Assembly: GCF_038630985.1 (NCBI RefSeq)
Contig: NZ_CP152049.1
Location: forward strand, 5,538,501-5,602,500
From: Paenibacillus sp. FSL H8-0548
Lineage (GTDB): Bacteria > Bacillota > Bacilli > Paenibacillales > Paenibacillaceae
Direction: 5' to 3'
Length of the DNA: 64,000 bases
Translations under genes and position numbers: made by a program
Shown here: in pieces, positions 1 through 64,000 of the stretch
Numbering within the stretch: the first letter of the stretch is position 1
Layout of the letters: each line of letters begins with the position of its first letter
The notes under the pieces: model-generated
What the model was told of the DNA's origin: nothing
The model's input: only the letters and a program-made list of their open reading frames with translations
The model's database searches: none

Positions 1-577
1 CAAAAGGTATAATTTCCTTCTCAATCTCACGGGAGATCAAGCTGTATTCCGGCTGCAGACTTTCAAATCGATGCAGGTTATGCAATGCGCTGACGCCATG
101 AGCTTTTGCCAGCTGCCATGCAGCAAAGTTTGATGCGCCTATGTACCTTACTTTGCCTTGACGAACCAGATCGTCTAATGCTCGGAGCGTTTCTTCGAGC
201 GGAGTATTCGAATCAAAGCGATGAACCTGATATAGATCCAAATAGTCTGTCTGGAGCCGCTTCAAACTATCTTCAACCGCTTTGAAAATATGATAGCGGC
301 TTTGCCCTGAATCATTGACGCCTTCTCCCACTCGGCCGTGTACTTTAGTTGCAAGAACAATTTGCTGACGTCTCTCCTTCAGCAAATTGCCAAGAATTCG
401 CTCAGATGCTCCCTCTCCGTAGACGTTGGCTGTATCCACAAGATTAATGCCGTTATCGAGCGCTAAATCCAAAATGGTTGACGAAGCCTTCTCATCAATC
501 CACCGTCCAAATGCCATTGTGCCTAGACTCACCTCAGAAACCTTCAATCCTGTTCTTCCCAATTTTCTATATTCCAT
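1..577 (-). CDS. Aldo/keto reductase, C-terminus beyond the window
   Basis: An open frame of 192 codons starts at the ATG at 577 and runs off the left edge. It reads as the N-terminal two thirds of an NADPH-dependent aldo/keto reductase of the YghZ/voltage-channel-beta-like group. The catalytic tetrad is visible: Asp48 and Tyr53 (in DTANVYGEG), Lys78 (ATKVHG) and His119 (YQVHRFD). The start MEYRKLGRTGLKVSEVSLG is typical of the family. GGGGGCGAC lies just upstream as a ribosome binding site. Substrate cannot be told from sequence. The gene stands alone, behind the terminator of the preceding minus-strand unit. Confidence 0.93.
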   Translation of the reverse strand, partial: MEYRKLGRTGLKVSEVSLGTMAFGRWIDEKASSTILDLALDNGINLVDTANVYGEGASERILGNLLKERRQQIVLATKVHGRVGEGVNDSGQSRYHIFKAVEDSLKRLQTDYLDLYQVHRFDSNTPLEETLRALDDLVRQGKVRYIGASNFAAWQLAKAHGVSALHNLHRFESLQPEYSLISREIEKEIIPF

Positions 578-611
578 TTTCGTCGCCCCCTAAATTTAGT
601 TTCATTAAAGA

Positions 612-652
612 CAAAAAACCGAAGACACTGTATTCCAAAGTGTCTCCGGTTT
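612..652 (-). terminator. Rho-independent terminator
   Basis: Read on the minus strand, an ACCGGAGACACT arm pairs with AGTGTCTTCGGT around an 8-nt loop and is followed by a run of T. It would end transcription of the small two-gene unit at 747-1247 before the aldo/keto reductase. Confidence 0.75.
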
Positions 653-746
653 TCCGGTAGATATAATAGTATTCGCATTAAAATAGTATGTTTATTATCA
701 TAAGACTGCTGCAGTACTCTGTCAACTACTAACTTTAGATTAAAAT

Positions 747-1055
747 CTAATAAGCAGCCAATGAGCTCCTCTCATGAATGCTGTTCTGATAAGTAAACTG
801 GCTTAGCTCTACAACAAGATTTCCTTTTCCGAAGGACAAAAACTTCCTTCTCTCCTCCGACCTCGATTGCTGCATCGTATCAAGGAACTGAATGATCATT
901 CTCCGCCTACGCTTAATCTCTGGATATCCGTTATCGTACAGCCATTGATCAATCGTATTATAGATGCCCTTATTCAACTGATACATTTGCAAGCAATAAT
1001 GGTGAAAGGCCAGGTCCGGCCATTCATACAGGCTGCTGTTCTGATCGCTCTTCAT
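747..1055 (-). CDS. Small conserved-looking protein of unknown function
   Basis: 102 residues that I do not recognise. It is rich in aromatic and basic residues, with a central KRRRR stretch (about residues 48-52) and no membrane segment or signal peptide. The start ATG at 1055 lies 9 bp after the stop of the DUF2292 gene, and AAAGGTAG upstream can serve as a ribosome binding site, so the two genes probably form one transcript ending at the terminator at 612-652. The plus-strand frame over the same DNA (867-1316) has no ribosome binding site and is a shadow. Confidence 0.6.
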   Translation of the reverse strand: MKSDQNSSLYEWPDLAFHHYCLQMYQLNKGIYNTIDQWLYDNGYPEIKRRRRMIIQFLDTMQQSRSEERRKFLSFGKGNLVVELSQFTYQNSIHERSSLAAY

Positions 1056-1064
1056 CCGATTTCG

Positions 1065-1247
1065 CTACCTTTGCTTCTTAATAGCAGAAGACGACTTCTC
1101 CGTATCGTAGCGACTGCGTTCTGTTCGATCTATTTGCACGATTTGACCATTATAAATCGTAATTTGAACAATGCCATACTGAACGCCTACCAATTGCTCC
1201 TTGATCCGCTGCAGCCATTCATCAGCAACCTCAACCGTTCGGGACAT
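1065..1247 (-). CDS. DUF2292 (YezD-like) small protein
   Basis: 60 residues matching the DUF2292/YezD pattern: an N-terminal helix (DEWLQRIKEQLVGVQYG), then VQITIYNGQIVQIDRTER, a short beta hairpin ending in the family's Q-I-x-R-T-E-R motif. The ATG at 1247 is preferred over the GTG at 1256, because GAGAGG sits 9 nt before the ATG but directly abuts the GTG. The role is not established. In other Firmicutes such genes are often found near sulfur-metabolism genes. It leads the two-gene unit with the protein at 747-1055. Confidence 0.8.
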   Translation of the reverse strand: MSRTVEVADEWLQRIKEQLVGVQYGIVQITIYNGQIVQIDRTERSRYDTEKSSSAIKKQR

Positions 1248-1312
1248 AATCAACACCCTCTCAAAAGTAATGTGTACAACAACTACAAAGCGGCTTCTAA
1301 ATTTTTCGATTT

Positions 1313-1510
1313 CTAGATAAGTTGAGCTTGAAAAATGAAGTGTAAGCGAAGCGAGAAGATCGTTCTGTAGAAACGAAGTGTTCGCCTTTGCAGCCTTATT
1401 CTTACCTTTAAATGTCTTAGGAAATCAAAGAATCTGGCTGCAACAGCGATCGTAAGAATGATCTACTCGCGTAGTGCCCAACACGTAAATTTCTAGTTCA
1501 ACTTATATAG
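1313..1510 (+). repeat. MITE-like dispersed repeat, copy A
   Basis: A 198-bp element present again in reverse orientation at 32801-32996, roughly 90% identical by eye. The ends form a 17-bp imperfect terminal inverted repeat (CTAGATAAGTTGA... and ...TCAACTTATATAG). The interior is itself an imperfect palindrome: GCAGCC-ATTCTT on one side pairs with AAGAATCTGGCTGC on the other. It has no coding capacity. It abuts the upstream side of the DUF2292 gene. Confidence 0.85.
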
Positions 1511-1722
1511 GTAGAAAAACAAGTAGACGCACGACAACCGATTCGGTATTCGGTTGGCCTGCGCCTCAGGTTGTCTAGTGAGCGCGAATTGCAGTGTCAT
1601 ACAATGAAGTAATACCAATGCCATTCTTATTAAATTCCAAATTCTTATTTCCGACTAATTCAATAGGATAAATTTAATTTAACATGTTGTTTTCTATTCG
1701 TCAACACTTTTTGCTGCTCATT
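1511..1722. other. Intergenic, one hairpin, otherwise nothing recognised
   Basis: AT-rich spacer between repeat copy A and the membrane-protein gene. It holds one inverted repeat, CAACCGA...TCGGTTG at about 1529-1549, with GACAACC and GGTTGTC flanking it. No T-run and no open frame of note. Confidence 0.5.
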
Positions 1723-2607
1723 TTATTGTTCAAATCGATAATCAAAGAAGAAATCCGCTTGATGCTCACTAGAGTCCTTGCCGTTTATCGCTTCGCTGTT
1801 CTCCAAGCCTCTTGCTGCTAGCCAGAAGCCCGTTACGGGCAATTGATCATTCGTGATCGGGATGACTTGGTTACCCTTAACCCCATACTTTTCGGTTTCT
1901 TTAATGGCATACGTAGAGAATTCCCCGTCATGTGCCGTTAGCGTATAGAAAGAAAGCTCCGTCTCTGACTCTGGCTTTATTTGAGCTCGATCAAGACTAT
2001 CCAGCTTCGCAAAAAAATAATGAGCTTCAATCGACCTCTCGTATTGATGCCAAGGACCATCGATTTTGTGCTGCTTTACGAGTAATTGGCTCTTCTGCTT
2101 ATTCAACTGAATATCCGAATAAATAAATCCGTCTTTCTGCTGTACGACTATAAAATGCAGCTGCTCTATGTAGCCATCGGCTTGATATGCGACCTGAAAG
2201 CTCTCTAAATGGGCATTTTGCATGCCAATCTCCTCTTCAAGGGAGATCCACATCTGATTCAGATTTTGCGAATACCAATTATCAACTGAAGCGGCAATGC
2301 TCTTCGGCCGTTCAAACCACGCATTTTCTACTGCCGGTATAAAAAATTGAAAAATAAAGAACAGCAGCCCGAGGAAACAAGCTAAATGCTTCACAGCTTT
2401 GTTTGGCCTGACACGAGCTAATAGGAGCAGGCAAACCGCATAACCTACGGGCAGCCGCAATTCGTCTATCGAGAAATAAAAAGCGCCAAGAAAGGAGTAC
2501 AGCAGCAGCTTAACAAATAAGCCGCGCTCCTCTTCTTGACGCTTTCTATACAGCAAATACAGCAATACAAGGGAACAAAAAACGGAAATCATCCAGATCC
2601 AGTCCAT
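1723..2607 (-). CDS. Membrane protein with a large extracytoplasmic domain, unknown function
   Basis: 294 residues that I do not recognise. Three or four hydrophobic segments fall in residues 5-110 (WIWMISVFCSLVLLYLLY, VKLLLYSFLGAFYFSID, VGYAVCLLLLARV, FLGLLFFIFQFFIPAV). A hydrophilic domain of about 185 residues follows, predicted to be outside the membrane. GGGAGG stands 7 nt before the ATG. It appears monocistronic. Nothing in the sequence suggests a catalytic motif. Confidence 0.7.
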   Translation of the reverse strand: MDWIWMISVFCSLVLLYLLYRKRQEEERGLFVKLLLYSFLGAFYFSIDELRLPVGYAVCLLLLARVRPNKAVKHLACFLGLLFFIFQFFIPAVENAWFERPKSIAASVDNWYSQNLNQMWISLEEEIGMQNAHLESFQVAYQADGYIEQLHFIVVQQKDGFIYSDIQLNKQKSQLLVKQHKIDGPWHQYERSIEAHYFFAKLDSLDRAQIKPESETELSFYTLTAHDGEFSTYAIKETEKYGVKGNQVIPITNDQLPVTGFWLAARGLENSEAINGKDSSEHQADFFFDYRFEQ

Positions 2608-2701
2608 CCATTTACACCTCCCAAGATCATGTTCATACCTTGTAGGTTACCATATAAAGGGATTTACTGGAAGAGTCTATCCCCAGTACTGCAATCTTAG
2701 C

Positions 2702-4183
2702 TTAATGCTTCGCAATCATTTCCTTAAGCTCCGACAAGAGCTGGTCCAGCTGTTCATATTCTTCAACCATTGTATGAATTTTCATATCCTGCGTTTCCAT
2801 ACTTGCATGTACCTCTTCTACAGAAGCCATATTCTCCTCCGTAATCGCTGCAATGTTAACCATCTCATGAGCCATATCTCCAAAGCGATTATTCAGCTCG
2901 TGTGCAGAGCTGCCTACCGTATCGGAGTGTCGTTTCACAAGCTCTGTGTTTTCGTCGATACGTTCAATAAGCTGCTGTACCTGAAGGGATACATCTCTAC
3001 TAGTCGTCACCGCTAATTGTCCATTTTCCACCTGCTCATGAACGGCGATAATTTGCGAGCGAATACCGGTTAATATTTCTGAAATCTCGTTTGTCGCTGC
3101 CCTTGAATTGTCTGCCAGCTTGCGAACCTCACCGGATACAACCGCAAAGCCGCGGCCATGCTCACCTGCACGTGCCGCTTCAATTGCAGCATTAAGCGCG
3201 AGCAAGTTCGTTTGTTCAGCAATGTCGCTGATTGTGCTTACAATGGAGCCAACACGTTCATTTTGCTCGTTTAGCTGCGACATCATCTCAACTGTATGAG
3301 TAATGATCATTCGTACGCTTTCCACTTCAGCAGATAGCGTGGCCATTTGCTCACGGTTTTTCACCGTCAAGGAAGCATTGTCTGCTGAATACTGCTGCAA
3401 TTGCTCTGTGCCTTCAAGCAGACGCTTAACAAAGGTGTCTATCACTTGTGTTGATTCGCTAATGTTCAATACAGTACTTGTCTGCTTCTCGATCGCAGCA
3501 GACATTTCCGAAAACGTAATCGTCACTTCCTTGGAAATATTTCCGGTGGAAACTACTGTTGTTTGCTGGCTATTGCTAAACTCTGTCAACACAATAATAG
3601 ACGATTTCAGCTTGGTGAGCAGTGCCTCTGCCATATCCTTCGACGCGATCGCCTCTTGCTGCTTTTCTGTAACCTGACGTTGAAGCTTCCCGCTAAAGCT
3701 CGCTGTTAATGCAAGCGCAACAGTCGCGAAGATCAAATATAGAAACAAATAGGCAAGCGACTCATTTGGAAACAGCTTTGGCTGCAATACAGGATCAAAA
3801 AACAAATAAGTGCTGAGCACCGCCCCCAAAATACCTGTCAAAATAATAGCTTTATAATCCGCATACAAAGTAATGATTGCAAGATTTACATAAACTAAAA
3901 AATAAGTGCTAACAATCGGATTAGGGTCCGATATGATTAATAGAGATACGATAACCGTCAATATAAACGGTACAACAAACCTAATGTAGTTCGTTAAAAT
4001 TCCTCGGTATGTCATGAAAGTAGCTGCGCCACACATAAATACCCCTACACCTGCCAGCAAAAGCACAAGTTCCATTCCGAGGCCGATCGCAAGGTCTGTG
4101 AGAATACCTAGAGCCAGCAAGCTCCAGAGAATTTTTATTAACAACCGATTACGCTTGTCTAGTTCTGTTAATTCTTTTTTCAT
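2702..4183 (-). CDS. Methyl-accepting chemotaxis-type transducer with a six-helix membrane sensor
   Basis: 493 residues. About six hydrophobic helices fill residues 12-165 in place of the usual periplasmic Cache domain, and no HAMP or PAS domain is evident. A long helical signalling domain follows (about 190-485). The conserved hairpin tip is clear near residue 330 ([19 protein letters not shown], then [15 protein letters not shown]). The membrane-embedded input suggests sensing of a lipophilic compound, redox or membrane state (inference). The gene lies 35 bp downstream of the GNAT-like gene on the same strand and is probably cotranscribed with it. Confidence 0.92.
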
Positions 4184-4218
4184 GACATTTCCGCCTTTTC
4201 TAAATAAACTATTAAATT

Positions 4219-4806
4219 CTAACGCTTAACGGTTTCGCTTAGCTCACCTCTTTCGGTGTTTGACAATATCGTTTCTTCTGGATAAACAAGCCACTCATAG
4301 AGTTGCTTATTAAGATACATTTGCTCCATATCGAACAATACGGGCACTACATCATCGCCTTTGTAGAACACCTTTTCCCCAATCTTTTCTAACGGAACCT
4401 GATACGAAATTCGAAGCGCCCGCATAAACACCGGCTCAAGCAGCGAGACAAAATACTTCATTTTTAGCTTCTCTGCACTATAAACTGCCGAAGATAGAAG
4501 CTCAGAAATAAAACGACCCCGGTACGTTTTAAGCAATGCAATCTTATCAATCTCCGCGACTGCATGGCCTGCTTCAATAATTTTACGATTCGTTTGAAAC
4601 GGTCCTGCGGCGTTTATCGCGCTTGTAGTCAAGCTGTAAGGTTTAATCTCCGACGTTCCTACACAATATCCTTCTGTTGTCACAACGATGAAGCGATCAA
4701 GCGTATGCTCGGAAAATTCAAGTTCAAATCCTTTCTCCATCCAGACAGTTGTCCAAATACCATTAAACATAGCTAATTCCAGCTCGTTCTCCACTCGTTT
4801 AAACAT
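4219..4806 (-). CDS. GNAT-fold protein resembling FeeM/autoinducer-synthase-like acyltransferases
   Basis: 195 residues, no signal peptide. The pattern recalls the FeeM/LuxI-type branch of the GNAT fold: an N-terminal alpha/beta part, a central [20 protein letters not shown] strand-helix with a basic RGR turn where acyl-CoA or acyl-carrier-protein would bind, then [16 protein letters not shown] and a [17 protein letters not shown] stretch. Family assignment is by pattern only. The product cannot be predicted, and a plain GNAT acetyltransferase is possible. It is the first gene of a likely two-gene operon with the transducer at 2702-4183, which suggests a make-and-sense pair (inference). Confidence 0.5.
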
Positions 4807-5094
4807 GAATTCTCTCCCTAGTCTCTCTAGTTTCTATTAGATTTCATCGCAAGTATAATATGTAGGCACTCTTATTATCGGAATAATTAGCTTAAAACTT
4901 CATACTTATAAACGATTTACAACCTAGTATCAATAAATTTAATATAGTAACACAATAATAATACCCTCTTTATGTATAATAGCCTCCCTCCATTTACAAA
5001 ACTAAAATAATTAATCGCTTAATATAAAAATAGGTAAATTGTAACATATCGTAGCACTCCTCATATTTTATGTCAATAGTTTCCTTTTCTACTT
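4807..5094. other. AT-rich intergenic region with no recognised gene
   Basis: About 290 bp of very AT-rich DNA between two divergent genes. The minus-strand promoter for the GNAT-MCP pair must lie here. A CCGATAAT word (4874-4881, minus) resembles a sigma-D minus-10 box but has no convincing minus-35 partner. Confidence 0.5.
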
Positions 5095-5120
5095 GTTTCA
5101 AAAGTTCAGTTACTGTTTAT
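5095..5120 (+). promoter_or_regulatory. Candidate sigma-B promoter of ytxH
   Basis: GTTTCA (5095-5100), 14 bp, GTTTAT (5115-5120). It has the same GTTTCA box and exactly the same spacing as four other promoters in this island. Transcription would start near 5127, exactly where the two-hairpin repeat begins, leaving a leader of about 160 nt before the ytxH ATG. Confidence 0.6.
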
Positions 5121-5127
5121 ATATAAG

Positions 5128-5228
5128 CAAGGTGAAACGGCTGTCGCCGCCCTTATGGCGGTAGCGCGTTTCATTCCGGGGAAATATAGAGATCGTATGG
5201 AGAAATGATATACTTTCCTATATTTTAA
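5128..5228 (+). repeat. Two-hairpin dispersed repeat, copy 1
   Basis: About 101 bp, roughly 88% identical to 35693-35794. Hairpin 1: GAAACG...CGTTTC with an inner GC-rich stem (CGCCGCC/GGCGG). Hairpin 2: AAATATAG...CTATATTT. Both copies keep the pairing despite base changes. This copy lies between the predicted sigma-B promoter and ytxH and would be transcribed as part of the ytxH leader. Confidence 0.8.
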
Positions 5229-5288
5229 GAAGTTCAATTATACGTTGATCAATCTGATCAACAATACAATGACGAGGAGAGATGACAA

Positions 5289-5612
5289 ATGTCACGAGAA
5301 AATTCAAGTTCTAGCGTATTGGTAGGCGCAATTGTAGGAGGAGCCATCGGTGCCATTTCAGCTCTGCTATTTGCTCCAAAAGCAGGTGCAGACCTTCGAG
5401 AGGATCTCTCAAGCAAATTCAAATCCATCAGTGAGAAAACAAAGGAAATCGCCACAGCTGTGGGAGAAAATACAAAGGATTTGGCAACAAGCATCAAGGA
5501 AGAAACCGGTGACCTCATAGACCATGCTAAGCAATCGAATCAGAGTGTTATGAATTCTATATCCTCTGCTAAGGAAGACGTGAAGGAAGATCTTGCTGCC
5601 GCAAATCGATAA
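5289..5612 (+). CDS. YtxH-family general stress protein
   Basis: 107 residues. A glycine-rich hydrophobic N-terminus (VLVGAIVGGAIGAISALLFAPKAG, residues 10-33) is followed by a charged, amphipathic helical tail (residues 36-107). This is the YtxH pattern, including the conserved LFAPKAGxxLR motif. YtxH relatives in Bacillus belong to the general stress regulon. GAGGAGAG precedes the ATG at 5289. A candidate sigma-B promoter lies at 5095-5120 with a 101-bp repeat in the leader. The gene converges on sigB and shares a terminator with it. Confidence 0.88.
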   Translation: MSRENSSSSVLVGAIVGGAIGAISALLFAPKAGADLREDLSSKFKSISEKTKEIATAVGENTKDLATSIKEETGDLIDHAKQSNQSVMNSISSAKEDVKEDLAAANR

Positions 5613-5617
5613 AACCA

Positions 5618-5665
5618 TAAAAAAAAGATCCTCTCCATATTCATTCTGGAGAGGATCTTTTTTTT
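5618..5665. terminator. Bidirectional terminator between ytxH and sigB
   Basis: GATCCTCTCCA pairs perfectly with TGGAGAGGATC, flanked by an A-run on the left and a T-run on the right, so it works in both directions for the converging genes. Confidence 0.92.
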
Positions 5666-5684
5666 ATTAACTATTTTATAATAC

Positions 5685-6467
5685 TTATGTACTATAATCT
5701 GGATGATGATCAACAAGGAGCAGCTTCAGCTTCTCCATCGCCCGCTTTTGGATACGGGAAACACTCATTTGGGAGACGCCGAGCTCCTCGGCAATATCAC
5801 GCTGCGATTTGCCGTTGTGATAAGCGAGCACCAGCACCGTTTTCTCCTCCGTCTTCAATTGATCAAGCGCCTCCTCCAGATCAAGACGATGATCGACATT
5901 CTCATAGTCATCCCTATCCGAGCTGATGAGATCGCCAATAGTAGCAGCACTTTCACCTTCACTCGATAGAGGAGTGTCAAGCGATACATAATGATAGGAT
6001 TCTCTACAGGAAAGCACTTCAATCGTTTCTTCCACTGTGAGACCCAAATAAGCTGCTATTTCTTCCATCTTAGGCGAACGGCTAAGCTCAACCGTTAAAT
6101 AACCAATCGCCTGTTGAATAAGCAAACCTTTTTCTTTGATCCGTCTTGGTACCTGGATATACCAAGACTTATCACGCAAATAGTTTTTCAAATGGCCAAT
6201 GATGCTTTTCATCGCATAGCCTTCAAACGGAATTCCCCGTGATCCGTCAAACTGCTTAAACAAGCGCAGCATAGAGAACTGACCGACCTGATACAAATCC
6301 TCATAAAGGTCAGGCCGGCTCCGCGACATTTTTGTTGCTGCTATTTTAACGATAGGCTCAAAGTGCTGCAGCAATTCCGTTGCTGCATCGTTGCAGCCGG
6401 TTTCTCGATACCGTTCCATTTTTTCAATAATTTCTTGCGGACCCAGGCAGGATGAGTTTGTATTCAT
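5685..6467 (-). CDS. sigB: RNA polymerase sigma factor SigB
   Basis: 260 residues, a sigma-70 family group 3 factor. Region 2 is clear (DLYEDLYQVGQFSMLRLFKQFD and FEGYAMKSIIGHLKNYLRD, about residues 55-100), then region 3 (RIKEKGLLIQQ...LTVELSRSPKMEEIAAYLG) and region 4 with an HTH (GKSQRDIAEELGVSQMSVSRIQ, near 220-241). The ATG at 6467 overlaps the rsbW stop, and AGAGGAG lies 7 nt upstream. The factor directs the general stress response and is held inactive by RsbW. The operon DUF948-rsbW-sigB starts at a predicted sigma-B promoter (7398-7423), which implies autoregulation. Confidence 0.95.
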   Translation of the reverse strand: MNTNSSCLGPQEIIEKMERYRETGCNDAATELLQHFEPIVKIAATKMSRSRPDLYEDLYQVGQFSMLRLFKQFDGSRGIPFEGYAMKSIIGHLKNYLRDKSWYIQVPRRIKEKGLLIQQAIGYLTVELSRSPKMEEIAAYLGLTVEETIEVLSCRESYHYVSLDTPLSSEGESAATIGDLISSDRDDYENVDHRLDLEEALDQLKTEEKTVLVLAYHNGKSQRDIAEELGVSQMSVSRIQKRAMEKLKLLLVDHHPDYST

Positions 6468-6901
6468 GCCATCTCCTCTTTCCTACCAAATAGCTTGGTG
6501 AGAATCACCTCTGTACCTCTTCCCGATAATACTTCAACCTTATCCATTAAAGCATGCATCATAAAAATACCAAGTCCACCTGCCGTTATCTCGTTTAGCT
6601 CCTTATCATGAAGAGAAGAAGACTTGCTTGCCGGCTCGTATTTAAAGCTGCTGCCTTCATCCTTAATTCGAATGGAGATGCCTTCTTCTTCAATCTCATA
6701 AGTAATGTCCACTTCTCCGTTTTGCACATTGCTATACGCGTGAAGCACCACATTCGTGCATGCCTCGGTTACCGCTACCTTCATATCTTCTATTTCCTCA
6801 TAGGAGAAACCTGCTTTAGTCGCAATACCAAACAATGTAAGTCTAACCAAATCGATATATTCCGTCCGCGCAGGGATCGTCAGCCGAATGAAAGAGTTCA
6901 T
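6464..6901 (-). CDS. rsbW: Anti-sigma-B factor / serine kinase RsbW (copy 1)
   Basis: 145 residues from the ATG at 6901. A frame extending to a TTG at 6964 exists, but it would overlap the DUF948 stop and lacks the paralogue's start pattern (MNSFIRLTIPA here, MNAIRLQIPA in copy 2). GHKL fold: N-box EACTNVVLHAY (about residues 48-58), G1 box IKDEGSSF, G2 box GGLGIFMMHALMD. It binds and blocks SigB and phosphorylates RsbV. It sits directly before sigB with a 4-bp overlap. A second intact paralogue lies at 11217-11648 next to rsbV. Confidence 0.92.
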   Translation of the reverse strand: MNSFIRLTIPARTEYIDLVRLTLFGIATKAGFSYEEIEDMKVAVTEACTNVVLHAYSNVQNGEVDITYEIEEEGISIRIKDEGSSFKYEPASKSSSLHDKELNEITAGGLGIFMMHALMDKVEVLSGRGTEVILTKLFGRKEEMA

Positions 6902-6939
6902 AGTTTCTTCTGTCCTCTCTTGTTTGTTCTCATGATAGC

Positions 6940-7368
6940 TTATATTTTTTTTAGCTTGTTCCAAACTCTAATACCGGAGATAACGCCCTTATAAATCGTA
7001 CTAACGATTCTCGGCTCCTCCGAAGGCTTCTTGCTCTCTTTTTTTATGGAAGCAACTACACTTGCCGCTGATTCTCTCGCCGCTCCAGTAAACGAGTGCA
7101 AGGCATGACCAATATCGTTGACGGAAGCAAACAAACCATCCAGCGAGCTTAACTTTTCTCTTACATCAAGTGTCATCGCATTGGTGTTGTGAACAGCTTC
7201 CTTCACCTCAACGCTAATTTGTGTAACCTCAATTCTTAAAGTGCCAATGGTTTGCCGCATCTCTTCAAGCCCAGCTCGCAAAGCCTTCAACGTTTGAATA
7301 AGAGAATACATCAGAATGAGAAAAGCTACCGCTATAACAGCAATACTAATTTGCATAAGAATATCCAT
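6940..7368 (-). CDS. DUF948 (YtxG-like) membrane protein
   Basis: 142 residues from the ATG at 7368. One N-terminal membrane helix (residues 5-27) is followed by a coiled-coil region with regular heptads (ALRAGLEEMRQTIGTLRIEV), the DUF948/YtxG pattern. The sequence AAGGAAGTGATG before 7368 nearly matches the whole anti-Shine-Dalgarno. The alternative ATG at 7377 is too close to it, and the upstream TTG at 7425 falls inside the predicted promoter. First gene of the DUF948-rsbW-sigB operon. YtxG and YtxH are stress proteins encoded together in Bacillus. Here they flank the sigB operon. Confidence 0.85.
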   Translation of the reverse strand: MDILMQISIAVIAVAFLILMYSLIQTLKALRAGLEEMRQTIGTLRIEVTQISVEVKEAVHNTNAMTLDVREKLSSLDGLFASVNDIGHALHSFTGAARESAASVVASIKKESKKPSEEPRIVSTIYKGVISGIRVWNKLKKI

Positions 7369-7397
7369 TGTGTTCATCACTTCCTTTTTTTCATTAG

Positions 7398-7423
7398 TTA
7401 CCCGATAAACTCCCTTTTGAAAC
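7398..7423 (-). promoter_or_regulatory. Candidate sigma-B promoter of DUF948-rsbW-sigB
   Basis: On the minus strand: GTTTCA (7423-7418), 14 bp, GGGTAA (7403-7398). This is a near-consensus sigma-B promoter (GTTTAA-N12-15-GGGWAW). It gives a short leader before the ATG at 7368 and makes the operon self-activating. Confidence 0.78.
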
Positions 7424-7478
7424 AATAGGGGAAAAAGCTATATTCTAAATTTAGGAGAGAGCTCACTTATGGCATTCA

Positions 7479-7487
7479 TGCTATAAT
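7479..7487 (+). promoter_or_regulatory. Extended minus-10 element upstream of the hybrid kinase
   Basis: TGCTATAAT, a perfect extended minus-10 for the housekeeping sigma factor, stands about 50 bp before the TTG start at 7538. No good minus-35 is seen, which is normal for extended minus-10 promoters. The sensor would thus be expressed without stress. Confidence 0.55.
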
Positions 7488-7537
7488 AGTAAACGTCCAT
7501 TAAATTAAATTTTTTCATACTAAAGGAGCTTATTCCA

Positions 7538-10261
7538 TTGCGTAATTTACGATTACATATACGTGCCAAAATTTTAATCGGCTATTTTCTTATTATTTGT
7601 TGTTTGGGTGCTTCCATTGTTATCGTGAGTGATCGAATTTCATCCTTGCAAATTGATATCGAAACGATCACCAGCCGTGACATCGAGATCCATAATTTAA
7701 TTACAACAATTCGCTATAATGCGATCAACATGGAATCCAGTCAGCGCGGTTATGTTATTACAGGCAATGAGGATTATTTGGAGCCTTATGCCAAAGGGAA
7801 AGCGGAGTGGGAAGCCAATTACAATGCACTTTACCAGTACCTCTCTGACGATCCTACTACGCGAAAGAGCTTGGAGGAAATCAAGCTTACAATTCAAAAT
7901 TGGATACGGGTAGCCGGCGAGCCCATCGTCGAAATGCGAAAGTCGAACAATACTCAGGGCATTATCGAGTTTTTTAATAATGACAGCGGCAAGACAGACA
8001 TCGATGCCCTTCGAGTACAATTGGAAGCACTTCGTCAAAAAGAGATTACAGCAACCCAAAACTATATTTTGAAGCTGGAAAGCCGTAATGATTTGCTCAT
8101 TATTAGTCTATATCTCATGCTGCTAATCGTTTCCATTGTTGCCTTCTTTATTGTAGCTTATGTTTCCGGAATCATTGTCAAAACGATTAAGGATGTTGTA
8201 ACAACGATATCGGATATTGCCTCCTCCGGCGGTGATCTGTCCACACGCATTAAAGTCAATACACGAGATGAAATTCGTGATCTGGCAAATGCAACCAATC
8301 TATTGCTCGATAATTTAAGCGATCAAAACTGGATTCAAACGAAAGTAGCAGAAGTCGCTACTATGAATCAGGGGATTAACAATATGAACGAGCTGGCGGA
8401 TTCCTTCTTATCCAAGCTCGCACCTATACTAAATGCAGCCTATGGATTATTTTATATTAAACAAGGGACGGGAGATAAGCAGAGGCTGATCAAGATCGCC
8501 TCCTATGCCGAAGCAAATGATAATATGGGCCTTGAGAGCTTTCGGCTAGGCGAGGGTTTAATCGGTCAAGCAGCGCTCGATAATCGTACGTTCTTACTGA
8601 ACACAACACCCGATCATACCATCGCCATTACATCCGGGCTTGGCGTGCATCAGCCTAAAAGTGTCTTAATCGTCCCCATTGAATTTGAGGGAACGGTTGC
8701 TGCCGTCGTCGAATTCGCTTCCACAGAATCGTTCACCTCACAGCATCTGAAGCTCTTGGAGCAAATTGAGCATTCCTTAGGCGTAGCCATCCACAGTGTC
8801 GCCAGTCGCATGGAGGTCGAGCGGCTGCTAAGCGAATCACAAGTATTGACAGAGGAACTTCAGACACAGACGGAGGAGCTTCAGACGCAATCCGAGGAGC
8901 TGCAAATGCAGCAAGAGGAAATGCGCATGACGACCGAGCATCTGGAGGAGCAAAATCTATTTGCTCAGCAAAAAACAGAGGAATTGCAAAAAGCAAAACA
9001 GGAACTTGAGACATATTCCGAGCAGCTTCGAAAAAGCTCGCAATACAAAACAAATTTTTTGGCCAATATGTCGCATGAGCTTCGTACACCGCTTAACAGC
9101 ATTTTGATTCTCTCTCAGCTCCTGTCTGAGAACGAGAATGAAACCTTGAATCAAGAGGAAGAAGGTTATGCCCAAGTAATTAACACCTCAGGCAATGACC
9201 TCCTTATGCTCATAGATGATATTTTGGATTTATCAAAGATTGAGGCTGGAAAGATCATCCTGATGATGGATGAAGTGAATGTTAGTGAAATTCCTGAGCA
9301 TATGAAGCTGCTCTTTAATCCTGTAGCTGAGCAAAAAGACCTTGCCTTTCAGATCAGCATGGCTGTCGATCTCCCTGCCGTGCTCCATACAGACGGTCAA
9401 AGATTACAGCAAATTTTAAAAAATCTGCTATCTAACGCTTTTAAGTTTACTGAGCGTGGTACTGTCAGCCTCAGCATTCAAAATGCCGATAGAAAAATCA
9501 TTGAGAAGTATATCCCTGCTCATATGGATAAAGCAGTGATCGCCATTACGGTATCCGATACGGGCATCGGCATCCCTTTAAATAAGCAGCAGCTCATTTT
9601 CGAGGCATTCCAGCAGGTAGATGGTGAAACGAATCGTCAATTCGGAGGAACCGGGCTTGGTTTATCGATCTGCAATGAGTTTACAAGGCTGCTTGGCGGA
9701 CGCATCGTGCTGGACAGCCATCCCGGCCAAGGCAGTACCTTCACACTGCTTTTGCCTAGTCTGCCCGGGATGGACAGGGAACAGCTTGTATCACTGCATC
9801 AGGAGGTTGCTGCTGCTGCACAAGATACAATGGGAGCTGTAGTGACCGAAATATGCGAAGAGGATGAGGAATTATTTCGCGGTAAAAAAGTACTGCTAGT
9901 TGAAGATGATTCACGTAATGTGTTCGCCCTCGTTAAGGCACTGGAAAGCAAATCATTTGACGTAACTATCGCAAGCAACGGAAAACAATGCATCGAAATT
10001 ATTAAACAGCGAACCGACTTTGATTTAGTCCTCATGGATATTATGATGCCGATTATGGATGGATTTGAAACGATGAAAGCCATTCGTCTGGATCCAGCTA
10101 TGCAAGAAACGCCAATCATTGCGTTAACAGCTAAAGCAATGAAAAGCGACCGCGATAAATGTCTTGAGGCGGGTGCTTCTGACTATATTAGCAAGCCGCT
10201 TAATATGGATCAGCTCTTCTCACTTATGCGGGTATGGCTTACAAAGCAGGTGGTAAATTGA
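7538..10261 (+). CDS. rsbK: Membrane hybrid histidine kinase, RsbK-like stress sensor
   Basis: 907 residues from a TTG start with AAAGGAG 9 nt upstream. Order of parts: membrane helix (11-32), CHASE3 extracytoplasmic domain (about 33-180), second helix (186-208), HAMP (208-262), GAF (about 280-420), a coiled coil with repeated T/S-EELQ heptads (430-510), HisKA with the phospho-acceptor in NMSHELRTP, HATPase (DTGIGIP, GGTGLGLSI), and a C-terminal receiver (LVEDD, phospho-Asp in LVLMDIMMP, KPLN). This is the layout of Bacillus cereus RsbK, which with RsbM and RsbY controls SigB. The neighbours match: a CheR-type methyltransferase overlaps its stop, and a REC-PP2C phosphatase lies at 12813-13949. 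Confidence 0.85.
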   Translation: MRNLRLHIRAKILIGYFLIICCLGASIVIVSDRISSLQIDIETITSRDIEIHNLITTIRYNAINMESSQRGYVITGNEDYLEPYAKGKAEWEANYNALYQYLSDDPTTRKSLEEIKLTIQNWIRVAGEPIVEMRKSNNTQGIIEFFNNDSGKTDIDALRVQLEALRQKEITATQNYILKLESRNDLLIISLYLMLLIVSIVAFFIVAYVSGIIVKTIKDVVTTISDIASSGGDLSTRIKVNTRDEIRDLANATNLLLDNLSDQNWIQTKVAEVATMNQGINNMNELADSFLSKLAPILNAAYGLFYIKQGTGDKQRLIKIASYAEANDNMGLESFRLGEGLIGQAALDNRTFLLNTTPDHTIAITSGLGVHQPKSVLIVPIEFEGTVAAVVEFASTESFTSQHLKLLEQIEHSLGVAIHSVASRMEVERLLSESQVLTEELQTQTEELQTQSEELQMQQEEMRMTTEHLEEQNLFAQQKTEELQKAKQELETYSEQLRKSSQYKTNFLANMSHELRTPLNSILILSQLLSENENETLNQEEEGYAQVINTSGNDLLMLIDDILDLSKIEAGKIILMMDEVNVSEIPEHMKLLFNPVAEQKDLAFQISMAVDLPAVLHTDGQRLQQILKNLLSNAFKFTERGTVSLSIQNADRKIIEKYIPAHMDKAVIAITVSDTGIGIPLNKQQLIFEAFQQVDGETNRQFGGTGLGLSICNEFTRLLGGRIVLDSHPGQGSTFTLLLPSLPGMDREQLVSLHQEVAAAAQDTMGAVVTEICEEDEELFRGKKVLLVEDDSRNVFALVKALESKSFDVTIASNGKQCIEIIKQRTDFDLVLMDIMMPIMDGFETMKAIRLDPAMQETPIIALTAKAMKSDRDKCLEAGASDYISKPLNMDQLFSLMRVWLTKQVVN

Positions 10262-11124
10262 TTAATGATTGGACAGACGGAGACGTCGATGGCAATATCG
10301 TAGCGCAAGATGAACTCGAGCGTATAGAAATAGGCTTGCTGCTGGAGGGTATTTACAGCATCTCCGGCTTTGATTTTCGAAACTACTTGCGCTCCTCTTT
10401 GCAAAGACGCATAAAGTATCGGTTAAGCCTTGAAGGCCTGCGTACGATTACCGCACTGCTTGAGAAGGTGCTGCATGAACCGGGATTTATTAATAAGCTG
10501 CTAAATGATTTCTCCATTAAAGTAACCGAGATGTTTCGTGATCCGAGCTTCTTCGCCGCCTTGCGTACAGAAGTCATCCCTTCTCTTCGGGCACTTCCCG
10601 AAATTCGGATCTGGCATGCAGGCTGTGCGACCGGAGAAGAGGTTTACTCCATGGCTATATTGCTCCAGGAGGAAGGCTTGCTTGAGAAAACAAAATTATA
10701 TGCAACCGATATGAACGAATACGCCATTGAAATTGCGAAGCAAGGACGATTCCCATTAAAACGAATGCAGACGTTTACGAAAAACTATTTGAAGGCAGGC
10801 GGTACGAAGGAGTTTTCTGCTTACTATACGACAGATCATGATTACGCATTATTCCATCCTGATATTAAGAAAAATATGACGTTTGCACAGCATAATCTCG
10901 CAACGGATCGGTCCTTTAATGAATTTCATCTTATTTTATGCCGCAATGTGTTAATTTACTTTGACTCTGACCTTCAAAGCCGGGTGCATCGTTTGTTTTT
11001 CGAAAGCCTTTCTCAAAACGGTTTTTTGGCGTTGGGAAATATGGAATCGATCATCTCCAATCAAAAGACTCACTACAATGATATTAATTGTAGTGAGCGT
11101 ATTTTCCGCAAATCAATGAGTTAA
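10258..11124 (+). CDS. rsbM: CheR-type methyltransferase, RsbM-like modifier of the hybrid kinase
   Basis: 288 residues if translation begins at the TTG at 10258, which overlaps the kinase stop (TTGA) and has GGTGG just before it. An ATG at 10234 gives 296 residues but has no ribosome binding site. Both CheR parts are present: the N-terminal helical domain (SGFDFRNYLRSSLQRRIKYRL) and the SAM-binding domain (IWHAGCATGEEVYSMAILLQE, then ATDMNEYAIEIAKQG and LILCRNVLIYFD). In B. cereus, RsbM methylates RsbK and damps SigB activation. Coupling to the kinase gene supports the same role. No CheB partner is seen in the window. Confidence 0.85.
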   Translation: MINDWTDGDVDGNIVAQDELERIEIGLLLEGIYSISGFDFRNYLRSSLQRRIKYRLSLEGLRTITALLEKVLHEPGFINKLLNDFSIKVTEMFRDPSFFAALRTEVIPSLRALPEIRIWHAGCATGEEVYSMAILLQEEGLLEKTKLYATDMNEYAIEIAKQGRFPLKRMQTFTKNYLKAGGTKEFSAYYTTDHDYALFHPDIKKNMTFAQHNLATDRSFNEFHLILCRNVLIYFDSDLQSRVHRLFFESLSQNGFLALGNMESIISNQKTHYNDINCSERIFRKSMS

Positions 11125-11160
11125 GCTCTATTCCATCGATCGCTTGCTCTATATTTTCAC

Positions 11161-11204
11161 AAAAAAAGCTGCTCTGAAAGGTAGATACACCTTTCAGGCA
11201 GCTT
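11161..11204. terminator. Terminator between converging rsbM and rsbW2
   Basis: AAGCTGC-CTGAAAGG pairs with CCTTTCAG-GCAGCTT. An A-run on the left gives a proper T-tract for minus-strand transcription (rsbV-rsbW2). The plus-strand side has only a weak T-rich tail. Confidence 0.8.
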
Positions 11205-11216
11205 CTTCTGTTGTAC

Positions 11217-11648
11217 CTATGGGTTATAATTCAAATATTTCTTTAAGATGACCTCGGTGCCGCGCTCCAGCGCATTCACTTCAACCTCATCCATTAATGC
11301 CTGCATTAAATAGATGCCTAAACCGCCGACGCGAAGCCCGCTCACGTCAACAGCAGGCAGCAGCTCAGCTGCTTCCAACGTTTTCGCAGCCAAAGCCGTT
11401 GTCCCATTATCCTTCACTTTAATCGTAAGCACGTCTTTATCAGACTCAAAGGATATATCGATTACCTCTTCATTCTCATCTTGCTTACTATGGATGACAG
11501 CATTATTACATGCCTCGGAGACCGCTACCTTCATATCTTCAATCTCTTCGTAGGAATAGTTCATTTTCGATGCAATTCCATAGAGACAGATTCTGACTGT
11601 ATCAATAAAGTCTGCATGGGCCGGTATTTGTAAACGAATGGCATTCAT
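11217..11648 (-). CDS. rsbW: Second RsbW-type anti-sigma factor / serine kinase
   Basis: 143 residues, a clear paralogue of the RsbW at 6464-6901. Both share the helix SYEEIEDMKVAV, the N-box (EACNNAVIHS), the G1 box (VKDNGTTA) and the G2 box (GGLGIYLMQALMDEVEV). All ATP-binding boxes are intact, so it should be an active kinase. The start overlaps the rsbV stop by 4 bp, giving translational coupling. It may serve SigB through RsbV, or another sigma factor. The sequence does not decide. Confidence 0.9.
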   Translation of the reverse strand: MNAIRLQIPAHADFIDTVRICLYGIASKMNYSYEEIEDMKVAVSEACNNAVIHSKQDENEEVIDISFESDKDVLTIKVKDNGTTALAAKTLEAAELLPAVDVSGLRVGGLGIYLMQALMDEVEVNALERGTEVILKKYLNYNP

Positions 11649-11977
11649 GCCTCAGCCTCGGTCCCTTCTGTTAAATATCTGGAAATACCGGTCAAGTCAA
11701 ATAGCCGTTTAATAGGCGAAGGAACCTCCTTCACGAAAAAGGGTGCCTTCAGCTCATCACGCAGCTTTAGCACAGAGACGATAATCCCGATTCCGGTGCT
11801 ATCGATATATTTTAATTGCTTAAGATTAAGTACTAACGCTTTATCTGCTTTGTTCATGACCGGCTCCAAGGCAGCCCGCAGCTGCGGCACTACAGATAAA
11901 TCAAGCTCCCCGATAACATGAAGAATATATTGCTCTCTCGTTTCTTCTTGCATAACTTGAAATTGTTCAACTTTCAT
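11645..11977 (-). CDS. rsbV: Anti-anti-sigma factor RsbV (STAS domain)
   Basis: 110 residues from the ATG at 11977, chosen because GGAG lies 8 nt upstream. The GTG at 11986 is less well placed. STAS domain with the phosphorylatable serine Ser60 in LKYIDSTGIGI. RsbW phosphorylates it. When the PP2C phosphatase removes the phosphate, RsbV captures RsbW and frees SigB. It forms a two-gene operon with the second rsbW. Upstream, TTGTAC and TACGAT separated by 18 bp could be a housekeeping promoter. No GTTTCA-type box is seen, so this operon seems constitutive. Confidence 0.92.
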   Translation of the reverse strand: MKVEQFQVMQEETREQYILHVIGELDLSVVPQLRAALEPVMNKADKALVLNLKQLKYIDSTGIGIIVSVLKLRDELKAPFFVKEVPSPIKRLFDLTGISRYLTEGTEAEA

Positions 11978-12069
11978 TACGTTCACTCCGCTCGCATTTG
12001 TTTAGTCAATCGTACCAAAAACTATTGTCCTAGTACAAGGCGTGTACGATAAATAATCAAAATTGTATT

Positions 12070-12684
12070 TTACATGGACATCATATGGAAATAATGGATA
12101 GACGTCAGCTGTTGTGTATCGGTATCGATAAACAGCTTCAACAAGGCTTCATAACGCTCGAAAACGATGCCATCCTCCGTCATATAATCAGGCTCTCCTA
12201 AAGCCTCCTGTACTCCAGCTATGGTAGCTTCGACTTCAATGCCGTCAATCCACAGCGTTTTTGCACCCTCGGCTAATTCGACGAAATTAACCATTTCATC
12301 ACTGAAAACGATGTTCATATTCGGATATTCATAAATGACCACCCCCGCCAAATGCGGGTCCTGTGTTATACGGTCAGGCTCGCCCAGCTTCTTAATTACA
12401 GCCGCAGGATCATCATAAAGTGTAATGTCGTTGACGCTTTGCAGTGTAAAGCTTGGTTTCGCGGCCTTGACCTCAGTTGATACGTTTTGCGCATAGACAG
12501 CTTCCGCCGCGCTTGAAGGAGGCATAGAAGGCTGCGCTGTTTCATTCGTTGCATCGTCAACCGCTTCAGCTATCGACAAGCTTGAATGGTCAGTCCAGGA
12601 ATACGTAGTGGCGACTGGTTCAAGATCGTTAGATAAAGCGAGTATGCCTCCAATTAAACAACCGATTAGAATAAAGCTCTTCAT
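12070..12684 (-). CDS. Secreted or membrane-tethered DUF4309-like protein
   Basis: 204 residues. A hydrophobic start (FILIGCLIGGILAL, residues 4-17) looks like a signal peptide or anchor, followed by a low-complexity A/S/P/E-rich linker to about residue 75. Then come two similar beta-rich modules built around 'LGEPDRIT' and 'LGEPDYMT', as in DUF4309/YjgB-type proteins. GGAGGGAG precedes the ATG. A GTTTCA-N14-GTGTAT element at 12738-12763 suggests sigma-B control, so it is probably a stress-induced envelope protein of unknown activity. Confidence 0.65.
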   Translation of the reverse strand: MKSFILIGCLIGGILALSNDLEPVATTYSWTDHSSLSIAEAVDDATNETAQPSMPPSSAAEAVYAQNVSTEVKAAKPSFTLQSVNDITLYDDPAAVIKKLGEPDRITQDPHLAGVVIYEYPNMNIVFSDEMVNFVELAEGAKTLWIDGIEVEATIAGVQEALGEPDYMTEDGIVFERYEALLKLFIDTDTQQLTSIHYFHMMSM

Positions 12685-12737
12685 ATGATCTCCCTCCTAT
12701 GCGGGATTGTCATGATTCTGATTTGTTATATTAAGTT

Positions 12738-12763
12738 ATACACCGTTTCCTTTGCTTTGAAAC
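12738..12763 (-). promoter_or_regulatory. Candidate sigma-B promoter of the DUF4309-like gene
   Basis: Minus strand: GTTTCA (12763-12758), 14 bp, GTGTAT (12743-12738). Same box and spacing as the promoters of sigB, ytxH, the DUF1328 gene and the hydrolase. The minus-10 differs from GGGTAT at one position. Confidence 0.6.
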
Positions 12764-12812
12764 AGCTTCACGATATTTATTTATTAAATATATTCCTCAG
12801 GAAATCATGATC

Positions 12813-13949
12813 TTAGTTTGCAGCAATTACCACTAAGCAGATATCATCCTTTTGTTGCTCGCTGTTTTGCAGTGATATAAAATCATGAACAAAATTAGCA
12901 TGTTGAGTACGATCTAATTCATTTAACTGATTCACCAGCAGTTCAAGCTTAGCTTCCTCATTCTCTCCCAAGGCTTCGCTTAAACCATCCGTATACAAAA
13001 TGATTCTCATATTGTCCGAGTAGGTGAGGCTCCCCTTAGCAATGTCGATGCTTTCAAATAAGCCAATCGCACAGCAACCCTCTGTTAGCAGCATTAGCTC
13101 GTCGCCGACCAGCAGCCTGCCTGCAGGATGTCCGGCATTCACATAATCGATCGTCCGCTTATTGGTATCCAATACTAAATAAATAGCAGTAAAATAATAA
13201 TTCAGCAGTTCTTCCTTCTTATACAGCTGATTCATATAACGATTGAGTTCATGCATAACAAGGTCTGGCTCAGTAATACGTGTAATCGTATCCTTAAGCA
13301 CCGAGGAAATATACATACAAACCAATGAAGAAGCAATACCGTGCCCCATCATATCGAGTAAAATAACCCCGTACCGACCTTCGTCGATTCGATACCACGC
13401 GTAAAAATCACCTGCCAGCTCCGTAGATGGCTGATAAATTGCGTTTATATTAACAAACTCATCATTAATCGGCTGGCTTAATACATTTCTTTGCACTTTT
13501 TTGGCAAGCTCCAGCTTAAAATTCACCTGCTTGTCTCTTTCCTTATGCCAATCAATTTCATGTTTCAGCCGCAGTGCTGATCGAATGCGCGCCAGCAGCT
13601 CCATCTTGTTGATCGGCTTCATGACATAATCAGATGCTCCCGCGTCAAGAGCTTCAGCCATCTTATTGGAATCTCCAAGCGCGGTTACAAATATGATCGG
13701 CACATCCTTATAGCGCTCTTTCCTTAAAACTTTCTTGCATGCTTCTAGGCCATCAATTTCAGGCATCATCATATCCATTAAAATTAAATCCACATTGGGC
13801 TCGGCCGTCGTATCCGATTCAATGTCCAGCAGCTTATAGAGCTCCATTGCCGAGGAAGCTGTTTTCAATTCCTTATAACCTGCTTTATTTAAAATAGCCT
13901 TTATAATAATCTGATTCGTAGCATTGTCATCCACGATTATAATACGCAT
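12813..13949 (-). CDS. rsbY: Response regulator with PP2C phosphatase output, RsbY-like
   Basis: 378 residues from an ATG with AAGGGAG 8 nt upstream. Receiver domain 1-125 (acidic pair Asp7-Asp8, phospho-acceptor Asp59 in LILMDMMMP, Lys in KPINK). A helical linker follows, then a SpoIIE/RsbU-type PP2C domain (about 165-378) with the metal motifs GDFYAWY, LLDMMGHGIAS, YTDGLSEA and QKDDICLV. It should dephosphorylate RsbV-P when its receiver is phosphorylated by the hybrid kinase at 7538, completing an RsbK-RsbY-RsbM type input to SigB. A housekeeping-type promoter lies at 13987-14015. Confidence 0.92.
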   Translation of the reverse strand: MRIIIVDDNATNQIIIKAILNKAGYKELKTASSAMELYKLLDIESDTTAEPNVDLILMDMMMPEIDGLEACKKVLRKERYKDVPIIFVTALGDSNKMAEALDAGASDYVMKPINKMELLARIRSALRLKHEIDWHKERDKQVNFKLELAKKVQRNVLSQPINDEFVNINAIYQPSTELAGDFYAWYRIDEGRYGVILLDMMGHGIASSLVCMYISSVLKDTITRITEPDLVMHELNRYMNQLYKKEELLNYYFTAIYLVLDTNKRTIDYVNAGHPAGRLLVGDELMLLTEGCCAIGLFESIDIAKGSLTYSDNMRIILYTDGLSEALGENEEAKLELLVNQLNELDRTQHANFVHDFISLQNSEQQKDDICLVVIAAN

Positions 13950-13986
13950 TTGCAGGCTCCCTTTTATTCCAGTATCTACATCTCAT

Positions 13987-14015
13987 ATTGTGAGCATAAC
14001 GAATCGCTTCGTCAA
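13987..14015 (-). promoter_or_regulatory. Candidate housekeeping promoter of rsbY
   Basis: Minus strand: TTGACG (14015-14010), 17 bp, CACAAT (13992-13987). Good minus-35 and spacing, weaker minus-10. It lacks the GTTTCA box. Confidence 0.45.
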
Positions 14016-14040
14016 CTTAATAGGCTAAATTAAATGAAGA

Positions 14041-14062
14041 GACCTATCCTCTGCGGATAGGC
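14041..14062 (-). terminator. Weak terminator after the GSP17M-like gene
   Basis: GGCCTATCC and GGATAGGTC form a short stem around GCAGA, followed on the minus strand by a T-rich but interrupted tail. Confidence 0.5.
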
Positions 14063-14098
14063 CTTGGTTTCTTCTGTTAGCGTAATCGTTATATTTGT

Positions 14099-14497
14099 TT
14101 AAACAACGTACTGAGGATAGTAGTAGACGGCTGGATCAAATTCCTCACCGGAATACTCCTTGCCACCCCAAGCGATAACGAGAATTTTATCTTGGTCCAT
14201 CTCGCGCTCTAGACGCTGAGCGTCTTGCTCGGAGACGCCAAGTGATCTCAGCTTAGCTCGGAGCTCGTCCCCGTGTGACCTAAAAATATTTGCGATCGTG
14301 CTGCCAATGCCTTCCTCTGCAACACCGATTTTCTCAGCGTCGGTATGGTCAACAATCCGCTTCGTCCGGTCCTTGTCATGCGTTAGCACATAAATTCGTT
14401 CCTTCGCATAACCTTCTCTTTGAAATTTAAATACCTGCTCCTGAACCTCGACTGCATTATCCACCGTGTGCACCTGCGTATTGTTTAAATGATTCAT
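14099..14497 (-). CDS. General stress protein 17M-like (YflT family)
   Basis: 132 residues. The N-terminal half (VHTVDNAVEVQEQVFKFQREGY, then IYVLTHDKDRTKRIVDH, about residues 8-55) matches the general stress protein 17M domain of YflT-like proteins, with a helical EQDAQRLEREMDQDKILV tail. Function is unknown in the family, but it is a standard sigma-B regulon member in Bacillus. GGAGG precedes the ATG. It follows the DUF1328 gene by 60 bp on the same strand and is probably read from the same sigma-B promoter at 14771-14796. Confidence 0.85.
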   Translation of the reverse strand: MNHLNNTQVHTVDNAVEVQEQVFKFQREGYAKERIYVLTHDKDRTKRIVDHTDAEKIGVAEEGIGSTIANIFRSHGDELRAKLRSLGVSEQDAQRLEREMDQDKILVIAWGGKEYSGEEFDPAVYYYPQYVV

Positions 14498-14557
14498 TTT
14501 AATTCCTCCATTTCATATTTTGTATTTATGTCCCTCTTCATAAAGTCGAATGTGATG

Positions 14558-14722
14558 CTAACTGGCTCTTCTTCGACCCATGATAAGAGATATAATAAAA
14601 AGTACGATAAAGATAACGAACAACACTTTCGCTATCCCTGCTAATGCAGAAGCAATTCCTAAGAAGCCGAATATGCCTGCGACGATTGCAAAAATAAAAA
14701 ACAATAATGCCCAGCCTAGCAT
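14558..14722 (-). CDS. DUF1328-type small membrane protein
   Basis: 54 residues, beginning [19 protein letters not shown], with two hydrophobic helices and a basic end (IMGRRRAS). This is the DUF1328/YtjA pattern of tiny stress-associated membrane proteins. The ATG at 14722 has AAAGGGTGAT just upstream, close to the full anti-Shine-Dalgarno. It lies downstream of a candidate sigma-B promoter and upstream of the GSP17M-like gene. A plus-strand frame over the same DNA (14580-14774) is a shadow. Confidence 0.85.
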
Positions 14723-14770
14723 TGGAATCACCCTTTCTTCGAAAATTAATTTTGCTAACTTGTCATGTAA

Positions 14771-14796
14771 ATAACCAGCCCTTCTCTCTTTGAAAC
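14771..14796 (-). promoter_or_regulatory. Candidate sigma-B promoter of the DUF1328-GSP17M unit
   Basis: Minus strand: GTTTCA (14796-14791), 14 bp, GGTTAT (14776-14771). It stands back to back with the hydrolase promoter at 14867-14892. Confidence 0.7.
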
Positions 14797-14866
14797 AGCC
14801 GATTATACGATCTCTCAGCTGAATATGGTGCTATTAATGAAGGAATAAAAAAGCTGATTTTTGAAT

Positions 14867-14892
14867 GTTTCAGAATCCGGCAATGAGGTTAA
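14867..14892 (+). promoter_or_regulatory. Candidate sigma-B promoter of the alpha/beta hydrolase
   Basis: GTTTCA (14867-14872), 14 bp, GGTTAA (14887-14892), about 47 bp before the hydrolase ATG. Confidence 0.7.
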
Positions 14893-14939
14893 GAGACTAC
14901 ACGAAACAAATCGATCTGAGAAAAGGCTGGTGATGGACG

Positions 14940-15809
14940 ATGGACAAAAAACGTGTTCACGTCAATGGCATCGATATAGTCTATGAAGAATGCGGAAGTG
15001 ATAACGAAAACGCCATCGTATTGCTCCATGGTTTTTGCGGTTCATCACAATACTGGCAAAAAATATGTCCGATGCTGGGCGAGCAATATCGGGTCATTAT
15101 CCCGGACCTTCGTGGTCATGGCGAGTCCACGGCCCCCGAGGGTGAGGGCACTTATACAATGGAAATTATGGCTGAGGACATCGCAACGCTGCTTGAAGAG
15201 CTCCAAATTGAGCAGGTCGTCATGTTTGGCCATTCTCTAGGCGGCTATGTTACAGCTGCTTTCGCAGAAAAATATCCGGACAAGCTCACAGGCTTTGCAC
15301 TCATCCATTCCACTGCATTAGCAGATACGGAGACGTTAAAGGAGAAGCGGGCAGCAGATATTGAACAAATTCGTGAAAAAGGCATTTCAAAATATCTTTA
15401 CAGCATTATTCCGAATCTATTTACCGATGAAAAGGTTGGAGACATGCGTGATGAGGTAAATGAGATGATTGGTGTAGGCCAGCAGATGGACGCCGAAGCA
15501 GCCATCGCTACTCTCAAAGGGATGATGCGACGTCCCGACCGCAGCCATGTGCTGGCTGAGGCGAATTTTCCAGTGCTGCTTATTGCAGGGGCGGAGGATA
15601 CCCTCATTAAGCCCGCTGATACCTTTACAGTAACAAGCGACAATCAGCCGGAAACAACGTACAATTATCCTCATATTCTAGAAACTACGTTCGAGGACGT
15701 CGGCCATATGAGTCTTGTCGAGGTATCGGATCAGCTTGCAAGAGTTATGTCTTCCTATTTAAAAACATTGCTCGAGCGTGAAAATACGAGAATAACTAAA
15801 GAAGAGTAG
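14940..15809 (+). CDS. Alpha/beta hydrolase, probable stress-induced
   Basis: 289 residues. Alpha/beta hydrolase fold with the oxyanion region LLHGFCGSSQYW (about 29-40), the nucleophile elbow MFGHSLGGY (serine near residue 99), an acid in AGAEDTLI and a histidine in DVGHMSL near residue 256. The lid is short. The natural substrate is unknown. Esterase or haloperoxidase-like activity is possible. Its promoter looks sigma-B dependent, and it sits at the edge of the stress island. B. subtilis has an alpha/beta hydrolase (RsbQ) feeding SigB, but here the phosphatase has a receiver domain instead of the PAS domain that RsbQ serves, so an RsbQ role is not supported. Confidence 0.88.
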   Translation: MDKKRVHVNGIDIVYEECGSDNENAIVLLHGFCGSSQYWQKICPMLGEQYRVIIPDLRGHGESTAPEGEGTYTMEIMAEDIATLLEELQIEQVVMFGHSLGGYVTAAFAEKYPDKLTGFALIHSTALADTETLKEKRAADIEQIREKGISKYLYSIIPNLFTDEKVGDMRDEVNEMIGVGQQMDAEAAIATLKGMMRRPDRSHVLAEANFPVLLIAGAEDTLIKPADTFTVTSDNQPETTYNYPHILETTFEDVGHMSLVEVSDQLARVMSSYLKTLLERENTRITKEE

Positions 15810-15859
15810 GCAGCTCCCCCTATCTGGCTGTCCTATCCTAACAGAAATGATCCAACACG

Positions 15860-15907
15860 AAAGGCTGACCCACAAAGTAGATTCTCTGCTTTTGGGTCAG
15901 CCTTTTT
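15860..15907 (+). terminator. Terminator of the alpha/beta hydrolase
   Basis: AAAGGCTGACCCA pairs with TGGGTCAGCCTTT, followed by a short T-run. Confidence 0.85.
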
Positions 15908-15996
15908 GGCGTTGATCTATTTTTAATTTACGGGCTTCAACTTGTATGGTAGTATGGTAGTGTGTTCTTTAGAGTGAAATGGAAAGGAACTACACT

Positions 15997-16674
15997 ATGA
16001 ATTTTGGGATACGACCTCAGCCTCTTTCTACTAGAGATGCCGTATATACGCAGCTGCGGGAACAAATATTGAAGCTAGAACTTCCGCCTGGAACACCGCT
16101 ATCTGAAAATGAAACCTCGCTCTTATTCAATGTTAGCCGTACCCCTGTACGTGAAAGCTTCCTGCGGCTTGCCCAAGAAGGACTCGTTCAGGTTCTTCCA
16201 CAGCGCGGTACGTTCGTGTCCCTAATCGACACGATGCTCGTTGAAGAAGCTAGATTTATGCGTGAGCAGCTGGAGAAAGCTGTTATTCGACTTGCTTGTG
16301 CTAACTTTTCAGAGCCTTTTCTTTTACAGTTGGAAAGTAACCTTGAAGCTCAGCAGGCATGTGTGCAGAAAAAAGATGATAAGAGCATGTTTGAGCTGGA
16401 TGAGCTTTTTCATCGTATTTTGTTTGACGGCTGCAACAAAAGCAATACATGGGGCATCATGCAGCAAATGAATGCCCATTTGAACCGCAGCCGGATGCTG
16501 AGGATTGTAACAGATCATAACTGGGAGCCTCTGTATGAGCAGCATCGCTTAATGGTCGACGCCATTATAAATAAAGACGCTGCAGTTGCTGAGCGGCTCA
16601 TGACTGAACATCTCAACCTTAACATTGCCGATCAAGCACTGCTGAAAGTGAAGTACCCGAACTATTATAAATAA
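15997..16674 (+). CDS. GntR-family (FadR/FCD type) regulator of uronate genes
   Basis: 225 residues from the ATG at 15997, preferred because AAAGGAA stands 7 nt upstream. The ATG at 15979 has no site. N-terminal winged helix (DAVYTQLREQILKLELPPGTPL and VSRTPVRESFLRLAQEGLVQ, about 10-75) and a C-terminal all-helical FCD domain with candidate metal histidines (DELFHRILF, HLNRSR, HRLMVDAI). It lies 19 bp before the mannonate dehydratase gene and most likely represses this operon with a hexuronate-derived effector (inference). The duplicated TATGGTAG words just upstream (about 15947-15960) could be its operator. Confidence 0.88.
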   Translation: MNFGIRPQPLSTRDAVYTQLREQILKLELPPGTPLSENETSLLFNVSRTPVRESFLRLAQEGLVQVLPQRGTFVSLIDTMLVEEARFMREQLEKAVIRLACANFSEPFLLQLESNLEAQQACVQKKDDKSMFELDELFHRILFDGCNKSNTWGIMQQMNAHLNRSRMLRIVTDHNWEPLYEQHRLMVDAIINKDAAVAERLMTEHLNLNIADQALLKVKYPNYYK

Positions 16675-16693
16675 CAACGGGAGGTTACCGCAT

Positions 16694-17785
16694 ATGAAAA
16701 TGACGTTCAGATGGTTCGGCGAGGGCAACGACACGGTCCCTCTCCATTATATTAAGCAAATACCCGGTACGGATGGGATCGCTTGGTCGCTGCATGATAT
16801 TGCGGCAGGAGTGGAATGGCCAATGGACCGGATATTGGAGGTTAAACGGCAGGCGGAGCAGGCGGGATTGCATATTGAGGTGGTTGAAAGCGTCAACATT
16901 CATGAGGATATTAAGCTCGGCTTGCCCTCTCGCGATTTGTACATCGAGAACTATAAGAAAACAATCGAAAAGCTGGGCAGTGCCGGCGTCAAAGTGATCT
17001 GTTATAATTTTATGCCCATATTCGATTGGCTGCGAACCGATTTGCACAAGCAGATGGACGATGGCGCAACCGCACTATTTTATGAGAAGAGCCGTATTGA
17101 AGATGCCGATCCCTTCCAATTAGTCGATAAGATTAATGCCAACTCCGAGTTTACGATGCCTGGCTGGGAGCCGGAGCGGCTTCAGCATTTGACGAGACTA
17201 TTTGAGGCTTATCAAGACGTAACAGAAGAACAGCTATGGGAAAATCTTCGTTATTTTCTGAATGAAATTATTCCGGTCGCTGCACGCAGCGGCATTCGCA
17301 TGGCGATTCATCCGGATGATCCGCCATGGCCAGTGTTCGGATTGCCGCGTATTATGACTTGCCAAGAGAACTTCAGAACTTTTCTAAAGCTGTATGACAG
17401 CCCCTACAACGGCATTACGCTGTGCAGCGGCTCGCTTGGCGCGAATCCTGACAACGATATTATTGCGATGATTCATGAATTTGCTGATCGTATTCCGTTT
17501 GCACATATTCGAAACGTTCGCGTGTATGACAATGGCGATTTTATCGAAACCTCGCATCGTACACAGGACGGCACAGTCGATATTGCGGGAATCGTACGCG
17601 CTTATCAAGAGGTTGGCTTTACAGGCTATGCAAGACCCGATCACGGCCGACATATTTGGGATGAGCAATGCAGACCCGGATATGGACTCTATGACCGTGC
17701 ACTCGGCATCATGTATTTATGGGGGCTATGGGATGGCTATCAATATCAATCTGCATCCGCTGGAGAGAAGGTGGTCTGCTTATGA
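16694..17785 (+). CDS. uxuA: Mannonate dehydratase
   Basis: 363 residues, full length for UxuA. It converts D-mannonate to 2-keto-3-deoxygluconate in hexuronate breakdown. The TIM-barrel carries the family signatures [14 protein letters not shown] at the N-terminus, [12 protein letters not shown], and [18 protein letters not shown] with metal-binding His. GGGAGG precedes the ATG. The stop overlaps the start of the SDR gene by 4 bp, so the two are coupled. Confidence 0.96.
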
Positions 17786-18636
17786 CACAGCTGCCTAAGC
17801 ATGAGTCACTAATTGGAAAGGTTGCTGTCGTAACAGGCGGTGCTGGTGTACTGTGCAGGGTGATGGCGCTTGAGCTTGCACGTCAGGGAGCTAAAGTTGC
17901 GATTCTCAACCGTACTTTAGAGAAGGGGGCTGCTGTTGCCGCTGAAATACGTCTTGCTGGCGGGGAAGCTATTGCTGTTTCCTGTGATGTGACGAGCATC
18001 GACAGCACTCGTGCTGCTGGTGCTGAAGTGCTTGCGCAGCTAGGCCCATGCGATATTCTGATCAATGGCGCAGGCGGCAATCATCCCAGCGCCAATACGA
18101 CGAACGAAACGTTTAAGCCAGAGCATCTGAACGCGGAGAGCATGACCACGCTGTTTAACTTAAGCGTTGATGGTTTCCGCAGCGTGATGGATCTTAACTT
18201 TGTAGGCACACTAATTCCTACTCAAATCTTTGCAGAGCAAATGCTCGGACGGCAAGGCGCCACGATCATCAATATTTCATCTATGAGCGCCCCTTCTCCA
18301 ATGACCAAGGTGCCTGCATACAGCGCAGCCAAAGCTGCTATCGTCAATTTTACACAGTGGCTGTCTGTTTATTTAGCAGAATCAGGAATTCGAGTAAATG
18401 CGATCGCACCTGGTTTTTTCCTCACAGAGCAGAATCGCAAGCTGCTCCTAAATGAGGATGGCTCATTAACGGAGCGCTCGGGAAAAATCATTTCCCACAC
18501 GCCTATGCGCCGCTTCGGTAAGCCTGAGGATCTGCTCGGCGCTTTGTTATGGCTTGCTGATGAGACGACAGCAGGCTTCGTTACAGGCACAACGATACCT
18601 GTTGACGGCGGCTTCTTAGCCTATTCAGGCGTTTAG
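17782..18636 (+). CDS. uxuB: SDR-type D-mannonate oxidoreductase (fructuronate reductase)
   Basis: 284 residues from the ATG at 17782, which overlaps the uxuA stop. The longer frame from 17719 would overlap uxuA by 67 bp. Rossmann motif [14 protein letters not shown] (the glycine pattern is slightly degenerate), NGAGGNHP, the catalytic serine in NISSMSA, and YSAAK (about 184-188). It is related to YjmF of B. subtilis, which reduces D-fructuronate to D-mannonate. The GntR-uxuA-uxuB order supports glucuronate use, which fits the pectin-degrading protein elsewhere in the window. Confidence 0.9.
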
Positions 18637-18674
18637 CCTTTGAGAGCATCGCTGGTTCTCGATGCTCTCAAAGG
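18637..18674. terminator. Perfect hairpin after uxuB
   Basis: CCTTTGAGAGCATCG and its exact complement flank an 8-nt loop immediately after the stop. There is no T-run, so it is more likely an RNA 3'-end stabiliser or a decayed terminator. The real terminator follows at 18791-18836. Confidence 0.6.
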
Positions 18675-18683
18675 AGAGGCGGG

Positions 18684-18790
18684 GCTCAGCGATTTCAAAG
18701 CTCAATCCCGCGAACATGTGACCATGTGCGGGAGTAGCATTTTCAAACTTCGGACCCGCACATATGATCATGCGGGGAGTAGCATTTTCA
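18684..18790 (+). repeat. 45-bp tandem repeat leading into the uxu terminator
   Basis: Units of the form AGTAGCATTTTCAAAC-TCG-ACCCGCACATATGATCATG repeat with a 45-bp period (AGTAGCAT at 18733 and 18778). A more diverged unit precedes them (GATTTCAAAGCTCAATCCCGCGAACATGTG). Each unit supplies one arm of the terminator, as if it arose by duplication of terminator arms. Confidence 0.7.
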
Positions 18791-18836
18791 AACCTCGAAC
18801 CCGCACATATGATCATGTGCGAGTTCGAGGTTTTTC
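18791..18836 (+). terminator. Strong terminator of the uxu operon
   Basis: AACCTCGAAC-CGCACAT pairs with ATGTGCG-GTTCGAGGTT and is followed by TTTTT. Confidence 0.9.
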
Positions 18837-18871
18837 TTATTTTATTATAGTTTTAAGCGAGCTCAGGATAA

Positions 18872-19174
18872 CTACTCGGCGGGTAGTTGACCTCGTGCGA
18901 ATGCCTGATCAAATGCCGCCGCTGCCTTAAAATCAAGCTCTGTAAGGCCCCCAATATGCCAATTTGTTATGCGGAGTGTAACTATTTTATAATCAATCGA
19001 AATAAAAGGATGGTGATTGAGCTGCTCAGCAGCTTCAGCTACCTCGTTGACGAATGTGATACCTTTTAAAAAGGTGGGAAGCTGGTATTTTTTGATGATC
19101 CATCTGTCATCCTCCCGCTCCCAGCCCTCACAAGCCGCCAGACGACTCTCAATTTCCGTCTCGTTAAGCTTCAT
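18872..19174 (-). CDS. 4a-hydroxytetrahydrobiopterin dehydratase (PCD/DCoH family)
   Basis: 100 residues from the ATG at 19174, with GGAAGGGTGGA directly upstream. The longer start at 19198 lacks a site. The active-site signature AEQLNHHPFISIDYKIVTLRI followed by WHIGGLTELD gives the family's His-His-Pro and second His. It recycles pterin 4a-carbinolamine or acts in molybdopterin-related chemistry in bacteria. No aromatic hydroxylase is seen nearby. It lies alone between the uxu terminator and a repeat island. Confidence 0.92.
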   Translation of the reverse strand: MKLNETEIESRLAACEGWEREDDRWIIKKYQLPTFLKGITFVNEVAEAAEQLNHHPFISIDYKIVTLRITNWHIGGLTELDFKAAAAFDQAFARGQLPAE

Positions 19175-19319
19175 TCCACCCTTCCCTTTCTCCCTCATTC
19201 TAAACTAATTATACATGAGAGCTGCAGTTTCGTTCACCGATAAATCGCATATGCATCGCATGATGCACATAAGTAGCATAGCGTTAATTCACTTCGTATC
19301 ACGCCGTGTAATAACTGAC

Positions 19320-19487
19320 ATTGCAGCTCTATCGCCTTGCACCTCAATTTACTCTACTCTCGATGCTGCTCTCTTGCCTACTACCTCAAGTTGCTCCAAG
19401 CTCAATGCTGCTCTCTTGCCTACTACCTCAAGTTGCTCCAAGCTCAATGCTGCTCTCTTGCCTACTACCTCAAGTTGCCCCACACTA
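19320..19487 (+). repeat. 42-bp tandem repeat, three good copies plus one decayed
   Basis: Units start at 19362, 19404 and 19446 (AATGCTGCTCTCTTGCCTAC...). A diverged unit lies at about 19320-19361. Because 42 is a multiple of three and the units lack stops, several frames on both strands stay open. None has a ribosome binding site, and I treat the region as non-coding. Confidence 0.85.
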
Positions 19488-19520
19488 GATACTTCTCCCC
19501 AATTTCCCCATCTACTAACC

Positions 19521-19807
19521 CTAACGCTAGAGCTATCCTGCACTTTTGCAGTAACTTCGTGCTATTAAGGCGCTTCTAGCAAGCTATCCTGTACGCACGC
19601 ATTATAGCTCGCCGTTTCAGTCCATTTTCAGCCATCTTGTATCTATTCTTAGCAGCTATCCTGCAAATGTGCAGGATAGCTGCCAAGAAACAGTAAAAAG
19701 AGCACTCTACCCTGCAAATATGCAGGATAGCCTACTCTCCTCTCTCTAGGTCATATGCAACGCCTATGCTTCTTCATACCGCTATAGCTGCTAGAATGAT
19801 TAAATCA
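19521..19807 (+). repeat. 287-bp direct duplication, first copy
   Basis: It matches 19879-20165 at the same length with about six differences. Contains four CTATCCTGCA-type words, including the palindrome GCAGCTATCCTGCA-AATG-TGCAGGATAGCTGC. The homology extends weakly about 50 bp further upstream in both copies. No gene is apparent. Confidence 0.9.
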
Positions 19808-19878
19808 TGCTACTCAATCACCTTATCTCGACTTACTCCACGCTCGATACTTTTCCCCAAATTCCACGCCCCCTACTC

Positions 19879-20165
19879 CTAACGCTGGAGCTATCCTGCA
19901 CTTTTGCAGTAACTTCGTGCTATTGAGGCGCTTCTAGCAAGCTATCCTGTACGCACGCATTATAGCTCGCCGTTTCAGTCCATTTTCAGCCATCTTGTAT
20001 CTATTCTTGGCAGCTATCCTGCAAATGTGCAGGATAGCTGCCAAGAAACAGTAAAAAGAGCACTCTACCCTGCAAATATGCAGGATAGCCTACTCTCCTC
20101 TCTCTAGGTCATATACAACGCCTATGCTTCTTCATACCGCTATAACTGTTAGAATGATTAAATCA
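19879..20165 (+). repeat. 287-bp direct duplication, second copy
   Basis: Near-identical to 19521-19807, offset 358 bp. Same CTATCCTGCA words and palindromes. The few differences include transitions such as TTAGCA/TTGGCA. The latter restores pairing in the palindromic arm (TTGGCAGC...GCTGCCAA). Confidence 0.9.
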
Positions 20166-20258
20166 ATTATGTTTTCATACCTAACAGCCTGCAGCTCCTT
20201 AAATAATAGCCCTCATCCTCATCAGCTTTAAACTAGCAAACTAGCAAACTAGCAGCTA

Positions 20259-21482
20259 TTATTCCAATCCGCCCGCTAACGTATCCAACACAAGCTGGAC
20301 ATGCAGCTTGGCACCAAGCACAAGCACGTGCTCATCCAAATCAAACTGCGGATGATGCAGTGGATGAATGATGCCTCTCTCCTCATTGCCAACTCCAATT
20401 AAAACCATTGCTCCCGGCGAATGGTCTAAATAATAGCTAAAGTCTTCGCCAGCTAGGCTCGGTTGATCAAGCACACTAGCACGAGCGCTGCCAAACACCT
20501 TCTCAGCTGCAGCCACCACCAGCGTTACCGCCGCCTCATCATTTATCAGCGCCTTGCCCATGCGGAAACGGATCTCTGCTTCTCCACCAAAACGCTCAGC
20601 GCAAGCGTTCGCACATTGCTCGATAATATGGCGAATACGCTCAACCGTGCTTGGCTCAAAAGCACGATAGGTTCCCTCAATCTGACCCGTTTCTGCAATT
20701 GCATTAATAACCGTGCCCGCTTCCATTTTGCCAAAGGCAAAGGCTGTCGGCTCAAACGGGTTAACAGCGCTTGCCACTGCCGCTCGCGTTTCCGTTACAA
20801 AATGTGCGGTCATCAGCAGCGCGTCAGCAGCTAAATGCTGGGCACCATGATGACCCGATCGTCCTCGAAACGATACCTGAAAATGCGACGAGGCTGCCAT
20901 CGCATATTTACGGTGAACAGCAGCGTGTCCCACCGGAAGCCCCGGCCATACATGGAACGCAAAAGAAGCGGACACCCCGTCCGCTGCTCCGCTTTCTACC
21001 ATATCTCGCCCACCGCTCAGCAATCTTCCGTCCAGCGGACTCTCGGCCGCACCTTCCTCCGCTGGCTGGAATACAAACCTTACTTCTCCCGCCAGCGCCT
21101 CGCGGTGCTGACTTAATCCGTAGGCTGCAGCAAGCAGCATGGTCACATGAGCATCATGCCCGCAGGCATGCATAGCACCATCGATACTTGAACGATAGTC
21201 TACATCATTTCGCTCCTGTATAGGCAGTGCGTCCATATCTGCTCTCAGCAAAATCGTCTTCCCCGGCTTGCTCCCGCGCAGCAAGCCAATGACGCCTTTG
21301 CCAAAATGATTGCCGACATTTCGCTGAACCTCCAGACCATAGCTGTCTAAAAGCTCAGCAATTCGTTCCGAGGTCCGATCTACGTCATACATCAGCTCCG
21401 GTAAACGATGGAATTCTCGCCTTAGCGTAGTCCACTCCTGCTCCCGCTCCTCCAGCAGCGTAAAAATCGGATTCGTATTCAT
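20259..21482 (-). CDS. M20-family N-acyl amino acid amidohydrolase
   Basis: 407 residues. The metal ligands are in place: MHACGHDAH (about 100-108), PAEEG (about 140-144), FAFHVWPGLPVGH and AGEDFSYYLDHSPG near 365. The family removes acyl groups from amino acids (hippurate/N-acetyl-cysteine-derivative deacylase type). It lies 3 bp downstream of the flavin monooxygenase and closes the sulfur operon. A paralogue lies at 25511-26701. By analogy with SndA/SndB of B. subtilis it should deacetylate S-alkyl-N-acetyl-cysteine products or cysteine (inference). Confidence 0.9.
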   Translation of the reverse strand: MNTNPIFTLLEEREQEWTTLRREFHRLPELMYDVDRTSERIAELLDSYGLEVQRNVGNHFGKGVIGLLRGSKPGKTILLRADMDALPIQERNDVDYRSSIDGAMHACGHDAHVTMLLAAAYGLSQHREALAGEVRFVFQPAEEGAAESPLDGRLLSGGRDMVESGAADGVSASFAFHVWPGLPVGHAAVHRKYAMAASSHFQVSFRGRSGHHGAQHLAADALLMTAHFVTETRAAVASAVNPFEPTAFAFGKMEAGTVINAIAETGQIEGTYRAFEPSTVERIRHIIEQCANACAERFGGEAEIRFRMGKALINDEAAVTLVVAAAEKVFGSARASVLDQPSLAGEDFSYYLDHSPGAMVLIGVGNEERGIIHPLHHPQFDLDEHVLVLGAKLHVQLVLDTLAGGLE

Positions 21483-21485
21483 AGC

Positions 21486-22820
21486 TTAGCTGCTCACTTT
21501 CTCTTTTTTCTCTGCATAACGATTAGTAGGGATTGGCAGCCCTAAATTTCCACGCAGCGTATCGGATTCATACTCCTTACGGTAAATGCCGCGCTCCTGA
21601 AGAATAGGCACCACCAGCTCAACAAAATCATGCAGCCCGCTCGGAATGGAGGAATGGATAATGAAACCATCCGCAGCTTCTTCCTCATGCCAATGCTGAA
21701 TGAGATCAGCCACCTTCTCAGGTGTTCCAATAAACAATCCTCTCGGCGTAGCCGATTGCAGCGCTACCTGGCGCAGCGTTAGATTATTCTCCTTCGCTGA
21801 TTTCTTAATTTTGTCCGTACCGCTTCGGAAGCTGTTATGTCCGAGATCACCCAATTCCGGAAAAGCCTCATCAAGCGGATATTGCGAGAAGTCATGGTGC
21901 TCGAAGAAGCGTCCCAAGTAGTTCAAGGCATTTTCAATCGTAACGAGCTCAGCCAGCTCTTGATATTTACTCTCAGCCTCCTCCTCCGTACGTCCAACAA
22001 TTGGACTAATACCAGGCAGAATAACGATATCGTCAACCGATCTGCCTTCAGCAACGGCGCGGTCCTTAACATCCTTATAGAAGGTCTTCGCCTCTTCAAT
22101 CGTTTCGTGACCGGTGAACACTGCATCCGCGGCTTTCCCCGCTAGCTTCTTGCCGCTCTCTGACGATCCCGCCTGAAAAATAACAGGATGCCCCTGTTTC
22201 GAGCGTGCAATGTTAAGCGGGCCTTGAACAGAAAAATATTCACCCTTATGATCCAAACGATGAAGCTTAGACGGATCAAAGAACACACCAGACTCTTTAT
22301 CTCTCACGAAAGCATCATCTTCCCAAGAATCCCATAGTCCGCGTGTTACTTCCAAATATTCTTCAGCAATTTTGTAGCGCTCGTCATGCGTCGGGTGATC
22401 GGTTTTGCTGAAATTGCTCGCAGACCCCTCAAGCGGTGAGGTTACCACATTCCAGCCTGCACGGCCGCCGCTAATATGATCCAGTGATCCAAACTGTCTT
22501 GCAACGGTGAACGGCTCGCTATAGGAGCTTGAAAGTGTACCGACTAGACCAATCCTCGAGGTTGCTGCCGCCAAAGCAGACAAAATCGTAATCGGCTCAA
22601 AACGGTTTAAAAAATGCGGAATAGATTTCTCATTAATATACAAACCGTCAGCGATAAACACGAGATCAAATTTCCCTGCTTCTGCTGATTGCGCCTGCTG
22701 CTTATAAAATGAAAAGCTCACGCTTGCGTCAACCGGCACCTCAGGATGCCGCCATGCAGACACATTTCCACCCACACCATGTATCAAAGCACCAAATTTG
22801 ATTTGTTTGCGTTTAGCCAT
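21486..22820 (-). CDS. Flavin-dependent monooxygenase, NtaA/SnaA/DszA type (CmoJ/YxeK-like)
   Basis: 444 residues from the ATG at 22820, with GGGAGG 8 nt upstream. The TTG at 22829 is rejected. Bacterial-luciferase-like TIM barrel of the NtaA branch: [18 protein letters not shown] at the N-terminus, [22 protein letters not shown], and [14 protein letters not shown]. It uses reduced FMN and O2 supplied by a separate reductase, which is not seen in the window. In B. subtilis, YxeK and CmoJ oxidise N-acetyl-S-alkyl-cysteines to release the side chain. The neighbouring GNAT, M20 and Tcy-type transporter genes support that role here. Confidence 0.92.
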
Positions 22821-22882
22821 AATAAACAACCTCCCAAGATCCTATGATCACTATTTAACTCAACCAGAGCTATTGTCTTCCA

Positions 22883-22952
22883 CTAACTAACTGACTAACT
22901 GACTAACTAGCTAACTAACTAACTAACTAACTAACTAACTGACTGACTAACT
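22883..22952. repeat. Tetranucleotide CTAA/CTGA microsatellite
   Basis: About 17 consecutive 4-bp units, mostly CTAA with CTGA and CTAG variants, 63 bp upstream of the monooxygenase start. Such a tract can slip during replication. It lies in the presumed leader or spacer and not in a reading frame. Confidence 0.9.
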
Positions 22953-23287
22953 TCATCACCTAAGCAACATTTATATTGCCACTATAAAGACCATAGCTCA
23001 GATTGCACTTTGTGCAATGGAATCGACAAAATTATTGCGGTTCATCGTGTACGCTCTACTTTCTACAACAGAATTGCCCTCTGAACGCATAATTGTGCCC
23101 ATAACCCGTATTTCTGCTGCAAAAGTACACTGTAGGCAGCATATCCACCCGTCATGTAAGGTTTCTGTTGTAAAAAGTGCAGTCTAGACTATATTTAGCT
23201 GGACGAGCTTTGACCTCTGAGCTCTAGGCTCTGCCTTTGGGCTTTGGCCTCTGCCTTTGGGCTCCTCCGGGCTCTGCCTTTGGGCCG
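22953..23287. other. Spacer inside the operon, low-complexity
   Basis: About 335 bp between the GNAT and monooxygenase genes with no convincing frame. It holds a TTGCACTTTGTGCAA palindrome (about 23004-23018) and a purine/pyrimidine-biased run of CTCTGCCTTTGGG units (about 23225-23285). A promoter for the distal two genes could lie here. Confidence 0.5.
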
Positions 23288-23821
23288 TTACGCCTTCAGC
23301 AAAGCGGCTTCCTTCAATGGAAGCCGATAGCTCTTCACGAGTGTCTCGCCGTTCATAATATCCTTCTCGAACGCTCGCTCGAAGCCAAGCCGCTCATATA
23401 GCTTTACAGCTGAGTCCATCATATCGGATGTGTGGAGATGCAGCGTCTCAGCGCCCCATTCCTGTGCCAGCTTGGCGCTGACTCTGATTAGCTCCGTTGC
23501 AACGCCATAGCCGCGAGCTTGCTGCGATACACCGAGCAGGCGGATAATTGGTGAATGAATGTTTAAGTCGGTGCGGCCATAAGCAGCTTCAGAGGAGTCG
23601 AACAGAAATACACTGCCAACAACCTCGCCGTTCAATGTTGCGACCAGCCGCTCCTTTGCTGGCGCGCTATCAACAGCCTCCAAAATACTATCCCGATATT
23701 GATTCCAATACGGCTCCGAAAGCACCTTTGCATATTGACCATATGCATCAAGCAGCACTTCACGAACCGCCTCGCGATCCGCAATCTCTGCCTGACGAAT
23801 AATTACAGCCTTATCTGGCAT
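23288..23821 (-). CDS. GNAT N-acetyltransferase (SnaA/SnaB-like by context)
   Basis: 177 residues from the ATG at 23821. GGAGG lies 9 nt upstream, which makes the upstream GTG start unlikely. GNAT fold with the acetyl-CoA loop in VSQQARGYGVATELI (about 107-121) and a C-terminal LYERLGFERAFE motif. In related operons this enzyme N-acetylates S-alkyl-cysteines before oxidative cleavage. It is upstream of the NtaA-type monooxygenase and downstream of the DinB gene. Confidence 0.85.
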   Translation of the reverse strand: MPDKAVIIRQAEIADREAVREVLLDAYGQYAKVLSEPYWNQYRDSILEAVDSAPAKERLVATLNGEVVGSVFLFDSSEAAYGRTDLNIHSPIIRLLGVSQQARGYGVATELIRVSAKLAQEWGAETLHLHTSDMMDSAVKLYERLGFERAFEKDIMNGETLVKSYRLPLKEAALLKA

Positions 23822-23858
23822 CCTTCTGCGCCTCCTCTCCACAATAACTAATCAATCA

Positions 23859-24353
23859 TCAAACTGCGCCGCTAGAGTTAACCGAATCAGCCTGTGCCTG
23901 CTTAATCCGGTGAATTTGTGCTAAATGATGCTTTACGTGAGCAACAAAAGCGGGTACGATTGCTGCTATCGTCACAGCCTCGCCCTTAAAGTTAATACCG
24001 CTTTTGCTCCAATCCTCTTCAGTCAGCCGATTAAACAACAAGCTGTTATAGCTAACAATCGCCCGTGCGGCAAGCAATATATCCTTCGTGCTGCCTTCAT
24101 TTGCCCTCTGCCCAGACACCCATGCATCCTGATTGAAGACAGGCAATCTTACTTCTGAGCCCGCCAATATTTCACGAATGCGGAACGATACAATAATGCT
24201 GTGATCGACCAGATGAGTCAGCACCTCTGTCACGCTCCAAGACTCCGGAGCAGCCTTCCATTTGAGCAGATCATCCGACCATTCCTCTATTTCTTGCTCT
24301 ATTTGATCATATGCCTGCAAATATGCTTGAACATCGACAGTTGACTGGCTCAT
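23859..24353 (-). CDS. DinB/YfiT-like metal-dependent protein
   Basis: 164 residues forming a four-helix bundle. The three-histidine metal site of the DinB_2 family appears as HLVDHS (about 47-52) and HVKHHLAQIHRI (about 137-148). Several family members are thiol transferases or S-transferases that use bacillithiol or mycothiol, so a bacillithiol-linked step in sulfur-compound breakdown is plausible (inference). It sits between the amine oxidase and GNAT genes with short gaps, hence operonic. I know of no such gene in the B. subtilis counterpart operons. Confidence 0.85.
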   Translation of the reverse strand: MSQSTVDVQAYLQAYDQIEQEIEEWSDDLLKWKAAPESWSVTEVLTHLVDHSIIVSFRIREILAGSEVRLPVFNQDAWVSGQRANEGSTKDILLAARAIVSYNSLLFNRLTEEDWSKSGINFKGEAVTIAAIVPAFVAHVKHHLAQIHRIKQAQADSVNSSGAV

Positions 24354-24387
24354 GTAAGCTCCTCCTTATGAATAGCAAAAGTAATGG

Positions 24388-25554
24388 TCACAACGATTTA
24401 GCAAAGCGGCTAAGCTCGAATAAACCAAGCTCATAGCCTGCAGCCTTCTTTTCCAATTTATCAGCTAAAATCTCTCCAACAGCACTTGCGAATTTAAAGC
24501 CGTGACCGGAAAAGCCACCAGCGAGCAGCACATGGTCATGCTCCGGATGGGTATCAATAATGAAGTCTTCATCAGGTGTAAACTCATATTTGCAAACGGC
24601 GCTTTGCAGCAGCTTGCCCGCTGCCCCCGGAACGAAAGCATCCAACGCTCGGCGAATATCTTCCTCGTCCTCAGGATAAGCGCCAAACGGCGCAAGCTTA
24701 TCGCCCGGCGACCACTCTACACCTGTATCGTGACGGCCAATTTTGATTCCTGCACCGTTAATACTCGGAAAGCCATAATAGCCGCCGGCTGCTCCTCCCC
24801 AAGTAAAGCCGGGAAACCTGCCTGCATCAAACGCGGGCGAGTTCGTTTCAAACCACCCGACCACCTTGCGAACCGCCCGTATCGGAAGCGATACGTGATC
24901 CGAAAGCATTTTGAACCAAGCACCTACCGTAATGATGATTTGTGGTGCTGTGTAGGAAGCATCCTTCGTATGTACCGTTACACTCGAAGGTGCTGCTTGA
25001 ATATGAGTGACAGCGCTGTTCACCAGCAGCTCTGCTCCAGCGGCAATAGCCTGCTGCTTGTAGGCAGCAACACAACGCTCGCTATATAAGTAGCCGGCAT
25101 TCGGCTCATACATGCCTTGAAAGGTATCGGGAAGTGTTATACCTGGAAAACGGCGATTAATTTCTGATGCTCGCAGCAATTCGACTTGAACGCCATTTGC
25201 CACCGCATCATCCAGCCGGCCTTCATAATTGTAAAAGCTTGTTTCTGCCATATTCAGTACGCCGGAGCGCTCCAACAGCTTCTGGCCTGTTGCCTGCTCC
25301 AGCGCTAGCCATCGTTCATCCGCACGCAGCGCCATCTTTACATAGGTGTCGCCGCCATGATAAGCATGCCTAATCAACCGGGGCTCACCATGATGGCTGC
25401 CATTTGCATGCGGAGGATCGAAGGCATCAATGAGCAAGGTGCGAGCACCTCGCGCAGCCAGCTCATAGCCAGCGCTCATCCCCATGGAGCCTGCTCCAAC
25501 AACAATGACATCATACGATTTCGGAATGCTGTCGTCCTCCCCGCAGGCGATCAT
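24388..25554 (-). CDS. FAD-dependent amine oxidase, sarcosine oxidase / N-methyltryptophan oxidase type
   Basis: About 388 residues. FAD-binding motif VIVVGAGSMGMSAGYELAARG, HHGEPRLIRHAYH (the region that carries the active-site Arg/His in monomeric sarcosine oxidase), and CKYEFTPDEDFIID plus LLAGGFSGHGFKFASAVGE at the C-terminus, where the FAD-linking Cys lies in this family. It oxidises a secondary or N-alkylated amino acid to an imine and H2O2. The start is unsure. ATGs at 25554 and 25575 overlap the preceding M20 gene, while the best ribosome site (GGGGAGG) points at an ATT at 25527, where the family's usual start would fall. Confidence 0.88.
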   Translation of the reverse strand: MIACGEDDSIPKSYDVIVVGAGSMGMSAGYELAARGARTLLIDAFDPPHANGSHHGEPRLIRHAYHGGDTYVKMALRADERWLALEQATGQKLLERSGVLNMAETSFYNYEGRLDDAVANGVQVELLRASEINRRFPGITLPDTFQGMYEPNAGYLYSERCVAAYKQQAIAAGAELLVNSAVTHIQAAPSSVTVHTKDASYTAPQIIITVGAWFKMLSDHVSLPIRAVRKVVGWFETNSPAFDAGRFPGFTWGGAAGGYYGFPSINGAGIKIGRHDTGVEWSPGDKLAPFGAYPEDEEDIRRALDAFVPGAAGKLLQSAVCKYEFTPDEDFIIDTHPEHDHVLLAGGFSGHGFKFASAVGEILADKLEKKAAGYELGLFELSRFAKSL

Positions 25555-26701
25555 CCGCAAGCTTCCGCAAAGCATCTGTTGCTAATGAAGCGAAGAAGGA
25601 AGCTGCGATCGGCAGCGCCTTCTCATCCAAATCAAAGGCCGGATGATGCCATTCCTCAGGTCCCGCCGTTCCCAGAAATACGAACAGTCCCTCAGCTTCC
25701 TTCAAGTAGAAAGAGAAATCCTCTCCTGCCGGTGAAGGCAATGGCTGCACTACCGTCAGGCCTAGCGCTTCAGCTGTCACGGTCGCTTGGTCAGCCCACT
25801 TTTGATCATTGACAACCGGTGGTGGACCTTCAATCCATTTCACCTGTGCAGTAGTACCAAAAGCTGCGGCAACACCATTCACTACCTGCTCCAAGCGCGT
25901 CCTTACCGTAGTTCGAACATGCTCGTCAAAAGTACGAAGCGTTCCGTCGAATACCGCTTTATCGGAAATAATGTTCCAAGCCGTTCCCGCATGCAATCTC
26001 GTCACGCTAACGACCGCACTGTCGAGTGCGCTTACGTTGCGGCTGACTATCGACTGCAGCGCCGTAATCATATGCGCCGCTGTAACGATCGGATCAAGCC
26101 CCGCCTCGGGTACCGCCGCATGACTGCCGCGACCGGCAACCTCCACGACAAAGCCGTCAGCTGCAGCCATAATCGGTCCTTCCTTAATGCCAATGGTTCC
26201 AACCGGAAGATCAGGCTTGTTATGCATGCCGAACACCGCAGACACGCCTTCCAATGCTCCGCTTGCGATGAGCTGCTTCGCCCCCTTCGCTTTCTCTTCT
26301 GCGGGCTGGAACAAGAAACGTACTGTGCCTTGCAGCGCTTGCTCCTGCTCCTTCAGCAGAAAGGCTGTTCCGAGTATGGCGGCCGTATGAAAATCATGAC
26401 CGCAAGCATGCATTTTCCCTGGAATTTTGGAAGCAAACGACAGCCCCGTCTCCTCCTGAATAGGAAGCGCGTCAATATCTGCACGTATAGCAATGATCGG
26501 TCCTTCATTCCGGCCCCCAACTTCTGCGATGACGCCGGTTTTGAGACCGTAATCCTTAATTCGAATGCCTGCTTCTGTCAGCCAGCCGCGAATCGCTTCT
26601 GTTGTCTCGTATTCCTCATGAGACAGCTCCGGATGCTCATGCAGCTGCCGCCTAATCGCGACTAATTGCTGTTCAATGGATGCTGCTGAAAACTCACTCA
26701 T
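25511..26701 (-). CDS. M20-family amidohydrolase (SndA/YxeP-like)
   Basis: 396 residues, paralogous to the one at 20259-21482. Ligands: MHACGHDFH (about 100-108), PAEEKAKG, FGMHNKPDLPVG and AGEDFSFYLKEAEG. The ATG overlaps the stop of the luciferase-like gene by 4 bp, so translation is coupled. Predicted to remove the acyl group from an oxidised S-alkyl-cysteine or related N-acyl amino acid. Having two such deacylases in one operon suggests two substrate classes. Confidence 0.9.
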   Translation of the reverse strand: MSEFSAASIEQQLVAIRRQLHEHPELSHEEYETTEAIRGWLTEAGIRIKDYGLKTGVIAEVGGRNEGPIIAIRADIDALPIQEETGLSFASKIPGKMHACGHDFHTAAILGTAFLLKEQEQALQGTVRFLFQPAEEKAKGAKQLIASGALEGVSAVFGMHNKPDLPVGTIGIKEGPIMAAADGFVVEVAGRGSHAAVPEAGLDPIVTAAHMITALQSIVSRNVSALDSAVVSVTRLHAGTAWNIISDKAVFDGTLRTFDEHVRTTVRTRLEQVVNGVAAAFGTTAQVKWIEGPPPVVNDQKWADQATVTAEALGLTVVQPLPSPAGEDFSFYLKEAEGLFVFLGTAGPEEWHHPAFDLDEKALPIAASFFASLATDALRKLADDRLRGGRQHSEIV

Positions 26702-27708
26702 ACCAATTCCCCTTCAAAGGCTTCCTTCAACAGCTCAAAGGAACGAATACGCTTCGCGAAATCTGGAATAATCGTCGTAAACACAAATTCGTCCACGCCG
26801 TATTGCTCTTGTATTTCCAGCAGTCGTCTCCGAACCGTTTCCTTGGTGCCTCTCGTAATATCTGCATCTCTCTCTTCAGCTGTAAAGGCCTCGCCTGCTT
26901 GCCTAGCGAATTCCTTCGCTTGCTCAAGCGTTCCTACGTTAACCGTCTTGCCGCTTGCCAGCGTTACTCTTACGCTCTTGAAATTCCCAGCCAAAGCATT
27001 CGCTTCTTCCTCTGAATCCGAGGCGATAACCGACAAAGCAAGTATCGTCTTCGGCTTTCCGCCAAGCGACCGATTAAAGTTGCTCCGGTACGTATCCAGC
27101 GCTTTAAGCGCGGTGTCCGGATCATTGTTAATAAACAAGGCAAAGGCATACGGGTAACCCTTCTCCGCAGCCAGCTCCGCGCTTGAAACACTTGTGCCGA
27201 GCAAATAAATATCCGCAGGAGTAACTGGCAGAGGACTTGCTTCAAGTCCAGCAAGCGGATGCTCCTCGCCTGCTTGGGTATGAAGCAGCTGCTCTAGCTC
27301 CGTCAGCTTCTCCGCCAAGGAGGCAGCCTCCGCTGCACCCTTCTGCAATGCTTTCGTGGAACGAGGCAGTCCGCCTGGCGCACGACCGATGCCGAGCTCG
27401 ACCCGTCCAGGTGCCAAGGAAGCAAGCACGTTAAAATTTTCCGCTACTTTATATGGGCTGTAGTGCTGCAGCATAACACCGCCTGAGCCGATGCGAATGG
27501 ATTTGGTTTGCGCTAGCAAATAAGCAATAAGCACCTCTGGAGAGGAGCCTGCCATGCCGGGAGAATCATGATGCTCTGAAACCCAGAAGCGCTCGAAGCC
27601 CAGCGTTTCCGCCAGCTGCGCCAGCTTGACGGTATTCCCTAAAGCTTCAGCAGCCGTTTGACCGGGAAATACAATACTTTGATCTAGAATGCCGAATTTC
27701 AGTGACAT
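26698..27708 (-). CDS. Luciferase-like flavin monooxygenase, MsnO8 type (CmoO-like)
   Basis: 336 residues. The start LKFGILDQSIVFPGQT, the SEHHDSPGMAGSSPEVLIAYL segment and LAPGRVELGIGRAPGG are typical of the MsnO8/YtmO branch of bacterial luciferase-like proteins. GAGGAG precedes the ATG. It stands right after the transporter ATPase gene, as ytmO (cmoO) does after tcyN in B. subtilis, and is predicted to take part in S-alkyl-cysteine oxidation. No dedicated flavin reductase is visible in the operon. Confidence 0.9.
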   Translation of the reverse strand: MSLKFGILDQSIVFPGQTAAEALGNTVKLAQLAETLGFERFWVSEHHDSPGMAGSSPEVLIAYLLAQTKSIRIGSGGVMLQHYSPYKVAENFNVLASLAPGRVELGIGRAPGGLPRSTKALQKGAAEAASLAEKLTELEQLLHTQAGEEHPLAGLEASPLPVTPADIYLLGTSVSSAELAAEKGYPYAFALFINNDPDTALKALDTYRSNFNRSLGGKPKTILALSVIASDSEEEANALAGNFKSVRVTLASGKTVNVGTLEQAKEFARQAGEAFTAEERDADITRGTKETVRRRLLEIQEQYGVDEFVFTTIIPDFAKRIRSFELLKEAFEGELV

Positions 27709-27729
27709 ATGATTTCGCTCCTCTATGAG

Positions 27730-28482
27730 TTAGATGGAATAAACACCTTCTGGTGTGATCCGCTTCAAAAATTGCTTCGTTCTTTCTTCCTTTGGATGGT
27801 TGAATATATCATTGGGCCTGCCTTCCTCCACAATAACGCCTCCGTCCATAAAAACCACATGGCTGGCAACGTCCTGCGCAAAGCCCATTTCATGTGTAAC
27901 GATAATCATTGTGATGCCTTCCTTCGCAATTTTGCGAATGACGCTAAGCACCTCGCCAACAAGCTCCGGATCAAGCGCAGAGGTTGGCTCATCGAACAAA
28001 ATAACTTCAGGATTCAGGGCAAGCGCACGGGCAATGCCTACTCGCTGCTGCTGTCCGCCGGAGAGCTCACTTGGATAGGCATCCAGCTTATTGCCAAGTC
28101 CGACCTTCTCAAGCAGCTCCACGCTTCGAATACGCGCCTTCTCCTTCGGCAGCTTCTTGACAATAACGAGCCCTTCCATTACGTTCTCAAGAGCCGTCTT
28201 ATGCTTAAATAAATTATATTGCTGAAAGACCATCGCACTCTTCTGGCGCAGCGTATGAATATCCTTCTTATCGGGACGCTTATAGTTGACAGAGAAACCA
28301 TCAATCGTGATTTGACCATCGCTTGGCTTCTCCAAATAGTTGATGCAGCGCAGCAGCGTCGTTTTCCCCGAGCCGCTTGGACCGAGTATCGCAACGACCT
28401 CGCCCTTCTCAACGGTAAGATCGATCCCCTTCAGTACTTCATTGCGTCCAAAGCTCTTCTTCACCTGTGTTAGCTTAATCAT
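27730..28482 (-). CDS. tcyN: Amino-acid ABC transporter ATPase (TcyN-like)
   Basis: 250 residues. Walker [13 protein letters not shown] (about 33-44), Q-loop VFQQYNLF, signature LSGGQQQR, Walker [13 protein letters not shown], switch His in VTHEMGF. It is a polar amino-acid type ATPase of the GlnQ/TcyN group. The ATG overlaps the permease stop by 4 bp. With two permeases and one lipoprotein it forms a complete importer, most likely for cystine or S-modified cysteines given the downstream enzymes. Confidence 0.92.
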
Positions 28483-29189
28483 GAAACACCGCCTCGGTTA
28501 TATAGATTAAAACGTTTCTCAGCGAGTGCAGTCAGCCGCTCGATGATAAAGGTTAATCCCCAGAAAATAATGGCTGCTGCAAGATAAGCCTCAAAAAACT
28601 TCCAGTTTGTTGACGCAACGATTTGGGCTTTGGCATTAATATCAACGACGGATACGGTAAAAGCTAGCGTCGACCCGTGCAGCATTCCAATTATTGAATT
28701 GGATAGATTCGGCAGGCTTGCAGCAAACGCTTGCGGCAAAATAATTCTGCGCATCGCCTGCGACGTTGTCATTCCTACCGAGTAAGCTGCTTCTATTTGT
28801 CCACGGTTGACAGCAAGCAGGCCCGATCGTACTACCTCCGACATATATGCTCCAGCCGTAATTGAAAATGAAATATAAGCAAATCCGATCATCGGAATCG
28901 ATACAGAACGAAAGGATAATCCTAATGCCTCGGATAGACCGTCTATAATCAGCGGCAGTCCGAAATAGATAAGCAGCAAATGCGTCAGCATCGGTGTTCC
29001 GCGGATAAAGGTGACATAGGAGGTCGCTAAAGGGTATAGAATAGGGATCTTATAGAGCCTTATCACTGCAACCGAGGTGCCAATGATGAGGCCGCAGCCA
29101 ACAGAGACGACCGTAATCGCTAGCGCCGTCGGCACCGCTGAGAGCAGTTGAATAAATGCCGTCCATATGAAAGCAAAATCAAGCTTCAT
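28479..29189 (-). CDS. tcyM: Amino-acid ABC transporter permease (TcyM-like)
   Basis: 236 residues, about five membrane helices, His/Glu/Gln-permease family. The EAA-type loop reads [23 protein letters not shown] (first 20 residues of the motif begin near 125). It pairs with the permease at 29179-29967, overlapping it by 11 bp. Two different permeases argue for a TcyLM-type transporter and against a YxeN-type homodimer. Confidence 0.9.
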
Positions 29190-29967
29190 TTTCCCTGCCT
29201 CCTCTGCTAAAGCCCAGTCCTGCTGCGAGCCTTCTTGATTTGCTAACCTTCACCTTAGGCTCCTTATCTTCTACTGCTAAGCGCCGCTCATGCTTTAATA
29301 ATTTCCGTTCTATGAGATGGAACAGCTTTTCAAGTCCAAAGCTTATAACAAAGTAAATAATAGCGAGCGAAATATACGTTTCCACAAAATGCCGAGACAT
29401 GACCGCAAGCGTCTGCGACTTGCCCGTCAGCTCCATAATCCCTAAAGAAAAGGCGAGTGACGTATCCTTCAAATTCGCGATCACTAGGTTCGAAAGCACC
29501 GGTATCGATATCGCAAGCGCTTGTGGAAGCACGATTCGTGTGAACGCTTGAAAGCCGGTCATGCCTACCGAATAGGCAGCCTCTACCTGTCCGCGATCTA
29601 CGGCCCCTACAGCAGCACGGATCATTTCCGCCATATAGGCGCCGCTGTGCAGCGCGTAGGTAAGAATAACAAAATACAAAGCTGGTACTTTTGCCACATC
29701 CAAATGAACGAGCTTCAATATTTCTGGAAGACCATAATAAAACAAAAAGAGCTGAATGAGAATGGGAGTACCTCTGAAGAAAGAGAGGTACACCTGTGAA
29801 AACCGTCTTAAAATCGGAATTTTGTACAGCTGGGGCAAGGCGACGATAAATCCGACGCCAAGCCCGATAATGATGGAGCTCGCCACAATGAGAAGTGTGA
29901 TTTTCAAGGTAGGGAGCAGCTTTATTAAATACTCGAACACATAGCTAATATCAAACGGTTCTCCCAC
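29179..29967 (-). CDS. tcyL: Amino-acid ABC transporter permease (TcyL-like)
   Basis: 262 residues with about five membrane helices, the FFRGTPILIQLFL motif, and the EAA loop [17 protein letters not shown] basic, hydrophilic C-terminal tail of some 40 residues (RRLAVEDKEPKVKVSKSRR) is longer than usual. It lies 26 bp after the binding-protein gene and overlaps the next permease. Confidence 0.9.
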   Translation of the reverse strand: MGEPFDISYVFEYLIKLLPTLKITLLIVASSIIIGLGVGFIVALPQLYKIPILRRFSQVYLSFFRGTPILIQLFLFYYGLPEILKLVHLDVAKVPALYFVILTYALHSGAYMAEMIRAAVGAVDRGQVEAAYSVGMTGFQAFTRIVLPQALAISIPVLSNLVIANLKDTSLAFSLGIMELTGKSQTLAVMSRHFVETYISLAIIYFVISFGLEKLFHLIERKLLKHERRLAVEDKEPKVKVSKSRRLAAGLGFSRGGRENEA

Positions 29968-29993
29968 CTTGTCAACTCACCTTTCATTTGCAT

Positions 29994-30818
29994 TTATTTT
30001 TCCTCGGAAGTAAAGTCGTTTCCAAGCCATTCGGAGCTTAGCTTAGCTAGCGTTCCATCTGCTTTAAGCTCTTTGATCGCTTCGTCAACCGCGTCAGACA
30101 GCTTTTGCTGCTCTGGATCATCCTTGCGGAACATGAATAGAATATCTGCTTCACTAAGTGCAGAACCAACGGTTTTCAGCTCTTTCTTCGGATCAATAAG
30201 TGAAAGTGTAAAGTCTGCTGCAAGGGTCGCGTCTACACGTCCCGAGGATATTTGCGATATCGTATCGTTAGCTCCACCATTTTGGTACACGATCTCGATT
30301 GCGTTGTTATTTGCCTTGTTGTAGTTCTCCAAAATAGTCGATTGCGCGCTTGTCGCTGTTGTTAACACTTTTTTACCTTTAAGATCATCAAGTGATTGTA
30401 CGGAATCATTATTCTTCGCTACAACGATTTTGTTTCTCCAGTGTGCATACGGCTCTTTGTTAAACAAATATTTTTCCTCGCGCTCTGGGTTTTTCTCCAT
30501 TTCATGAGCGATGAGATCAATTTTTTTCGTTTCCAGGCTGAGAAGCAGGTTTGTGAACTCTAGCGTTTGAATATCAAATTCATAATCAGCAAGACGTTTG
30601 TCAATTTCTCTCACCAGCTCAACATCAAAGCCAGTCAGCTTGCCGTTCTCGTCAATGAAGCATACATTAGGAAATTGTGTACCTGTGCCGACAACGATTT
30701 TGGTTACGGAGCCCGAAGCGGCTCCCGTGTTGTCTTCCTTATTTTTTGTATCGCTGCCGCAACCTGCAAGTGTGAGTGTCAGAACTAGTGCAATCGTTGA
30801 AATGAATAGTTTTTTCAT
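29994..30818 (-). CDS. tcyK: Substrate-binding lipoprotein of the amino-acid transporter (TcyJ/K-like)
   Basis: 274 residues. Lipoprotein signal with lipobox LAGC (Cys20), then a periplasmic-binding-protein type 3 domain. GFDVELVREIDKRL and EMEKNPEREEKYLFNKEPY resemble TcyJ/TcyK/YxeM binders of cystine and related compounds. First gene after the operon promoter at 30895-30924. Ligand identity is inferred from the operon and not from specific contact residues. Confidence 0.88.
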   Translation of the reverse strand: MKKLFISTIALVLTLTLAGCGSDTKNKEDNTGAASGSVTKIVVGTGTQFPNVCFIDENGKLTGFDVELVREIDKRLADYEFDIQTLEFTNLLLSLETKKIDLIAHEMEKNPEREEKYLFNKEPYAHWRNKIVVAKNNDSVQSLDDLKGKKVLTTATSAQSTILENYNKANNNAIEIVYQNGGANDTISQISSGRVDATLAADFTLSLIDPKKELKTVGSALSEADILFMFRKDDPEQQKLSDAVDEAIKELKADGTLAKLSSEWLGNDFTSEEK

Positions 30819-30894
30819 TTTTTATTTCCCCCAAATATGAAGTTTTTAAATCCTTATAATTCCTACCTGTTAAGTAAGAATTAGCGTTGAAATT

Positions 30895-30924
30895 ACTTTA
30901 CCACCTGACAAGCTGCTGCGTCAA
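30895..30924 (-). promoter_or_regulatory. Candidate promoter of the sulfur operon
   Basis: Minus strand: TTGACG (30924-30919), 18 bp, TAAAGT (30900-30895). The start point would be near 30888, about 70 nt before the lipoprotein ATG. An imperfect dyad ATTCTTAC...GTAGGAAT lies at 30859-30881. Confidence 0.55.
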
Positions 30925-30932
30925 TCCTATTC

Positions 30933-30953
30933 CTTATAGAGATCTTCTATAAG
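30933..30953. promoter_or_regulatory. Candidate LysR-type operator
   Basis: Perfect dyad CTTATAGA-GATCT-TCTATAAG, centred about 55 bp upstream of the predicted start point. This is where LysR-type activators usually bind. The lysR gene is the next one upstream. Confidence 0.55.
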
Positions 30954-30985
30954 CATATTAATTACTTCAATGGGTAGAATGGATA

Positions 30986-31019
30986 CAAAAAATCCGCTGC
31001 TTCAGAGAAAGCAGCGGAC
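30986..31019 (-). terminator. Terminator of the lysR gene
   Basis: CCGCTGCTTTCTCTGAAGCAGCGG hairpin followed by ATTTTTTG on the minus strand. It isolates lysR from the transporter operon. Confidence 0.88.
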
Positions 31020-31117
31020 GGATTTGATTTATCACTCTATTCCGATCGTCTTTACTGACAATATAAATGTATCATAGCAGCACAGCTTGAGATAATAGAG
31101 TTTCTTTATTAAAGCTT

Positions 31118-32050
31118 TCAATTTGCCGATAAGCTAATGGCTGCAGCTGCCAATTGCTTTCCGATTTCTGTAATCGCCTCATGCAGCAGCAGATGCTCCC
31201 CATGATAGGAGATCAAATTCGTTTGCAAGGAAATGCCTTCTGTCTCAGGAACTCGAATCGGATGAAGTTTCCCCTCCAATATTTCCTGCTTGGCGCACAG
31301 ATTTGGAAGAAAACCGATACCCGCTTTCTGAATGACAAGCTTTTTGGCCATTTCTGAATTATCCGTTTGAATCTGAATATTAGGCGGTAAATCCAGCTGC
31401 TCAAATATGCGATGAACACGAAGCCAATCCAAGGAGCCGCATTCAAAAAACACGAGCGGCTGCTCTGCTATCGCCCCGATCGTCAAGTTTTCCGTCGTTA
31501 AGAATGGATGGCCCTCGTATACATAGAGGCGAATAGGGTCCTCGTAAAATTTATTGGATTGCAGGCTGGGATGATTAACATTGCGAACAAAGCCAATATC
31601 TACTTCCTTGTTAAGTACTTTATTCATGATCTCATCTGTTGTGCCCGTGACAAGCTTATAATGCGTATTAGGAAACTTATCCTTCAGACGCAGCAATAAA
31701 TCCGGAATAATATAATTAGAGACGGAAACGGTACAACCGATACGATACTCGTTCGGAAGCGACTTCTTCTGATTGATATGCTGCTTGCCCTTCTGATAAA
31801 TAAGCAGCAGCTGCTGTGCATACGGAAGAAACCTTTTGCCATCGTCCGTAATTTGAATCTGCTTGCCTTGTCGATCGAACAGCTTGCAATCAAGCTCATG
31901 CTCAAGCGACTTTATACGTGCTGTAACTGAAGGCTGGGACAGATACAGTGCATCTGCCGCTTTATTAAAGCTGCCGCAATGGATAACATAGACGAATGCC
32001 TCGATATTTTCAATGTTGATAGGAAACACTCCTCGCTCACCTAATACCAA
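31118..32050 (-). CDS. LysR-family regulator of the sulfur operon (YtlI-like)
   Basis: About 310 residues. N-terminal winged helix (NIENIEAFVYVIHCGSFNKAA, LSQPSVTARIKSLE) and C-terminal effector domain (IGCTVSVSNYIIPDLL). GAGCGAGGAG stretches lie inside the first codons, so the true start may be the GTG about 7 codons in. It stands upstream of the Tcy-type operon on the same strand, separated by its own terminator, as YtlI does in B. subtilis where it activates the ytm operon under sulfur limitation. Inducer unknown here. Confidence 0.88.
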   Translation of the reverse strand: MVLGERGVFPINIENIEAFVYVIHCGSFNKAADALYLSQPSVTARIKSLEHELDCKLFDRQGKQIQITDDGKRFLPYAQQLLLIYQKGKQHINQKKSLPNEYRIGCTVSVSNYIIPDLLLRLKDKFPNTHYKLVTGTTDEIMNKVLNKEVDIGFVRNVNHPSLQSNKFYEDPIRLYVYEGHPFLTTENLTIGAIAEQPLVFFECGSLDWLRVHRIFEQLDLPPNIQIQTDNSEMAKKLVIQKAGIGFLPNLCAKQEILEGKLHPIRVPETEGISLQTNLISYHGEHLLLHEAITEIGKQLAAAAISLSAN

Positions 32051-32161
32051 CTAAACCAATAAGAATATATTATTTTAAAAATAACAAACAAATGATCCGC
32101 TGTCAAATCAGCTTAACCTGATCACCGATTACTGTGTATATGGCTTTATTCTCAAACAAAG

Positions 32162-32196
32162 AGCCGTGGAATGAACTAATGTTCATCCCACGGCTT
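32162..32196 (-). terminator. Terminator of the doxX gene
   Basis: AGCCGTGG(G)ATGAAC pairs with GTTCAT(T)CCACGGCT, with a T-rich tail on the minus strand. Confidence 0.7.
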
Positions 32197-32233
32197 AAAC
32201 AAACTATGATTGCTTTTCCTATGCTAAATGCTT

Positions 32234-32761
32234 TTATAGAGGTATCGTACCGTTGCCAGCATTGCCCTTGCGGTTTTTGAATTTCAGGAACAGATTGCGC
32301 AGATAAGGAAGAACGAAATAATCGCCACCAAATTTCCCAGCATTCGCTCCTGCCATGACGACGATCACTCCAAGCAATACGAGCCAAGGGTTAGTCGATA
32401 TCGTACCAGCGAACATGAACATGAAGTTCATTAGTAGTCCGAAGAAAGCAGCTGTTGTCGTAAGAACACCCACGATTAGTCCAAGCCCTACCAATACTTC
32501 TCCGATGGGGATGAGAAAGTTAATCAATTTGATATTCGGCAATGCAAAATGCTCAACAAAAGCAGTGAACGTTGGGTATATTAATTCATTTGTGGCCTTA
32601 TCTGCAACTGGATTTTTTATGGCTGCATTTAAGAACCCGCTGGCATCAAAGCTGCCTAATTTATGCCATCCTGCGCTCAGCCATTGCCATCCGAGATATA
32701 CTCTTAGAAAAAGCATTAATCCTGCTGCATATTTATTTTCACTTAGCCATTTGATCACCAT
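32234..32761 (-). CDS. DoxX-family membrane protein
   Basis: 175 residues with four membrane helices. FLRVYLGWQWLSAGWHKLG near residues 18-36 and GEVLVGLGLIVGVLTTTAAFFG match the DoxX family. GAGGAG lies 9 nt before the ATG. The function is not settled for most members (redox or thiol-stress related roles are reported for some). It stands alone between the lysR gene and repeat copy B. Confidence 0.88.
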   Translation of the reverse strand: MVIKWLSENKYAAGLMLFLRVYLGWQWLSAGWHKLGSFDASGFLNAAIKNPVADKATNELIYPTFTAFVEHFALPNIKLINFLIPIGEVLVGLGLIVGVLTTTAAFFGLLMNFMFMFAGTISTNPWLVLLGVIVVMAGANAGKFGGDYFVLPYLRNLFLKFKNRKGNAGNGTIPL

Positions 32762-32800
32762 GATGATCAGCTCCTCTGATTTATGATAGTAAGCAGTATC

Positions 32801-32996
32801 GATATAAATTGAACTAGAAATTTACGTTATGAGCGCTGCGCGAGAAGATCATTCTTACGATCGCTGTTGCAGCCAGATTCTTTGATTTCCTAAGACATTT
32901 AAAGGTAAGAATCCGGCTGCAAAGGCGAACACTTCGTTTCTCCAGAACGATCTTCCCGCTTCGCTTACACTTCATTTTTTAGTTCAACTTATCTAG
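32801..32996 (-). repeat. MITE-like dispersed repeat, copy B (inverted)
   Basis: 196 bp, the reverse-complement counterpart of 1313-1510. The same terminal inverted repeats and central palindrome (AAGAATCCGGCTGC / GCAGCCAGATTCTT) are present. It lies between the doxX promoter region and the 3' end of ldh, ending 9 bp after the ldh stop, so it may also act as the ldh 3' hairpin. Confidence 0.85.
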
Positions 32997-33005
32997 TCAA
33001 ATTCA

Positions 33006-33920
33006 TTAAACAGTAATGGTTTCAATAAGCTCCTTAAGTTTGTTCGCCGAACGATGTAGCAATGCTTTTTCTTCCTCTGTTACAGGGATATCAAGCACCT
33101 CTCTTACTCCTGTACGATCGACGACGCAAGGGACACCCATATACACATCGGATAAGCCATGATAGTTTTCCACCAGTGTCGATACGTTCAGTACAGCCGA
33201 CTCATTTCGTAAAATTGCTGTTACTATACGATCCAGCGCCAAAGCAATCGCATAATAAGTGGCGCCCTTCGCTTCAATAATTTGATAAGCTGCATCTCTC
33301 GTATTCGTGAAAATTTCTGTTTTTTCTTCCTCGTTCAGCGTCAAGGACGAGCCTGCAACGTTCGCTAAGCTCCATAATGGAAGCTCGGAATCGCCATGCT
33401 CCCCAATAATATGAGCATGCACACTGCGCGGATCAAGCTGTAATTTCTCGCCAATCAGATAACGAAAGCGTGCACTGTCAAGCAGCGTACCGGAGCCGAT
33501 AACACGATGAGTTGGCCAGCCTGACTTTTTCCAGCAGAAGTAGCTCATAATATCTACCGGGTTTGTTGCAACCAGCAGTATACCATCGTCATTGTATTTC
33601 AATACTTCAGAAACGATGCTCTCATAGATTTCAATGTTGCGCTTCAATAAATTAAGTCTTGGCTCGCCAGGCTTCTGCGCTGCTCCAGCTGTGATAATGA
33701 CGATGTCCGCGCCTTTGCAATCCTCATAGGTGCCTGCCCATACCTTCGTCTGTCCCAGAAACGGCATGCCGTGATTCATATCCAGTGCATCTCCGACTGC
33801 TTTCCCTGCATTAGCATCAATGAGTACAAGCTCATCCATCCGGCTGCGAAGCAGCAGCGTATAAGCTGTTGTGGAACCGACTGCGCCTACTCCAATAACG
33901 ACTACTCTAGTTTTTTTCAT
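33006..33920 (-). CDS. ldh: L-lactate dehydrogenase
   Basis: 304 residues. NAD site GVGAVGS (about 10-16), substrate loop AGAAQKPGEPRL (about 80-91), ATNPVDI, LLDSARFR and the catalytic IIGEHGDSE (His near 177). It regenerates NAD+ from pyruvate in fermentation. It lies 2 bp downstream of the FNT channel gene on the same strand and forms one operon with it, opposite fnr. Confidence 0.95.
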   Translation of the reverse strand: MKKTRVVVIGVGAVGSTTAYTLLLRSRMDELVLIDANAGKAVGDALDMNHGMPFLGQTKVWAGTYEDCKGADIVIITAGAAQKPGEPRLNLLKRNIEIYESIVSEVLKYNDDGILLVATNPVDIMSYFCWKKSGWPTHRVIGSGTLLDSARFRYLIGEKLQLDPRSVHAHIIGEHGDSELPLWSLANVAGSSLTLNEEEKTEIFTNTRDAAYQIIEAKGATYYAIALALDRIVTAILRNESAVLNVSTLVENYHGLSDVYMGVPCVVDRTGVREVLDIPVTEEEKALLHRSANKLKELIETITV

Positions 33921-33922
33921 TG

Positions 33923-34705
33923 TTATTCCACCTCTTCAAATGGTTTATTTACGAAATAATACATAACACCCATAAGGACCGAGCCGCCAACTATATTACC
34001 GAGTGTCACAGGCACTAAATTGTGAATCATGCCGCCTAATGAAATCGTCCCCGGGTGATGAAGAACTAACGCAATAGCAAAGGTACAAAGATTTGCGATA
34101 CTGTGCTCGTAGCCAGATATAAAGAAGCAAAATACGAACAGCATCATGGCGAACAGCTTAGGTCCATCTCCTCGCAGCGACATAGGGACAAAAAATGCTA
34201 AGCAGACGAGCCAGTTACACAACACCCCTCGGAAAAATAATTCCAATACCGGAGCATGAAGCTTTTTCTCTACGACACTTAGTAAAAAACCATTGACCGA
34301 AGCATCCTTGAACAGCCCTGTTGACCAGATTAACAGTGCGAATGCGACTGCTCCTAAAAAATTCCCCACATAGCTCATCGTCCATAGCTTGAAGACGTTA
34401 GGCCAGCGCATCTTTCCGCGTAGTGCAGCGAAGGTGTAATAGAAGGTGTTGCCCGTAAACAAATCCCCGCCGCCGTATGAGATAAGAATAATAGCTGCTC
34501 CGAACGTGATCGCCGCCATCGGATAGGTAAAGGGGCTATGAACCTCGTAAAAGAAGCTGCCCGTCTTAAACGCTACGATTACACCAAATCCGATGAACAT
34601 ACTCGCCAGCATCGCTCGCAATATATACCTCAGCTTGCTCGTCAGAAATACCTTCTCCTTCTTCAAAGCAAGCTGCTCAACCCTTCTTAAGGGAGCATGC
34701 TCCAT
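33923..34705 (-). CDS. Formate/nitrite transporter (FNT) family channel
   Basis: 260 residues, six membrane helices with the FNT re-entrant loops (GGGDLFTGNTFYY and the PLCNWLVCLAF-like stretch around 160) and NLVPVTLGNIVGGSV near 235. AGGAGGAC precedes the ATG. The family exports formate, lactate or nitrite as weak acids. Pairing with ldh suggests release of fermentation acids (inference). The leader holds a GTTT/GCTT run at 34749-34774. Confidence 0.92.
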   Translation of the reverse strand: MEHAPLRRVEQLALKKEKVFLTSKLRYILRAMLASMFIGFGVIVAFKTGSFFYEVHSPFTYPMAAITFGAAIILISYGGGDLFTGNTFYYTFAALRGKMRWPNVFKLWTMSYVGNFLGAVAFALLIWSTGLFKDASVNGFLLSVVEKKLHAPVLELFFRGVLCNWLVCLAFFVPMSLRGDGPKLFAMMLFVFCFFISGYEHSIANLCTFAIALVLHHPGTISLGGMIHNLVPVTLGNIVGGSVLMGVMYYFVNKPFEEVE

Positions 34706-34828
34706 TTAAAGTCCTCCTAAAAATTTTATACATGGCGCTCTAGGTTCTGTTTGTTTGCTTGTTTATTTGCTTGCCCTTGCCACACCTTTATCTTAAGGTA
34801 TTCCTTGACCTTTGTATGTCGGGGAAAT

Positions 34829-34848
34829 CCCTGAAATTTGACTCAGGG
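34829..34848. promoter_or_regulatory. Palindrome between the FNT-ldh operon and fnr
   Basis: CCCTGA-AATTTGAC-TCAGGG, a perfect 6-bp dyad with an 8-bp spacer in the divergent promoter region. It does not fit the TGTGA-N6-TCACA Fnr box, so the binding protein is open. Further on, AGCAGCAT (34864-34871) and ATGCTGCT (34901-34908) form a second dyad just before the fnr minus-10. Confidence 0.45.
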
Positions 34849-34913
34849 TTTCTGCGCGAAAAGAGCAGCATAAATAGGGAGGTTCCCCGATAGTTTAGCG
34901 ATGCTGCTTCATT

Positions 34914-34919
34914 TATAAT
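34914..34919 (+). promoter_or_regulatory. Minus-10 box of fnr
   Basis: Perfect TATAAT about 35 bp before the fnr ATG. At 17 bp upstream stands only TAGTTT, a poor minus-35, so activation or autoregulation is likely. Confidence 0.5.
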
Positions 34920-34954
34920 AGAAGCAAGAGATCATTCGACAGGAGCTGGCGCTA

Positions 34955-35692
34955 ATGGCAGTAAGTATATATTCTCTTTTAAATGAAGGAGTAAACAAGC
35001 CGGACACAGGGGTCGCCGCATTTTTCTCCGAGGAAAACTTTAAGAAGCTCAAAAGCATTATGTATACCAAAAAAGTCGACGCTCATGGCTATTTATTTCA
35101 AGAGGGCGAATCCGCTGAATATATGTATTATGTAAGAAAAGGCAGGGTCAAGCTTACCAAAACGACGGATACGGGCAACAAAATAACCCTTTATCTTCAT
35201 CACGCGGCTGATATGTTTGGACATATTACACCCTTTCAGCCTTCTGTTCAGGCCTTTAACGCAGAAGTTATCGAGGATGCAGAATTCGGAGTGATCGAGC
35301 AAGGGGAACTGGAAACTCTGCTGCTTGCAAACGGAGATCTTGCCATTGAATTTATGCGCTGGATGGGAGCCATGTATCGTATGACCCAAGCTAAGTTTCG
35401 GGATTTGCTGCTCTATGGCAAGCCTGGCGCGCTTTGCTCGCTGCTTATCCGCATGAGTAATTCCTATGGCATCAAGCATGGCAGCAATGTAACGATCAAC
35501 TATAAAGCAACGAATATGGACCTTGCAGAAATGATTGGCGCTACTCGGGAAAGCGTCAACCGTATGCTGAACGATATGCGAAAAGCAGATGTAATCGAAA
35601 TTACTAACGGCACCATCGTCATCAAAAATATGGATTATCTTCGCAACACCTGCAGATGCGAGCAATGTCCGATCGAAATATGCCGAGTGTAA
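34955..35692 (+). CDS. fnr: Fnr-type oxygen-responsive regulator (Crp/Fnr family)
   Basis: 245 residues. cAMP-binding-like beta-roll (about 30-150), dimer helix, and a C-terminal helix-turn-helix (NMDLAEMIGATRESVNRMLNDM, about 188-209). The last residues hold Cys-x2-Cys-x4-Cys (CEQCPIEIC), preceded by one more cysteine pair element (TCRC). This is the C-terminal iron-sulfur ligand pattern of Bacillus Fnr, unlike the N-terminal cluster of E. coli FNR. It should activate anaerobic genes when the cluster is intact. It is divergent from the FNT-ldh operon, a likely target. Confidence 0.92.
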   Translation: MAVSIYSLLNEGVNKPDTGVAAFFSEENFKKLKSIMYTKKVDAHGYLFQEGESAEYMYYVRKGRVKLTKTTDTGNKITLYLHHAADMFGHITPFQPSVQAFNAEVIEDAEFGVIEQGELETLLLANGDLAIEFMRWMGAMYRMTQAKFRDLLLYGKPGALCSLLIRMSNSYGIKHGSNVTINYKATNMDLAEMIGATRESVNRMLNDMRKADVIEITNGTIVIKNMDYLRNTCRCEQCPIEICRV

Positions 35693-35794
35693 CAAGGTGA
35701 AACGGCTGCCGCCGTCCTTTGGCGATGCTGCGCGTTTCATTCCGAAGAAATATAGAGAAAGTATGACGAAATGACCTACTTTCCTATATTTTAA
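35693..35794 (+). repeat. Two-hairpin dispersed repeat, copy 2
   Basis: Starts at the base after the fnr stop and ends at the terminator. Same two stems as 5128-5228 (GAAACG/CGTTTC and AAATATAGAGAAAGTA/TACTTTCCTATATTT). The second stem is better paired here than in copy 1. Confidence 0.8.
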
Positions 35795-35844
35795 AAAAAA
35801 GGATGACTTGGGGCTAAATATAGCCCCAAGTCATCCTTTTTTTT
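35793..35844. terminator. Bidirectional terminator of fnr and the HesB-like gene
   Basis: GGATGACTTGGGGCTA pairs with TAGCCCCAAGTCATCC, with an A-run before it and a T-run after it. Confidence 0.93.
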
Positions 35845-35845
35845 A

Positions 35846-36133
35846 TTATTCTACAGCCATTTCGATTTCTTCATATTTCTCGTCAAAGGAGATCCGAAGC
35901 GACTTATTGTCCAAATACCAGAGATTGTCTTCCTCTATATAATAAGTTATGCCTTCCACGTCATGACTTAACCCGATACTCCTAGGCTCATCCTTCGTGA
36001 TGCCAAGAGAAAGACCTGGATGAACACTGCCGCAGCCGCCCAATCGAATAAAAATACGTATGAAATCTCCCTCGACCAGTCCCATTTCCGTCTTGTACCA
36101 GCGTGCCGCTGGCTGCTCTACCCTTAATCCCAT
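35846..36133 (-). CDS. HesB/YneR-like protein
   Basis: 95 residues from the ATG at 36133, with GGAGTTG upstream. HesB-like core domain: ARWYKTEMGLVEGDFIRIFIR and LGGCGSVHPGLSLGI, then a beta-rich tail. It keeps only one cysteine of the iron-sulfur scaffold set (GGCGS), as in the YneR group, so cluster carriage is doubtful. Role unknown. Confidence 0.85.
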   Translation of the reverse strand: MGLRVEQPAARWYKTEMGLVEGDFIRIFIRLGGCGSVHPGLSLGITKDEPRSIGLSHDVEGITYYIEEDNLWYLDNKSLRISFDEKYEEIEMAVE

Positions 36134-36217
36134 CCTAGTCAACTCCTTCCACTACCTATTCTATTCCATCATTACGAATATGGATGGCGGTGTCAACTAT
36201 AAATGGCATACATTTTT

Positions 36218-37159
36218 TTATTTTATTTTCTGTTCAAGCCCGCCTGCATCCATCTCCAGTCTGACTTCCTCAGGAAGCTTCTTCGATGCGCTTGGCACTT
36301 GTCTTGTCTTCACATTAATATCATCTGCGGAGCAAATGACGATATTAACCTGCCCGCCGCCTGCATAAGCACGAATTAGAATGGGCTGCTCATATTTATT
36401 TTGAAATACAAAATCAGGACCATACCAGCTTACGGTTGCATCTCGTCCAGGAGGCACATATTTGACATTTCTGCTGTGCGTATAGCGCTGAACGATTTTC
36501 AGACCAGCACGATCGACCGCATTGAAGAGCGTTGAGGAGATTTGACAAATGCCTCCGCCCACATCCTCAGACATTTCTCCCCTAACAATGACGGGAGCGC
36601 GCAAATATCCCTTCTCTGTGCTCCGTTTCCCTACAACCTCATTAAACGAAAAGTTTTCGCCGGGGAACACGACATAATTATTAATTGCGTTCGCTGCCAA
36701 AACGACATTATGAGAGCGGTTTTTGTTATTCTGATTATAATATGTAGCATATTGTCCAATTCTCTTTGCCTTTATCATCGACAGCAGCTCACTGTCTACC
36801 TTAGCATACGTCTTGAGCAAGGGGAGCTCCAATCGCGAGAAGCCACCTTCAAAAATAAAACGGTAAAACTGTACTGTAAATGTACTATGGTCTAGCTTGC
36901 TTCCTGCACGCTCAGGCATGATTCGGCCAGCACTATCCAGCGCCGCATTTATCGCCTGCTTCTCCACTTTTCTGTCCAGCTCATCCATGAAAGCATGCAG
37001 TCTATCCTCATGAATAAGCGGAATGCCTGACAGCGATTGGCTATATTTTGCACGGCTCATTTCCCCGATTTGCTGCCCTTCATGGACAATAACTAAAGGA
37101 TCCGGGTAATTCCCTTGCTGAAATAAAATCAATATAGCTAATATCCATTGCAGGCCCAT
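36218..37159 (-). CDS. VanW-family membrane-anchored protein
   Basis: 313 residues from the ATG at 37159, chosen for the strong GGAGGAG site upstream over a GTG at 37240. A hydrophobic start (LQWILAILILF) anchors or exports the protein. The C-terminal VanW domain (about 175-310) is clear: VFPGENFSFNEVVG, GGGICQISSTLFNAVDRAGL, HSRNVKYVPPGRDATVSW. The family takes part in envelope processes in an unknown way. The vancomycin-cluster name does not imply resistance. It is divergent from the secreted unknown at 37300. Confidence 0.9.
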   Translation of the reverse strand: MGLQWILAILILFQQGNYPDPLVIVHEGQQIGEMSRAKYSQSLSGIPLIHEDRLHAFMDELDRKVEKQAINAALDSAGRIMPERAGSKLDHSTFTVQFYRFIFEGGFSRLELPLLKTYAKVDSELLSMIKAKRIGQYATYYNQNNKNRSHNVVLAANAINNYVVFPGENFSFNEVVGKRSTEKGYLRAPVIVRGEMSEDVGGGICQISSTLFNAVDRAGLKIVQRYTHSRNVKYVPPGRDATVSWYGPDFVFQNKYEQPILIRAYAGGGQVNIVICSADDINVKTRQVPSASKKLPEEVRLEMDAGGLEQKIK

Positions 37160-37299
37160 GATCGTTACTCTCCTCCAAACGGTAGTATCAAGCGTAGTAT
37201 GAATCAGTTTAGAGAAAAGCATACATATGAAGCCTGTCACATAATTAAAGCGAAACCTGCTGAAAATATAACTACACGAATTGGGATGGAGGATAACAA

Positions 37300-38475
37300 A
37301 TGAGCTTGATAGGGAAGCGTACGGTCGTCATCCGTTTACTCATTCTAATGGTGCTGCTTATCATACAGCCAAATATTACGAATGCTCATGCGGGTAATCA
37401 AAAACCACGAAAGCATGCGGAGCAGCTTAACCAAAATAAACTCATCATGACCGTACGTTCTTCACGCGATGCCGTCTTCGTCAGTGATTTGCAAATGGTA
37501 AGCCGCGAATTAAATTCCGCTTTGCGCACTGCAAAGCAGGTAACCGCTATAGAGGTTGACTTCTATCCCGATATTGAATTAACGCTTCCGCTCGAGAAAG
37601 AAACGACTGTTTTTAGATTAGAGCGGGCAGGAAACCTTTGGGATGAGAAACATGCGTTAACGATTATTTTTCCTAAAAATATGGCGGATAAGCTCATTAG
37701 ATTAGCAGACTCCTTGCGCATGCAGCATTATGGGAAGCTTATTTCATGGCAGCAATCACAACAATTATTGCCTAATAAAGCTTTTTTTACAGTAACTGAG
37801 CTGGAAACTGGTTTGACCTTTCAGGTGCAGCGCCGCGCAGGCAGCGATCATGCAGATGTTCAGCCGGTTACGAAGGAAGACAGCCGCATCATGAAGCAAA
37901 TCTATAACGGCAAATGGAGCTGGAAGAGAAAGGCTATTCTGATCCACTCCCAGGATTCTTGGATTGCAGCTTCTATGAATGGGATGCCGCATGGCGGTGA
38001 TGGTATACCTGAGAATGGTTTCTCTGGTCATTTCTGCATACACTTTCAAGGCAGCTCTACACATAAGTCCGATAGCCCCGATCCAGCGCATCAAATTATG
38101 GTTCATAAAGCGGCTGGGCAAGTGCAGCCTTATCTAGACACGGTCGCTCCGCTAGTACTCGCGAAAACGTTCATTGAAGTGATGTATCATCAAGACAAGG
38201 AGCTGCTGCAGCAGCTTGGTGAAGATATGTCCAAGGATAAGCTCGCCTCCTTCATAAGCCAAATGGATTCGCTCGTTTCTATCCGAGAGAACACACCTCC
38301 GAAGGCAAAGGAGCTGGCCGATGACCAATCGCTTGGGGATCTGCTTATGACAGAGATCAAGCTTCCTGTTTCGATCCATGAGCTCAATAAGCCGCGCCGC
38401 AACGGCTATTACGTATTTCTGATCAAGCGGGAGTCTTTGGACTCACCGTGGAGGATTCAGGATGTAGCAAGCTAA
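37300..38475 (+). CDS. Secreted protein of unknown function
   Basis: 391 residues that I do not recognise. Signal peptide in residues 1-30 (basic start, LLILMVLLIIQP core, cleavage likely near NAHA). The mature part mixes helices and strands with no known catalytic motif. One glycine-rich stretch, MNGMPHGGDGIPENGFSGHFCIHFQGSSTH (around 225-255), has a conserved-looking histidine and cysteine cluster. The repeated H and G hint at a hydrolase-like or metal site (weak inference). GGAGG lies 7 nt before the ATG. Confidence 0.8.
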   Translation: MSLIGKRTVVIRLLILMVLLIIQPNITNAHAGNQKPRKHAEQLNQNKLIMTVRSSRDAVFVSDLQMVSRELNSALRTAKQVTAIEVDFYPDIELTLPLEKETTVFRLERAGNLWDEKHALTIIFPKNMADKLIRLADSLRMQHYGKLISWQQSQQLLPNKAFFTVTELETGLTFQVQRRAGSDHADVQPVTKEDSRIMKQIYNGKWSWKRKAILIHSQDSWIAASMNGMPHGGDGIPENGFSGHFCIHFQGSSTHKSDSPDPAHQIMVHKAAGQVQPYLDTVAPLVLAKTFIEVMYHQDKELLQQLGEDMSKDKLASFISQMDSLVSIRENTPPKAKELADDQSLGDLLMTEIKLPVSIHELNKPRRNGYYVFLIKRESLDSPWRIQDVAS

Positions 38476-38477
38476 TT

Positions 38478-38538
38478 GAAGCAGCCCCATAGCTGGGGCG
38501 CTCCATTCATCGGAGAGCTTTAGCTATGGGGCTGCTTC
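38478..38538. terminator. Long hairpin between converging genes
   Basis: GAAGCAGCCCCATAGCT pairs perfectly with AGCTATGGGGCTGCTTC around a loop that itself contains a small stem (CTCC...GGAG). No T-run on either side, so it may block read-through or protect both 3' ends. Confidence 0.65.
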
Positions 38539-38548
38539 ACGTACAGTA

Positions 38549-41500
38549 TTAGGACTGCTTCATAAATATAGAATAAATTACTTTCGCTGCTTGCGCTCTA
38601 GTTGAGTCGCCGTTCGGTTCAAAATTATTATTAGCCATACCGTTCAGTATTCCTGCTGCCTGCATCTCTTGAACTGCTTGAGCTGCATAAGCTGCGATAT
38701 AAGACTGATCCGCAAACGCTGTACCGCCTCCGGCTGTCAGCTTCAGCTCTATAAGCTCCGCTGCACGATGAGCCATAACAGCCATATCCTGCCGCGAGAT
38801 CAGCTCGTTTACGCCAAAGCTGCCGTCTGATTTACCTTTTACAATACCCAGCTTCTCGGCCGCAGCAATTGAGCTTGCATACCAGACTCCCGGCTGTACA
38901 TCGCTAAAGCTGCTTGATGCTTCATTGTCCTCCAGCTCTAGCGCCAGCATGAGCATCTTAACGAAAGCTGCTCGTGTCACTTTCGCATTCGGTTTGAAGC
39001 TTCCGTTCTCGTAGCCATCAATGACACCTCGTGCTGCCAGCGCCTCGATGGGATCTACCGCCCATGCGGCTTGCTGCAAATCTGTAAATTGCGATGATAC
39101 ATATTGGCTTGCATAATAGCTGAAATGATTTGTTTTGAAGGTAACCAAACCTGTCATTTCATCGTATTTCGCATTGCGAATCACCTCAAGCTTGCCATCC
39201 TCCGAGATATAATAAACGACTACGTTGCCAGGCTTCTCGCCTGATTTCAGCGTATATGGAAGAGTAACCTCTACCGCATGCTTCCCGCCCGAAAACTCGC
39301 TTATTTTTTGATCTCCAACAAATAAATTGAAATCATATACAACAGCTTCGCCGACTTGCTTACGAATTTCTTCAGTAAGCTCATTGCTTTGCAGTTGGCT
39401 GATACTCAGTCGTACCGCTTCCTTAGAAGCGCCAACCGCAGCCCGCAACGCTTCGCTAGAGAACGTTGCCTTAACAGCTCCCGTATCAATCGTTAGACTC
39501 ATTTGATCCTTCGCAAGAAGGCCTGTCAAGGTTCCGCCAGGTAGGCTAACTTCTACCTCTTTAGCTGCTTCTGAAGCATTTACCTTGATGATCACTTTTG
39601 AATCGCTTGATGCTTCAACGGCCTTTTGGAGCTTCGCAGCGTCTATAGCTGCGATTGCTTTGCCACCCACAGTAACCGCATCAATCGTCAGTTGATTGCT
39701 TGCAGGGACTGGCGTTGGCGTTGCGGGCGTTGAAGTGCCAGGTGTCGGCGTCGGTGTAACTACTGGCGGTATTGACGGTGATGGTGAGACAACCGTATCC
39801 GCAATAATAGTAATCAGCTTCTCCCCTTTGACACCAGAGCCATCAACAGCAGATGCTGCAACTTTAACCGTACCTGCCGCAGCCGCATGAAGCAGGCCGT
39901 CTAATCCAATCGTTGCCAGATTAGTTTGGCTGCCATCCGTATTCACAACCGACCATTGAACCGATTTGCTTGCAGTTGCATCGCCATAAACCTCTGCATG
40001 CATTTGCAGTGTGCTGCCAACCGCAACAGAGTCAGCATTTTCTGCTGCTTTTACTGCAATTGAGGTAACGAGCGCTTGAACATATTTGATGCTTGGCGCA
40101 GCAGGCAAAGTCATGCCATCTCCCAAATAGAAGCTCGGATGCGGTGGCTGATTATAGCTTACATTTTGCCATGCTATCCCAAGGCGATAGATCGGGTCAT
40201 GCATCAAAGTACGAATACGATAATCCGTTTCATCCACAGTCGAATAAATTCTAAGCTCGCTGCTGTCCTCTGAACGCCACATTATTTCTTCCCGCCAGTC
40301 GCCGAACAGATCGGCCTGCAGGCTAGGGTTGGCTTTTGTCGAGTTGTTGGAAGCTGATCCTACCGCGGTCAGCAGGTTAACCGTTTTGTTTTGCTCATAA
40401 TCCCACTTGTCTATGCGATTGTAATCCTGCAGCTCACGCAGCAGATCACCATCCCACCAGACGCCAAAGTTTGTCGAGCTTGGGATGCTAGTCGTAATTT
40501 TTTCACCCTTAGCGCTGTACAAGCCTGTAACCGGTATATGCTCGGCGTTTACGATATTGGCCGTCCACATTTCCTCACCCGGATATCTTGGATCAAGATC
40601 TGCCGACATCCCGCGTCCTGTATCCACGCCTGTATGAACGCCCCAGATGATCTCGCCTGTACGCGCATCCTTCAGATCCATCCCGTAGATGGAATCGCTA
40701 TGCTCCTGTACTGCGAATATTTCAAGTCCCGGACGTGTTGGATCCAAATCACCAAAATGCATTGCATCGCCATGGCCGAGCCCCGTATTGTAAAGCGGCT
40801 TGCCGTTATCATCGATGCCCATGGCACCAAAGTGAATCTCATCCTTGCCGTCGCCATCCGAATCTCCTACCGATAAATTGTGATTTCCTTGTCCTGCATA
40901 GGAGCCATAACCCTCGGTATTCGAGTCGAATACCCAGCGCTTCGTCAATTGCCCATCTCGATAATCATAAGCCGCAAGCACCGTGCGTGTGTAGTAGCCT
41001 CTGCTGAACACTAAGCTTGGACGCTCGCCATCAAGATACGCAACCGCAGCAAGAAAACGGTCTACACGGTTGCCGTAAGCATCTCCCCATGCTGCAACAT
41101 CGCCGCGCGGCGGATCATAGTCCGTCGTTGCCAAAGCTTTCCCTGTCGCACCTTCAAATACAGTTAAATATTCATTGCCTAGCAAAATATATCCAGTACT
41201 ATTCCGATGATCCTTGCTCGGATTTCCAATAGCTTTGCCCGTTCCATCAATTGTACCGTCTGCCGTCTTAAAGGAAACCTCGGCACGACCGTCACCATCT
41301 AAGTCATAAACCATAAATTGTGTATAATGTGCTCCAGCCCGAATATTCGGTCCAAGATTAATGCGCCATAAACGGGTGCCGTCCAGCTTGTAGGCATCCA
41401 TATAGACAATTCCTGTATAACCAGCTTGTGAATTATCCTTGCTGTTCGATGGCGACCACAGCATAACGATCTCGTATTGTCCATCGCCATCCAAATCCCC

Positions 41501-44500
41501 TACACTCGCATCGCCCGCTGAATACGAATACGGCTGTCCGTCCTTCGTATAATCGTCGGCCGGCTTCTGCAGCGGAACCGATTTATATTGCTTCTGCCAA
41601 ACGCCGAAGCTGCTTGTCGCTGCTTGCTCCGTACCATTTAATACGGATGTAATATGATACGAGGAAGAGACCATACCTGCCGCATCCACAAAGTTCGTGC
41701 TCGTTGTAATTACTGCATCGTTTAGCTTAACTCCATCGCGATACACATTAAAGCCGATTGCCTCTGGATCAAGTCCGAGCATGCGCCATCCGATGTAATT
41801 GCCTGCCTCTGTATGGATAGCCACTGGTGAGCGATCCAAATATTCCATCGCACGTACCAGCGTTGTGATCGCTTGTGTCTCCATAAGGGCTGATAGCTCG
41901 GAAATTCCTCCCTCATTCACGGAGGCTACTTTATAGTAATACGGAATCGTCGTCAAAACCGTATTATCGGTATACGAAGCAGTTGTAGATTTTCCAATTA
42001 GAGTATACGTTCCATCTGCTTTCTCAGAGCGATAAATATTGTACATTCTGACTTGCGGTACTGCATCCCAAGTAAAGCTAATATCATTCTTGTGGATGGA
42101 TGCCAGCGCAAGGCCTGTTGGGACTGCCGCTTTCGCAACATCTGGATCAGTTATCGATACGTTAAGCTCATTGGAGATGACCGATTCGAAGTCGGTATTA
42201 TCTACTGCCGTTACGGTGTAGATATACTCAAGTGCTATATCAGCAGTTGTATCGAGATATGTTGCAGCACTCGTCTGCCCAAGCAACACCACCTCGCTTG
42301 TACCGATCGCCTTTCGATAAATGTTATATTTTACTGCATCCTCTACTCCTGTCCAAGAAAGCTCAACCTTGATTCGATCACCAGTCAAATCAAGCTCGTT
42401 CAGTGTAAGCTGCGTAGGCGCCAGCAGCAAAGGTGTAATTTCAACGCCATTCAGATGAGCTGTCTGTCCGCTCAAAATCATGTTCAGCTGACCATCCTTA
42501 ACCGCGATCATATTGAATACGCGCTCAGCAATACTTTCCTTGCCGGATGATACCGTGCCCAAATTTTTGCCTTCGATATTAATATCCGTTTTGGTAGTAC
42601 CAATCCAGTCCCCTGTGTAGGTTTTGACCGAATAATAACCGTTTGGCAAATCGACCTTAAACTCATAGCTCATTGCGAAGTACGCAACAAAATCACGTCT
42701 TAACGCATCCGTAGCCGTACCGCGGTCGCGGTCAATCATACCTGAACTGTCCGTGATGCCATAACCACGCTCAGTTGTATAGATTGTATTGCGCGTTACC
42801 TCGTTATAGCCTTCTTCTACTACGCCGCCAATCGTTCCAAAATCATATTTATAAGCAGCAGATTTTGTCTTAATAAATATCGGATCAGAAGGCGCGGATT
42901 CTCCCTTGCCATTCACTGCTGTTACTTGAACGAAATAGCTGTTCCCTTCTACTAGTCCGCCTAGTTCAAGCGTTGGAATTGTAGAGGTGCCGACCATCGT
43001 ATAAGCACTGTCCGGCTCTGTGGAAAGCTTGCGATACACTTTGTAAATATCAGCTGTAGCTACGTTGTCCCATTTGAGCATTGCTCCTGCATTACTAATG
43101 CTGCCAGCTACTAATCCCGTTGGTTTAACCGGAATCTCTGCCGGCAATTCGATTTCCTTAACCGATTGTGCCAGCGGCAAATCTAGCTGCTTGATCCCGC
43201 CTGAGAGCAGCCGAGCAATTTGAATTGCACCATATTCCTGAAAATGTGTATCGTCTGCGGAGCCGTTAGGGAACGCTCCGTATACACCGGCCGGCACATG
43301 CAAGAACACCGATAATGATGCTGCCGGTCCGATGGAATCATAATAAGCAATACTTAATGTACTTAAGTCTACCAAATCAACATCCAGCTCCTGTGCAACC
43401 TCCTTCATCGCTTGCACATACTCTGGGAAGCTGACGTTGAATTTGCCAGTCTCTGCATTGAAGCTGCGTCTGCCCATCGGCGTAACGAGAATTGGCGTCG
43501 CTCCGCGCTGCTTTGCGCCGTTGATATACGTTTTTAAGTAATTTTTGTAATCGGCTGGTGCCGCGTAACGGTCCGGCACGCTAATCGTTGCATCATTATG
43601 ACCAAATTGTATGAGGAAATAATCGCCAGGCTTAATGGCTCTCAGCACTTCATCTAAACGACCCTCGGATATAAAGTTTTTTGTGCTTCGTCCGCCGATG
43701 GCATGGTTTTTAAAAATAACATCGTAGGAGAAGAAGCTTGAAATCATCTGTCCCCAGCCCGCTTGAGGGAGCCAGTAAGGATCATAGGTTTGAACGGTAG
43801 AATCGCCTGCGAGATAAATCGTAGGAAGCTCTCCTGCTGTGCGCTCTGCCTTCTTCGTAATGACAAGCGCATTAATCTTAGGCGCGGTTCCAGCGAACTG
43901 CAGGTTCAATTGACCGTCTACCAAAGCGATGTCAAAGTTCATTTCAAGGAACTGGCCAGCGGGCCTAACCGCATTGCCATCCAGCCGCTTCACCTTCTCG
44001 ATACTCTCGGCTGTAATGGAAATATCAGTGCCGTCATTCAAATCGCCTGCAATAAGCGATACGGTGTAATCTCCATTCGGAAGATCCACGTTAAAGGCTG
44101 TATCCTGTACAATGCCAAAATCCGAGCGCAATGCATCCGCCGTGCCGCGGTCTACGAAGCTGACCTTTGACGGATCGGCAAAGCCATACTTTCGATCTGA
44201 TGAATAAGCGACTCCCGAGGAAATAGCTACATACCCTTCAGCAACAGCACCTTTGCCGAAATCGAAGCGCAATACATCTCCCTCAGGCAAATTTACTGGC
44301 GGCACATAAACAGAGCTCACTGCATAATCCGAAAACTCAGATGCGCCCTGTGCGTTTACTGCTTTTATTTTGTAATACTGCGGAATTGTCGTATTAGCCG
44401 TTTGATCGGTATAAGACAGCCCCGTAACTTCGGCAAGCTCCGCAAATTCTCCAGCTGCTGCGTCCGAACGATATATTTTATATCCTGCTGCGCCAGCTGC

Positions 44501-45439
44501 TGCTTGCCAGCTAAGATCAGCGGAAGCTGCATTCACATCAACAACAGCTAGGCCCGCTGGAACAGCTGGCGGTTGTGGTGCTGGAATGACAGCGACTTCG
44601 CTAGCGGCGCTTAAGCCCGACTGCTGGCCGAACGCATTCGATGAAGCAACGTAGTACGTGTAGCTCTCCCCGACGCTAACACTAGTATCCGTATAGCTGC
44701 TGCCGACTACTTGTTCAGCAATGGGAGCGTCAGGCTCGTTGCTGTCGGTGGCACGATATACTTGGTAGTAAGCTGCGCCTTCAACCGGCGTCCATGCAAG
44801 CGAAACCCCGCTTGCGTTAATTGCTGTCAGCACAAGTCCTTCAGGTGCTGAAGGCAGAACCTGTTCAATGATTACCGCGTTCAAAATACTGGCCGTTCCA
44901 TCACCTGTTATTTGAATGTTCATTTGTCCATCTGCAACAGCTACATTGTAGCTTGCAGTCGTAATGGCTTGTCTAGATTGCACTGTTCCCAGAGCAATAT
45001 CCTCGATTGAAATCTTCGTTTTGTAGGTAGAGGTGCCTGCGAGAAGATCGCCCGAATATATCGTTACCTTGTAATTGCCATTAGGAATGTCTGCTTTAAA
45101 AACAACGGGTATACCCGTTCCACCCAAAATAAAATCATTCACAGCATGATCTGTATCTTCTCCACCGCGATAGCGAGAAGCTTGAGCTGCATCTAAGCCG
45201 TAGCCAAGCTCACTCGTATAGAGTGTCGTACCAGCAATGCCTATATACCCTTCTGCAACAGGTCCTCCTGAGTTGTTTCCACCTAGTGTAGGCAAAGCTC
45301 CAAAATCAAACTTCCATACCTGCGGCTCTGGCAATGGTGAAGCCTTCGCAACTTGAACAGGCAAGCCTGCCAATATGGTGTAGACAACCATGAATACAGC
45401 TAATGCTAAAGACATGCTTCTTTTCATTCGGATACTCAT
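38549..45439 (-). CDS. SLH-anchored rhamnogalacturonan acetylesterase-lyase fusion protein
   Basis: 2296 residues. Order: signal peptide (1-33); malectin-like FDFG domain (about 40-195); two fibronectin type III domains (196-381); second FDFG domain (382-535); SGNH acetylesterase (about 536-770; Ser in LAGDSTVQTYD, GGRSTKNF, QFGHNDA, and the DDTHF Asp/His); Fn3 (770-870); third FDFG domain (870-1018); two Fn3 (1018-1203); PL11 rhamnogalacturonan lyase (about 1204-1800; YLDRSPVAI, DGDGQYEIV, LDGDGRAEV calcium loops); Ig-like domain; Pro/Thr linker (about 1890-1925); an unassigned 190-residue domain; three SLH repeats (2115-2296). It should deacetylate and cut pectin rhamnogalacturonan I while bound to the cell wall. 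Confidence 0.93.
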   Translation of the reverse strand: MSIRMKRSMSLALAVFMVVYTILAGLPVQVAKASPLPEPQVWKFDFGALPTLGGNNSGGPVAEGYIGIAGTTLYTSELGYGLDAAQASRYRGGEDTDHAVNDFILGGTGIPVVFKADIPNGNYKVTIYSGDLLAGTSTYKTKISIEDIALGTVQSRQAITTASYNVAVADGQMNIQITGDGTASILNAVIIEQVLPSAPEGLVLTAINASGVSLAWTPVEGAAYYQVYRATDSNEPDAPIAEQVVGSSYTDTSVSVGESYTYYVASSNAFGQQSGLSAASEVAVIPAPQPPAVPAGLAVVDVNAASADLSWQAAAGAAGYKIYRSDAAAGEFAELAEVTGLSYTDQTANTTIPQYYKIKAVNAQGASEFSDYAVSSVYVPPVNLPEGDVLRFDFGKGAVAEGYVAISSGVAYSSDRKYGFADPSKVSFVDRGTADALRSDFGIVQDTAFNVDLPNGDYTVSLIAGDLNDGTDISITAESIEKVKRLDGNAVRPAGQFLEMNFDIALVDGQLNLQFAGTAPKINALVITKKAERTAGELPTIYLAGDSTVQTYDPYWLPQAGWGQMISSFFSYDVIFKNHAIGGRSTKNFISEGRLDEVLRAIKPGDYFLIQFGHNDATISVPDRYAAPADYKNYLKTYINGAKQRGATPILVTPMGRRSFNAETGKFNVSFPEYVQAMKEVAQELDVDLVDLSTLSIAYYDSIGPAASLSVFLHVPAGVYGAFPNGSADDTHFQEYGAIQIARLLSGGIKQLDLPLAQSVKEIELPAEIPVKPTGLVAGSISNAGAMLKWDNVATADIYKVYRKLSTEPDSAYTMVGTSTIPTLELGGLVEGNSYFVQVTAVNGKGESAPSDPIFIKTKSAAYKYDFGTIGGVVEEGYNEVTRNTIYTTERGYGITDSSGMIDRDRGTATDALRRDFVAYFAMSYEFKVDLPNGYYSVKTYTGDWIGTTKTDINIEGKNLGTVSSGKESIAERVFNMIAVKDGQLNMILSGQTAHLNGVEITPLLLAPTQLTLNELDLTGDRIKVELSWTGVEDAVKYNIYRKAIGTSEVVLLGQTSAATYLDTTADIALEYIYTVTAVDNTDFESVISNELNVSITDPDVAKAAVPTGLALASIHKNDISFTWDAVPQVRMYNIYRSEKADGTYTLIGKSTTASYTDNTVLTTIPYYYKVASVNEGGISELSALMETQAITTLVRAMEYLDRSPVAIHTEAGNYIGWRMLGLDPEAIGFNVYRDGVKLNDAVITTSTNFVDAAGMVSSSYHITSVLNGTEQAATSSFGVWQKQYKSVPLQKPADDYTKDGQPYSYSAGDASVGDLDGDGQYEIVMLWSPSNSKDNSQAGYTGIVYMDAYKLDGTRLWRINLGPNIRAGAHYTQFMVYDLDGDGRAEVSFKTADGTIDGTGKAIGNPSKDHRNSTGYILLGNEYLTVFEGATGKALATTDYDPPRGDVAAWGDAYGNRVDRFLAAVAYLDGERPSLVFSRGYYTRTVLAAYDYRDGQLTKRWVFDSNTEGYGSYAGQGNHNLSVGDSDGDGKDEIHFGAMGIDDNGKPLYNTGLGHGDAMHFGDLDPTRPGLEIFAVQEHSDSIYGMDLKDARTGEIIWGVHTGVDTGRGMSADLDPRYPGEEMWTANIVNAEHIPVTGLYSAKGEKITTSIPSSTNFGVWWDGDLLRELQDYNRIDKWDYEQNKTVNLLTAVGSASNNSTKANPSLQADLFGDWREEIMWRSEDSSELRIYSTVDETDYRIRTLMHDPIYRLGIAWQNVSYNQPPHPSFYLGDGMTLPAAPSIKYVQALVTSIAVKAAENADSVAVGSTLQMHAEVYGDATASKSVQWSVVNTDGSQTNLATIGLDGLLHAAAAGTVKVAASAVDGSGVKGEKLITIIADTVVSPSPSIPPVVTPTPTPGTSTPATPTPVPASNQLTIDAVTVGGKAIAAIDAAKLQKAVEASSDSKVIIKVNASEAAKEVEVSLPGGTLTGLLAKDQMSLTIDTGAVKATFSSEALRAAVGASKEAVRLSISQLQSNELTEEIRKQVGEAVVYDFNLFVGDQKISEFSGGKHAVEVTLPYTLKSGEKPGNVVVYYISEDGKLEVIRNAKYDEMTGLVTFKTNHFSYYASQYVSSQFTDLQQAAWAVDPIEALAARGVIDGYENGSFKPNAKVTRAAFVKMLMLALELEDNEASSSFSDVQPGVWYASSIAAAEKLGIVKGKSDGSFGVNELISRQDMAVMAHRAAELIELKLTAGGGTAFADQSYIAAYAAQAVQEMQAAGILNGMANNNFEPNGDSTRAQAAKVIYSIFMKQS

Positions 45440-45712
45440 AAAGCGTTTGTTCCCCTCTCATGTTTGGAGTAATCAAAATGTGAAATATTCCGTGCCGTTT
45501 TTGCTAATCTAGCATTTCAAATATTTACCTCTTAATAGTACCTTTGTTAAGAATGCGCTTACATTATAAAAAACCAAGATTTTTGTTTAATTTTCCGTGT
45601 ATATTATAAATATTTGCTTTTTTATTGTTCTATTAATATAAATGTTAATCACTATTTTGTGTTTATAGCGTAAATTGGGTACATGCTCGAAACGCTGCTT
45701 CCCCCTGCAAGT
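45440..45712. other. AT-rich promoter region of the giant gene
   Basis: Very AT-rich spacer of about 270 bp upstream of the giant minus-strand gene, with GAGGGG as its ribosome site. No further gene or clear promoter box was identified. Confidence 0.5.
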
Positions 45713-46051
45713 AGGATAGTCGTACATTCACTCCGAGCTCGATATGCCGCTTCTTCCGCACGCAAGCTATCCTGCACATTTGCACTAACTTCGCGTTTTC
45801 CAGCCTCACCGAGCTGCCTATCCTGCACATTTACAGTAACTTCTCGCTTTTCAGCCTCATCGAGCTGCCTATCCTGCACATTTGCATTAGAATGGACTGA
45901 TTTCGGCTTGAGATGCACCTGGAAGGTACTCTATAGTGCAGCGGTGCAACATAGACACGGGGGAGCTCGAAAAACCAGCTTCCATCCTGCTAAAGTGCAG
46001 GATAGCACCATAGTTGGTTAGTGGAAGAGCACGTTGGAGGACTTGTTGGAG
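45713..46051 (+). repeat. Duplicated block of the CTATCCTGCA island, first copy
   Basis: 339 bp beginning AGGATAGTCGTACATTCACTCC and ending at a GGAGGACTTGTTGGAG run. Largely identical to 46086-46372 apart from one extra internal unit of about 50 bp, CTGCCTATCCTGCACATTTA. Several CTATCCTGCA words and one ATCCTGC-TAAA-GTGCAGGAT hairpin. Open frames on the plus strand are shadows of the repeat. Confidence 0.88.
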
Positions 46052-46085
46052 AAAGTGTTGCAGAATAGGTTGGAGGGTTAGTTCT

Positions 46086-46372
46086 AGGATAGTCGTACAT
46101 TCACTCCGAGCTCGATATGCCGCTTCCTCCGCACGCAGGCTATCCTGCATATTTGCAGTAACTTCGCGCTTTTCAGCCTCACCGAGCTGCCTATCCTGCA
46201 CATTTGCATTAGAATAGACTGATTTCGGCTTAAGTCGCACCTGGAAGGCTCTCTATAGTGCAGCGGTGCAACATAGACACGTGGGAGCTCGAAAAACCAG
46301 CTTCCATCCTGCTAAAGTGCAGGATAGCACCATAGTTGGTTAGTGGAAGAGCACGTTGGAGGACTTGTTGGA
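46086..46372 (+). repeat. Duplicated block of the CTATCCTGCA island, second copy
   Basis: 287 bp matching the first copy minus one internal unit. It continues into a short run of GTTCTAGGGTTG-type units (about 46377-46420). The same CTATCCTGCA-TTTGCA-GTAACTTC words occur in the island at 19.5-20.2 kb. Confidence 0.88.
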
Positions 46373-46690
46373 GGGGTTCTTCTAGAGTTGGTTCTAGGGT
46401 TGGTTCTAGGGTACTATGGGGCAGCACTCGTTGGGGACAGCACTCGTTGGGAGCATCTCCCCTTCAAAAACGCGCATAGGATCTCCGGCTTTATTCAACT
46501 CCACCAATACACCAACCACTCCCAAACCCATGCTGAGACAATAAAGATCGGACAGTTCACATCCAGCTCACATTCTAACTAGTACATGCAATTGTCAAAC
46601 ATGGTATAATTATGTGTACATTTACCTAGCCGACTTAGAAACTCATTATGAAATTGGACACTTGTGATATTTGAGAGGGGGGAGATAAGG

Positions 46691-47047
46691 ATGTTCGCAA
46701 AGCGTCTTAAGCTGCTGCGCAAAAAGAGAAAACTAACGATGCAGGAAGTAGCAGATTACTTAGGAGTTGCAAAAAGTACATATGCGGGGTATGAATCTGG
46801 TTACAGACAGCCGACAATCGAGTCCATTCAGACGATTTCGCGGAAGCTGCGTACATCTGCTGATTATCTTCTGGGTCTTACCGACTATCCGGAGCCGCCA
46901 ATCGAACTTAATCATAATGCAAAAGAATATTTGAACTACGAACAGCTTCATTGGGACGGTGTTCCTCTGGAGAGGGACGATCTAGAGCTGATTCGCAGCT
47001 TGCTTGAGCGTGTGCTCCGTGATCGTACCCTGCCAAAGGATGAATAA
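46691..47047 (+). CDS. XRE-family transcriptional regulator
   Basis: 118 residues from the ATG at 46691, directly after GAGGGGGGAGATAAGG. The upstream frame start at 46664 is unlikely. Helix-turn-helix of the SinR/ImmR type in residues 3-60 (FAKRLKLLRKKRKLTMQEVA, LGVAKSTYAGYESGYRQP), then DYLLGLTDYP and an acidic C-terminus. Target unknown. It converges on the membrane protein gene, the stops being 1 bp apart, and follows the repeat island. Confidence 0.9.
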   Translation: MFAKRLKLLRKKRKLTMQEVADYLGVAKSTYAGYESGYRQPTIESIQTISRKLRTSADYLLGLTDYPEPPIELNHNAKEYLNYEQLHWDGVPLERDDLELIRSLLERVLRDRTLPKDE

Positions 47048-47048
47048 T

Positions 47049-47918
47049 CTAACCACCCATTAATTGAAGCAGCTTCGTTTCAAACTCACCTTGAAGCTGC
47101 AGCATTAAAGCGCTGAACGTTTGCTCCCAGCTCTCTATTATTTCTGGATCTACATCATCATTTGCTGCTTTTTCAATAACTCCGTTAAACTTCGTCGTAC
47201 AGGCAGACTCCGCATTAGCTAGTCCATCCATCCATTTCTCCGTCAGTTGCTGGAATGCGTACGGATCGGTCATATCCAGCTGCTTCATACTCGCATCCGC
47301 TCCTGCGAGCACACCGTTCATATCAGTTGTACATTTCGCTTGAATTTGTACAATCTCTTGCTCGTATTTTTCTGAAACAGGGATAGGCGGCTTTGTTTCT
47401 GCAACCACTGGTGCCTCAGGTACTTCCGTTGTCTCCGGTGTTGGCTTTACTGCTGTAGATCCACCCGGCTTTGAGCCCGAGCTTTGATTCGGTTTAGCTG
47501 TGCTTGTGGGCTTCGTTGTCTGTGCCGAAGGCGACGTCTTATCCTCTACAGCAGACTTATCAGCCTCAGCCCCTTGATCTTCAGCATTTTGCCCACTGCT
47601 CTTCGATTGATCCGTCGTTTCAACCCCGGGTTGCTCCGCTGGTTTATCTGCTTGATCTGTCGCTATAGGTTCCGTCACTCCCGGCGGGCTGGTACTGGCA
47701 GCATTGTCCCCAACGAGCCCTACCTCCAGCAGTTCAGCATGACTATTCATCGCTGCGCTGCCTGCATTAACGACGAGTGATTGCTGCGTGGATTCTTTCC
47801 AATGCAGTCCCCCCCATGCGAATAACAAAAGAACCGTGAACGATCCTAAAATAATATTAATCCTATCTGGCTTCCGAAACCTTGGACGCCGTTTCTTCCG
47901 TGCATGCCGCTCACTCAT
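47049..47918 (-). CDS. Single-pass membrane protein with a disordered linker, unknown function
   Basis: 289 residues. Basic N-terminus (RHARKKRRPRFRKPDR), one membrane helix (about 21-40), a Thr/Ser/Glu/Pro-rich disordered segment (about 75-185), then a helical C-terminal domain (about 190-289) with two cysteines (KCTTDMNG, ACTTKFNG) in a repeated K/A-C-T-T-x2-N-G motif that could form a disulfide outside the cell. It lies 78 bp downstream of the triple-repeat secreted protein, behind a weak terminator. Confidence 0.75.
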   Translation of the reverse strand: MSERHARKKRRPRFRKPDRINIILGSFTVLLLFAWGGLHWKESTQQSLVVNAGSAAMNSHAELLEVGLVGDNAASTSPPGVTEPIATDQADKPAEQPGVETTDQSKSSGQNAEDQGAEADKSAVEDKTSPSAQTTKPTSTAKPNQSSGSKPGGSTAVKPTPETTEVPEAPVVAETKPPIPVSEKYEQEIVQIQAKCTTDMNGVLAGADASMKQLDMTDPYAFQQLTEKWMDGLANAESACTTKFNGVIEKAANDDVDPEIIESWEQTFSALMLQLQGEFETKLLQLMGG

Positions 47919-47956
47919 ATGCAGCGAACACCACCTTTCATTTGAATAGAAAGAAC

Positions 47957-47989
47957 GCCAGTCTTTCCCCTACGAGAAGAAAGACTGGC
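47957..47989 (-). terminator. Terminator of the triple-repeat protein gene
   Basis: GCCAGTCTTT pairs with AAAGACTGGC around a 13-nt loop, followed by a T-rich tail on the minus strand. Some read-through to the next gene is possible. Confidence 0.7.
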
Positions 47990-47995
47990 TAACCC

Positions 47996-50900
47996 TTATG
48001 AGCGCATAATTTCAGAGATGATCGTAGTAAGAAGCTTGTTGACTTTACTTTTTGTTTCGTTAATTGCTTTATTTTTCAGCGCACTGGTTGCATTCACTTT
48101 GTTGATCAGATTAACAGCTTCGCTTCTAGCCTGAACAACCTCCACAATCAATTGTGCTTTTTGCTCATCATCCTTGGCTGCCTTCAGCTTCTTCTTAATA
48201 TCGGCAAGCTTAGCATCCAAAGAATCAGCGATTTTTTTCAGCGCTTCCTTCGGATCAACCTCAAAATCACCGTTCGTCAGAGTTATCTCTTGCTGGAAAA
48301 CGACTTTGGCTGAGCCGCCGTAAGGGTTGATAATCGTAGCTTGGATGACGGCTGTTCCTGATTCAACCTTTTTCGGAATCGTTACTTTACCATTGTAAGC
48401 AACCGTAACATCCTTGCTTCCAGAAACCTTTTTCCATCTTAAATATGACGAAGGAAGCTCTGTGCCAAACAGCTTCAACGTATATTCATGCTGCCTGCCG
48501 CTTGAAGTAACCTTAGTCGTGGATATGACCTCCGAACGGACATATGCGACAGTTAAAGCATTTGTTGCCTTCTCATCATATTTCAGCTTATTTTGAAAAT
48601 TAACAACGACTGCACGTACATCTGTCGATTTGACGCCAAGATTAGAAAACGCCTCGCTTAATGCGTAATCCTGCTTACTGGATAATACCTTAGCCATCGC
48701 TTCTGTAAGAACCGCATTGATTTTGTCTTTGTTTCCGAGAAGCTGAGCGATATCCTTCGACTTCATATCCGAAATGATATTGCGAATCGAACCCTCAATA
48801 CCAGGACGGTCTTCACCATCGCCAAACATAAGCACAAGGAAGTCATCCATCGTCAGGCTTGCAACGCCGCCAGCTGCTGCTATCGTCTTCAGAGTTGCAC
48901 GGTACTCTGCATTCGTTCGTATAGCTTCAAGCTCCTTGCCCTGCGGATCATATTGAATTGTGCTTACTGCTTTAATCAATTGGAATAGGCTTTTCTTCAG
49001 CTCCACCTTGTTTACGGAAGACGGAAGCTTGGCTTCTATTTTGTTCCAGATCGGATTGATAAGGGCTTGATCCTTAGCAAAATCAAGCTTAGCAAGCTCG
49101 TCGCGCAAACTGCGGACATCCTTCACGTCTTGAGGATCACCGGCAAGCAAGGAAGCATGGAGCTTGTTCATTCGTTCAAGAAATTGCTCTGCTGGGAATT
49201 GGTCACCCTCGCCATTGACAGCGGTGAGCGTAACCTCTTGTGCAAAAATCACTTTAGCCGCTCCACCATACGGATTGATGAATGCTGCCTGAATAACAGC
49301 CGAACCGGTTGCGACGCCGCGAGCAAGTGTAACCGAGCCATTTTCCGCTACTTTCACAGCCTCACTGCCAGAAACCTTGCTCCAACGAAGCGCCAGCGCG
49401 GGAACATCCACACCAAACACTTTTAAAGTATAGGATTGCTCCCGGCCATTCTCGCTAACTTTCACGGTCTCGCTAGCCTCCGCTCGCATTATCGCAGTCG
49501 TCAGCGCCTGAATTGCCGGCTCATCCTTTTTCAGCTTCATTTGGAAGTTAACGACCGTTGCGCTCACTTCCTTCGAGCTCACACCCAAAACGCCAAGCAG
49601 CGAGCTGACTTTATAGGTACCCGTTTCGGCAAGCAGCTGCTCAATCGTCTGAAGCAGCATCGCTGCAGTCGCTTGTTTATCTCCTAACAAGCGGAGCAGC
49701 TCTGTGGATGACATACCCGCAAGCTGCTGTCTGATCGTACCTTCAACACCTGGTCGCGTGCTGCCATCACCAAACATAAAGAGCAGAAGATCATCAACAA
49801 CGAAGCCCGCCTCGCCTCCAGCAGCGCCAAGCGCCTTCATTGCTGCGCGGTATTCAGCGTTCGCTCGGATAGCCTCTAAGCTTGAAGCCCCAGATTCATA
49901 TGGAATGCCACTGACCTCTTTGATCAAATTGAATAGGCTCGCCTTCAGCTTGTCCTTGTCCGCAGAAGCTGGCAGCCCCGCTGAGAGCTTAGTCCAAATC
50001 GGGTCGATTAGCGCCTGATCCCTCGTAAAATTAAGCTCGCCTATTTCGTCTCGCAAGTTGCGAACTGCGGCTAGATCCGCCGGATCTCCAGCAGCAAGCG
50101 CCCCATGAAGCTTATTCAACCGCTCAAGAAATGGCGCTGCGGGAAACTCGGTTTCCTGTGTGCCAGCCGCTTTTAGGGTTACCTCTTGCTCAAAAATAAC
50201 TTTAGCCGCTCCTCCGTATGGATTCACCAGCTTCGCTTGGATAATGGCAGTGCCGCTGGATGCCTCATCCGGAATGGTAACGACGCCAGTCTTCAATACC
50301 GTCACATTGTCATCACCGGAAAGCTTTGACCACTGCAATACGGCTGGCAAAATATAAGCTCCATAAACATTCAAGCTGTAGGTATGTACACGTCCGTCAT
50401 CATTTATTTTTACACTGGACTTCGCTGCTGAGCGTATGTACGCTACGGTCATCGCACTCATAGCGGGCTCATCATGCTTCAGCTTCGCTTGAAAGCTTAG
50501 CACGGTTGATTGTACATCCTGTGAGGTCACGCCTAAGTTTTTCAAAATAGAGCTGAACTTGTAGCTGCCCGTTTCTCCCAGCAGTTGCTCCGTCGCCTGC
50601 AGCATGACCGTCATTAGGCCCTGCTTATTGCTGAGCAGCAAAACTAGCTCTGTCGGGGATTTTGCGGCAAGCAAGCTGCCGATTGTACCTTCGACCCCCT
50701 TGCGGCTGCCGCCGTCGCCAAACATAAATACGAGAAAATCATCAAGCTTAATATTTTCATCACCGCCTGCGGCTGCGATGGTCTTTAACGTTGCGCGGTA
50801 TTCAGGGTTCGTGCGAATAGCCTCCAAATCGGAGGCCGTAGGATCATAACGGAAGGAGCCAACATCTTTTAATAATTGGAATAGGCTTGCCTTCAGCTCC

Positions 50901-51235
50901 GCTTGATCAGCAGTCTCTGGCAGCTTGGCGCTGATCTTCTTCCAGATGGGATCAATGAGCTGCTGATTTGTCGCTGCATCCAGACCCGCGATTTCATCGC
51001 GTAAATTTCTAACCTCTTGTCGATCTGTGGGATCACCTGCTGCAAGCGCTGCGTGCAGACCATTCATACGCTCCAAAAATATGCTGGACGGCAGCTCCGT
51101 CTCTGCAGCATATACCGATTCGCTGAATCCGAGCTTCTCCGCCAGCCCCTTCTGGCTAAGCGGAAATCCACCTAATGATGCGGTTAACATGGAAAATGCC
51201 AATGCAGACAATGTTACTTTTTTTCTAAATGTCAT
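47996..51235 (-). CDS. Large secreted protein made of three 315-residue repeats
   Basis: 1079 residues from the ATG at 51235, which has GAGGTGATC just upstream. Signal peptide in 1-45. Then come three tandem units of about 315 residues, each with a helical part opening with FLER-N-LH-L-AGDP (units begin near 51080, 50136 and 49188), a central D-FLVFMFGDG motif, and an Ig-like beta part with YTL-V-G, LRWSKVSG and ending NPYGGAAKVIF-QEVTL. A basic coiled-coil tail follows (about 1000-1079). I recognise no family for the helical part. The gene lies 27 bp downstream of ugd and is probably part of the polysaccharide region. Confidence 0.85.
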   Translation of the reverse strand: MTFRKKVTLSALAFSMLTASLGGFPLSQKGLAEKLGFSESVYAAETELPSSIFLERMNGLHAALAAGDPTDRQEVRNLRDEIAGLDAATNQQLIDPIWKKISAKLPETADQAELKASLFQLLKDVGSFRYDPTASDLEAIRTNPEYRATLKTIAAAGGDENIKLDDFLVFMFGDGGSRKGVEGTIGSLLAAKSPTELVLLLSNKQGLMTVMLQATEQLLGETGSYKFSSILKNLGVTSQDVQSTVLSFQAKLKHDEPAMSAMTVAYIRSAAKSSVKINDDGRVHTYSLNVYGAYILPAVLQWSKLSGDDNVTVLKTGVVTIPDEASSGTAIIQAKLVNPYGGAAKVIFEQEVTLKAAGTQETEFPAAPFLERLNKLHGALAAGDPADLAAVRNLRDEIGELNFTRDQALIDPIWTKLSAGLPASADKDKLKASLFNLIKEVSGIPYESGASSLEAIRANAEYRAAMKALGAAGGEAGFVVDDLLLFMFGDGSTRPGVEGTIRQQLAGMSSTELLRLLGDKQATAAMLLQTIEQLLAETGTYKVSSLLGVLGVSSKEVSATVVNFQMKLKKDEPAIQALTTAIMRAEASETVKVSENGREQSYTLKVFGVDVPALALRWSKVSGSEAVKVAENGSVTLARGVATGSAVIQAAFINPYGGAAKVIFAQEVTLTAVNGEGDQFPAEQFLERMNKLHASLLAGDPQDVKDVRSLRDELAKLDFAKDQALINPIWNKIEAKLPSSVNKVELKKSLFQLIKAVSTIQYDPQGKELEAIRTNAEYRATLKTIAAAGGVASLTMDDFLVLMFGDGEDRPGIEGSIRNIISDMKSKDIAQLLGNKDKINAVLTEAMAKVLSSKQDYALSEAFSNLGVKSTDVRAVVVNFQNKLKYDEKATNALTVAYVRSEVISTTKVTSSGRQHEYTLKLFGTELPSSYLRWKKVSGSKDVTVAYNGKVTIPKKVESGTAVIQATIINPYGGSAKVVFQQEITLTNGDFEVDPKEALKKIADSLDAKLADIKKKLKAAKDDEQKAQLIVEVVQARSEAVNLINKVNATSALKNKAINETKSKVNKLLTTIISEIMRS

Positions 51236-51262
51236 CTCGATCACCTCTAGTTTTAAGTTGGT

Positions 51263-52603
51263 CTAAAATTGTAGAATAGGCATTTGCTGCTTCACGCCTT
51301 GATTCAGGCTAGGGCGGCCGACAGAATAATAAACAAACTCCGTACCAAGCAGATCCTTCTCATCGAACACGTTGCGACCGTCAATGAGAATCGGGCTTTT
51401 TAACACCTTCTGCAAAAGGTTCAAATCGATTTTCGAAAATTCCTCCCACTCCGTTAGCAAGCAAACTGCATCCGCATCGCTAGCTGCTGCCATCGCTTCT
51501 GTACACCACTCGACACCGCTAATTCCATGGATTATACGAAAATTCTCCATAGCAATCGGGTCATATGCTTTTACCTTTACACCGTTATCGAGCAAATGCT
51601 GAATGATTTCCACCGCGGGCGAGTCACGTACATCATCGGTATTCGGCTTGAAGGCAAGCCCCCAAATCGCAATTGTCCTGCCATGCAGCTCGCCGCCAAA
51701 GATCGTCTCCAGCTTGCGGATGACGTTGAATCGCTGATCCTGATTGACCTCAACAACGGAACGCAGAAGCTTAAATTCATAATCAACATGTCCAGCAATT
51801 TGGATCAACGCGCTCGTATCCTTAGGGAAGCAGGAGCCGCCATAGCCGATACCGGCTTTGAGGAATGAGGAGCCGATTCGCTTGTCATAGCCCATTCCTT
51901 CCGCAACCTTCGTCACATCTGCGCCAACCTTCTCGCAAATGTTGGCAATCTCGTTAATGAATGATATTTTTGTTGCTAGAAATGCATTGGACGCATATTT
52001 AATCATTTCCGCGCTGCGAATATCTGTCACGATAATTTGCTCGGTCAAGGGGATATGAAGCAGAACCATAATATCCGCCGCGCTTTGCGAGCTGGCTCCA
52101 ATAATAATGCGATCGGGATTCATCGTATCTTGTATCGCCGAGCCCTCGCGCAAAAACTCCGGCAGCGAAATACTGTCAAAGCGCTCGCTTGTGTGCGAGC
52201 TGATCAGCTCTGCCAGCCGCTCATTCGTCCCGACGGGAACGGTGCTTTTTACCGCTATTATTTTATATCCGTTCATTACTTCTGCAATCTCGATCGCAGC
52301 TTGATTAATATAAGAAAGATTCGCTTCTCCATTTGGCAGCGGCGGCGTGCCAACCGCCAAGATAATAATGTCCGATTGACGTACCGCGCTTGGCAAGTCG
52401 GTCGTGAAGGTCAACATTCCCGCCGCTCGATTCGCGTTCGCAAGATCCTTCAGGCCCGGCTCGTAGATCGGAATACCGCCGGCATTTAAAGTCTCGATCT
52501 TGCGAGCGTCCTTGTCTACACAGATCACCCGGTTGCCTAGCTCCGCATAGCAGATGCCCGATACGAGACCGACATAGCCGGTTCCAATCACCGTAATATT
52601 CAT
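51263..52603 (-). CDS. ugd: UDP-glucose 6-dehydrogenase
   Basis: 446 residues. NAD site GTGYVGLVSG (about 7-16), the catalytic cysteine in GYGGSCFPKDT (about 257-267), KPNTDDVRDSPA, and DGRNVFD. It makes UDP-glucuronate from UDP-glucose for acidic polysaccharide. GGAGAG precedes the ATG. It follows manC by 29 bp, in the same direction as the polysaccharide operon. Confidence 0.96.
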   Translation of the reverse strand: MNITVIGTGYVGLVSGICYAELGNRVICVDKDARKIETLNAGGIPIYEPGLKDLANANRAAGMLTFTTDLPSAVRQSDIIILAVGTPPLPNGEANLSYINQAAIEIAEVMNGYKIIAVKSTVPVGTNERLAELISSHTSERFDSISLPEFLREGSAIQDTMNPDRIIIGASSQSAADIMVLLHIPLTEQIIVTDIRSAEMIKYASNAFLATKISFINEIANICEKVGADVTKVAEGMGYDKRIGSSFLKAGIGYGGSCFPKDTSALIQIAGHVDYEFKLLRSVVEVNQDQRFNVIRKLETIFGGELHGRTIAIWGLAFKPNTDDVRDSPAVEIIQHLLDNGVKVKAYDPIAMENFRIIHGISGVEWCTEAMAAASDADAVCLLTEWEEFSKIDLNLLQKVLKSPILIDGRNVFDEKDLLGTEFVYYSVGRPSLNQGVKQQMPILQF

Positions 52604-52632
52604 GCTAATCTCTCCTTCATCGAATGTTTAAT

Positions 52633-54003
52633 TTATACGGTGCATAATTGCAAAATCTCATTCCAATCGAAGGCAAGACGGACAATATCCTCTTCAATTA
52701 GCTCCGTTCCTGTCTGGATTTCGATAATGTCCATTTCCGTCTCCGCACGCAGGCTATGCAAACTTTCTTTCTTAATCGTCAGCACATCACCTGCTTGCAC
52801 CTTGAAGCTTTGGCCATTCAGCACCATAACTCCCTCGCCGGATACAATCGTCCAAACCTCATCTCTAAGCAGGTGATACTGATAGCTTAAATTCAAGCCA
52901 GCCGCGACGCAGATCCGCTTGGTCAGCACTTCATTGCCATTTGGATATTTCAAGTAATCAAGCACACGGTAACGGCCCCAACGCCTCTCCTCATACATGG
53001 GACGCTGATCCGAATGCTTCATAATCTCCTTGATCATTGGACTTGATGCTTTGTCAGACACCAAGATTCCATCGGGACTCGCTGCAACAACAACATTGGA
53101 TACATTGAGCAAAGTAATCGGAATATCCAGCTCATTAATAACATGCGTATTGATGGAGCCGCTAGTAATGATCCCTTTGCCAATGAGCGGCGTTTCAATC
53201 TCCTCCGTCAGCGTGTTCCATGTACCAAGATCCTTCCACTCTCCCTCGTATGGGAGCGCCACGATATGATTGGATTTTTCTACGATTTCATAGTCAAAGC
53301 TGTTCTTTGGCAGCTTGTCGTATTGCTTCAGCATTTCGTCATATTGGATCGGAAGCTCATTCGCAATTAGAATATTGATGAGAAAATCCAGCTTGAATGC
53401 AAAAACCCCGCAGTTCCAAAGCGCAGCCTGCTCGATCATGGCTACCGCTTCTTCCTCACGGGGCTTTTCTCTAAAGCTGTGTACATTGACGTAGGACTCA
53501 CCTGCCTCAGAGGCAAGCTCCGGCACGATATAGCCGTATTTTTCAGAAGGGTAGGTCGGCTTAACGCCCATCAGCGCCAAATCCGCGCCGGATTCATTTA
53601 GCACCAGCTCAAGCTCTTTCATTTTATGAAAGAAGGATTCGTGAACGTAAGGGTCAACCGGCATGACAACGACTGTCTCGTTCAGGCTCACACCCTGCAC
53701 CGAATATAAGTAGGTAGCCGCGAGTGCAATCGCTGGGAAGGTGTCTCTGCGTTCCGGCTCTACAATGACCTCTATCTCGCTTCCAAGCTGGCTATAAATC
53801 ATATCAACCTGCGGCTTGCTCGTTGCGATGTAAGCATGTTCGCGCAGGCCCGAATTCGTAATTTGTCCCCATACGCGCTGAACCATCGATTCGTGCTCGC
53901 CTTCGGCATTTTTGAGCACCTTCAAAAACTGCTTAGAGCGAGACTCGTTCGACAACGGCCACAGGCGCTTGCCCGAGCCCCCTGATAAAAGAACAATCTT
54001 CAT
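52633..54003 (-). CDS. manC: Mannose-1-phosphate guanylyltransferase with cupin domain
   Basis: 456 residues. Nucleotidyltransferase domain with LSGGSGKRLWPLS (about 6-18) and SRSKQFL, the FREKP-type motif, and a C-terminal mannose-6-phosphate-isomerase-type cupin (WGRYRVLDY, YHLLRDEVWTIVSGEG). It makes GDP-mannose for exopolysaccharide. The canonical His in the cupin EHW motif is replaced (DEVW), so isomerase activity is uncertain. The five-copy 68-bp array begins 17 bp upstream of the ATG and abuts the ribosome site. Confidence 0.94.
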   Translation of the reverse strand: MKIVLLSGGSGKRLWPLSNESRSKQFLKVLKNAEGEHESMVQRVWGQITNSGLREHAYIATSKPQVDMIYSQLGSEIEVIVEPERRDTFPAIALAATYLYSVQGVSLNETVVVMPVDPYVHESFFHKMKELELVLNESGADLALMGVKPTYPSEKYGYIVPELASEAGESYVNVHSFREKPREEEAVAMIEQAALWNCGVFAFKLDFLINILIANELPIQYDEMLKQYDKLPKNSFDYEIVEKSNHIVALPYEGEWKDLGTWNTLTEEIETPLIGKGIITSGSINTHVINELDIPITLLNVSNVVVAASPDGILVSDKASSPMIKEIMKHSDQRPMYEERRWGRYRVLDYLKYPNGNEVLTKRICVAAGLNLSYQYHLLRDEVWTIVSGEGVMVLNGQSFKVQAGDVLTIKKESLHSLRAETEMDIIEIQTGTELIEEDIVRLAFDWNEILQLCTV

Positions 54004-54019
54004 TCTGATTCCTCCTAAA

Positions 54020-54360
54020 AAGTTTTTGTGAAGCAGTACTTCAACGAGATTCTTCGCGACAAAAACTTACTTCGAAAGCATATGCTTAAGTTTTTGTGAA
54101 GCAGTACTTCAACGAGATTCTTCGCAACAAAAACTTACTTCGAAAGCATATGCTTAAGTTTTTGTGAAGCAGTACTTCATCGAGATTCTTCGCAACAAAA
54201 ACTTACTTCGAAAGCATATGCTTAAGTTTTTGTGAAGCAGTACTTCATCGAGATTCTTCGCAGCACAAACTTGCTTCGTTAGCATAATATGCTAAGTTTT
54301 TGTGAAGCGGTACTTCATCGGGATTCTGCGCAGCACAAACTTACTTCGGATGCATATGTT
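54020..54360 (-). repeat. 68-bp tandem repeat, five copies, between pyruvyl transferase and manC
   Basis: Units start at 54020, 54088, 54156, 54224 and 54294 (68, 68, 68, 70 and 67 bp). The first three or four are nearly identical, and the last two are diverged. Each unit holds a perfect 10-bp inverted repeat (AAGTTTTTGT...ACAAAAACTT) and a smaller GAAGCAGTACTTC palindrome, so each forms a stem-loop in RNA. No T-run terminators and no frame is conserved. Confidence 0.92.
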
Positions 54361-54394
54361 AAGTCCTGCTGCGCGGTGTACGATAGACATTCGA

Positions 54395-55342
54395 CTACTT
54401 CTTCACCACTAGCTGAGCCGACTTGATGCTGCTGGTCCATGTATTATAGTAATTTGAATTTTTACCGTATGAGTTATCGAGCAGCGTATTGGGCTTGTCC
54501 ATCAAGCAGGATAAAATATGGCCATGCAGCCGCGAGGTTTGCACGACGCGGTATCCACTAAAGCGCTTGACCGCCTTATCCACGAGATAATCGGAATATT
54601 TGCCCCAGATTGCCTGCATCGGCAGCGGAACGCCGCTTTTCGCCATCATTTGCCCGATCATCTTGATCGACTTTTTCTCGACGCGATTGTAGAGCGAGGC
54701 CCAGTCCAAATAATCGCCCTGTCCCGCCGCTTCAAAGCTCTCTTGCTCACTCGTCTTCTCAATGTCCGTTCGGAAGAAGCAAAGCAGCTCCTTGCCAGGC
54801 TGGCTCTTAGCCATAATCGGCCACAGCTGATGTGCCATATCAGGCGACAAATACACGCAGCAATTACGAAACTTTTGAGCAGCCAAACCATAGGATAGCG
54901 TGTCCCTTACGAAGAGATGGACATCCTTATGAGCGTTAAAGATTTTCGCCGTTCGGTCGTATTCCTCATCCTTCTCGAAGAAGATCGTCTGCGGCAGCAA
55001 TACGATACGATGATGCGGATAGTCTGCAACGATTTTCTCCCTCAGCCTCTGATGGACCGGGTACAAATCTCCGAAGTTCCCTCCACCCTGCAAGGCGATG
55101 ATATGATCCTTAGGAATGCTCAGCTTATCTGGAAAATCAAGGACGCTGTAGCGCGCAGCTACGCGGATATGATTGTCTTTGAAGAACGCCTCCGCCCCTT
55201 TCATAATGAGCAAATCACCGCCATTGTTATAGACAGGATAATCAATGTAATAAATGCTTGAGCCTGGCGGGATCACCTTCAAAATTTGGAGAAGCTGATT
55301 TTTCAGTCCCTCCATCGGGTGTACGTTCGATTCCACTTGCAT
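54395..55342 (-). CDS. Polysaccharide pyruvyl transferase
   Basis: 315 residues. YYIDYPVYNNGGDLLIMKGAE at the N-terminus, LQGGGNFGDLYP, and QTSRLHGHILSCLMDKP near the C-terminus are the marks of the CsaB/pyruvyltransferase family. It adds a pyruvate ketal to a sugar of the exopolysaccharide and so contributes negative charge. The stop is 34 bp before the 68-bp repeat array. It follows the flippase gene by 1 bp. Confidence 0.92.
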   Translation of the reverse strand: MQVESNVHPMEGLKNQLLQILKVIPPGSSIYYIDYPVYNNGGDLLIMKGAEAFFKDNHIRVAARYSVLDFPDKLSIPKDHIIALQGGGNFGDLYPVHQRLREKIVADYPHHRIVLLPQTIFFEKDEEYDRTAKIFNAHKDVHLFVRDTLSYGLAAQKFRNCCVYLSPDMAHQLWPIMAKSQPGKELLCFFRTDIEKTSEQESFEAAGQGDYLDWASLYNRVEKKSIKMIGQMMAKSGVPLPMQAIWGKYSDYLVDKAVKRFSGYRVVQTSRLHGHILSCLMDKPNTLLDNSYGKNSNYYNTWTSSIKSAQLVVKK

Positions 55343-55343
55343 A

Positions 55344-56696
55344 TCAGCGCGCTCCTTTACGTTGTTTTTTGGCTTTCAAACGTTCCAGTAGAAAGCGAAA
55401 ATCATTTTTATCAAACAGCATGCCTCTCAGCCCTACATGAAAAACAATCCGCATCGCCGCAATCGTCACCACCAAGCGAATAACGGCACCGATCAATAAA
55501 GCGAGCGCGATACCGTTCAGTCCGTATAGCGGTGTGAATACGAAAAACAATCCAATCGTTGCCGCCAAAGCGATAAGCTGGCGAACGAGCACAAGCCCTG
55601 GCCGCCCCATGGCATTGAACGAGGAGGCAAGAATCCACGAGCCGCCACCGAGAATACATTCAATGGACAGTAGATAGAAGGCTCCGCTTGCTTCGAGAAA
55701 CGGTGCTCCGAACAAAATCCCCATCAGAAAACGACCGATGAACATGCTCGGAATAACGACAATCGTCATCAGCAGCATCGATAGCCGAAATGCGCGGCCA
55801 ACCGTTGCGATAATCGCTGACTTTTCCATACCTGTTACTTTCGGAAACACGACATTCGTAATCGCCATCTGAACAACATTGAACACACGCGAGAGCGCAT
55901 AGACAACTGTGTAGAGCCCTAGCTCGCGGGCGGTCAGCATGGATAAAATAATGATTTTATCGAATTGTGAATACAGCGTGCCAAGCAGCTCCACTCCGAA
56001 CACTTTGCCGCCATAGCCGAATAGCGCTTTAGCCGCCAGCTTGTTGCCGAGTCCCTTGAACCAATTCATTCGCAGTTCGTCCCTTATGCTGTATAGGGAC
56101 CACGATATAACGAGTACGCTAGTAATAAGAAAGACAAGGGAGGCAGTATGCAAGCTTAAATCGCCCAAAGCCCAAAGTGCCATCAGCCCGACTAGATTAC
56201 AGAGCGGCACATACAAACGCACACCATTGTAAATATTGAATTTGCCCGTACTTTGCGCAAGCGCAGATATTAAATTAACTGCTAGCAAAATTGGCAGCAT
56301 AAGCACCGTATACCATCTCGCAATTTGAACGATGCCGGCTGGATAGTTGCCAAGCCATATAGGCAGCCCTATCCATGCAATGACACCTACAATGATGCTG
56401 ACCGGTATTTGGAAAAGAAAGCCCGCTCTAACAAAATCGCTGCCGCTGCCTTTGTTTTGCTTCATATTATAGATAAGCGAGGTGGGCAGTCCAAACGAAA
56501 CAAGACCCGCGAGCAGCGTCGGCCAAAACAAGATAGCGGAAAACTCTCCCTTGCCAACGACGCCGAACATGCGTGCCGTTACGATCGAGGTCAGTGTACT
56601 GATGACCATGACAAGAAGATTCGTTGCGCTTGTGCGCATAATTGTTTGAACGAGGCCGTTTCCCCTCCACGCTTTAGAAATCGCGAGCTGTGCCAT
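55344..56696 (-). CDS. Wzx-type polysaccharide flippase
   Basis: 450 residues, about 12-14 hydrophobic helices, of the MVF/polysaccharide-exporter family (LVMVISTLTSIVTARMFGVVG start, DKIIILSMLTARELGLYTVVYALSRV). It should translocate lipid-linked repeat units across the membrane. It lies between the GT2 and pyruvyl transferase genes. Confidence 0.9.
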   Translation of the reverse strand: MAQLAISKAWRGNGLVQTIMRTSATNLLVMVISTLTSIVTARMFGVVGKGEFSAILFWPTLLAGLVSFGLPTSLIYNMKQNKGSGSDFVRAGFLFQIPVSIIVGVIAWIGLPIWLGNYPAGIVQIARWYTVLMLPILLAVNLISALAQSTGKFNIYNGVRLYVPLCNLVGLMALWALGDLSLHTASLVFLITSVLVISWSLYSIRDELRMNWFKGLGNKLAAKALFGYGGKVFGVELLGTLYSQFDKIIILSMLTARELGLYTVVYALSRVFNVVQMAITNVVFPKVTGMEKSAIIATVGRAFRLSMLLMTIVVIPSMFIGRFLMGILFGAPFLEASGAFYLLSIECILGGGSWILASSFNAMGRPGLVLVRQLIALAATIGLFFVFTPLYGLNGIALALLIGAVIRLVVTIAAMRIVFHVGLRGMLFDKNDFRFLLERLKAKKQRKGAR

Positions 56697-56705
56697 AACT
56701 TGATG

Positions 56706-57605
56706 TCAACCCCTACCGTTGTAACGCAGGATGCCGACAAGCGATCCGTTGCGGTAACATATTTTCACAACCTGGCGGATAAATTTTTTGAAAAAAAAGA
56801 TCGTCAGCAAGGATGATCCAATCGCCTGCACCATACGAATGACATGCTTCACGATAGCAAACAAGCTTCGATCCTGCCGCTTGACCGCGTCGCTGACGCC
56901 CTGCCAAAAAATCCGCTTCAAAAACCACTTTTTAGTCGTTCGTTCCTTTGCAATTTTGTGCTGAACGGAGGCAAGCGGTGTGTAGAATACCTTATATCGC
57001 TCACGTATCCTCGCAATCAGCTCGCTCTCCTCGCTCGAAAGCAGATTCGTGCCAACACGCCCGAGATCCTCGCGGAACGGCTTGTAATGCTGAAATACGC
57101 TTGCCCGGAAAGCAACGTTCGCTCCATATGGGATCGCTGGCGCCGGCATCTCCGTTATTCCACTAGCATAATCAAGTATAGTAAACACCGACCGATGCTC
57201 CTCCGGAATCCAATCCGGCTCAGCCGCCTCCCAGATCGGATCGATTTTTCCGCCAACGCAGCCAATCGCCGCATCGCTTTCAAAGACGTCCACAATATGC
57301 TGCACCCAGTGACGAGACGCCAGCGCATCATCATCTAGAAAAAGGATGAATTCGCCCTTTGCCTCTCGAATCGCTCGATTGCGGGCAACCGATAAGCCAA
57401 GCTTGCTCTCGTGAATATAACGCACCCTTGAGCCATGAAGCTCTGCCAGCTTGCCGACTACTTCAGCGGTATTATCGGTGGAACGATTGTCGATCACAAC
57501 CGTTTCAATTTGCTCCGGCGCGAAGCTTTGAGCCAGCACGCTCTCAATCGCCTCTCCCGTATCCTTGGCCCTATTATGGGTGCAGATGGCTACCGTTACC
57601 TTCAT
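56706..57605 (-). CDS. Family 2 glycosyltransferase
   Basis: 299 residues, GT-A fold. VTVAICTHNRAKDTGEAIESVL at the start, LFLDDDALASRHWV with the DxD metal motif (about 91-100), and SEESELIARIRERYKVFY. A hydrophobic segment near the C-terminus suggests membrane contact. Donor sugar not predictable. It lies 3 bp after the GT4 gene. Confidence 0.92.
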   Translation of the reverse strand: MKVTVAICTHNRAKDTGEAIESVLAQSFAPEQIETVVIDNRSTDNTAEVVGKLAELHGSRVRYIHESKLGLSVARNRAIREAKGEFILFLDDDALASRHWVQHIVDVFESDAAIGCVGGKIDPIWEAAEPDWIPEEHRSVFTILDYASGITEMPAPAIPYGANVAFRASVFQHYKPFREDLGRVGTNLLSSEESELIARIRERYKVFYTPLASVQHKIAKERTTKKWFLKRIFWQGVSDAVKRQDRSLFAIVKHVIRMVQAIGSSLLTIFFFKKFIRQVVKICYRNGSLVGILRYNGRG

Positions 57606-57608
57606 CCT

Positions 57609-58640
57609 TCATCCCCATCCTTGGTAAACGTTTTTGATCTTCCGCGCGATTGCGCTCCATTCGAGCTCCTTCAGCACCTCTTCATACGGAGGTGTTCTTT
57701 GCTCCCGCTTCACATTCAAGGCTGCTTTCATCGCATTCGATAGGCCGTTATCCTCGCTTGGATTGTAGCGGACGACCATATCCTCCTTGAAATATTCATC
57801 GATAAAATCATTGTCCGGCATCACAATCAGCTTCCTGAACGAGAGGCCAAGAATGGCCGAGCCCGACGTCGTAATTTCCTTGTAGGGCATTACCATCACA
57901 TCGACCGAGCTAATAAGATCGGCTACCTCCTCATTCGGTATGAAGCGTATATCAAGAATAATGTTTTCCTTGTTCTCCACTTGCTTCAAGTAAGCTTCCA
58001 TATGCTTATCCGCTTTGCCCGCAATGATCAGATAGGAGCGTCTCGTCTTAATCGCATTAAACGCCTCGATTAAATCCTTAACCCCCTTATAGGCTTGAAT
58101 TGCGCCAAGGAATAAATAAATATCCGCATCCTCGCTAATGCCATAAGCCTGTCTGCAATTAAGCCCCTTCGACTTATACACGCCTAAATAATGACCATGC
58201 TTAACGACAACAAGCTTGCTTGCCGGAACGTCAAACTCCGCCATCACCTTGCGTTTAATCGATTCAGAGGCGACCAGCAGCTTGCTGCAAAACTTGCAAA
58301 TGACCGTCCGCATGAACCGCTCCATACGCTTGTATTTCACGTGATGCGGGTATAAATTATGAATCGTCCATACCAATTGCACCCGCCGCACCTTCAAATA
58401 AAGCATCGTCATGATCAAAATGAACGATTTCACGAGGAACACCGGCAGGCTGGCATTCTGATAGGCATGATGCATCCAGTGAATATGGACGATATCGCCT
58501 GGTCTCGCCCCGCCGACCTGCAGCATCAACTTCCCATGCTGTAAATCTTTAACCTCTATGCCCTCGTCGCAAAGCGAATTTGTAAGCAAATCATTGTAAA
58601 AATTCAACTCGCTCGATTTTGGCCACATCCATACTTTCAT
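57609..58640 (-). CDS. Family 4-like glycosyltransferase
   Basis: 343 residues, GT-B fold. The C-terminal donor domain shows YLFLGAIQAYKGVKDLIEAF, FIPNEEVADLISSVDVMVMPY and TSGSAILGLSF, where the usual E-x7-E is TTSGSA-like. The N-terminal half carries HIHWMHHAYQ. Predicted cytoplasmic side of the membrane, adding a sugar to the repeat unit. Confidence 0.87.
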   Translation of the reverse strand: MKVWMWPKSSELNFYNDLLTNSLCDEGIEVKDLQHGKLMLQVGGARPGDIVHIHWMHHAYQNASLPVFLVKSFILIMTMLYLKVRRVQLVWTIHNLYPHHVKYKRMERFMRTVICKFCSKLLVASESIKRKVMAEFDVPASKLVVVKHGHYLGVYKSKGLNCRQAYGISEDADIYLFLGAIQAYKGVKDLIEAFNAIKTRRSYLIIAGKADKHMEAYLKQVENKENIILDIRFIPNEEVADLISSVDVMVMPYKEITTSGSAILGLSFRKLIVMPDNDFIDEYFKEDMVVRYNPSEDNGLSNAMKAALNVKREQRTPPYEEVLKELEWSAIARKIKNVYQGWG

Positions 58641-58686
58641 CGTTCAACGCTCCCTAGCCTGACCTTAATCGCTGCGGCTTGCTTCA

Positions 58687-59259
58687 TTAGTTATATCTGC
58701 GAATCCAATCCTTCCCGATCTGAAGCTCGCGTATGACTTTGGCTGGCGTTCCTCCTGCCAGCACATTAGCTGGAATATCCCGAGTTACGATGCTTCCCGC
58801 TGCAATGACTGAATTCGCGCCGATCGTTACGCCTGGCAAAATAACGGCTCCGCGTCCGATCCACACATTATCTGAAATGACAATGTTTTTGCTTCGCGAC
58901 CGATCCTCCATATCAACCGGATGGAAATTTGTATCGATAATATTGACCATCGGCCCAATAATCGTATTGCTGCCAATCCGAATTGATTGGGTACAGCCAA
59001 TATCGAGGCCATAATTAAAAAACACATTATCGCCTACCCAGAGCTCTGCCTGCTTCTCTACGGAAACCGAAGAAGGCAGCGGCTTCGCGTGAAAAGAAAC
59101 ATTTTGACCCACATAGAACCGTCCCTTATTTCTTATCGTTAGCTTGCCTGAAATTCTGCCCAGCCGCCCAACTGTGCTCGTCTTAATCGGCAGCACCGCT
59201 GCACCCTTCAATACTGCAAGCAGCTTTCCGAAGCTGATTTTATTGTAGGCAATACTCAT
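58687..59259 (-). CDS. Hexapeptide-repeat acyltransferase
   Basis: 190 residues of left-handed beta-helix with several [LIV]-G-x4 turns (VWIGRGAVILPGVTIGANSVIAAGSIV). It resembles maltose/galactoside O-acetyltransferases, with catalytic His in NFHPVD. It probably acetylates the polysaccharide. Its ATG overlaps the stop of the neighbouring glycosyltransferase by 4 bp. Confidence 0.9.
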   Translation of the reverse strand: MSIAYNKISFGKLLAVLKGAAVLPIKTSTVGRLGRISGKLTIRNKGRFYVGQNVSFHAKPLPSSVSVEKQAELWVGDNVFFNYGLDIGCTQSIRIGSNTIIGPMVNIIDTNFHPVDMEDRSRSKNIVISDNVWIGRGAVILPGVTIGANSVIAAGSIVTRDIPANVLAGGTPAKVIRELQIGKDWIRRYN

Positions 59260-60386
59260 CTGCTCATCTCCGCCGCTTTAGGCTTCATGCTTGACACAAG
59301 CAATTGGCTGTAGGTGGATTCCACCTTCCTCGCAATGGTATTCATGTTAAAATCCTTCATCACACTCACATACCCGCTGACTGCTAGCTCCTGATGATCA
59401 ACCGTTTTGTCATACACGCGCTGAATCGTCTGATACAGCTCTTCTACATCGCCATCCTTGACGATGAAGCCGCCTTTCGTATGATGTATGATTTCAGGCG
59501 CTCCGCCCGAATCTGCTACAATTACAGGCGTTTGTGCGAGCATCGATTCAATGATGACTCTGCCGAAGGGCTCGTTAAGCGAGAAATTGATCGTTAAATC
59601 ACATTCCTTCATCACATCGAGAGGTTTTTTGCTGTAGCCGTAAAATACGACATGATGCTCCAGCCCATAGGAGAGCACCTTCTTGATCATCTCGTTGTAA
59701 TAGTCGTCCGAACCATCCACCGAGGTATCCCCGACGATGAGCAGCTTCCAATTGCTGCGGTTGCTGTCAGCCAATTTTTTGACTGCCTCAATCATAAGAT
59801 GATACCTTTTCCATTCCACGATGCGGCCGAACGTGCCTATGACCAGCGTATCATCCTCCATAAAGCTGCGGCTCTTCAGCGTAAGCGCAGTCTCCGGATC
59901 AACGCCGTTATAAATAATCGTCTTATTGCTGCCCTGAATCGAATCCGCTACAAAATGCGAGATGCAAATGACTTGATCGAAAAAACGAGGCAGCACCTGG
60001 TTAAACATACGCAAATGCGTATGATCGCGGTGATGCCAGACCAGCTTGCAGCTCGATAGCAGCTTAAGCGGCGCGGTATACCATGGTGCTCGCCAGCCAT
60101 TGGCATGAACGATATCGATTTGATTTTTTCGAACGAACGACTTGATCTTTAGCACGGCCTGTAAATAGCCTAAACCAAGCTTTTTCTTAATACTTGGCAG
60201 CTGCATAGGAAAATGGACAAATTCCGGTTTAATCTCGTCTAAATAGGCTGCGTCTCTAGGGCTTAGCAGGAATATCTTATATTTTGCCTTGTCCAAATAA
60301 TTAATAAGATGAATGAGGCTTTGCTCCGCGCCGCCCTTCTTATCCGCATGGGTAACAAACATTACATTAATTTTCTGATTGTTCAT
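59256..60386 (-). CDS. Family 4 glycosyltransferase
   Basis: 376 residues. GGAEQSLIHLINYL near the N-terminus, IIYNGVDPE, IGTFGRIVEWKRYHLMIEA, and the donor-binding EPFGRVIIESMLAQTPVIVADSGG with the E-x7-E motif. Standard GT4 fold, retaining mechanism. Overlaps its neighbours on both sides by 1-4 bp, so it is tightly operonic. Confidence 0.92.
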   Translation of the reverse strand: MNNQKINVMFVTHADKKGGAEQSLIHLINYLDKAKYKIFLLSPRDAAYLDEIKPEFVHFPMQLPSIKKKLGLGYLQAVLKIKSFVRKNQIDIVHANGWRAPWYTAPLKLLSSCKLVWHHRDHTHLRMFNQVLPRFFDQVICISHFVADSIQGSNKTIIYNGVDPETALTLKSRSFMEDDTLVIGTFGRIVEWKRYHLMIEAVKKLADSNRSNWKLLIVGDTSVDGSDDYYNEMIKKVLSYGLEHHVVFYGYSKKPLDVMKECDLTINFSLNEPFGRVIIESMLAQTPVIVADSGGAPEIIHHTKGGFIVKDGDVEELYQTIQRVYDKTVDHQELAVSGYVSVMKDFNMNTIARKVESTYSQLLVSSMKPKAAEMSR

Positions 60387-61555
60387 TAGAGCACCTGCTT
60401 TACTGGATAACTAGTGTTTAAGGAGAGAATATACTCCTTCAGCACCTCTTTATGGTTGTAATGGGTACGAAGGAAGCTTTGCGATGAATCAAGCAGCAGC
60501 TTGGCAGCTTCCGGATGGTCGAACAGCAGTTTTATTTTTGCATAAAATTGCTCTGGCTGATCCGCTACCATAATATGCTCATTGTCCACAAGCCCTGTCC
60601 CCTCATAGCCGATGGAGGTGGAGATGACCGGCAGGCCGTTCTGAATCGCTTCAATCGTCTTCAGCTTGACGCCCGCTCCGTTCTGCATCGGATTAACGAA
60701 TAAATACCCCTGTTTATAAATATCGTCCAAAGTTTTTGGCGTATCATATACGACCACATTCGTCATATCGTAGCCCTCCAGCCAGCTAAGACTCTGTTTC
60801 CTGCTGTTGCCCGCTACGATGAATTTATAATCCGGCTCCTTCAGCATCAGTGGATGAATATGCGCTAAGTACCACTGAATCGCCTCACGATTATTCGGCA
60901 TAAATAATGATCCAATAAATACGACATGCTTGCTTTGAAAATCACTCGCCTCGAAATCCCCATTCGTCACCGGCGGGGGTAAAAACAAGCTTTTGGCGGA
61001 AGGATTTTGCTTCTGAAAGATTTCGAACTCTTTGCTCGATATAAACAAATATTTGTCGACCTTCTCCAGCATTCTTTTTTGCAAAACATTAAATTTGCTG
61101 CTTTCCATGTGGTAATACATTTTATGGACGACGTTTTTGGTGCTTCTCGCTAATGCCTTAAAATAAACAGCCTCATCGTTATGCACGCGTAGAATGGCCG
61201 TTTGATGCTTGATCTTCGGATTTTGCAAAATCGGATAAACGTAGTCGCCCTCAAGCAGCACATAATCATAATCACCAGCCAGCTCAACATGCTGCAGCCC
61301 GCTTCGCGAGCGCACCTGCATCGGTACTACATGAAGCAGATCCGCCAGCTTGCTTCTTCGATCACAGAGCGTGATCTCCTCCACATATTCATAAACGGCA
61401 GCCATTTCCTCCTTCGATGGCTGCTGCTTGCCGCAAACAAGCAGATGCAGCTTCCACCCTAGCTCCGCTAAAACCTTGATTCTGCCCCAGGTGTCAACTC
61501 TTCCGCCATGGTCGGCGGGATATGGGAAATCACTGCACACAACTAGCATTTTCAT
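60386..61555 (-). CDS. Family 4 glycosyltransferase
   Basis: 389 residues. LVVCSDFPYPADHGGRVDTWGR start, HVVFIGSLFMPNNREAIQWYL, YLFVNPMQNGAGVKLKTIEA with the GAGVKxKTIEA motif, and GLPVISTSIGYEGTGL. It resembles EpsH1/PEP-CTERM-type transferases in the C-terminal motif. Last base overlaps the next gene. Confidence 0.9.
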   Translation of the reverse strand: MKMLVVCSDFPYPADHGGRVDTWGRIKVLAELGWKLHLLVCGKQQPSKEEMAAVYEYVEEITLCDRRSKLADLLHVVPMQVRSRSGLQHVELAGDYDYVLLEGDYVYPILQNPKIKHQTAILRVHNDEAVYFKALARSTKNVVHKMYYHMESSKFNVLQKRMLEKVDKYLFISSKEFEIFQKQNPSAKSLFLPPPVTNGDFEASDFQSKHVVFIGSLFMPNNREAIQWYLAHIHPLMLKEPDYKFIVAGNSRKQSLSWLEGYDMTNVVVYDTPKTLDDIYKQGYLFVNPMQNGAGVKLKTIEAIQNGLPVISTSIGYEGTGLVDNEHIMVADQPEQFYAKIKLLFDHPEAAKLLLDSSQSFLRTHYNHKEVLKEYILSLNTSYPVKQVL

Positions 61556-62892
61556 TTGGCCGCCTCCGATCTAATCGATTCGTTTAATTCGTTTTTGCCA
61601 AGAAAGAGACTAATAAAAGCAAATAGAAGCCAAACCTCGTATTTAATTTCTAATGAAACGAGCAGCATGGAAAACAATATAAAAATAAGAGCTAGAAAAA
61701 GAATAAAGCTGGACTTCACTTTAATAATCAAATTTTTAGCCAATAGAAAGAAGAAGACGACTGCAAAGAGACCTCCGAACATGACCCACTGGAAAAAACC
61801 CGATTTGACGCCCAAGTTTTTATCCGAGCCCGAATATTGCAACAGCTCCCCCGCGTTTATTTGGCTGATGCCAAACAGATTGTAATAGAAATGAGACATC
61901 ATACTAATCGAGTCATTCACATATTTATCGAAATACATGAGATAGGCTCCTGTGCCCACCCCCAATGGGTTATGAAAGACAGTAATTAGCGCAATAATGA
62001 TCGTTCCCATTCGCGTATAGGAGGATGTGTAGTTTTCGATGTCATTACTAAACGAACTGACCAGCCCCGCAGAAAAATTCGTGATGAACATATACATGGC
62101 CAGAACGACTGAAACGAGCAATATAAAGTTTTTCTTTTTGCGAAAATCCAGAAATTTGATCATGGTAACGACAAGCGTCAGCAAACAGATGATCATAAAG
62201 CCCTTAGAGCCGGTAACGAACAAATAAAATAAAAAGAAGCTGGAAGCATAAATGATTGACAGCGTCCTAGCGAGGCTGTTCAAATATTTCGTTAAATATA
62301 CGAATATGGCCGCATACACTACAACGATGGAGCCTGTTGTGCTGCTCTCTGAGGTCAATAGCCTCACTCGCCAGTATGGATTGCTTCCTGAGTGCAAATA
62401 AGTAAAAGCATTTGGCATGCTCGCAAGCTCTAAAATCATAATGAGCAAAAGCAGTGTAATCACGGCAAAAAAACAGCTGTACAGCAGCTTAAAGCTTTTG
62501 ATACTGGCAAAAACGAGCTGCATATGCCGGATATAAAGCAATATCAGCACAAAATAAACCAGCACCTTTATCCCTTTGCCAAGCAAGCTCTCTGAGCCGA
62601 AGCTGTAGCTGCCTTGTAGAAACTGCACTAGCAAATACGCGATCGTAATAAAGCTTAAATAAAGAATAAAGCCGAGCATATATTTTTGAAGCATCGAGCC
62701 ATGTGTCACTCGCTTATGCCTCGCAAGCAGCGCGATCTCGCAAAATACAAATATCGGAAGCATCAAAATAATAGGGGTTCTGCCAATTTCGCCAATCATA
62801 TTTACCAACGGAAAATCCTGATACACGGTTAGTACGAGCAGCAGGCTAAGATAAATCGCTAGAAAGAGCTGTTCTTTCTTCACTTCCTTCAC
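61552..62892 (-). CDS. Wzy-like O-antigen polymerase/ligase
   Basis: 446 residues from the GTG at 62892, chosen because AAAGGAG lies 8 nt upstream. A longer frame to 62925 overlaps the upstream gene further. About ten to twelve membrane helices, with a large extracytoplasmic loop (about 305-365). This is the Wzy pattern, in which the family has little sequence conservation. It should polymerise the repeat units on the outer face. The start overlaps the GT4 stop by 47 bp. Confidence 0.85.
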   Translation of the reverse strand: MKEVKKEQLFLAIYLSLLLVLTVYQDFPLVNMIGEIGRTPIILMLPIFVFCEIALLARHKRVTHGSMLQKYMLGFILYLSFITIAYLLVQFLQGSYSFGSESLLGKGIKVLVYFVLILLYIRHMQLVFASIKSFKLLYSCFFAVITLLLLIMILELASMPNAFTYLHSGSNPYWRVRLLTSESSTTGSIVVVYAAIFVYLTKYLNSLARTLSIIYASSFFLFYLFVTGSKGFMIICLLTLVVTMIKFLDFRKKKNFILLVSVVLAMYMFITNFSAGLVSSFSNDIENYTSSYTRMGTIIIALITVFHNPLGVGTGAYLMYFDKYVNDSISMMSHFYYNLFGISQINAGELLQYSGSDKNLGVKSGFFQWVMFGGLFAVVFFFLLAKNLIIKVKSSFILFLALIFILFSMLLVSLEIKYEVWLLFAFISLFLGKNELNESIRSEAAK

Positions 62893-63979
62893 TATCTTCG
62901 CTCCTTTTCTGCAGTGCAGCCTCATATAACCGTTCGATTTGGTCGTTCATTTGATTCGAATGAAATTTTTGCTCGAAAATATCATATCCCGCCTGGCCCA
63001 TCTCCTTTAGACTGGACTTATCCAGCCGCTTGATGATGTCCGCCAGCTCCTGCTTATTCTCAAAATCAAAAATATAGCCATTCAAGCCATTGCTCACAAT
63101 TTCCGGCAGCGCTCCCCGATTGCTGGCAATGACTGGCTTCTTGTTGCGCAGTGCCTCAATAGCGACGATGCCAAAGCCTTCCCAGCGCGACGGAATAATA
63201 ACAGCGTCACAGCCTCTCATATAATGATCAATCTCGGAGTTGTTCACCCAGCCCAGCTTGACTGTATTTTCGGGAAAAATATAGCTGACCTCCTCCAGCA
63301 CCGTATCGCCGACCAGATAAAGTTGGACGTTCGCGAAATGATGCTCATTGAACACCTCCAGAAGAAGATCAAACCCCTTCTGACGGTCAAAACGCCCGAC
63401 ATACAGCAAATTAATTTTGTCTGGCTGGGTGGCAAAAGGCGGCCTGCTAGAAGCAATCGTATCGGAAACTCCGTTATACACAACGCCTGACTTCTTAGCT
63501 GGCAGCCCATACCGCATCGCCATCTCGTACTCATGCTTCGAGATATTGATAATATAGTCGGTGCGAAGCGCCAGCACCTTCTCCACGAAAGCGAAGGCGC
63601 GCTGCTTCCACGGCTTTGTATCCATGAGGAAGGCCCAGCCGTGCGCATTGTAAATAACAACCGGTCGTTGGCGCTTGAAAAAAAACAACGTCCGCAGGAA
63701 AACTCCTGCGAACGTGCCATGAACATGAACGATATCCGGCTTAAACTCGTTTACCTTGCGATGAATAGCTTTGATCGCTCGTACAAAGTATGCGGGCTTC
63801 CGCTTATACGGATAGAGCTGCAAGCGATCCCTGCTAATTTGCAGCGTTTCAGCGCTTGAGTTCTGCTCGGAAGCCATAAGATAAATATCATGTCGGCCCG
63901 ATTGGTAGCTCAGCACTTCATTTAGATGGGTTTCAATGCCTCCCTTAGTGAACTCCGATATATGCAGGACTCTTGCCAT
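62846..63979 (-). CDS. Family 4 glycosyltransferase, first visible gene of the operon
   Basis: 377 residues from the ATG at 63979, chosen because family members start just before the first strand (MARVLHISEFTKGGIETHL). An ATG at 63988 lies too close to AGGAG. GT4 marks: GGIETHLNEVL, VVYNGVSD, LLYVGRFDRQKGFDLLLEVF, and SRWEGFGIVAIEALRNKKPVIA (E-x7-E). The C-terminal 20 residues are acidic and serine-rich. Genes further upstream, including any initiating transferase, lie beyond the window edge. Confidence 0.92.
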   Translation of the reverse strand: MARVLHISEFTKGGIETHLNEVLSYQSGRHDIYLMASEQNSSAETLQISRDRLQLYPYKRKPAYFVRAIKAIHRKVNEFKPDIVHVHGTFAGVFLRTLFFFKRQRPVVIYNAHGWAFLMDTKPWKQRAFAFVEKVLALRTDYIINISKHEYEMAMRYGLPAKKSGVVYNGVSDTIASSRPPFATQPDKINLLYVGRFDRQKGFDLLLEVFNEHHFANVQLYLVGDTVLEEVSYIFPENTVKLGWVNNSEIDHYMRGCDAVIIPSRWEGFGIVAIEALRNKKPVIASNRGALPEIVSNGLNGYIFDFENKQELADIIKRLDKSSLKEMGQAGYDIFEQKFHSNQMNDQIERLYEAALQKRSEDSEGSEERTALSSDLS

Positions 63980-64000
63980 AGTTTTCATCAACTCCTAAAG

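Follow-up and report, generated by a model that had tools for sequence, protein, structure and literature searches.

GTTTCA-type promoters predicted for a SigB-like sigma factor across the Paenibacillales

Five copies of the word GTTTCA-N14-G(G/T)(G/T)TA(A/T) (GTTTCA-N14-GKKTAW) lie in the 64-kb stretch of DNA analysed here (the window), part of a Paenibacillus-type genome of 7.35 Mb. All five are upstream of genes around the ytxG-rsbW-sigB / rsbK-rsbM / rsbV-rsbW2 / rsbY cluster, and they are very probably promoters of the SigB-type sigma factor encoded at 6467-5685, with the pathway, feedback and residue account set out below. The GTTTCA word is found across the Paenibacillales, and its excess is confined to genomes that carry the sigma gene. 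As predicted from sequence, the GTTTCA promoters are a lineage-specific variant of the known SigB system.

The five strict matches in the window compare with 0.02 expected, and no shuffle contained five or more. A looser word, GTTTCA-N14-GNNTAW, gave seven matches (0.21 expected), the two additional ones, at 35678 and 62090, lying outside the sigB cluster. The predicted SigB-type promoters, each consisting of GTTTCA-N14 and the -10 box given in brackets, are those of ytxH (5095..5120, plus strand, GTTTAT), of the ytxG-rsbW-sigB operon (7398..7423, minus, GGGTAA; predicted autoregulation), of the gene at 12684-12070, which encodes a 204-aa protein (12738..12763, minus, GTGTAT), of the DUF1328 gene and the same-strand downstream YflT-domain gene (14771..14796, minus, GGTTAT) and, divergent from the latter site, of an alpha/beta hydrolase gene (14867..14892, plus, GGTTAA). 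From the end of the -10 box to the start codon the gaps are 168 nt for ytxH, 20 for ytxG, 53 for the 204-aa protein gene, 48 for DUF1328 and 47 for the hydrolase. The initial annotation had reported these five sites, always ahead of a gene start, and all were recovered at their positions and strands; its 'sigB operon' site at 7398 is real, with the refinement that the operon it heads is ytxG(DUF948)-rsbW-sigB.

In B. subtilis and other Bacillales, SigB promoters have the form GTTTAA-N15±2-GGGTAT, with a Bacillales consensus of KTTTW-N12-17-GGGWAW (Yeak et al. 2023, PMC9847131). The Paenibacillus sites share with them a GTTT -35 element, a short spacer and a G-rich -10 element with TA, but differ in having C rather than A at position 5 of the -35 box, a spacer of mostly 14, and a -10 element that takes T at -14 and -13. 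Measured against the SigB form (GTTT -35, GG-type -10, spacer of 12-17), all five window sites have GTTT and N14, three of the five -10 boxes start with GG and two with GT, and GTTTCA stands in the place of GTTTAA. At -12 the Paenibacillus sites carry T (206 T, two C and no A among GTTTCA-N14 sites of 70 full-length loci), whereas 12 of 21 canonical rsbV promoters carry A. This canonical set leaves out 23 of 44 loci that had no GTTT-anchored site in the scanned stretch; its position 5 is C in 2 of 21 promoters, and its -13 count leans to G because a GGG match was preferred where several matched.

The gene content of the locus fits a SigB system of the RsbKY type: by Pfam domains, the module comprises a hybrid kinase, a CheR-type RsbM, a REC-PP2C RsbY, RsbV and RsbW. 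A ytxH-like stress gene (5289..5612, plus strand, PF12732) is followed on the minus strand by the sigB-type gene (5685..6467), the anti-sigma factor gene rsbW (6464..6904) and a ytxG-like gene (DUF948, PF06103; 6940..7377, with its ATG at 7377). RsbW exceeds the NCBIfam PRK04069 RsbW cut-off (169.3 vs 145 bits) and is below that of TIGR01924 (148.9 vs 155.05 bits); its gene overlaps the sigB start, and all 80 related loci have an RsbW match directly ahead of sigB in the same orientation. On the plus strand, an rsbK-like hybrid histidine kinase gene (7538..10261; CHASE3-HAMP-GAF-HisKA-HATPase-REC) is overlapped at its end by an rsbM-like CheR methyltransferase gene (10234..11124). The minus strand then carries rsbW2, a second rsbW-like anti-sigma factor gene paired with rsbV (11217..11648; 140.8 bits, under the RsbW cut-off of 145), an rsbV-like STAS anti-anti-sigma factor gene (11645..11986), the 204-aa protein gene (12070..12684), an rsbY-like REC-SpoIIE(PP2C) phosphatase gene (12813..13949), a YflT-domain general stress protein gene (14099..14497, PF11181) and a DUF1328 membrane peptide gene (14558..14722, PF07043). 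The 204-aa protein has a signal-peptide-like start by eye; it was initially called 'DUF4309-like', a name we abandon since the protein has no match in Pfam or NCBIfam at E 0.001. For the alpha/beta hydrolase (14940..15809, plus strand, PF00561), no structure named RsbQ occurs among the 60 matches listed of 91. The hybrid kinase with receiver, adjoining CheR methyltransferase, receiver-PP2C phosphatase, RsbV and RsbW resemble the RsbK-RsbM-RsbY system of the B. cereus group. Compared with the B. cereus group layout, rsbV is absent here from the group of ytxG, rsbW and sigB and has a second rsbW as its partner, and target genes lie in between the signalling genes. An RsbK-RsbM-RsbY module has been reported before for Paenibacillus spp. 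(PMC9847131).

From these gene families and the literature one may draw a pathway in which stress would reach RsbK, modulated by RsbM, and phosphate would pass from RsbK to RsbY. RsbY would then dephosphorylate RsbV, which would remove RsbW from the sigma factor; once free, the latter would start transcription at TGTTTCA-N14-G(G/T)(G/T)TA(A/T). We infer that the sites are autoregulated SigB-type promoters used by this sigma factor; as in other Bacillales SigB systems, the sigB operon would be autoregulated and the targets would include stress proteins. Its own operon being among its targets, the sigma factor would act in positive feedback, and the remaining targets would be the adjacent stress genes and a few genes elsewhere in the genome. 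The signalling genes rsbK, rsbV and rsbY had been described as having no such site, and this holds: within 300 nt upstream, at spacers of 13-15, their best candidates differ from it at 4, 3 and 4 of the 12 positions, respectively. The input arm therefore appears to lie outside the feedback.

Conservation of the sites was assessed in 80 related loci and the window, with GTTT fixed and positions 5-6 free, upstream of five target genes (ytxG, ytxH, DUF1328, the 204-aa gene and the hydrolase); orthologues under per-gene identity floors, with a query start past residue 40 or with less than 60 nt upstream were excluded. Ahead of these genes, 162 of 168 N14 sites read GTTTCA, four GTTTCG, two GTTTGA and none GTTTAA. 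The site was present in 56 of 60 orthologous regions for ytxG (54 of the 56 GTTTCA) and in 44 of 67 for ytxH (40 of the 44); every site was GTTTCA at DUF1328 (42 of 45 regions), at the 204-aa gene (16 of 20) and at the hydrolase, where only 10 of 27 regions had one. Sites ahead of the YflT gene (GSP17M; 29 of 55 regions) were kept out of the 168 because in many loci the DUF1328 promoter falls in the same 300-nt stretch. Gene-strand N14 sites were found upstream of sigB in 0 of 81 regions, rsbW in 0 of 80, rsbK in 0 of 54, rsbM in 2 of 73, rsbW2 in 1 of 53 and rsbY in 2 of 59. Where rsbV is itself the first gene of the operon, an N15 match occurs in 18 of 76 rsbV regions, all 18 GTTTCA, three of them the N14 site shifted by one. 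An overlapping sigma-A promoter for rsbK, seen in the window as TTGAAA-N16-TATATT on the opposite strand over the -35 box of the sigB operon, was dropped as a coincidence: the reversed sigB-operon site occurs in 31 of 54 rsbK regions, but a -10-like box (TANNNT at 16-18 nt) accompanies it in just 7.

The 70 full-length loci hold 206 strict sites, a mean of 2.94 per 20.7-kb sigB locus, against no reversed control. T is found at -14 in 71 of the 206, and changes at position 5 are few at N14 (A 3, G 7, T 1). Of 182 distinct sites, 94% also have a T immediately ahead of the box, for which the search did not ask. As first proposed, both the CA and the 14-bp spacing are tighter than the Bacillus consensus. 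They are constant in the window; elsewhere there are N15 spacers (27 sites near sigB), near-misses at N14 (GATTCA 22, GTTTCG 12) and GTTTAA-N13 or N14 at YwzA-like genes.

The word also follows the sigma gene genome-wide. The 160 Paenibacillales genomes (of 198) with the sigma factor contain 2188 GTTTCA-N14 words against 1078 reversed-pattern controls, an excess of ∼7 sites per genome, and the 38 genomes without it contain 183 against 165 (Mann-Whitney p 1e-11, with vs without). Absence was defined as no match at E 1e-65, for 20 genomes from a listing and for 18 by subtraction from 198, and a few of these genomes are incomplete (78-85%). Half of them, 19 of the 38, belong to two families (f1 and f45), with 112 words against 98 controls.

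The sigma factor itself scores 195.7 bits against the curated SigB model TIGR02941, below its cut-off of 315, and is also under the curated SigBFG cut-off, with SigB still its best equivalog (SigF 130, SigG 108-113 bits). In a tree a single clade (100/99), next to sequences of family f11, unites the Paenibacillales sigma factors; the forks that connect them to canonical SigB are weakly supported and the outgroup branches long. The closest solved relative by sequence is S. aureus sigma-B (chain 8x6g_H, E 3.3e-43). According to the structure paper (Yuan et al. 2024, PMC11156646), S235, Q236, M237 and R241 of that protein read -34, -32, -33 and -35, and R110, R100 and R97 read -15, -14 and -13 (a G); it names no contact to -31. 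The readers of -35 to -32, -15 and -14 (S235, Q236, M237, R241, R110 and R100) are invariant across all 131 Paenibacillales sequences. In contrast to S. aureus sigma-B, all 131 have Ser in place of His238, which adjoins the readers of -33 and -32, and Asn in place of Arg97 (235 and 95 in the numbering of the window protein); both positions belong to DNA-reading helices. Residue 238 is His in 44 of 44 canonical SigBs and Gln in 6 of 6 sequences from families f11 and f12; the class-level SigBs came from 70 of 151 genomes with matches, 64 of them over the cut-off, of which 44 were used together with all six below it.

Ser at 238 may go with the near-fixed C at -31, and Asn at 97 with the acceptance of T at -13, making the two residues candidate causes of the altered promoter preference. 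Since the Paenibacillales sigma factors are one clade, the link between Ser238 and C-31 amounts in effect to one evolutionary event and is therefore a correlation. Two genomes of family f43 have Ser238 without a genome-wide excess (1 vs 2 and 2 vs 4 controls). The residue account of the -10 element is incomplete, because T also occurs at -14, whose reader R100 is unchanged, and the positions of R74, F79 and F86 differ as well in the Paenibacillales. With this in mind, one may tentatively propose, at slightly less than even chances, a SigB re-tuned throughout the Paenibacillales, in which His238 to Ser made C-31 nearly obligatory and Arg97 to Asn relaxed -13, leaving promoters mostly reserved for this factor, which Bacillus SigB would read poorly, just as this factor would read Bacillus promoters poorly. 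If true, this would be a natural case, mapped on a structure, in which a stress sigma factor and the promoters it reads shifted specificity jointly. Having two candidate residues on a solved structure allows a clean test of such co-change.

Other explanations may be considered. GTTT-like -35 boxes are shared in part within the SigB/SigF/SigG family, and the genome encodes two further factors over the SigBFG cut-off (L111 and L112), which we take to be SigF and SigG, so that a forespore factor might read sites that are only SigB-like. This is very improbable, as genomes lacking the SigB-type factor show no excess of the word, the sigB operon itself is preceded by a strongly conserved site, and the target types YtxG/H, YflT, Dps and YwzA-like fit the Bacillus SigB regulon. 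The least credible reading is that shared ancestry of a small gene cluster, or chance, rather than function of the word, accounts for the conservation of the sites. Most of the sites examined do occupy orthologous positions in one conserved cluster, but their spacers are free to vary while the 12 box positions are not: none of the spacer columns (8-19) exceeds 0.15 bit in the 182 distinct sites, so conservation goes beyond common descent. These spacers, and the genome-wide excess over the reversed control that follows the sigma gene, contradict both descent and chance.

It is likewise unlikely, though less so than either of these, that the position-5 C arises by accident from having sampled strong promoters and that an ordinary SigB specificity accepts GTTTAA equally well. 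GTTTAA-N13 or N14 does stand 42-48 nt ahead of seven YwzA-like genes, and the ratio of GTTTAA-N14 to its control is higher in sigma-bearing than in other genomes (0.61 vs 0.40); as the word is less depleted where the factor is present, a few sites probably do function with A. However, near sigB the 70 loci have 3 GTTTAA-N14 against 206 GTTTCA-N14 sites, GTTTAA-N14 shows no excess across the sigma-bearing genomes (1058 vs 1741 control), and 15 of the 21 canonical rsbV promoters in which a GTTT site was found carry A at position 5. GTTTAA-N13 was rejected as a second genome-wide site class, with no excess in sigma-bearing genomes (899 vs 1790 control) or in the others (156 vs 434), and is retained only as exceptions at YwzA-like genes. 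For the preferred reading, SigB-type promoters with GTTTCA, the practical consequence is that the Bacillus consensus by which stress regulons are predicted requires A or T where Paenibacillus carries C, and a strict search with it would therefore miss most such promoters. TGTTTCA-N14-GKKTAW is a usable search model for this large genus.

Scanning the window's own genome, as the initial annotation had suggested, gave 20 N14 matches against 8 reversed controls; other spacers gave 6 (N12), 8 (N13), 9 (N15) and 7 (N16). Twelve of the 20 lie ahead of genes, or 13 if one doubtful match, at an AI-2E transporter gene (L020), is counted. Seven of the 15 matches outside the window (L002, L011, L017, L021, L022, L026 and L028) fall inside long ORFs and were for this reason treated as chance. 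Distant sites are found ahead of dps, the thioredoxin gene trxA, a YwzA-like gene and a glgC-type gene (GlgC); the sites do cluster at sigB, but together with the genome-wide excess these distant ones make the earlier term 'local regulon' too narrow. A conserved distant regulon was not supported: in upstream regions from the listed loci (at least 30 for dps, 26 for YwzA-like genes and at least 30 for trxA), GTTTC(A/G)-N14 precedes only 6 of 30 dps, 5 of 26 YwzA-like and 2 of 30 trxA genes, the own genome being counted each time. Distant membership thus turns over fast. The other four YwzA-like genes with the site (L308, L310-L312) are 49-54% paralogues located 2-3 kb from sigB. GTTTCA-N13 precedes two further YwzA-like genes (L293 and L294) and GTTTCA-N15 one (L309), and GTTTCG is found ahead of some dps genes.

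The word GTTTCA-N14-GKKTAW matches five times in the window against 0.02 expected, exactly where the initial annotation had placed five promoters sharing one sigma-B signature, and each site lies 20-168 nt upstream of a start codon: those of ytxH (5095-5120, forward strand), the ytxG-rsbW-sigB operon (7398-7423, reverse), a gene for a 204-aa protein (12738-12763, reverse), the DUF1328 gene (14771-14796, reverse) and an alpha/beta hydrolase gene (14867-14892, forward). The signalling genes rsbK, rsbV and rsbY indeed lack the site, their best upstream candidates having at least 3 mismatches in 12 positions. Judged by genome comparison, the five sites appear to be real SigB-type promoters of the ordinary kind, in a lineage-specific form. 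At 14771-14892 two of them form a divergent pair ∼70 bp apart, serving the DUF1328/YflT genes and the hydrolase.

By Pfam and NCBIfam, the surrounding sigB cluster (4.2-15.8 kb) comprises a ytxH-like gene; one operon of a sigB-type sigma factor, rsbW and a ytxG-like DUF948 gene; an rsbK-like hybrid kinase with an rsbM-like CheR methyltransferase; rsbV with a second rsbW; the 204-aa protein, which has no family; an rsbY-like REC-PP2C phosphatase; and the YflT-domain protein, DUF1328 peptide and hydrolase. The window covers 5538501-5602500 of a single-contig genome of 7.35 Mb. One SigB-type factor was seen in this genome, and two further factors exceeding the SigBFG cut-off are those we take to be SigF and SigG.

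Among named genomes, the closest relatives found for the sigma factor are from Paenibacillus; the 80 loci analysed, the best of 279 stretches encoding relatives in one scan, are all so titled except two Bacillus sp. Gene order is kept among the nearer relatives and rearranged in others. Upstream regions were searched for GTTTNN, a spacer of 11-18 and a G(G/T)(G/T/A)(T/A)A(A/T) box, and recounted by region. An N14 site precedes ytxG in 56/60 regions, ytxH in 44/67, DUF1328 in 42/45, the 204-aa gene in 16/20 and the hydrolase in 10/27, with the -35 box of these 168 sites reading GTTTCA in 162, GTTTCG in 4, GTTTGA in 2 and GTTTAA in none. N14 sites were found upstream of rsbK in 0/54, rsbY in 2/59 and rsbV in 3/76 regions of the related loci. 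Eighteen of the 76 rsbV regions have an N15 match, all GTTTCA, three being the N14 sites shifted by one; in all 18 loci rsbV directly precedes rsbW-sigB, so that with this arrangement these sites are the promoter of the sigB operon. In this rsbV-headed Paenibacillus group (loci L067, L073, L082, L087, L089 and, in part, L095-L110), a GTTTCA promoter, mostly N15, replaces the N14 promoter of the ytxG-headed operon.

Among 182 distinct sites the base preceding GTTTCA, left free by the search, is T in 94%, and no spacer position from 8 to 19 exceeds 0.15 bit. Seventy full-length loci contain 206 copies of the strict word and none of its reverse. Changing position 3 or 4 leaves no match, and changing position 5 leaves few (A 3, G 7, T 1); near-misses also arise from A at position 2 (22), G at position 6 (12) and spacers of N13 (6) or N15 (27).

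Spacers of N12 to N16 give 6, 8, 20, 9 and 7 matches across the own genome, with 8 for the reversed N14 control, which shows that the 14-bp spacing holds genome-wide and not just in the cluster. Of 198 Paenibacillales genomes, 160 have a match to the sigma factor at E 1e-65 and the other 38 have none. The strict word occurs 2188 times against 1078 reversed controls in the former (a mean excess of ∼7 per genome) and 183 against 165 in the latter; the per-genome excess differs with a Mann-Whitney p of 1e-11, which overstates the independent evidence because the genomes are kin. In the 19 factor-less genomes of families f1 and f45 the counts were 112 against 98 controls. GTTTAA showed no excess, either with N14 (1058 against 1741 controls with the factor, 157 against 396 without) or N13 (899 against 1790, 156 against 434), and the N14 ratios of 0.61 with and 0.40 without the factor suggest that A at position 5 is accepted at a few sites. 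Family f43 loci L240 and L241 encode the most distant Paenibacillales SigB types, with Ser238 kept, and their genomes have no GTTTCA-N14 excess.

Base contacts were assigned from the S. aureus sigma-B/promoter structure (PMC11156646) and mapped onto 131 Paenibacillales sequences (80 scan loci and 51 others, the latter possibly with several sequences from one species), on 44 canonical sequences and on 6 of families f11/f12. The readers of -35, -34, -33, -32, -15 and -14 are unchanged throughout. Residue 238, adjacent to the readers of -33 and -32, is Ser in Paenibacillales, His in canonical factors and Gln in f11/f12, and residue 97, reading -13G, is Asn, Arg and His/Arg, respectively. In the 21/44 canonical loci whose rsbV promoter has a GTTT site, position 5 (-31) is A in 15 and C in 2, and -13 is G in 20/21, a count leaning to G via the selection rule. 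T stands at -13 in the Paenibacillus targets ytxH (44/57), DUF1328 (31/42), the 204-aa gene (13/17) and the hydrolase (20/20); the sigB-operon promoter keeps GGG in 53/55. The changes at 238 and 97 may cause the altered base preferences. The association is in effect a single event on the tree, and T at -14 goes unexplained by it, R100 being unchanged. The promoter form is better defined than the initial annotation could see, and its structural reading is concrete.

The Bacillales SigB consensus is KTTTW-N12-17-GGGWAW (PMC9847131), whose main text lacks GTTTCA. A full-text literature search returned nothing combining GTTTCA with a SigB consensus or regulon, and the titles and abstract starts searched described no Paenibacillus SigB consensus; mapped transcription starts of P. 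riograndensis gave a ttgaca/TAtaaT consensus (PMC5670726). The variant thus appears undescribed in the searchable literature, outside which lie most subscription journals and all supplements.

Strict sites do concentrate near sigB (a mean of 2.94 per 20.7 kb, in a genome set other than that of the ∼7 excess), but the predicted regulon reaches beyond the local one first proposed, since distant sites precede dps, trxA, YwzA-like and glgC-type genes. Of 15 own-genome N14 matches outside the window seven lie inside ORFs; downstream of the others are genes encoding a Dps-type ferritin, a MORN-repeat protein, a GlgC-type nucleotidyl transferase, a 78-aa protein of no assigned family, an SLH-type surface protein (so called by its sequence alone), thioredoxin, a YwzA-like transglycosylase-associated protein and, doubtfully, an AI-2E transporter. 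In Bacillus, dps, trxA and yflT belong to the SigB regulon. So does ywzA in B. subtilis (PMC9847131). The distant sites are poorly conserved, GTTTC(A/G)-N14 preceding dps in 6/30, YwzA-like genes in 5/26 and trxA in 2/30 regions, and four of the five YwzA-like cases are paralogues beside sigB. Five genomes (L308-L312) have such a paralogue at 2-3 kb from sigB, with GTTTCA-N14 upstream in four and N15 in one. At YwzA-like genes the -35 box reads GTTTCA in some cases and GTTTAA in others, with N13 or N14, and these GTTTAA sites are the main exception to C at position 5; the GTTTCA rule is therefore a strong preference, not an absolute one, unless another factor reads them. In seven loci (L297-L299, L301-L304) the sequence GTTTAA-N13/N14-GGTTAATAGTA is conserved at 42-48 nt ahead of the YwzA-like gene.

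Between the ytxH promoter and start codon lies a leader hairpin (5131-5175; -24.4 kcal/mol, z -1.8; 9/200 shuffles fold equally well), single-copy within the window and with another GTTTCA inside its 3' arm. Two RsbW-type anti-sigma factors are encoded, at 6464-6904 with sigB and without rsbV, and at 11217-11648 paired with rsbV. An rsbKY-rsbM module, sigB, rsbV and rsbW have been reported from Paenibacillus in a study that includes two genomes of the genus (PMC9847131). In B. cereus phosphate passes from RsbK to RsbY and RsbV is dephosphorylated (PMC7522486), a path that the domains of the window cluster fit. In B. cereus, RsbM methylates a signalling helix (PMC4574943), to which a repeated EELQxQ stretch ahead of the kinase domain of the window's RsbK (8860-8930) perhaps corresponds.
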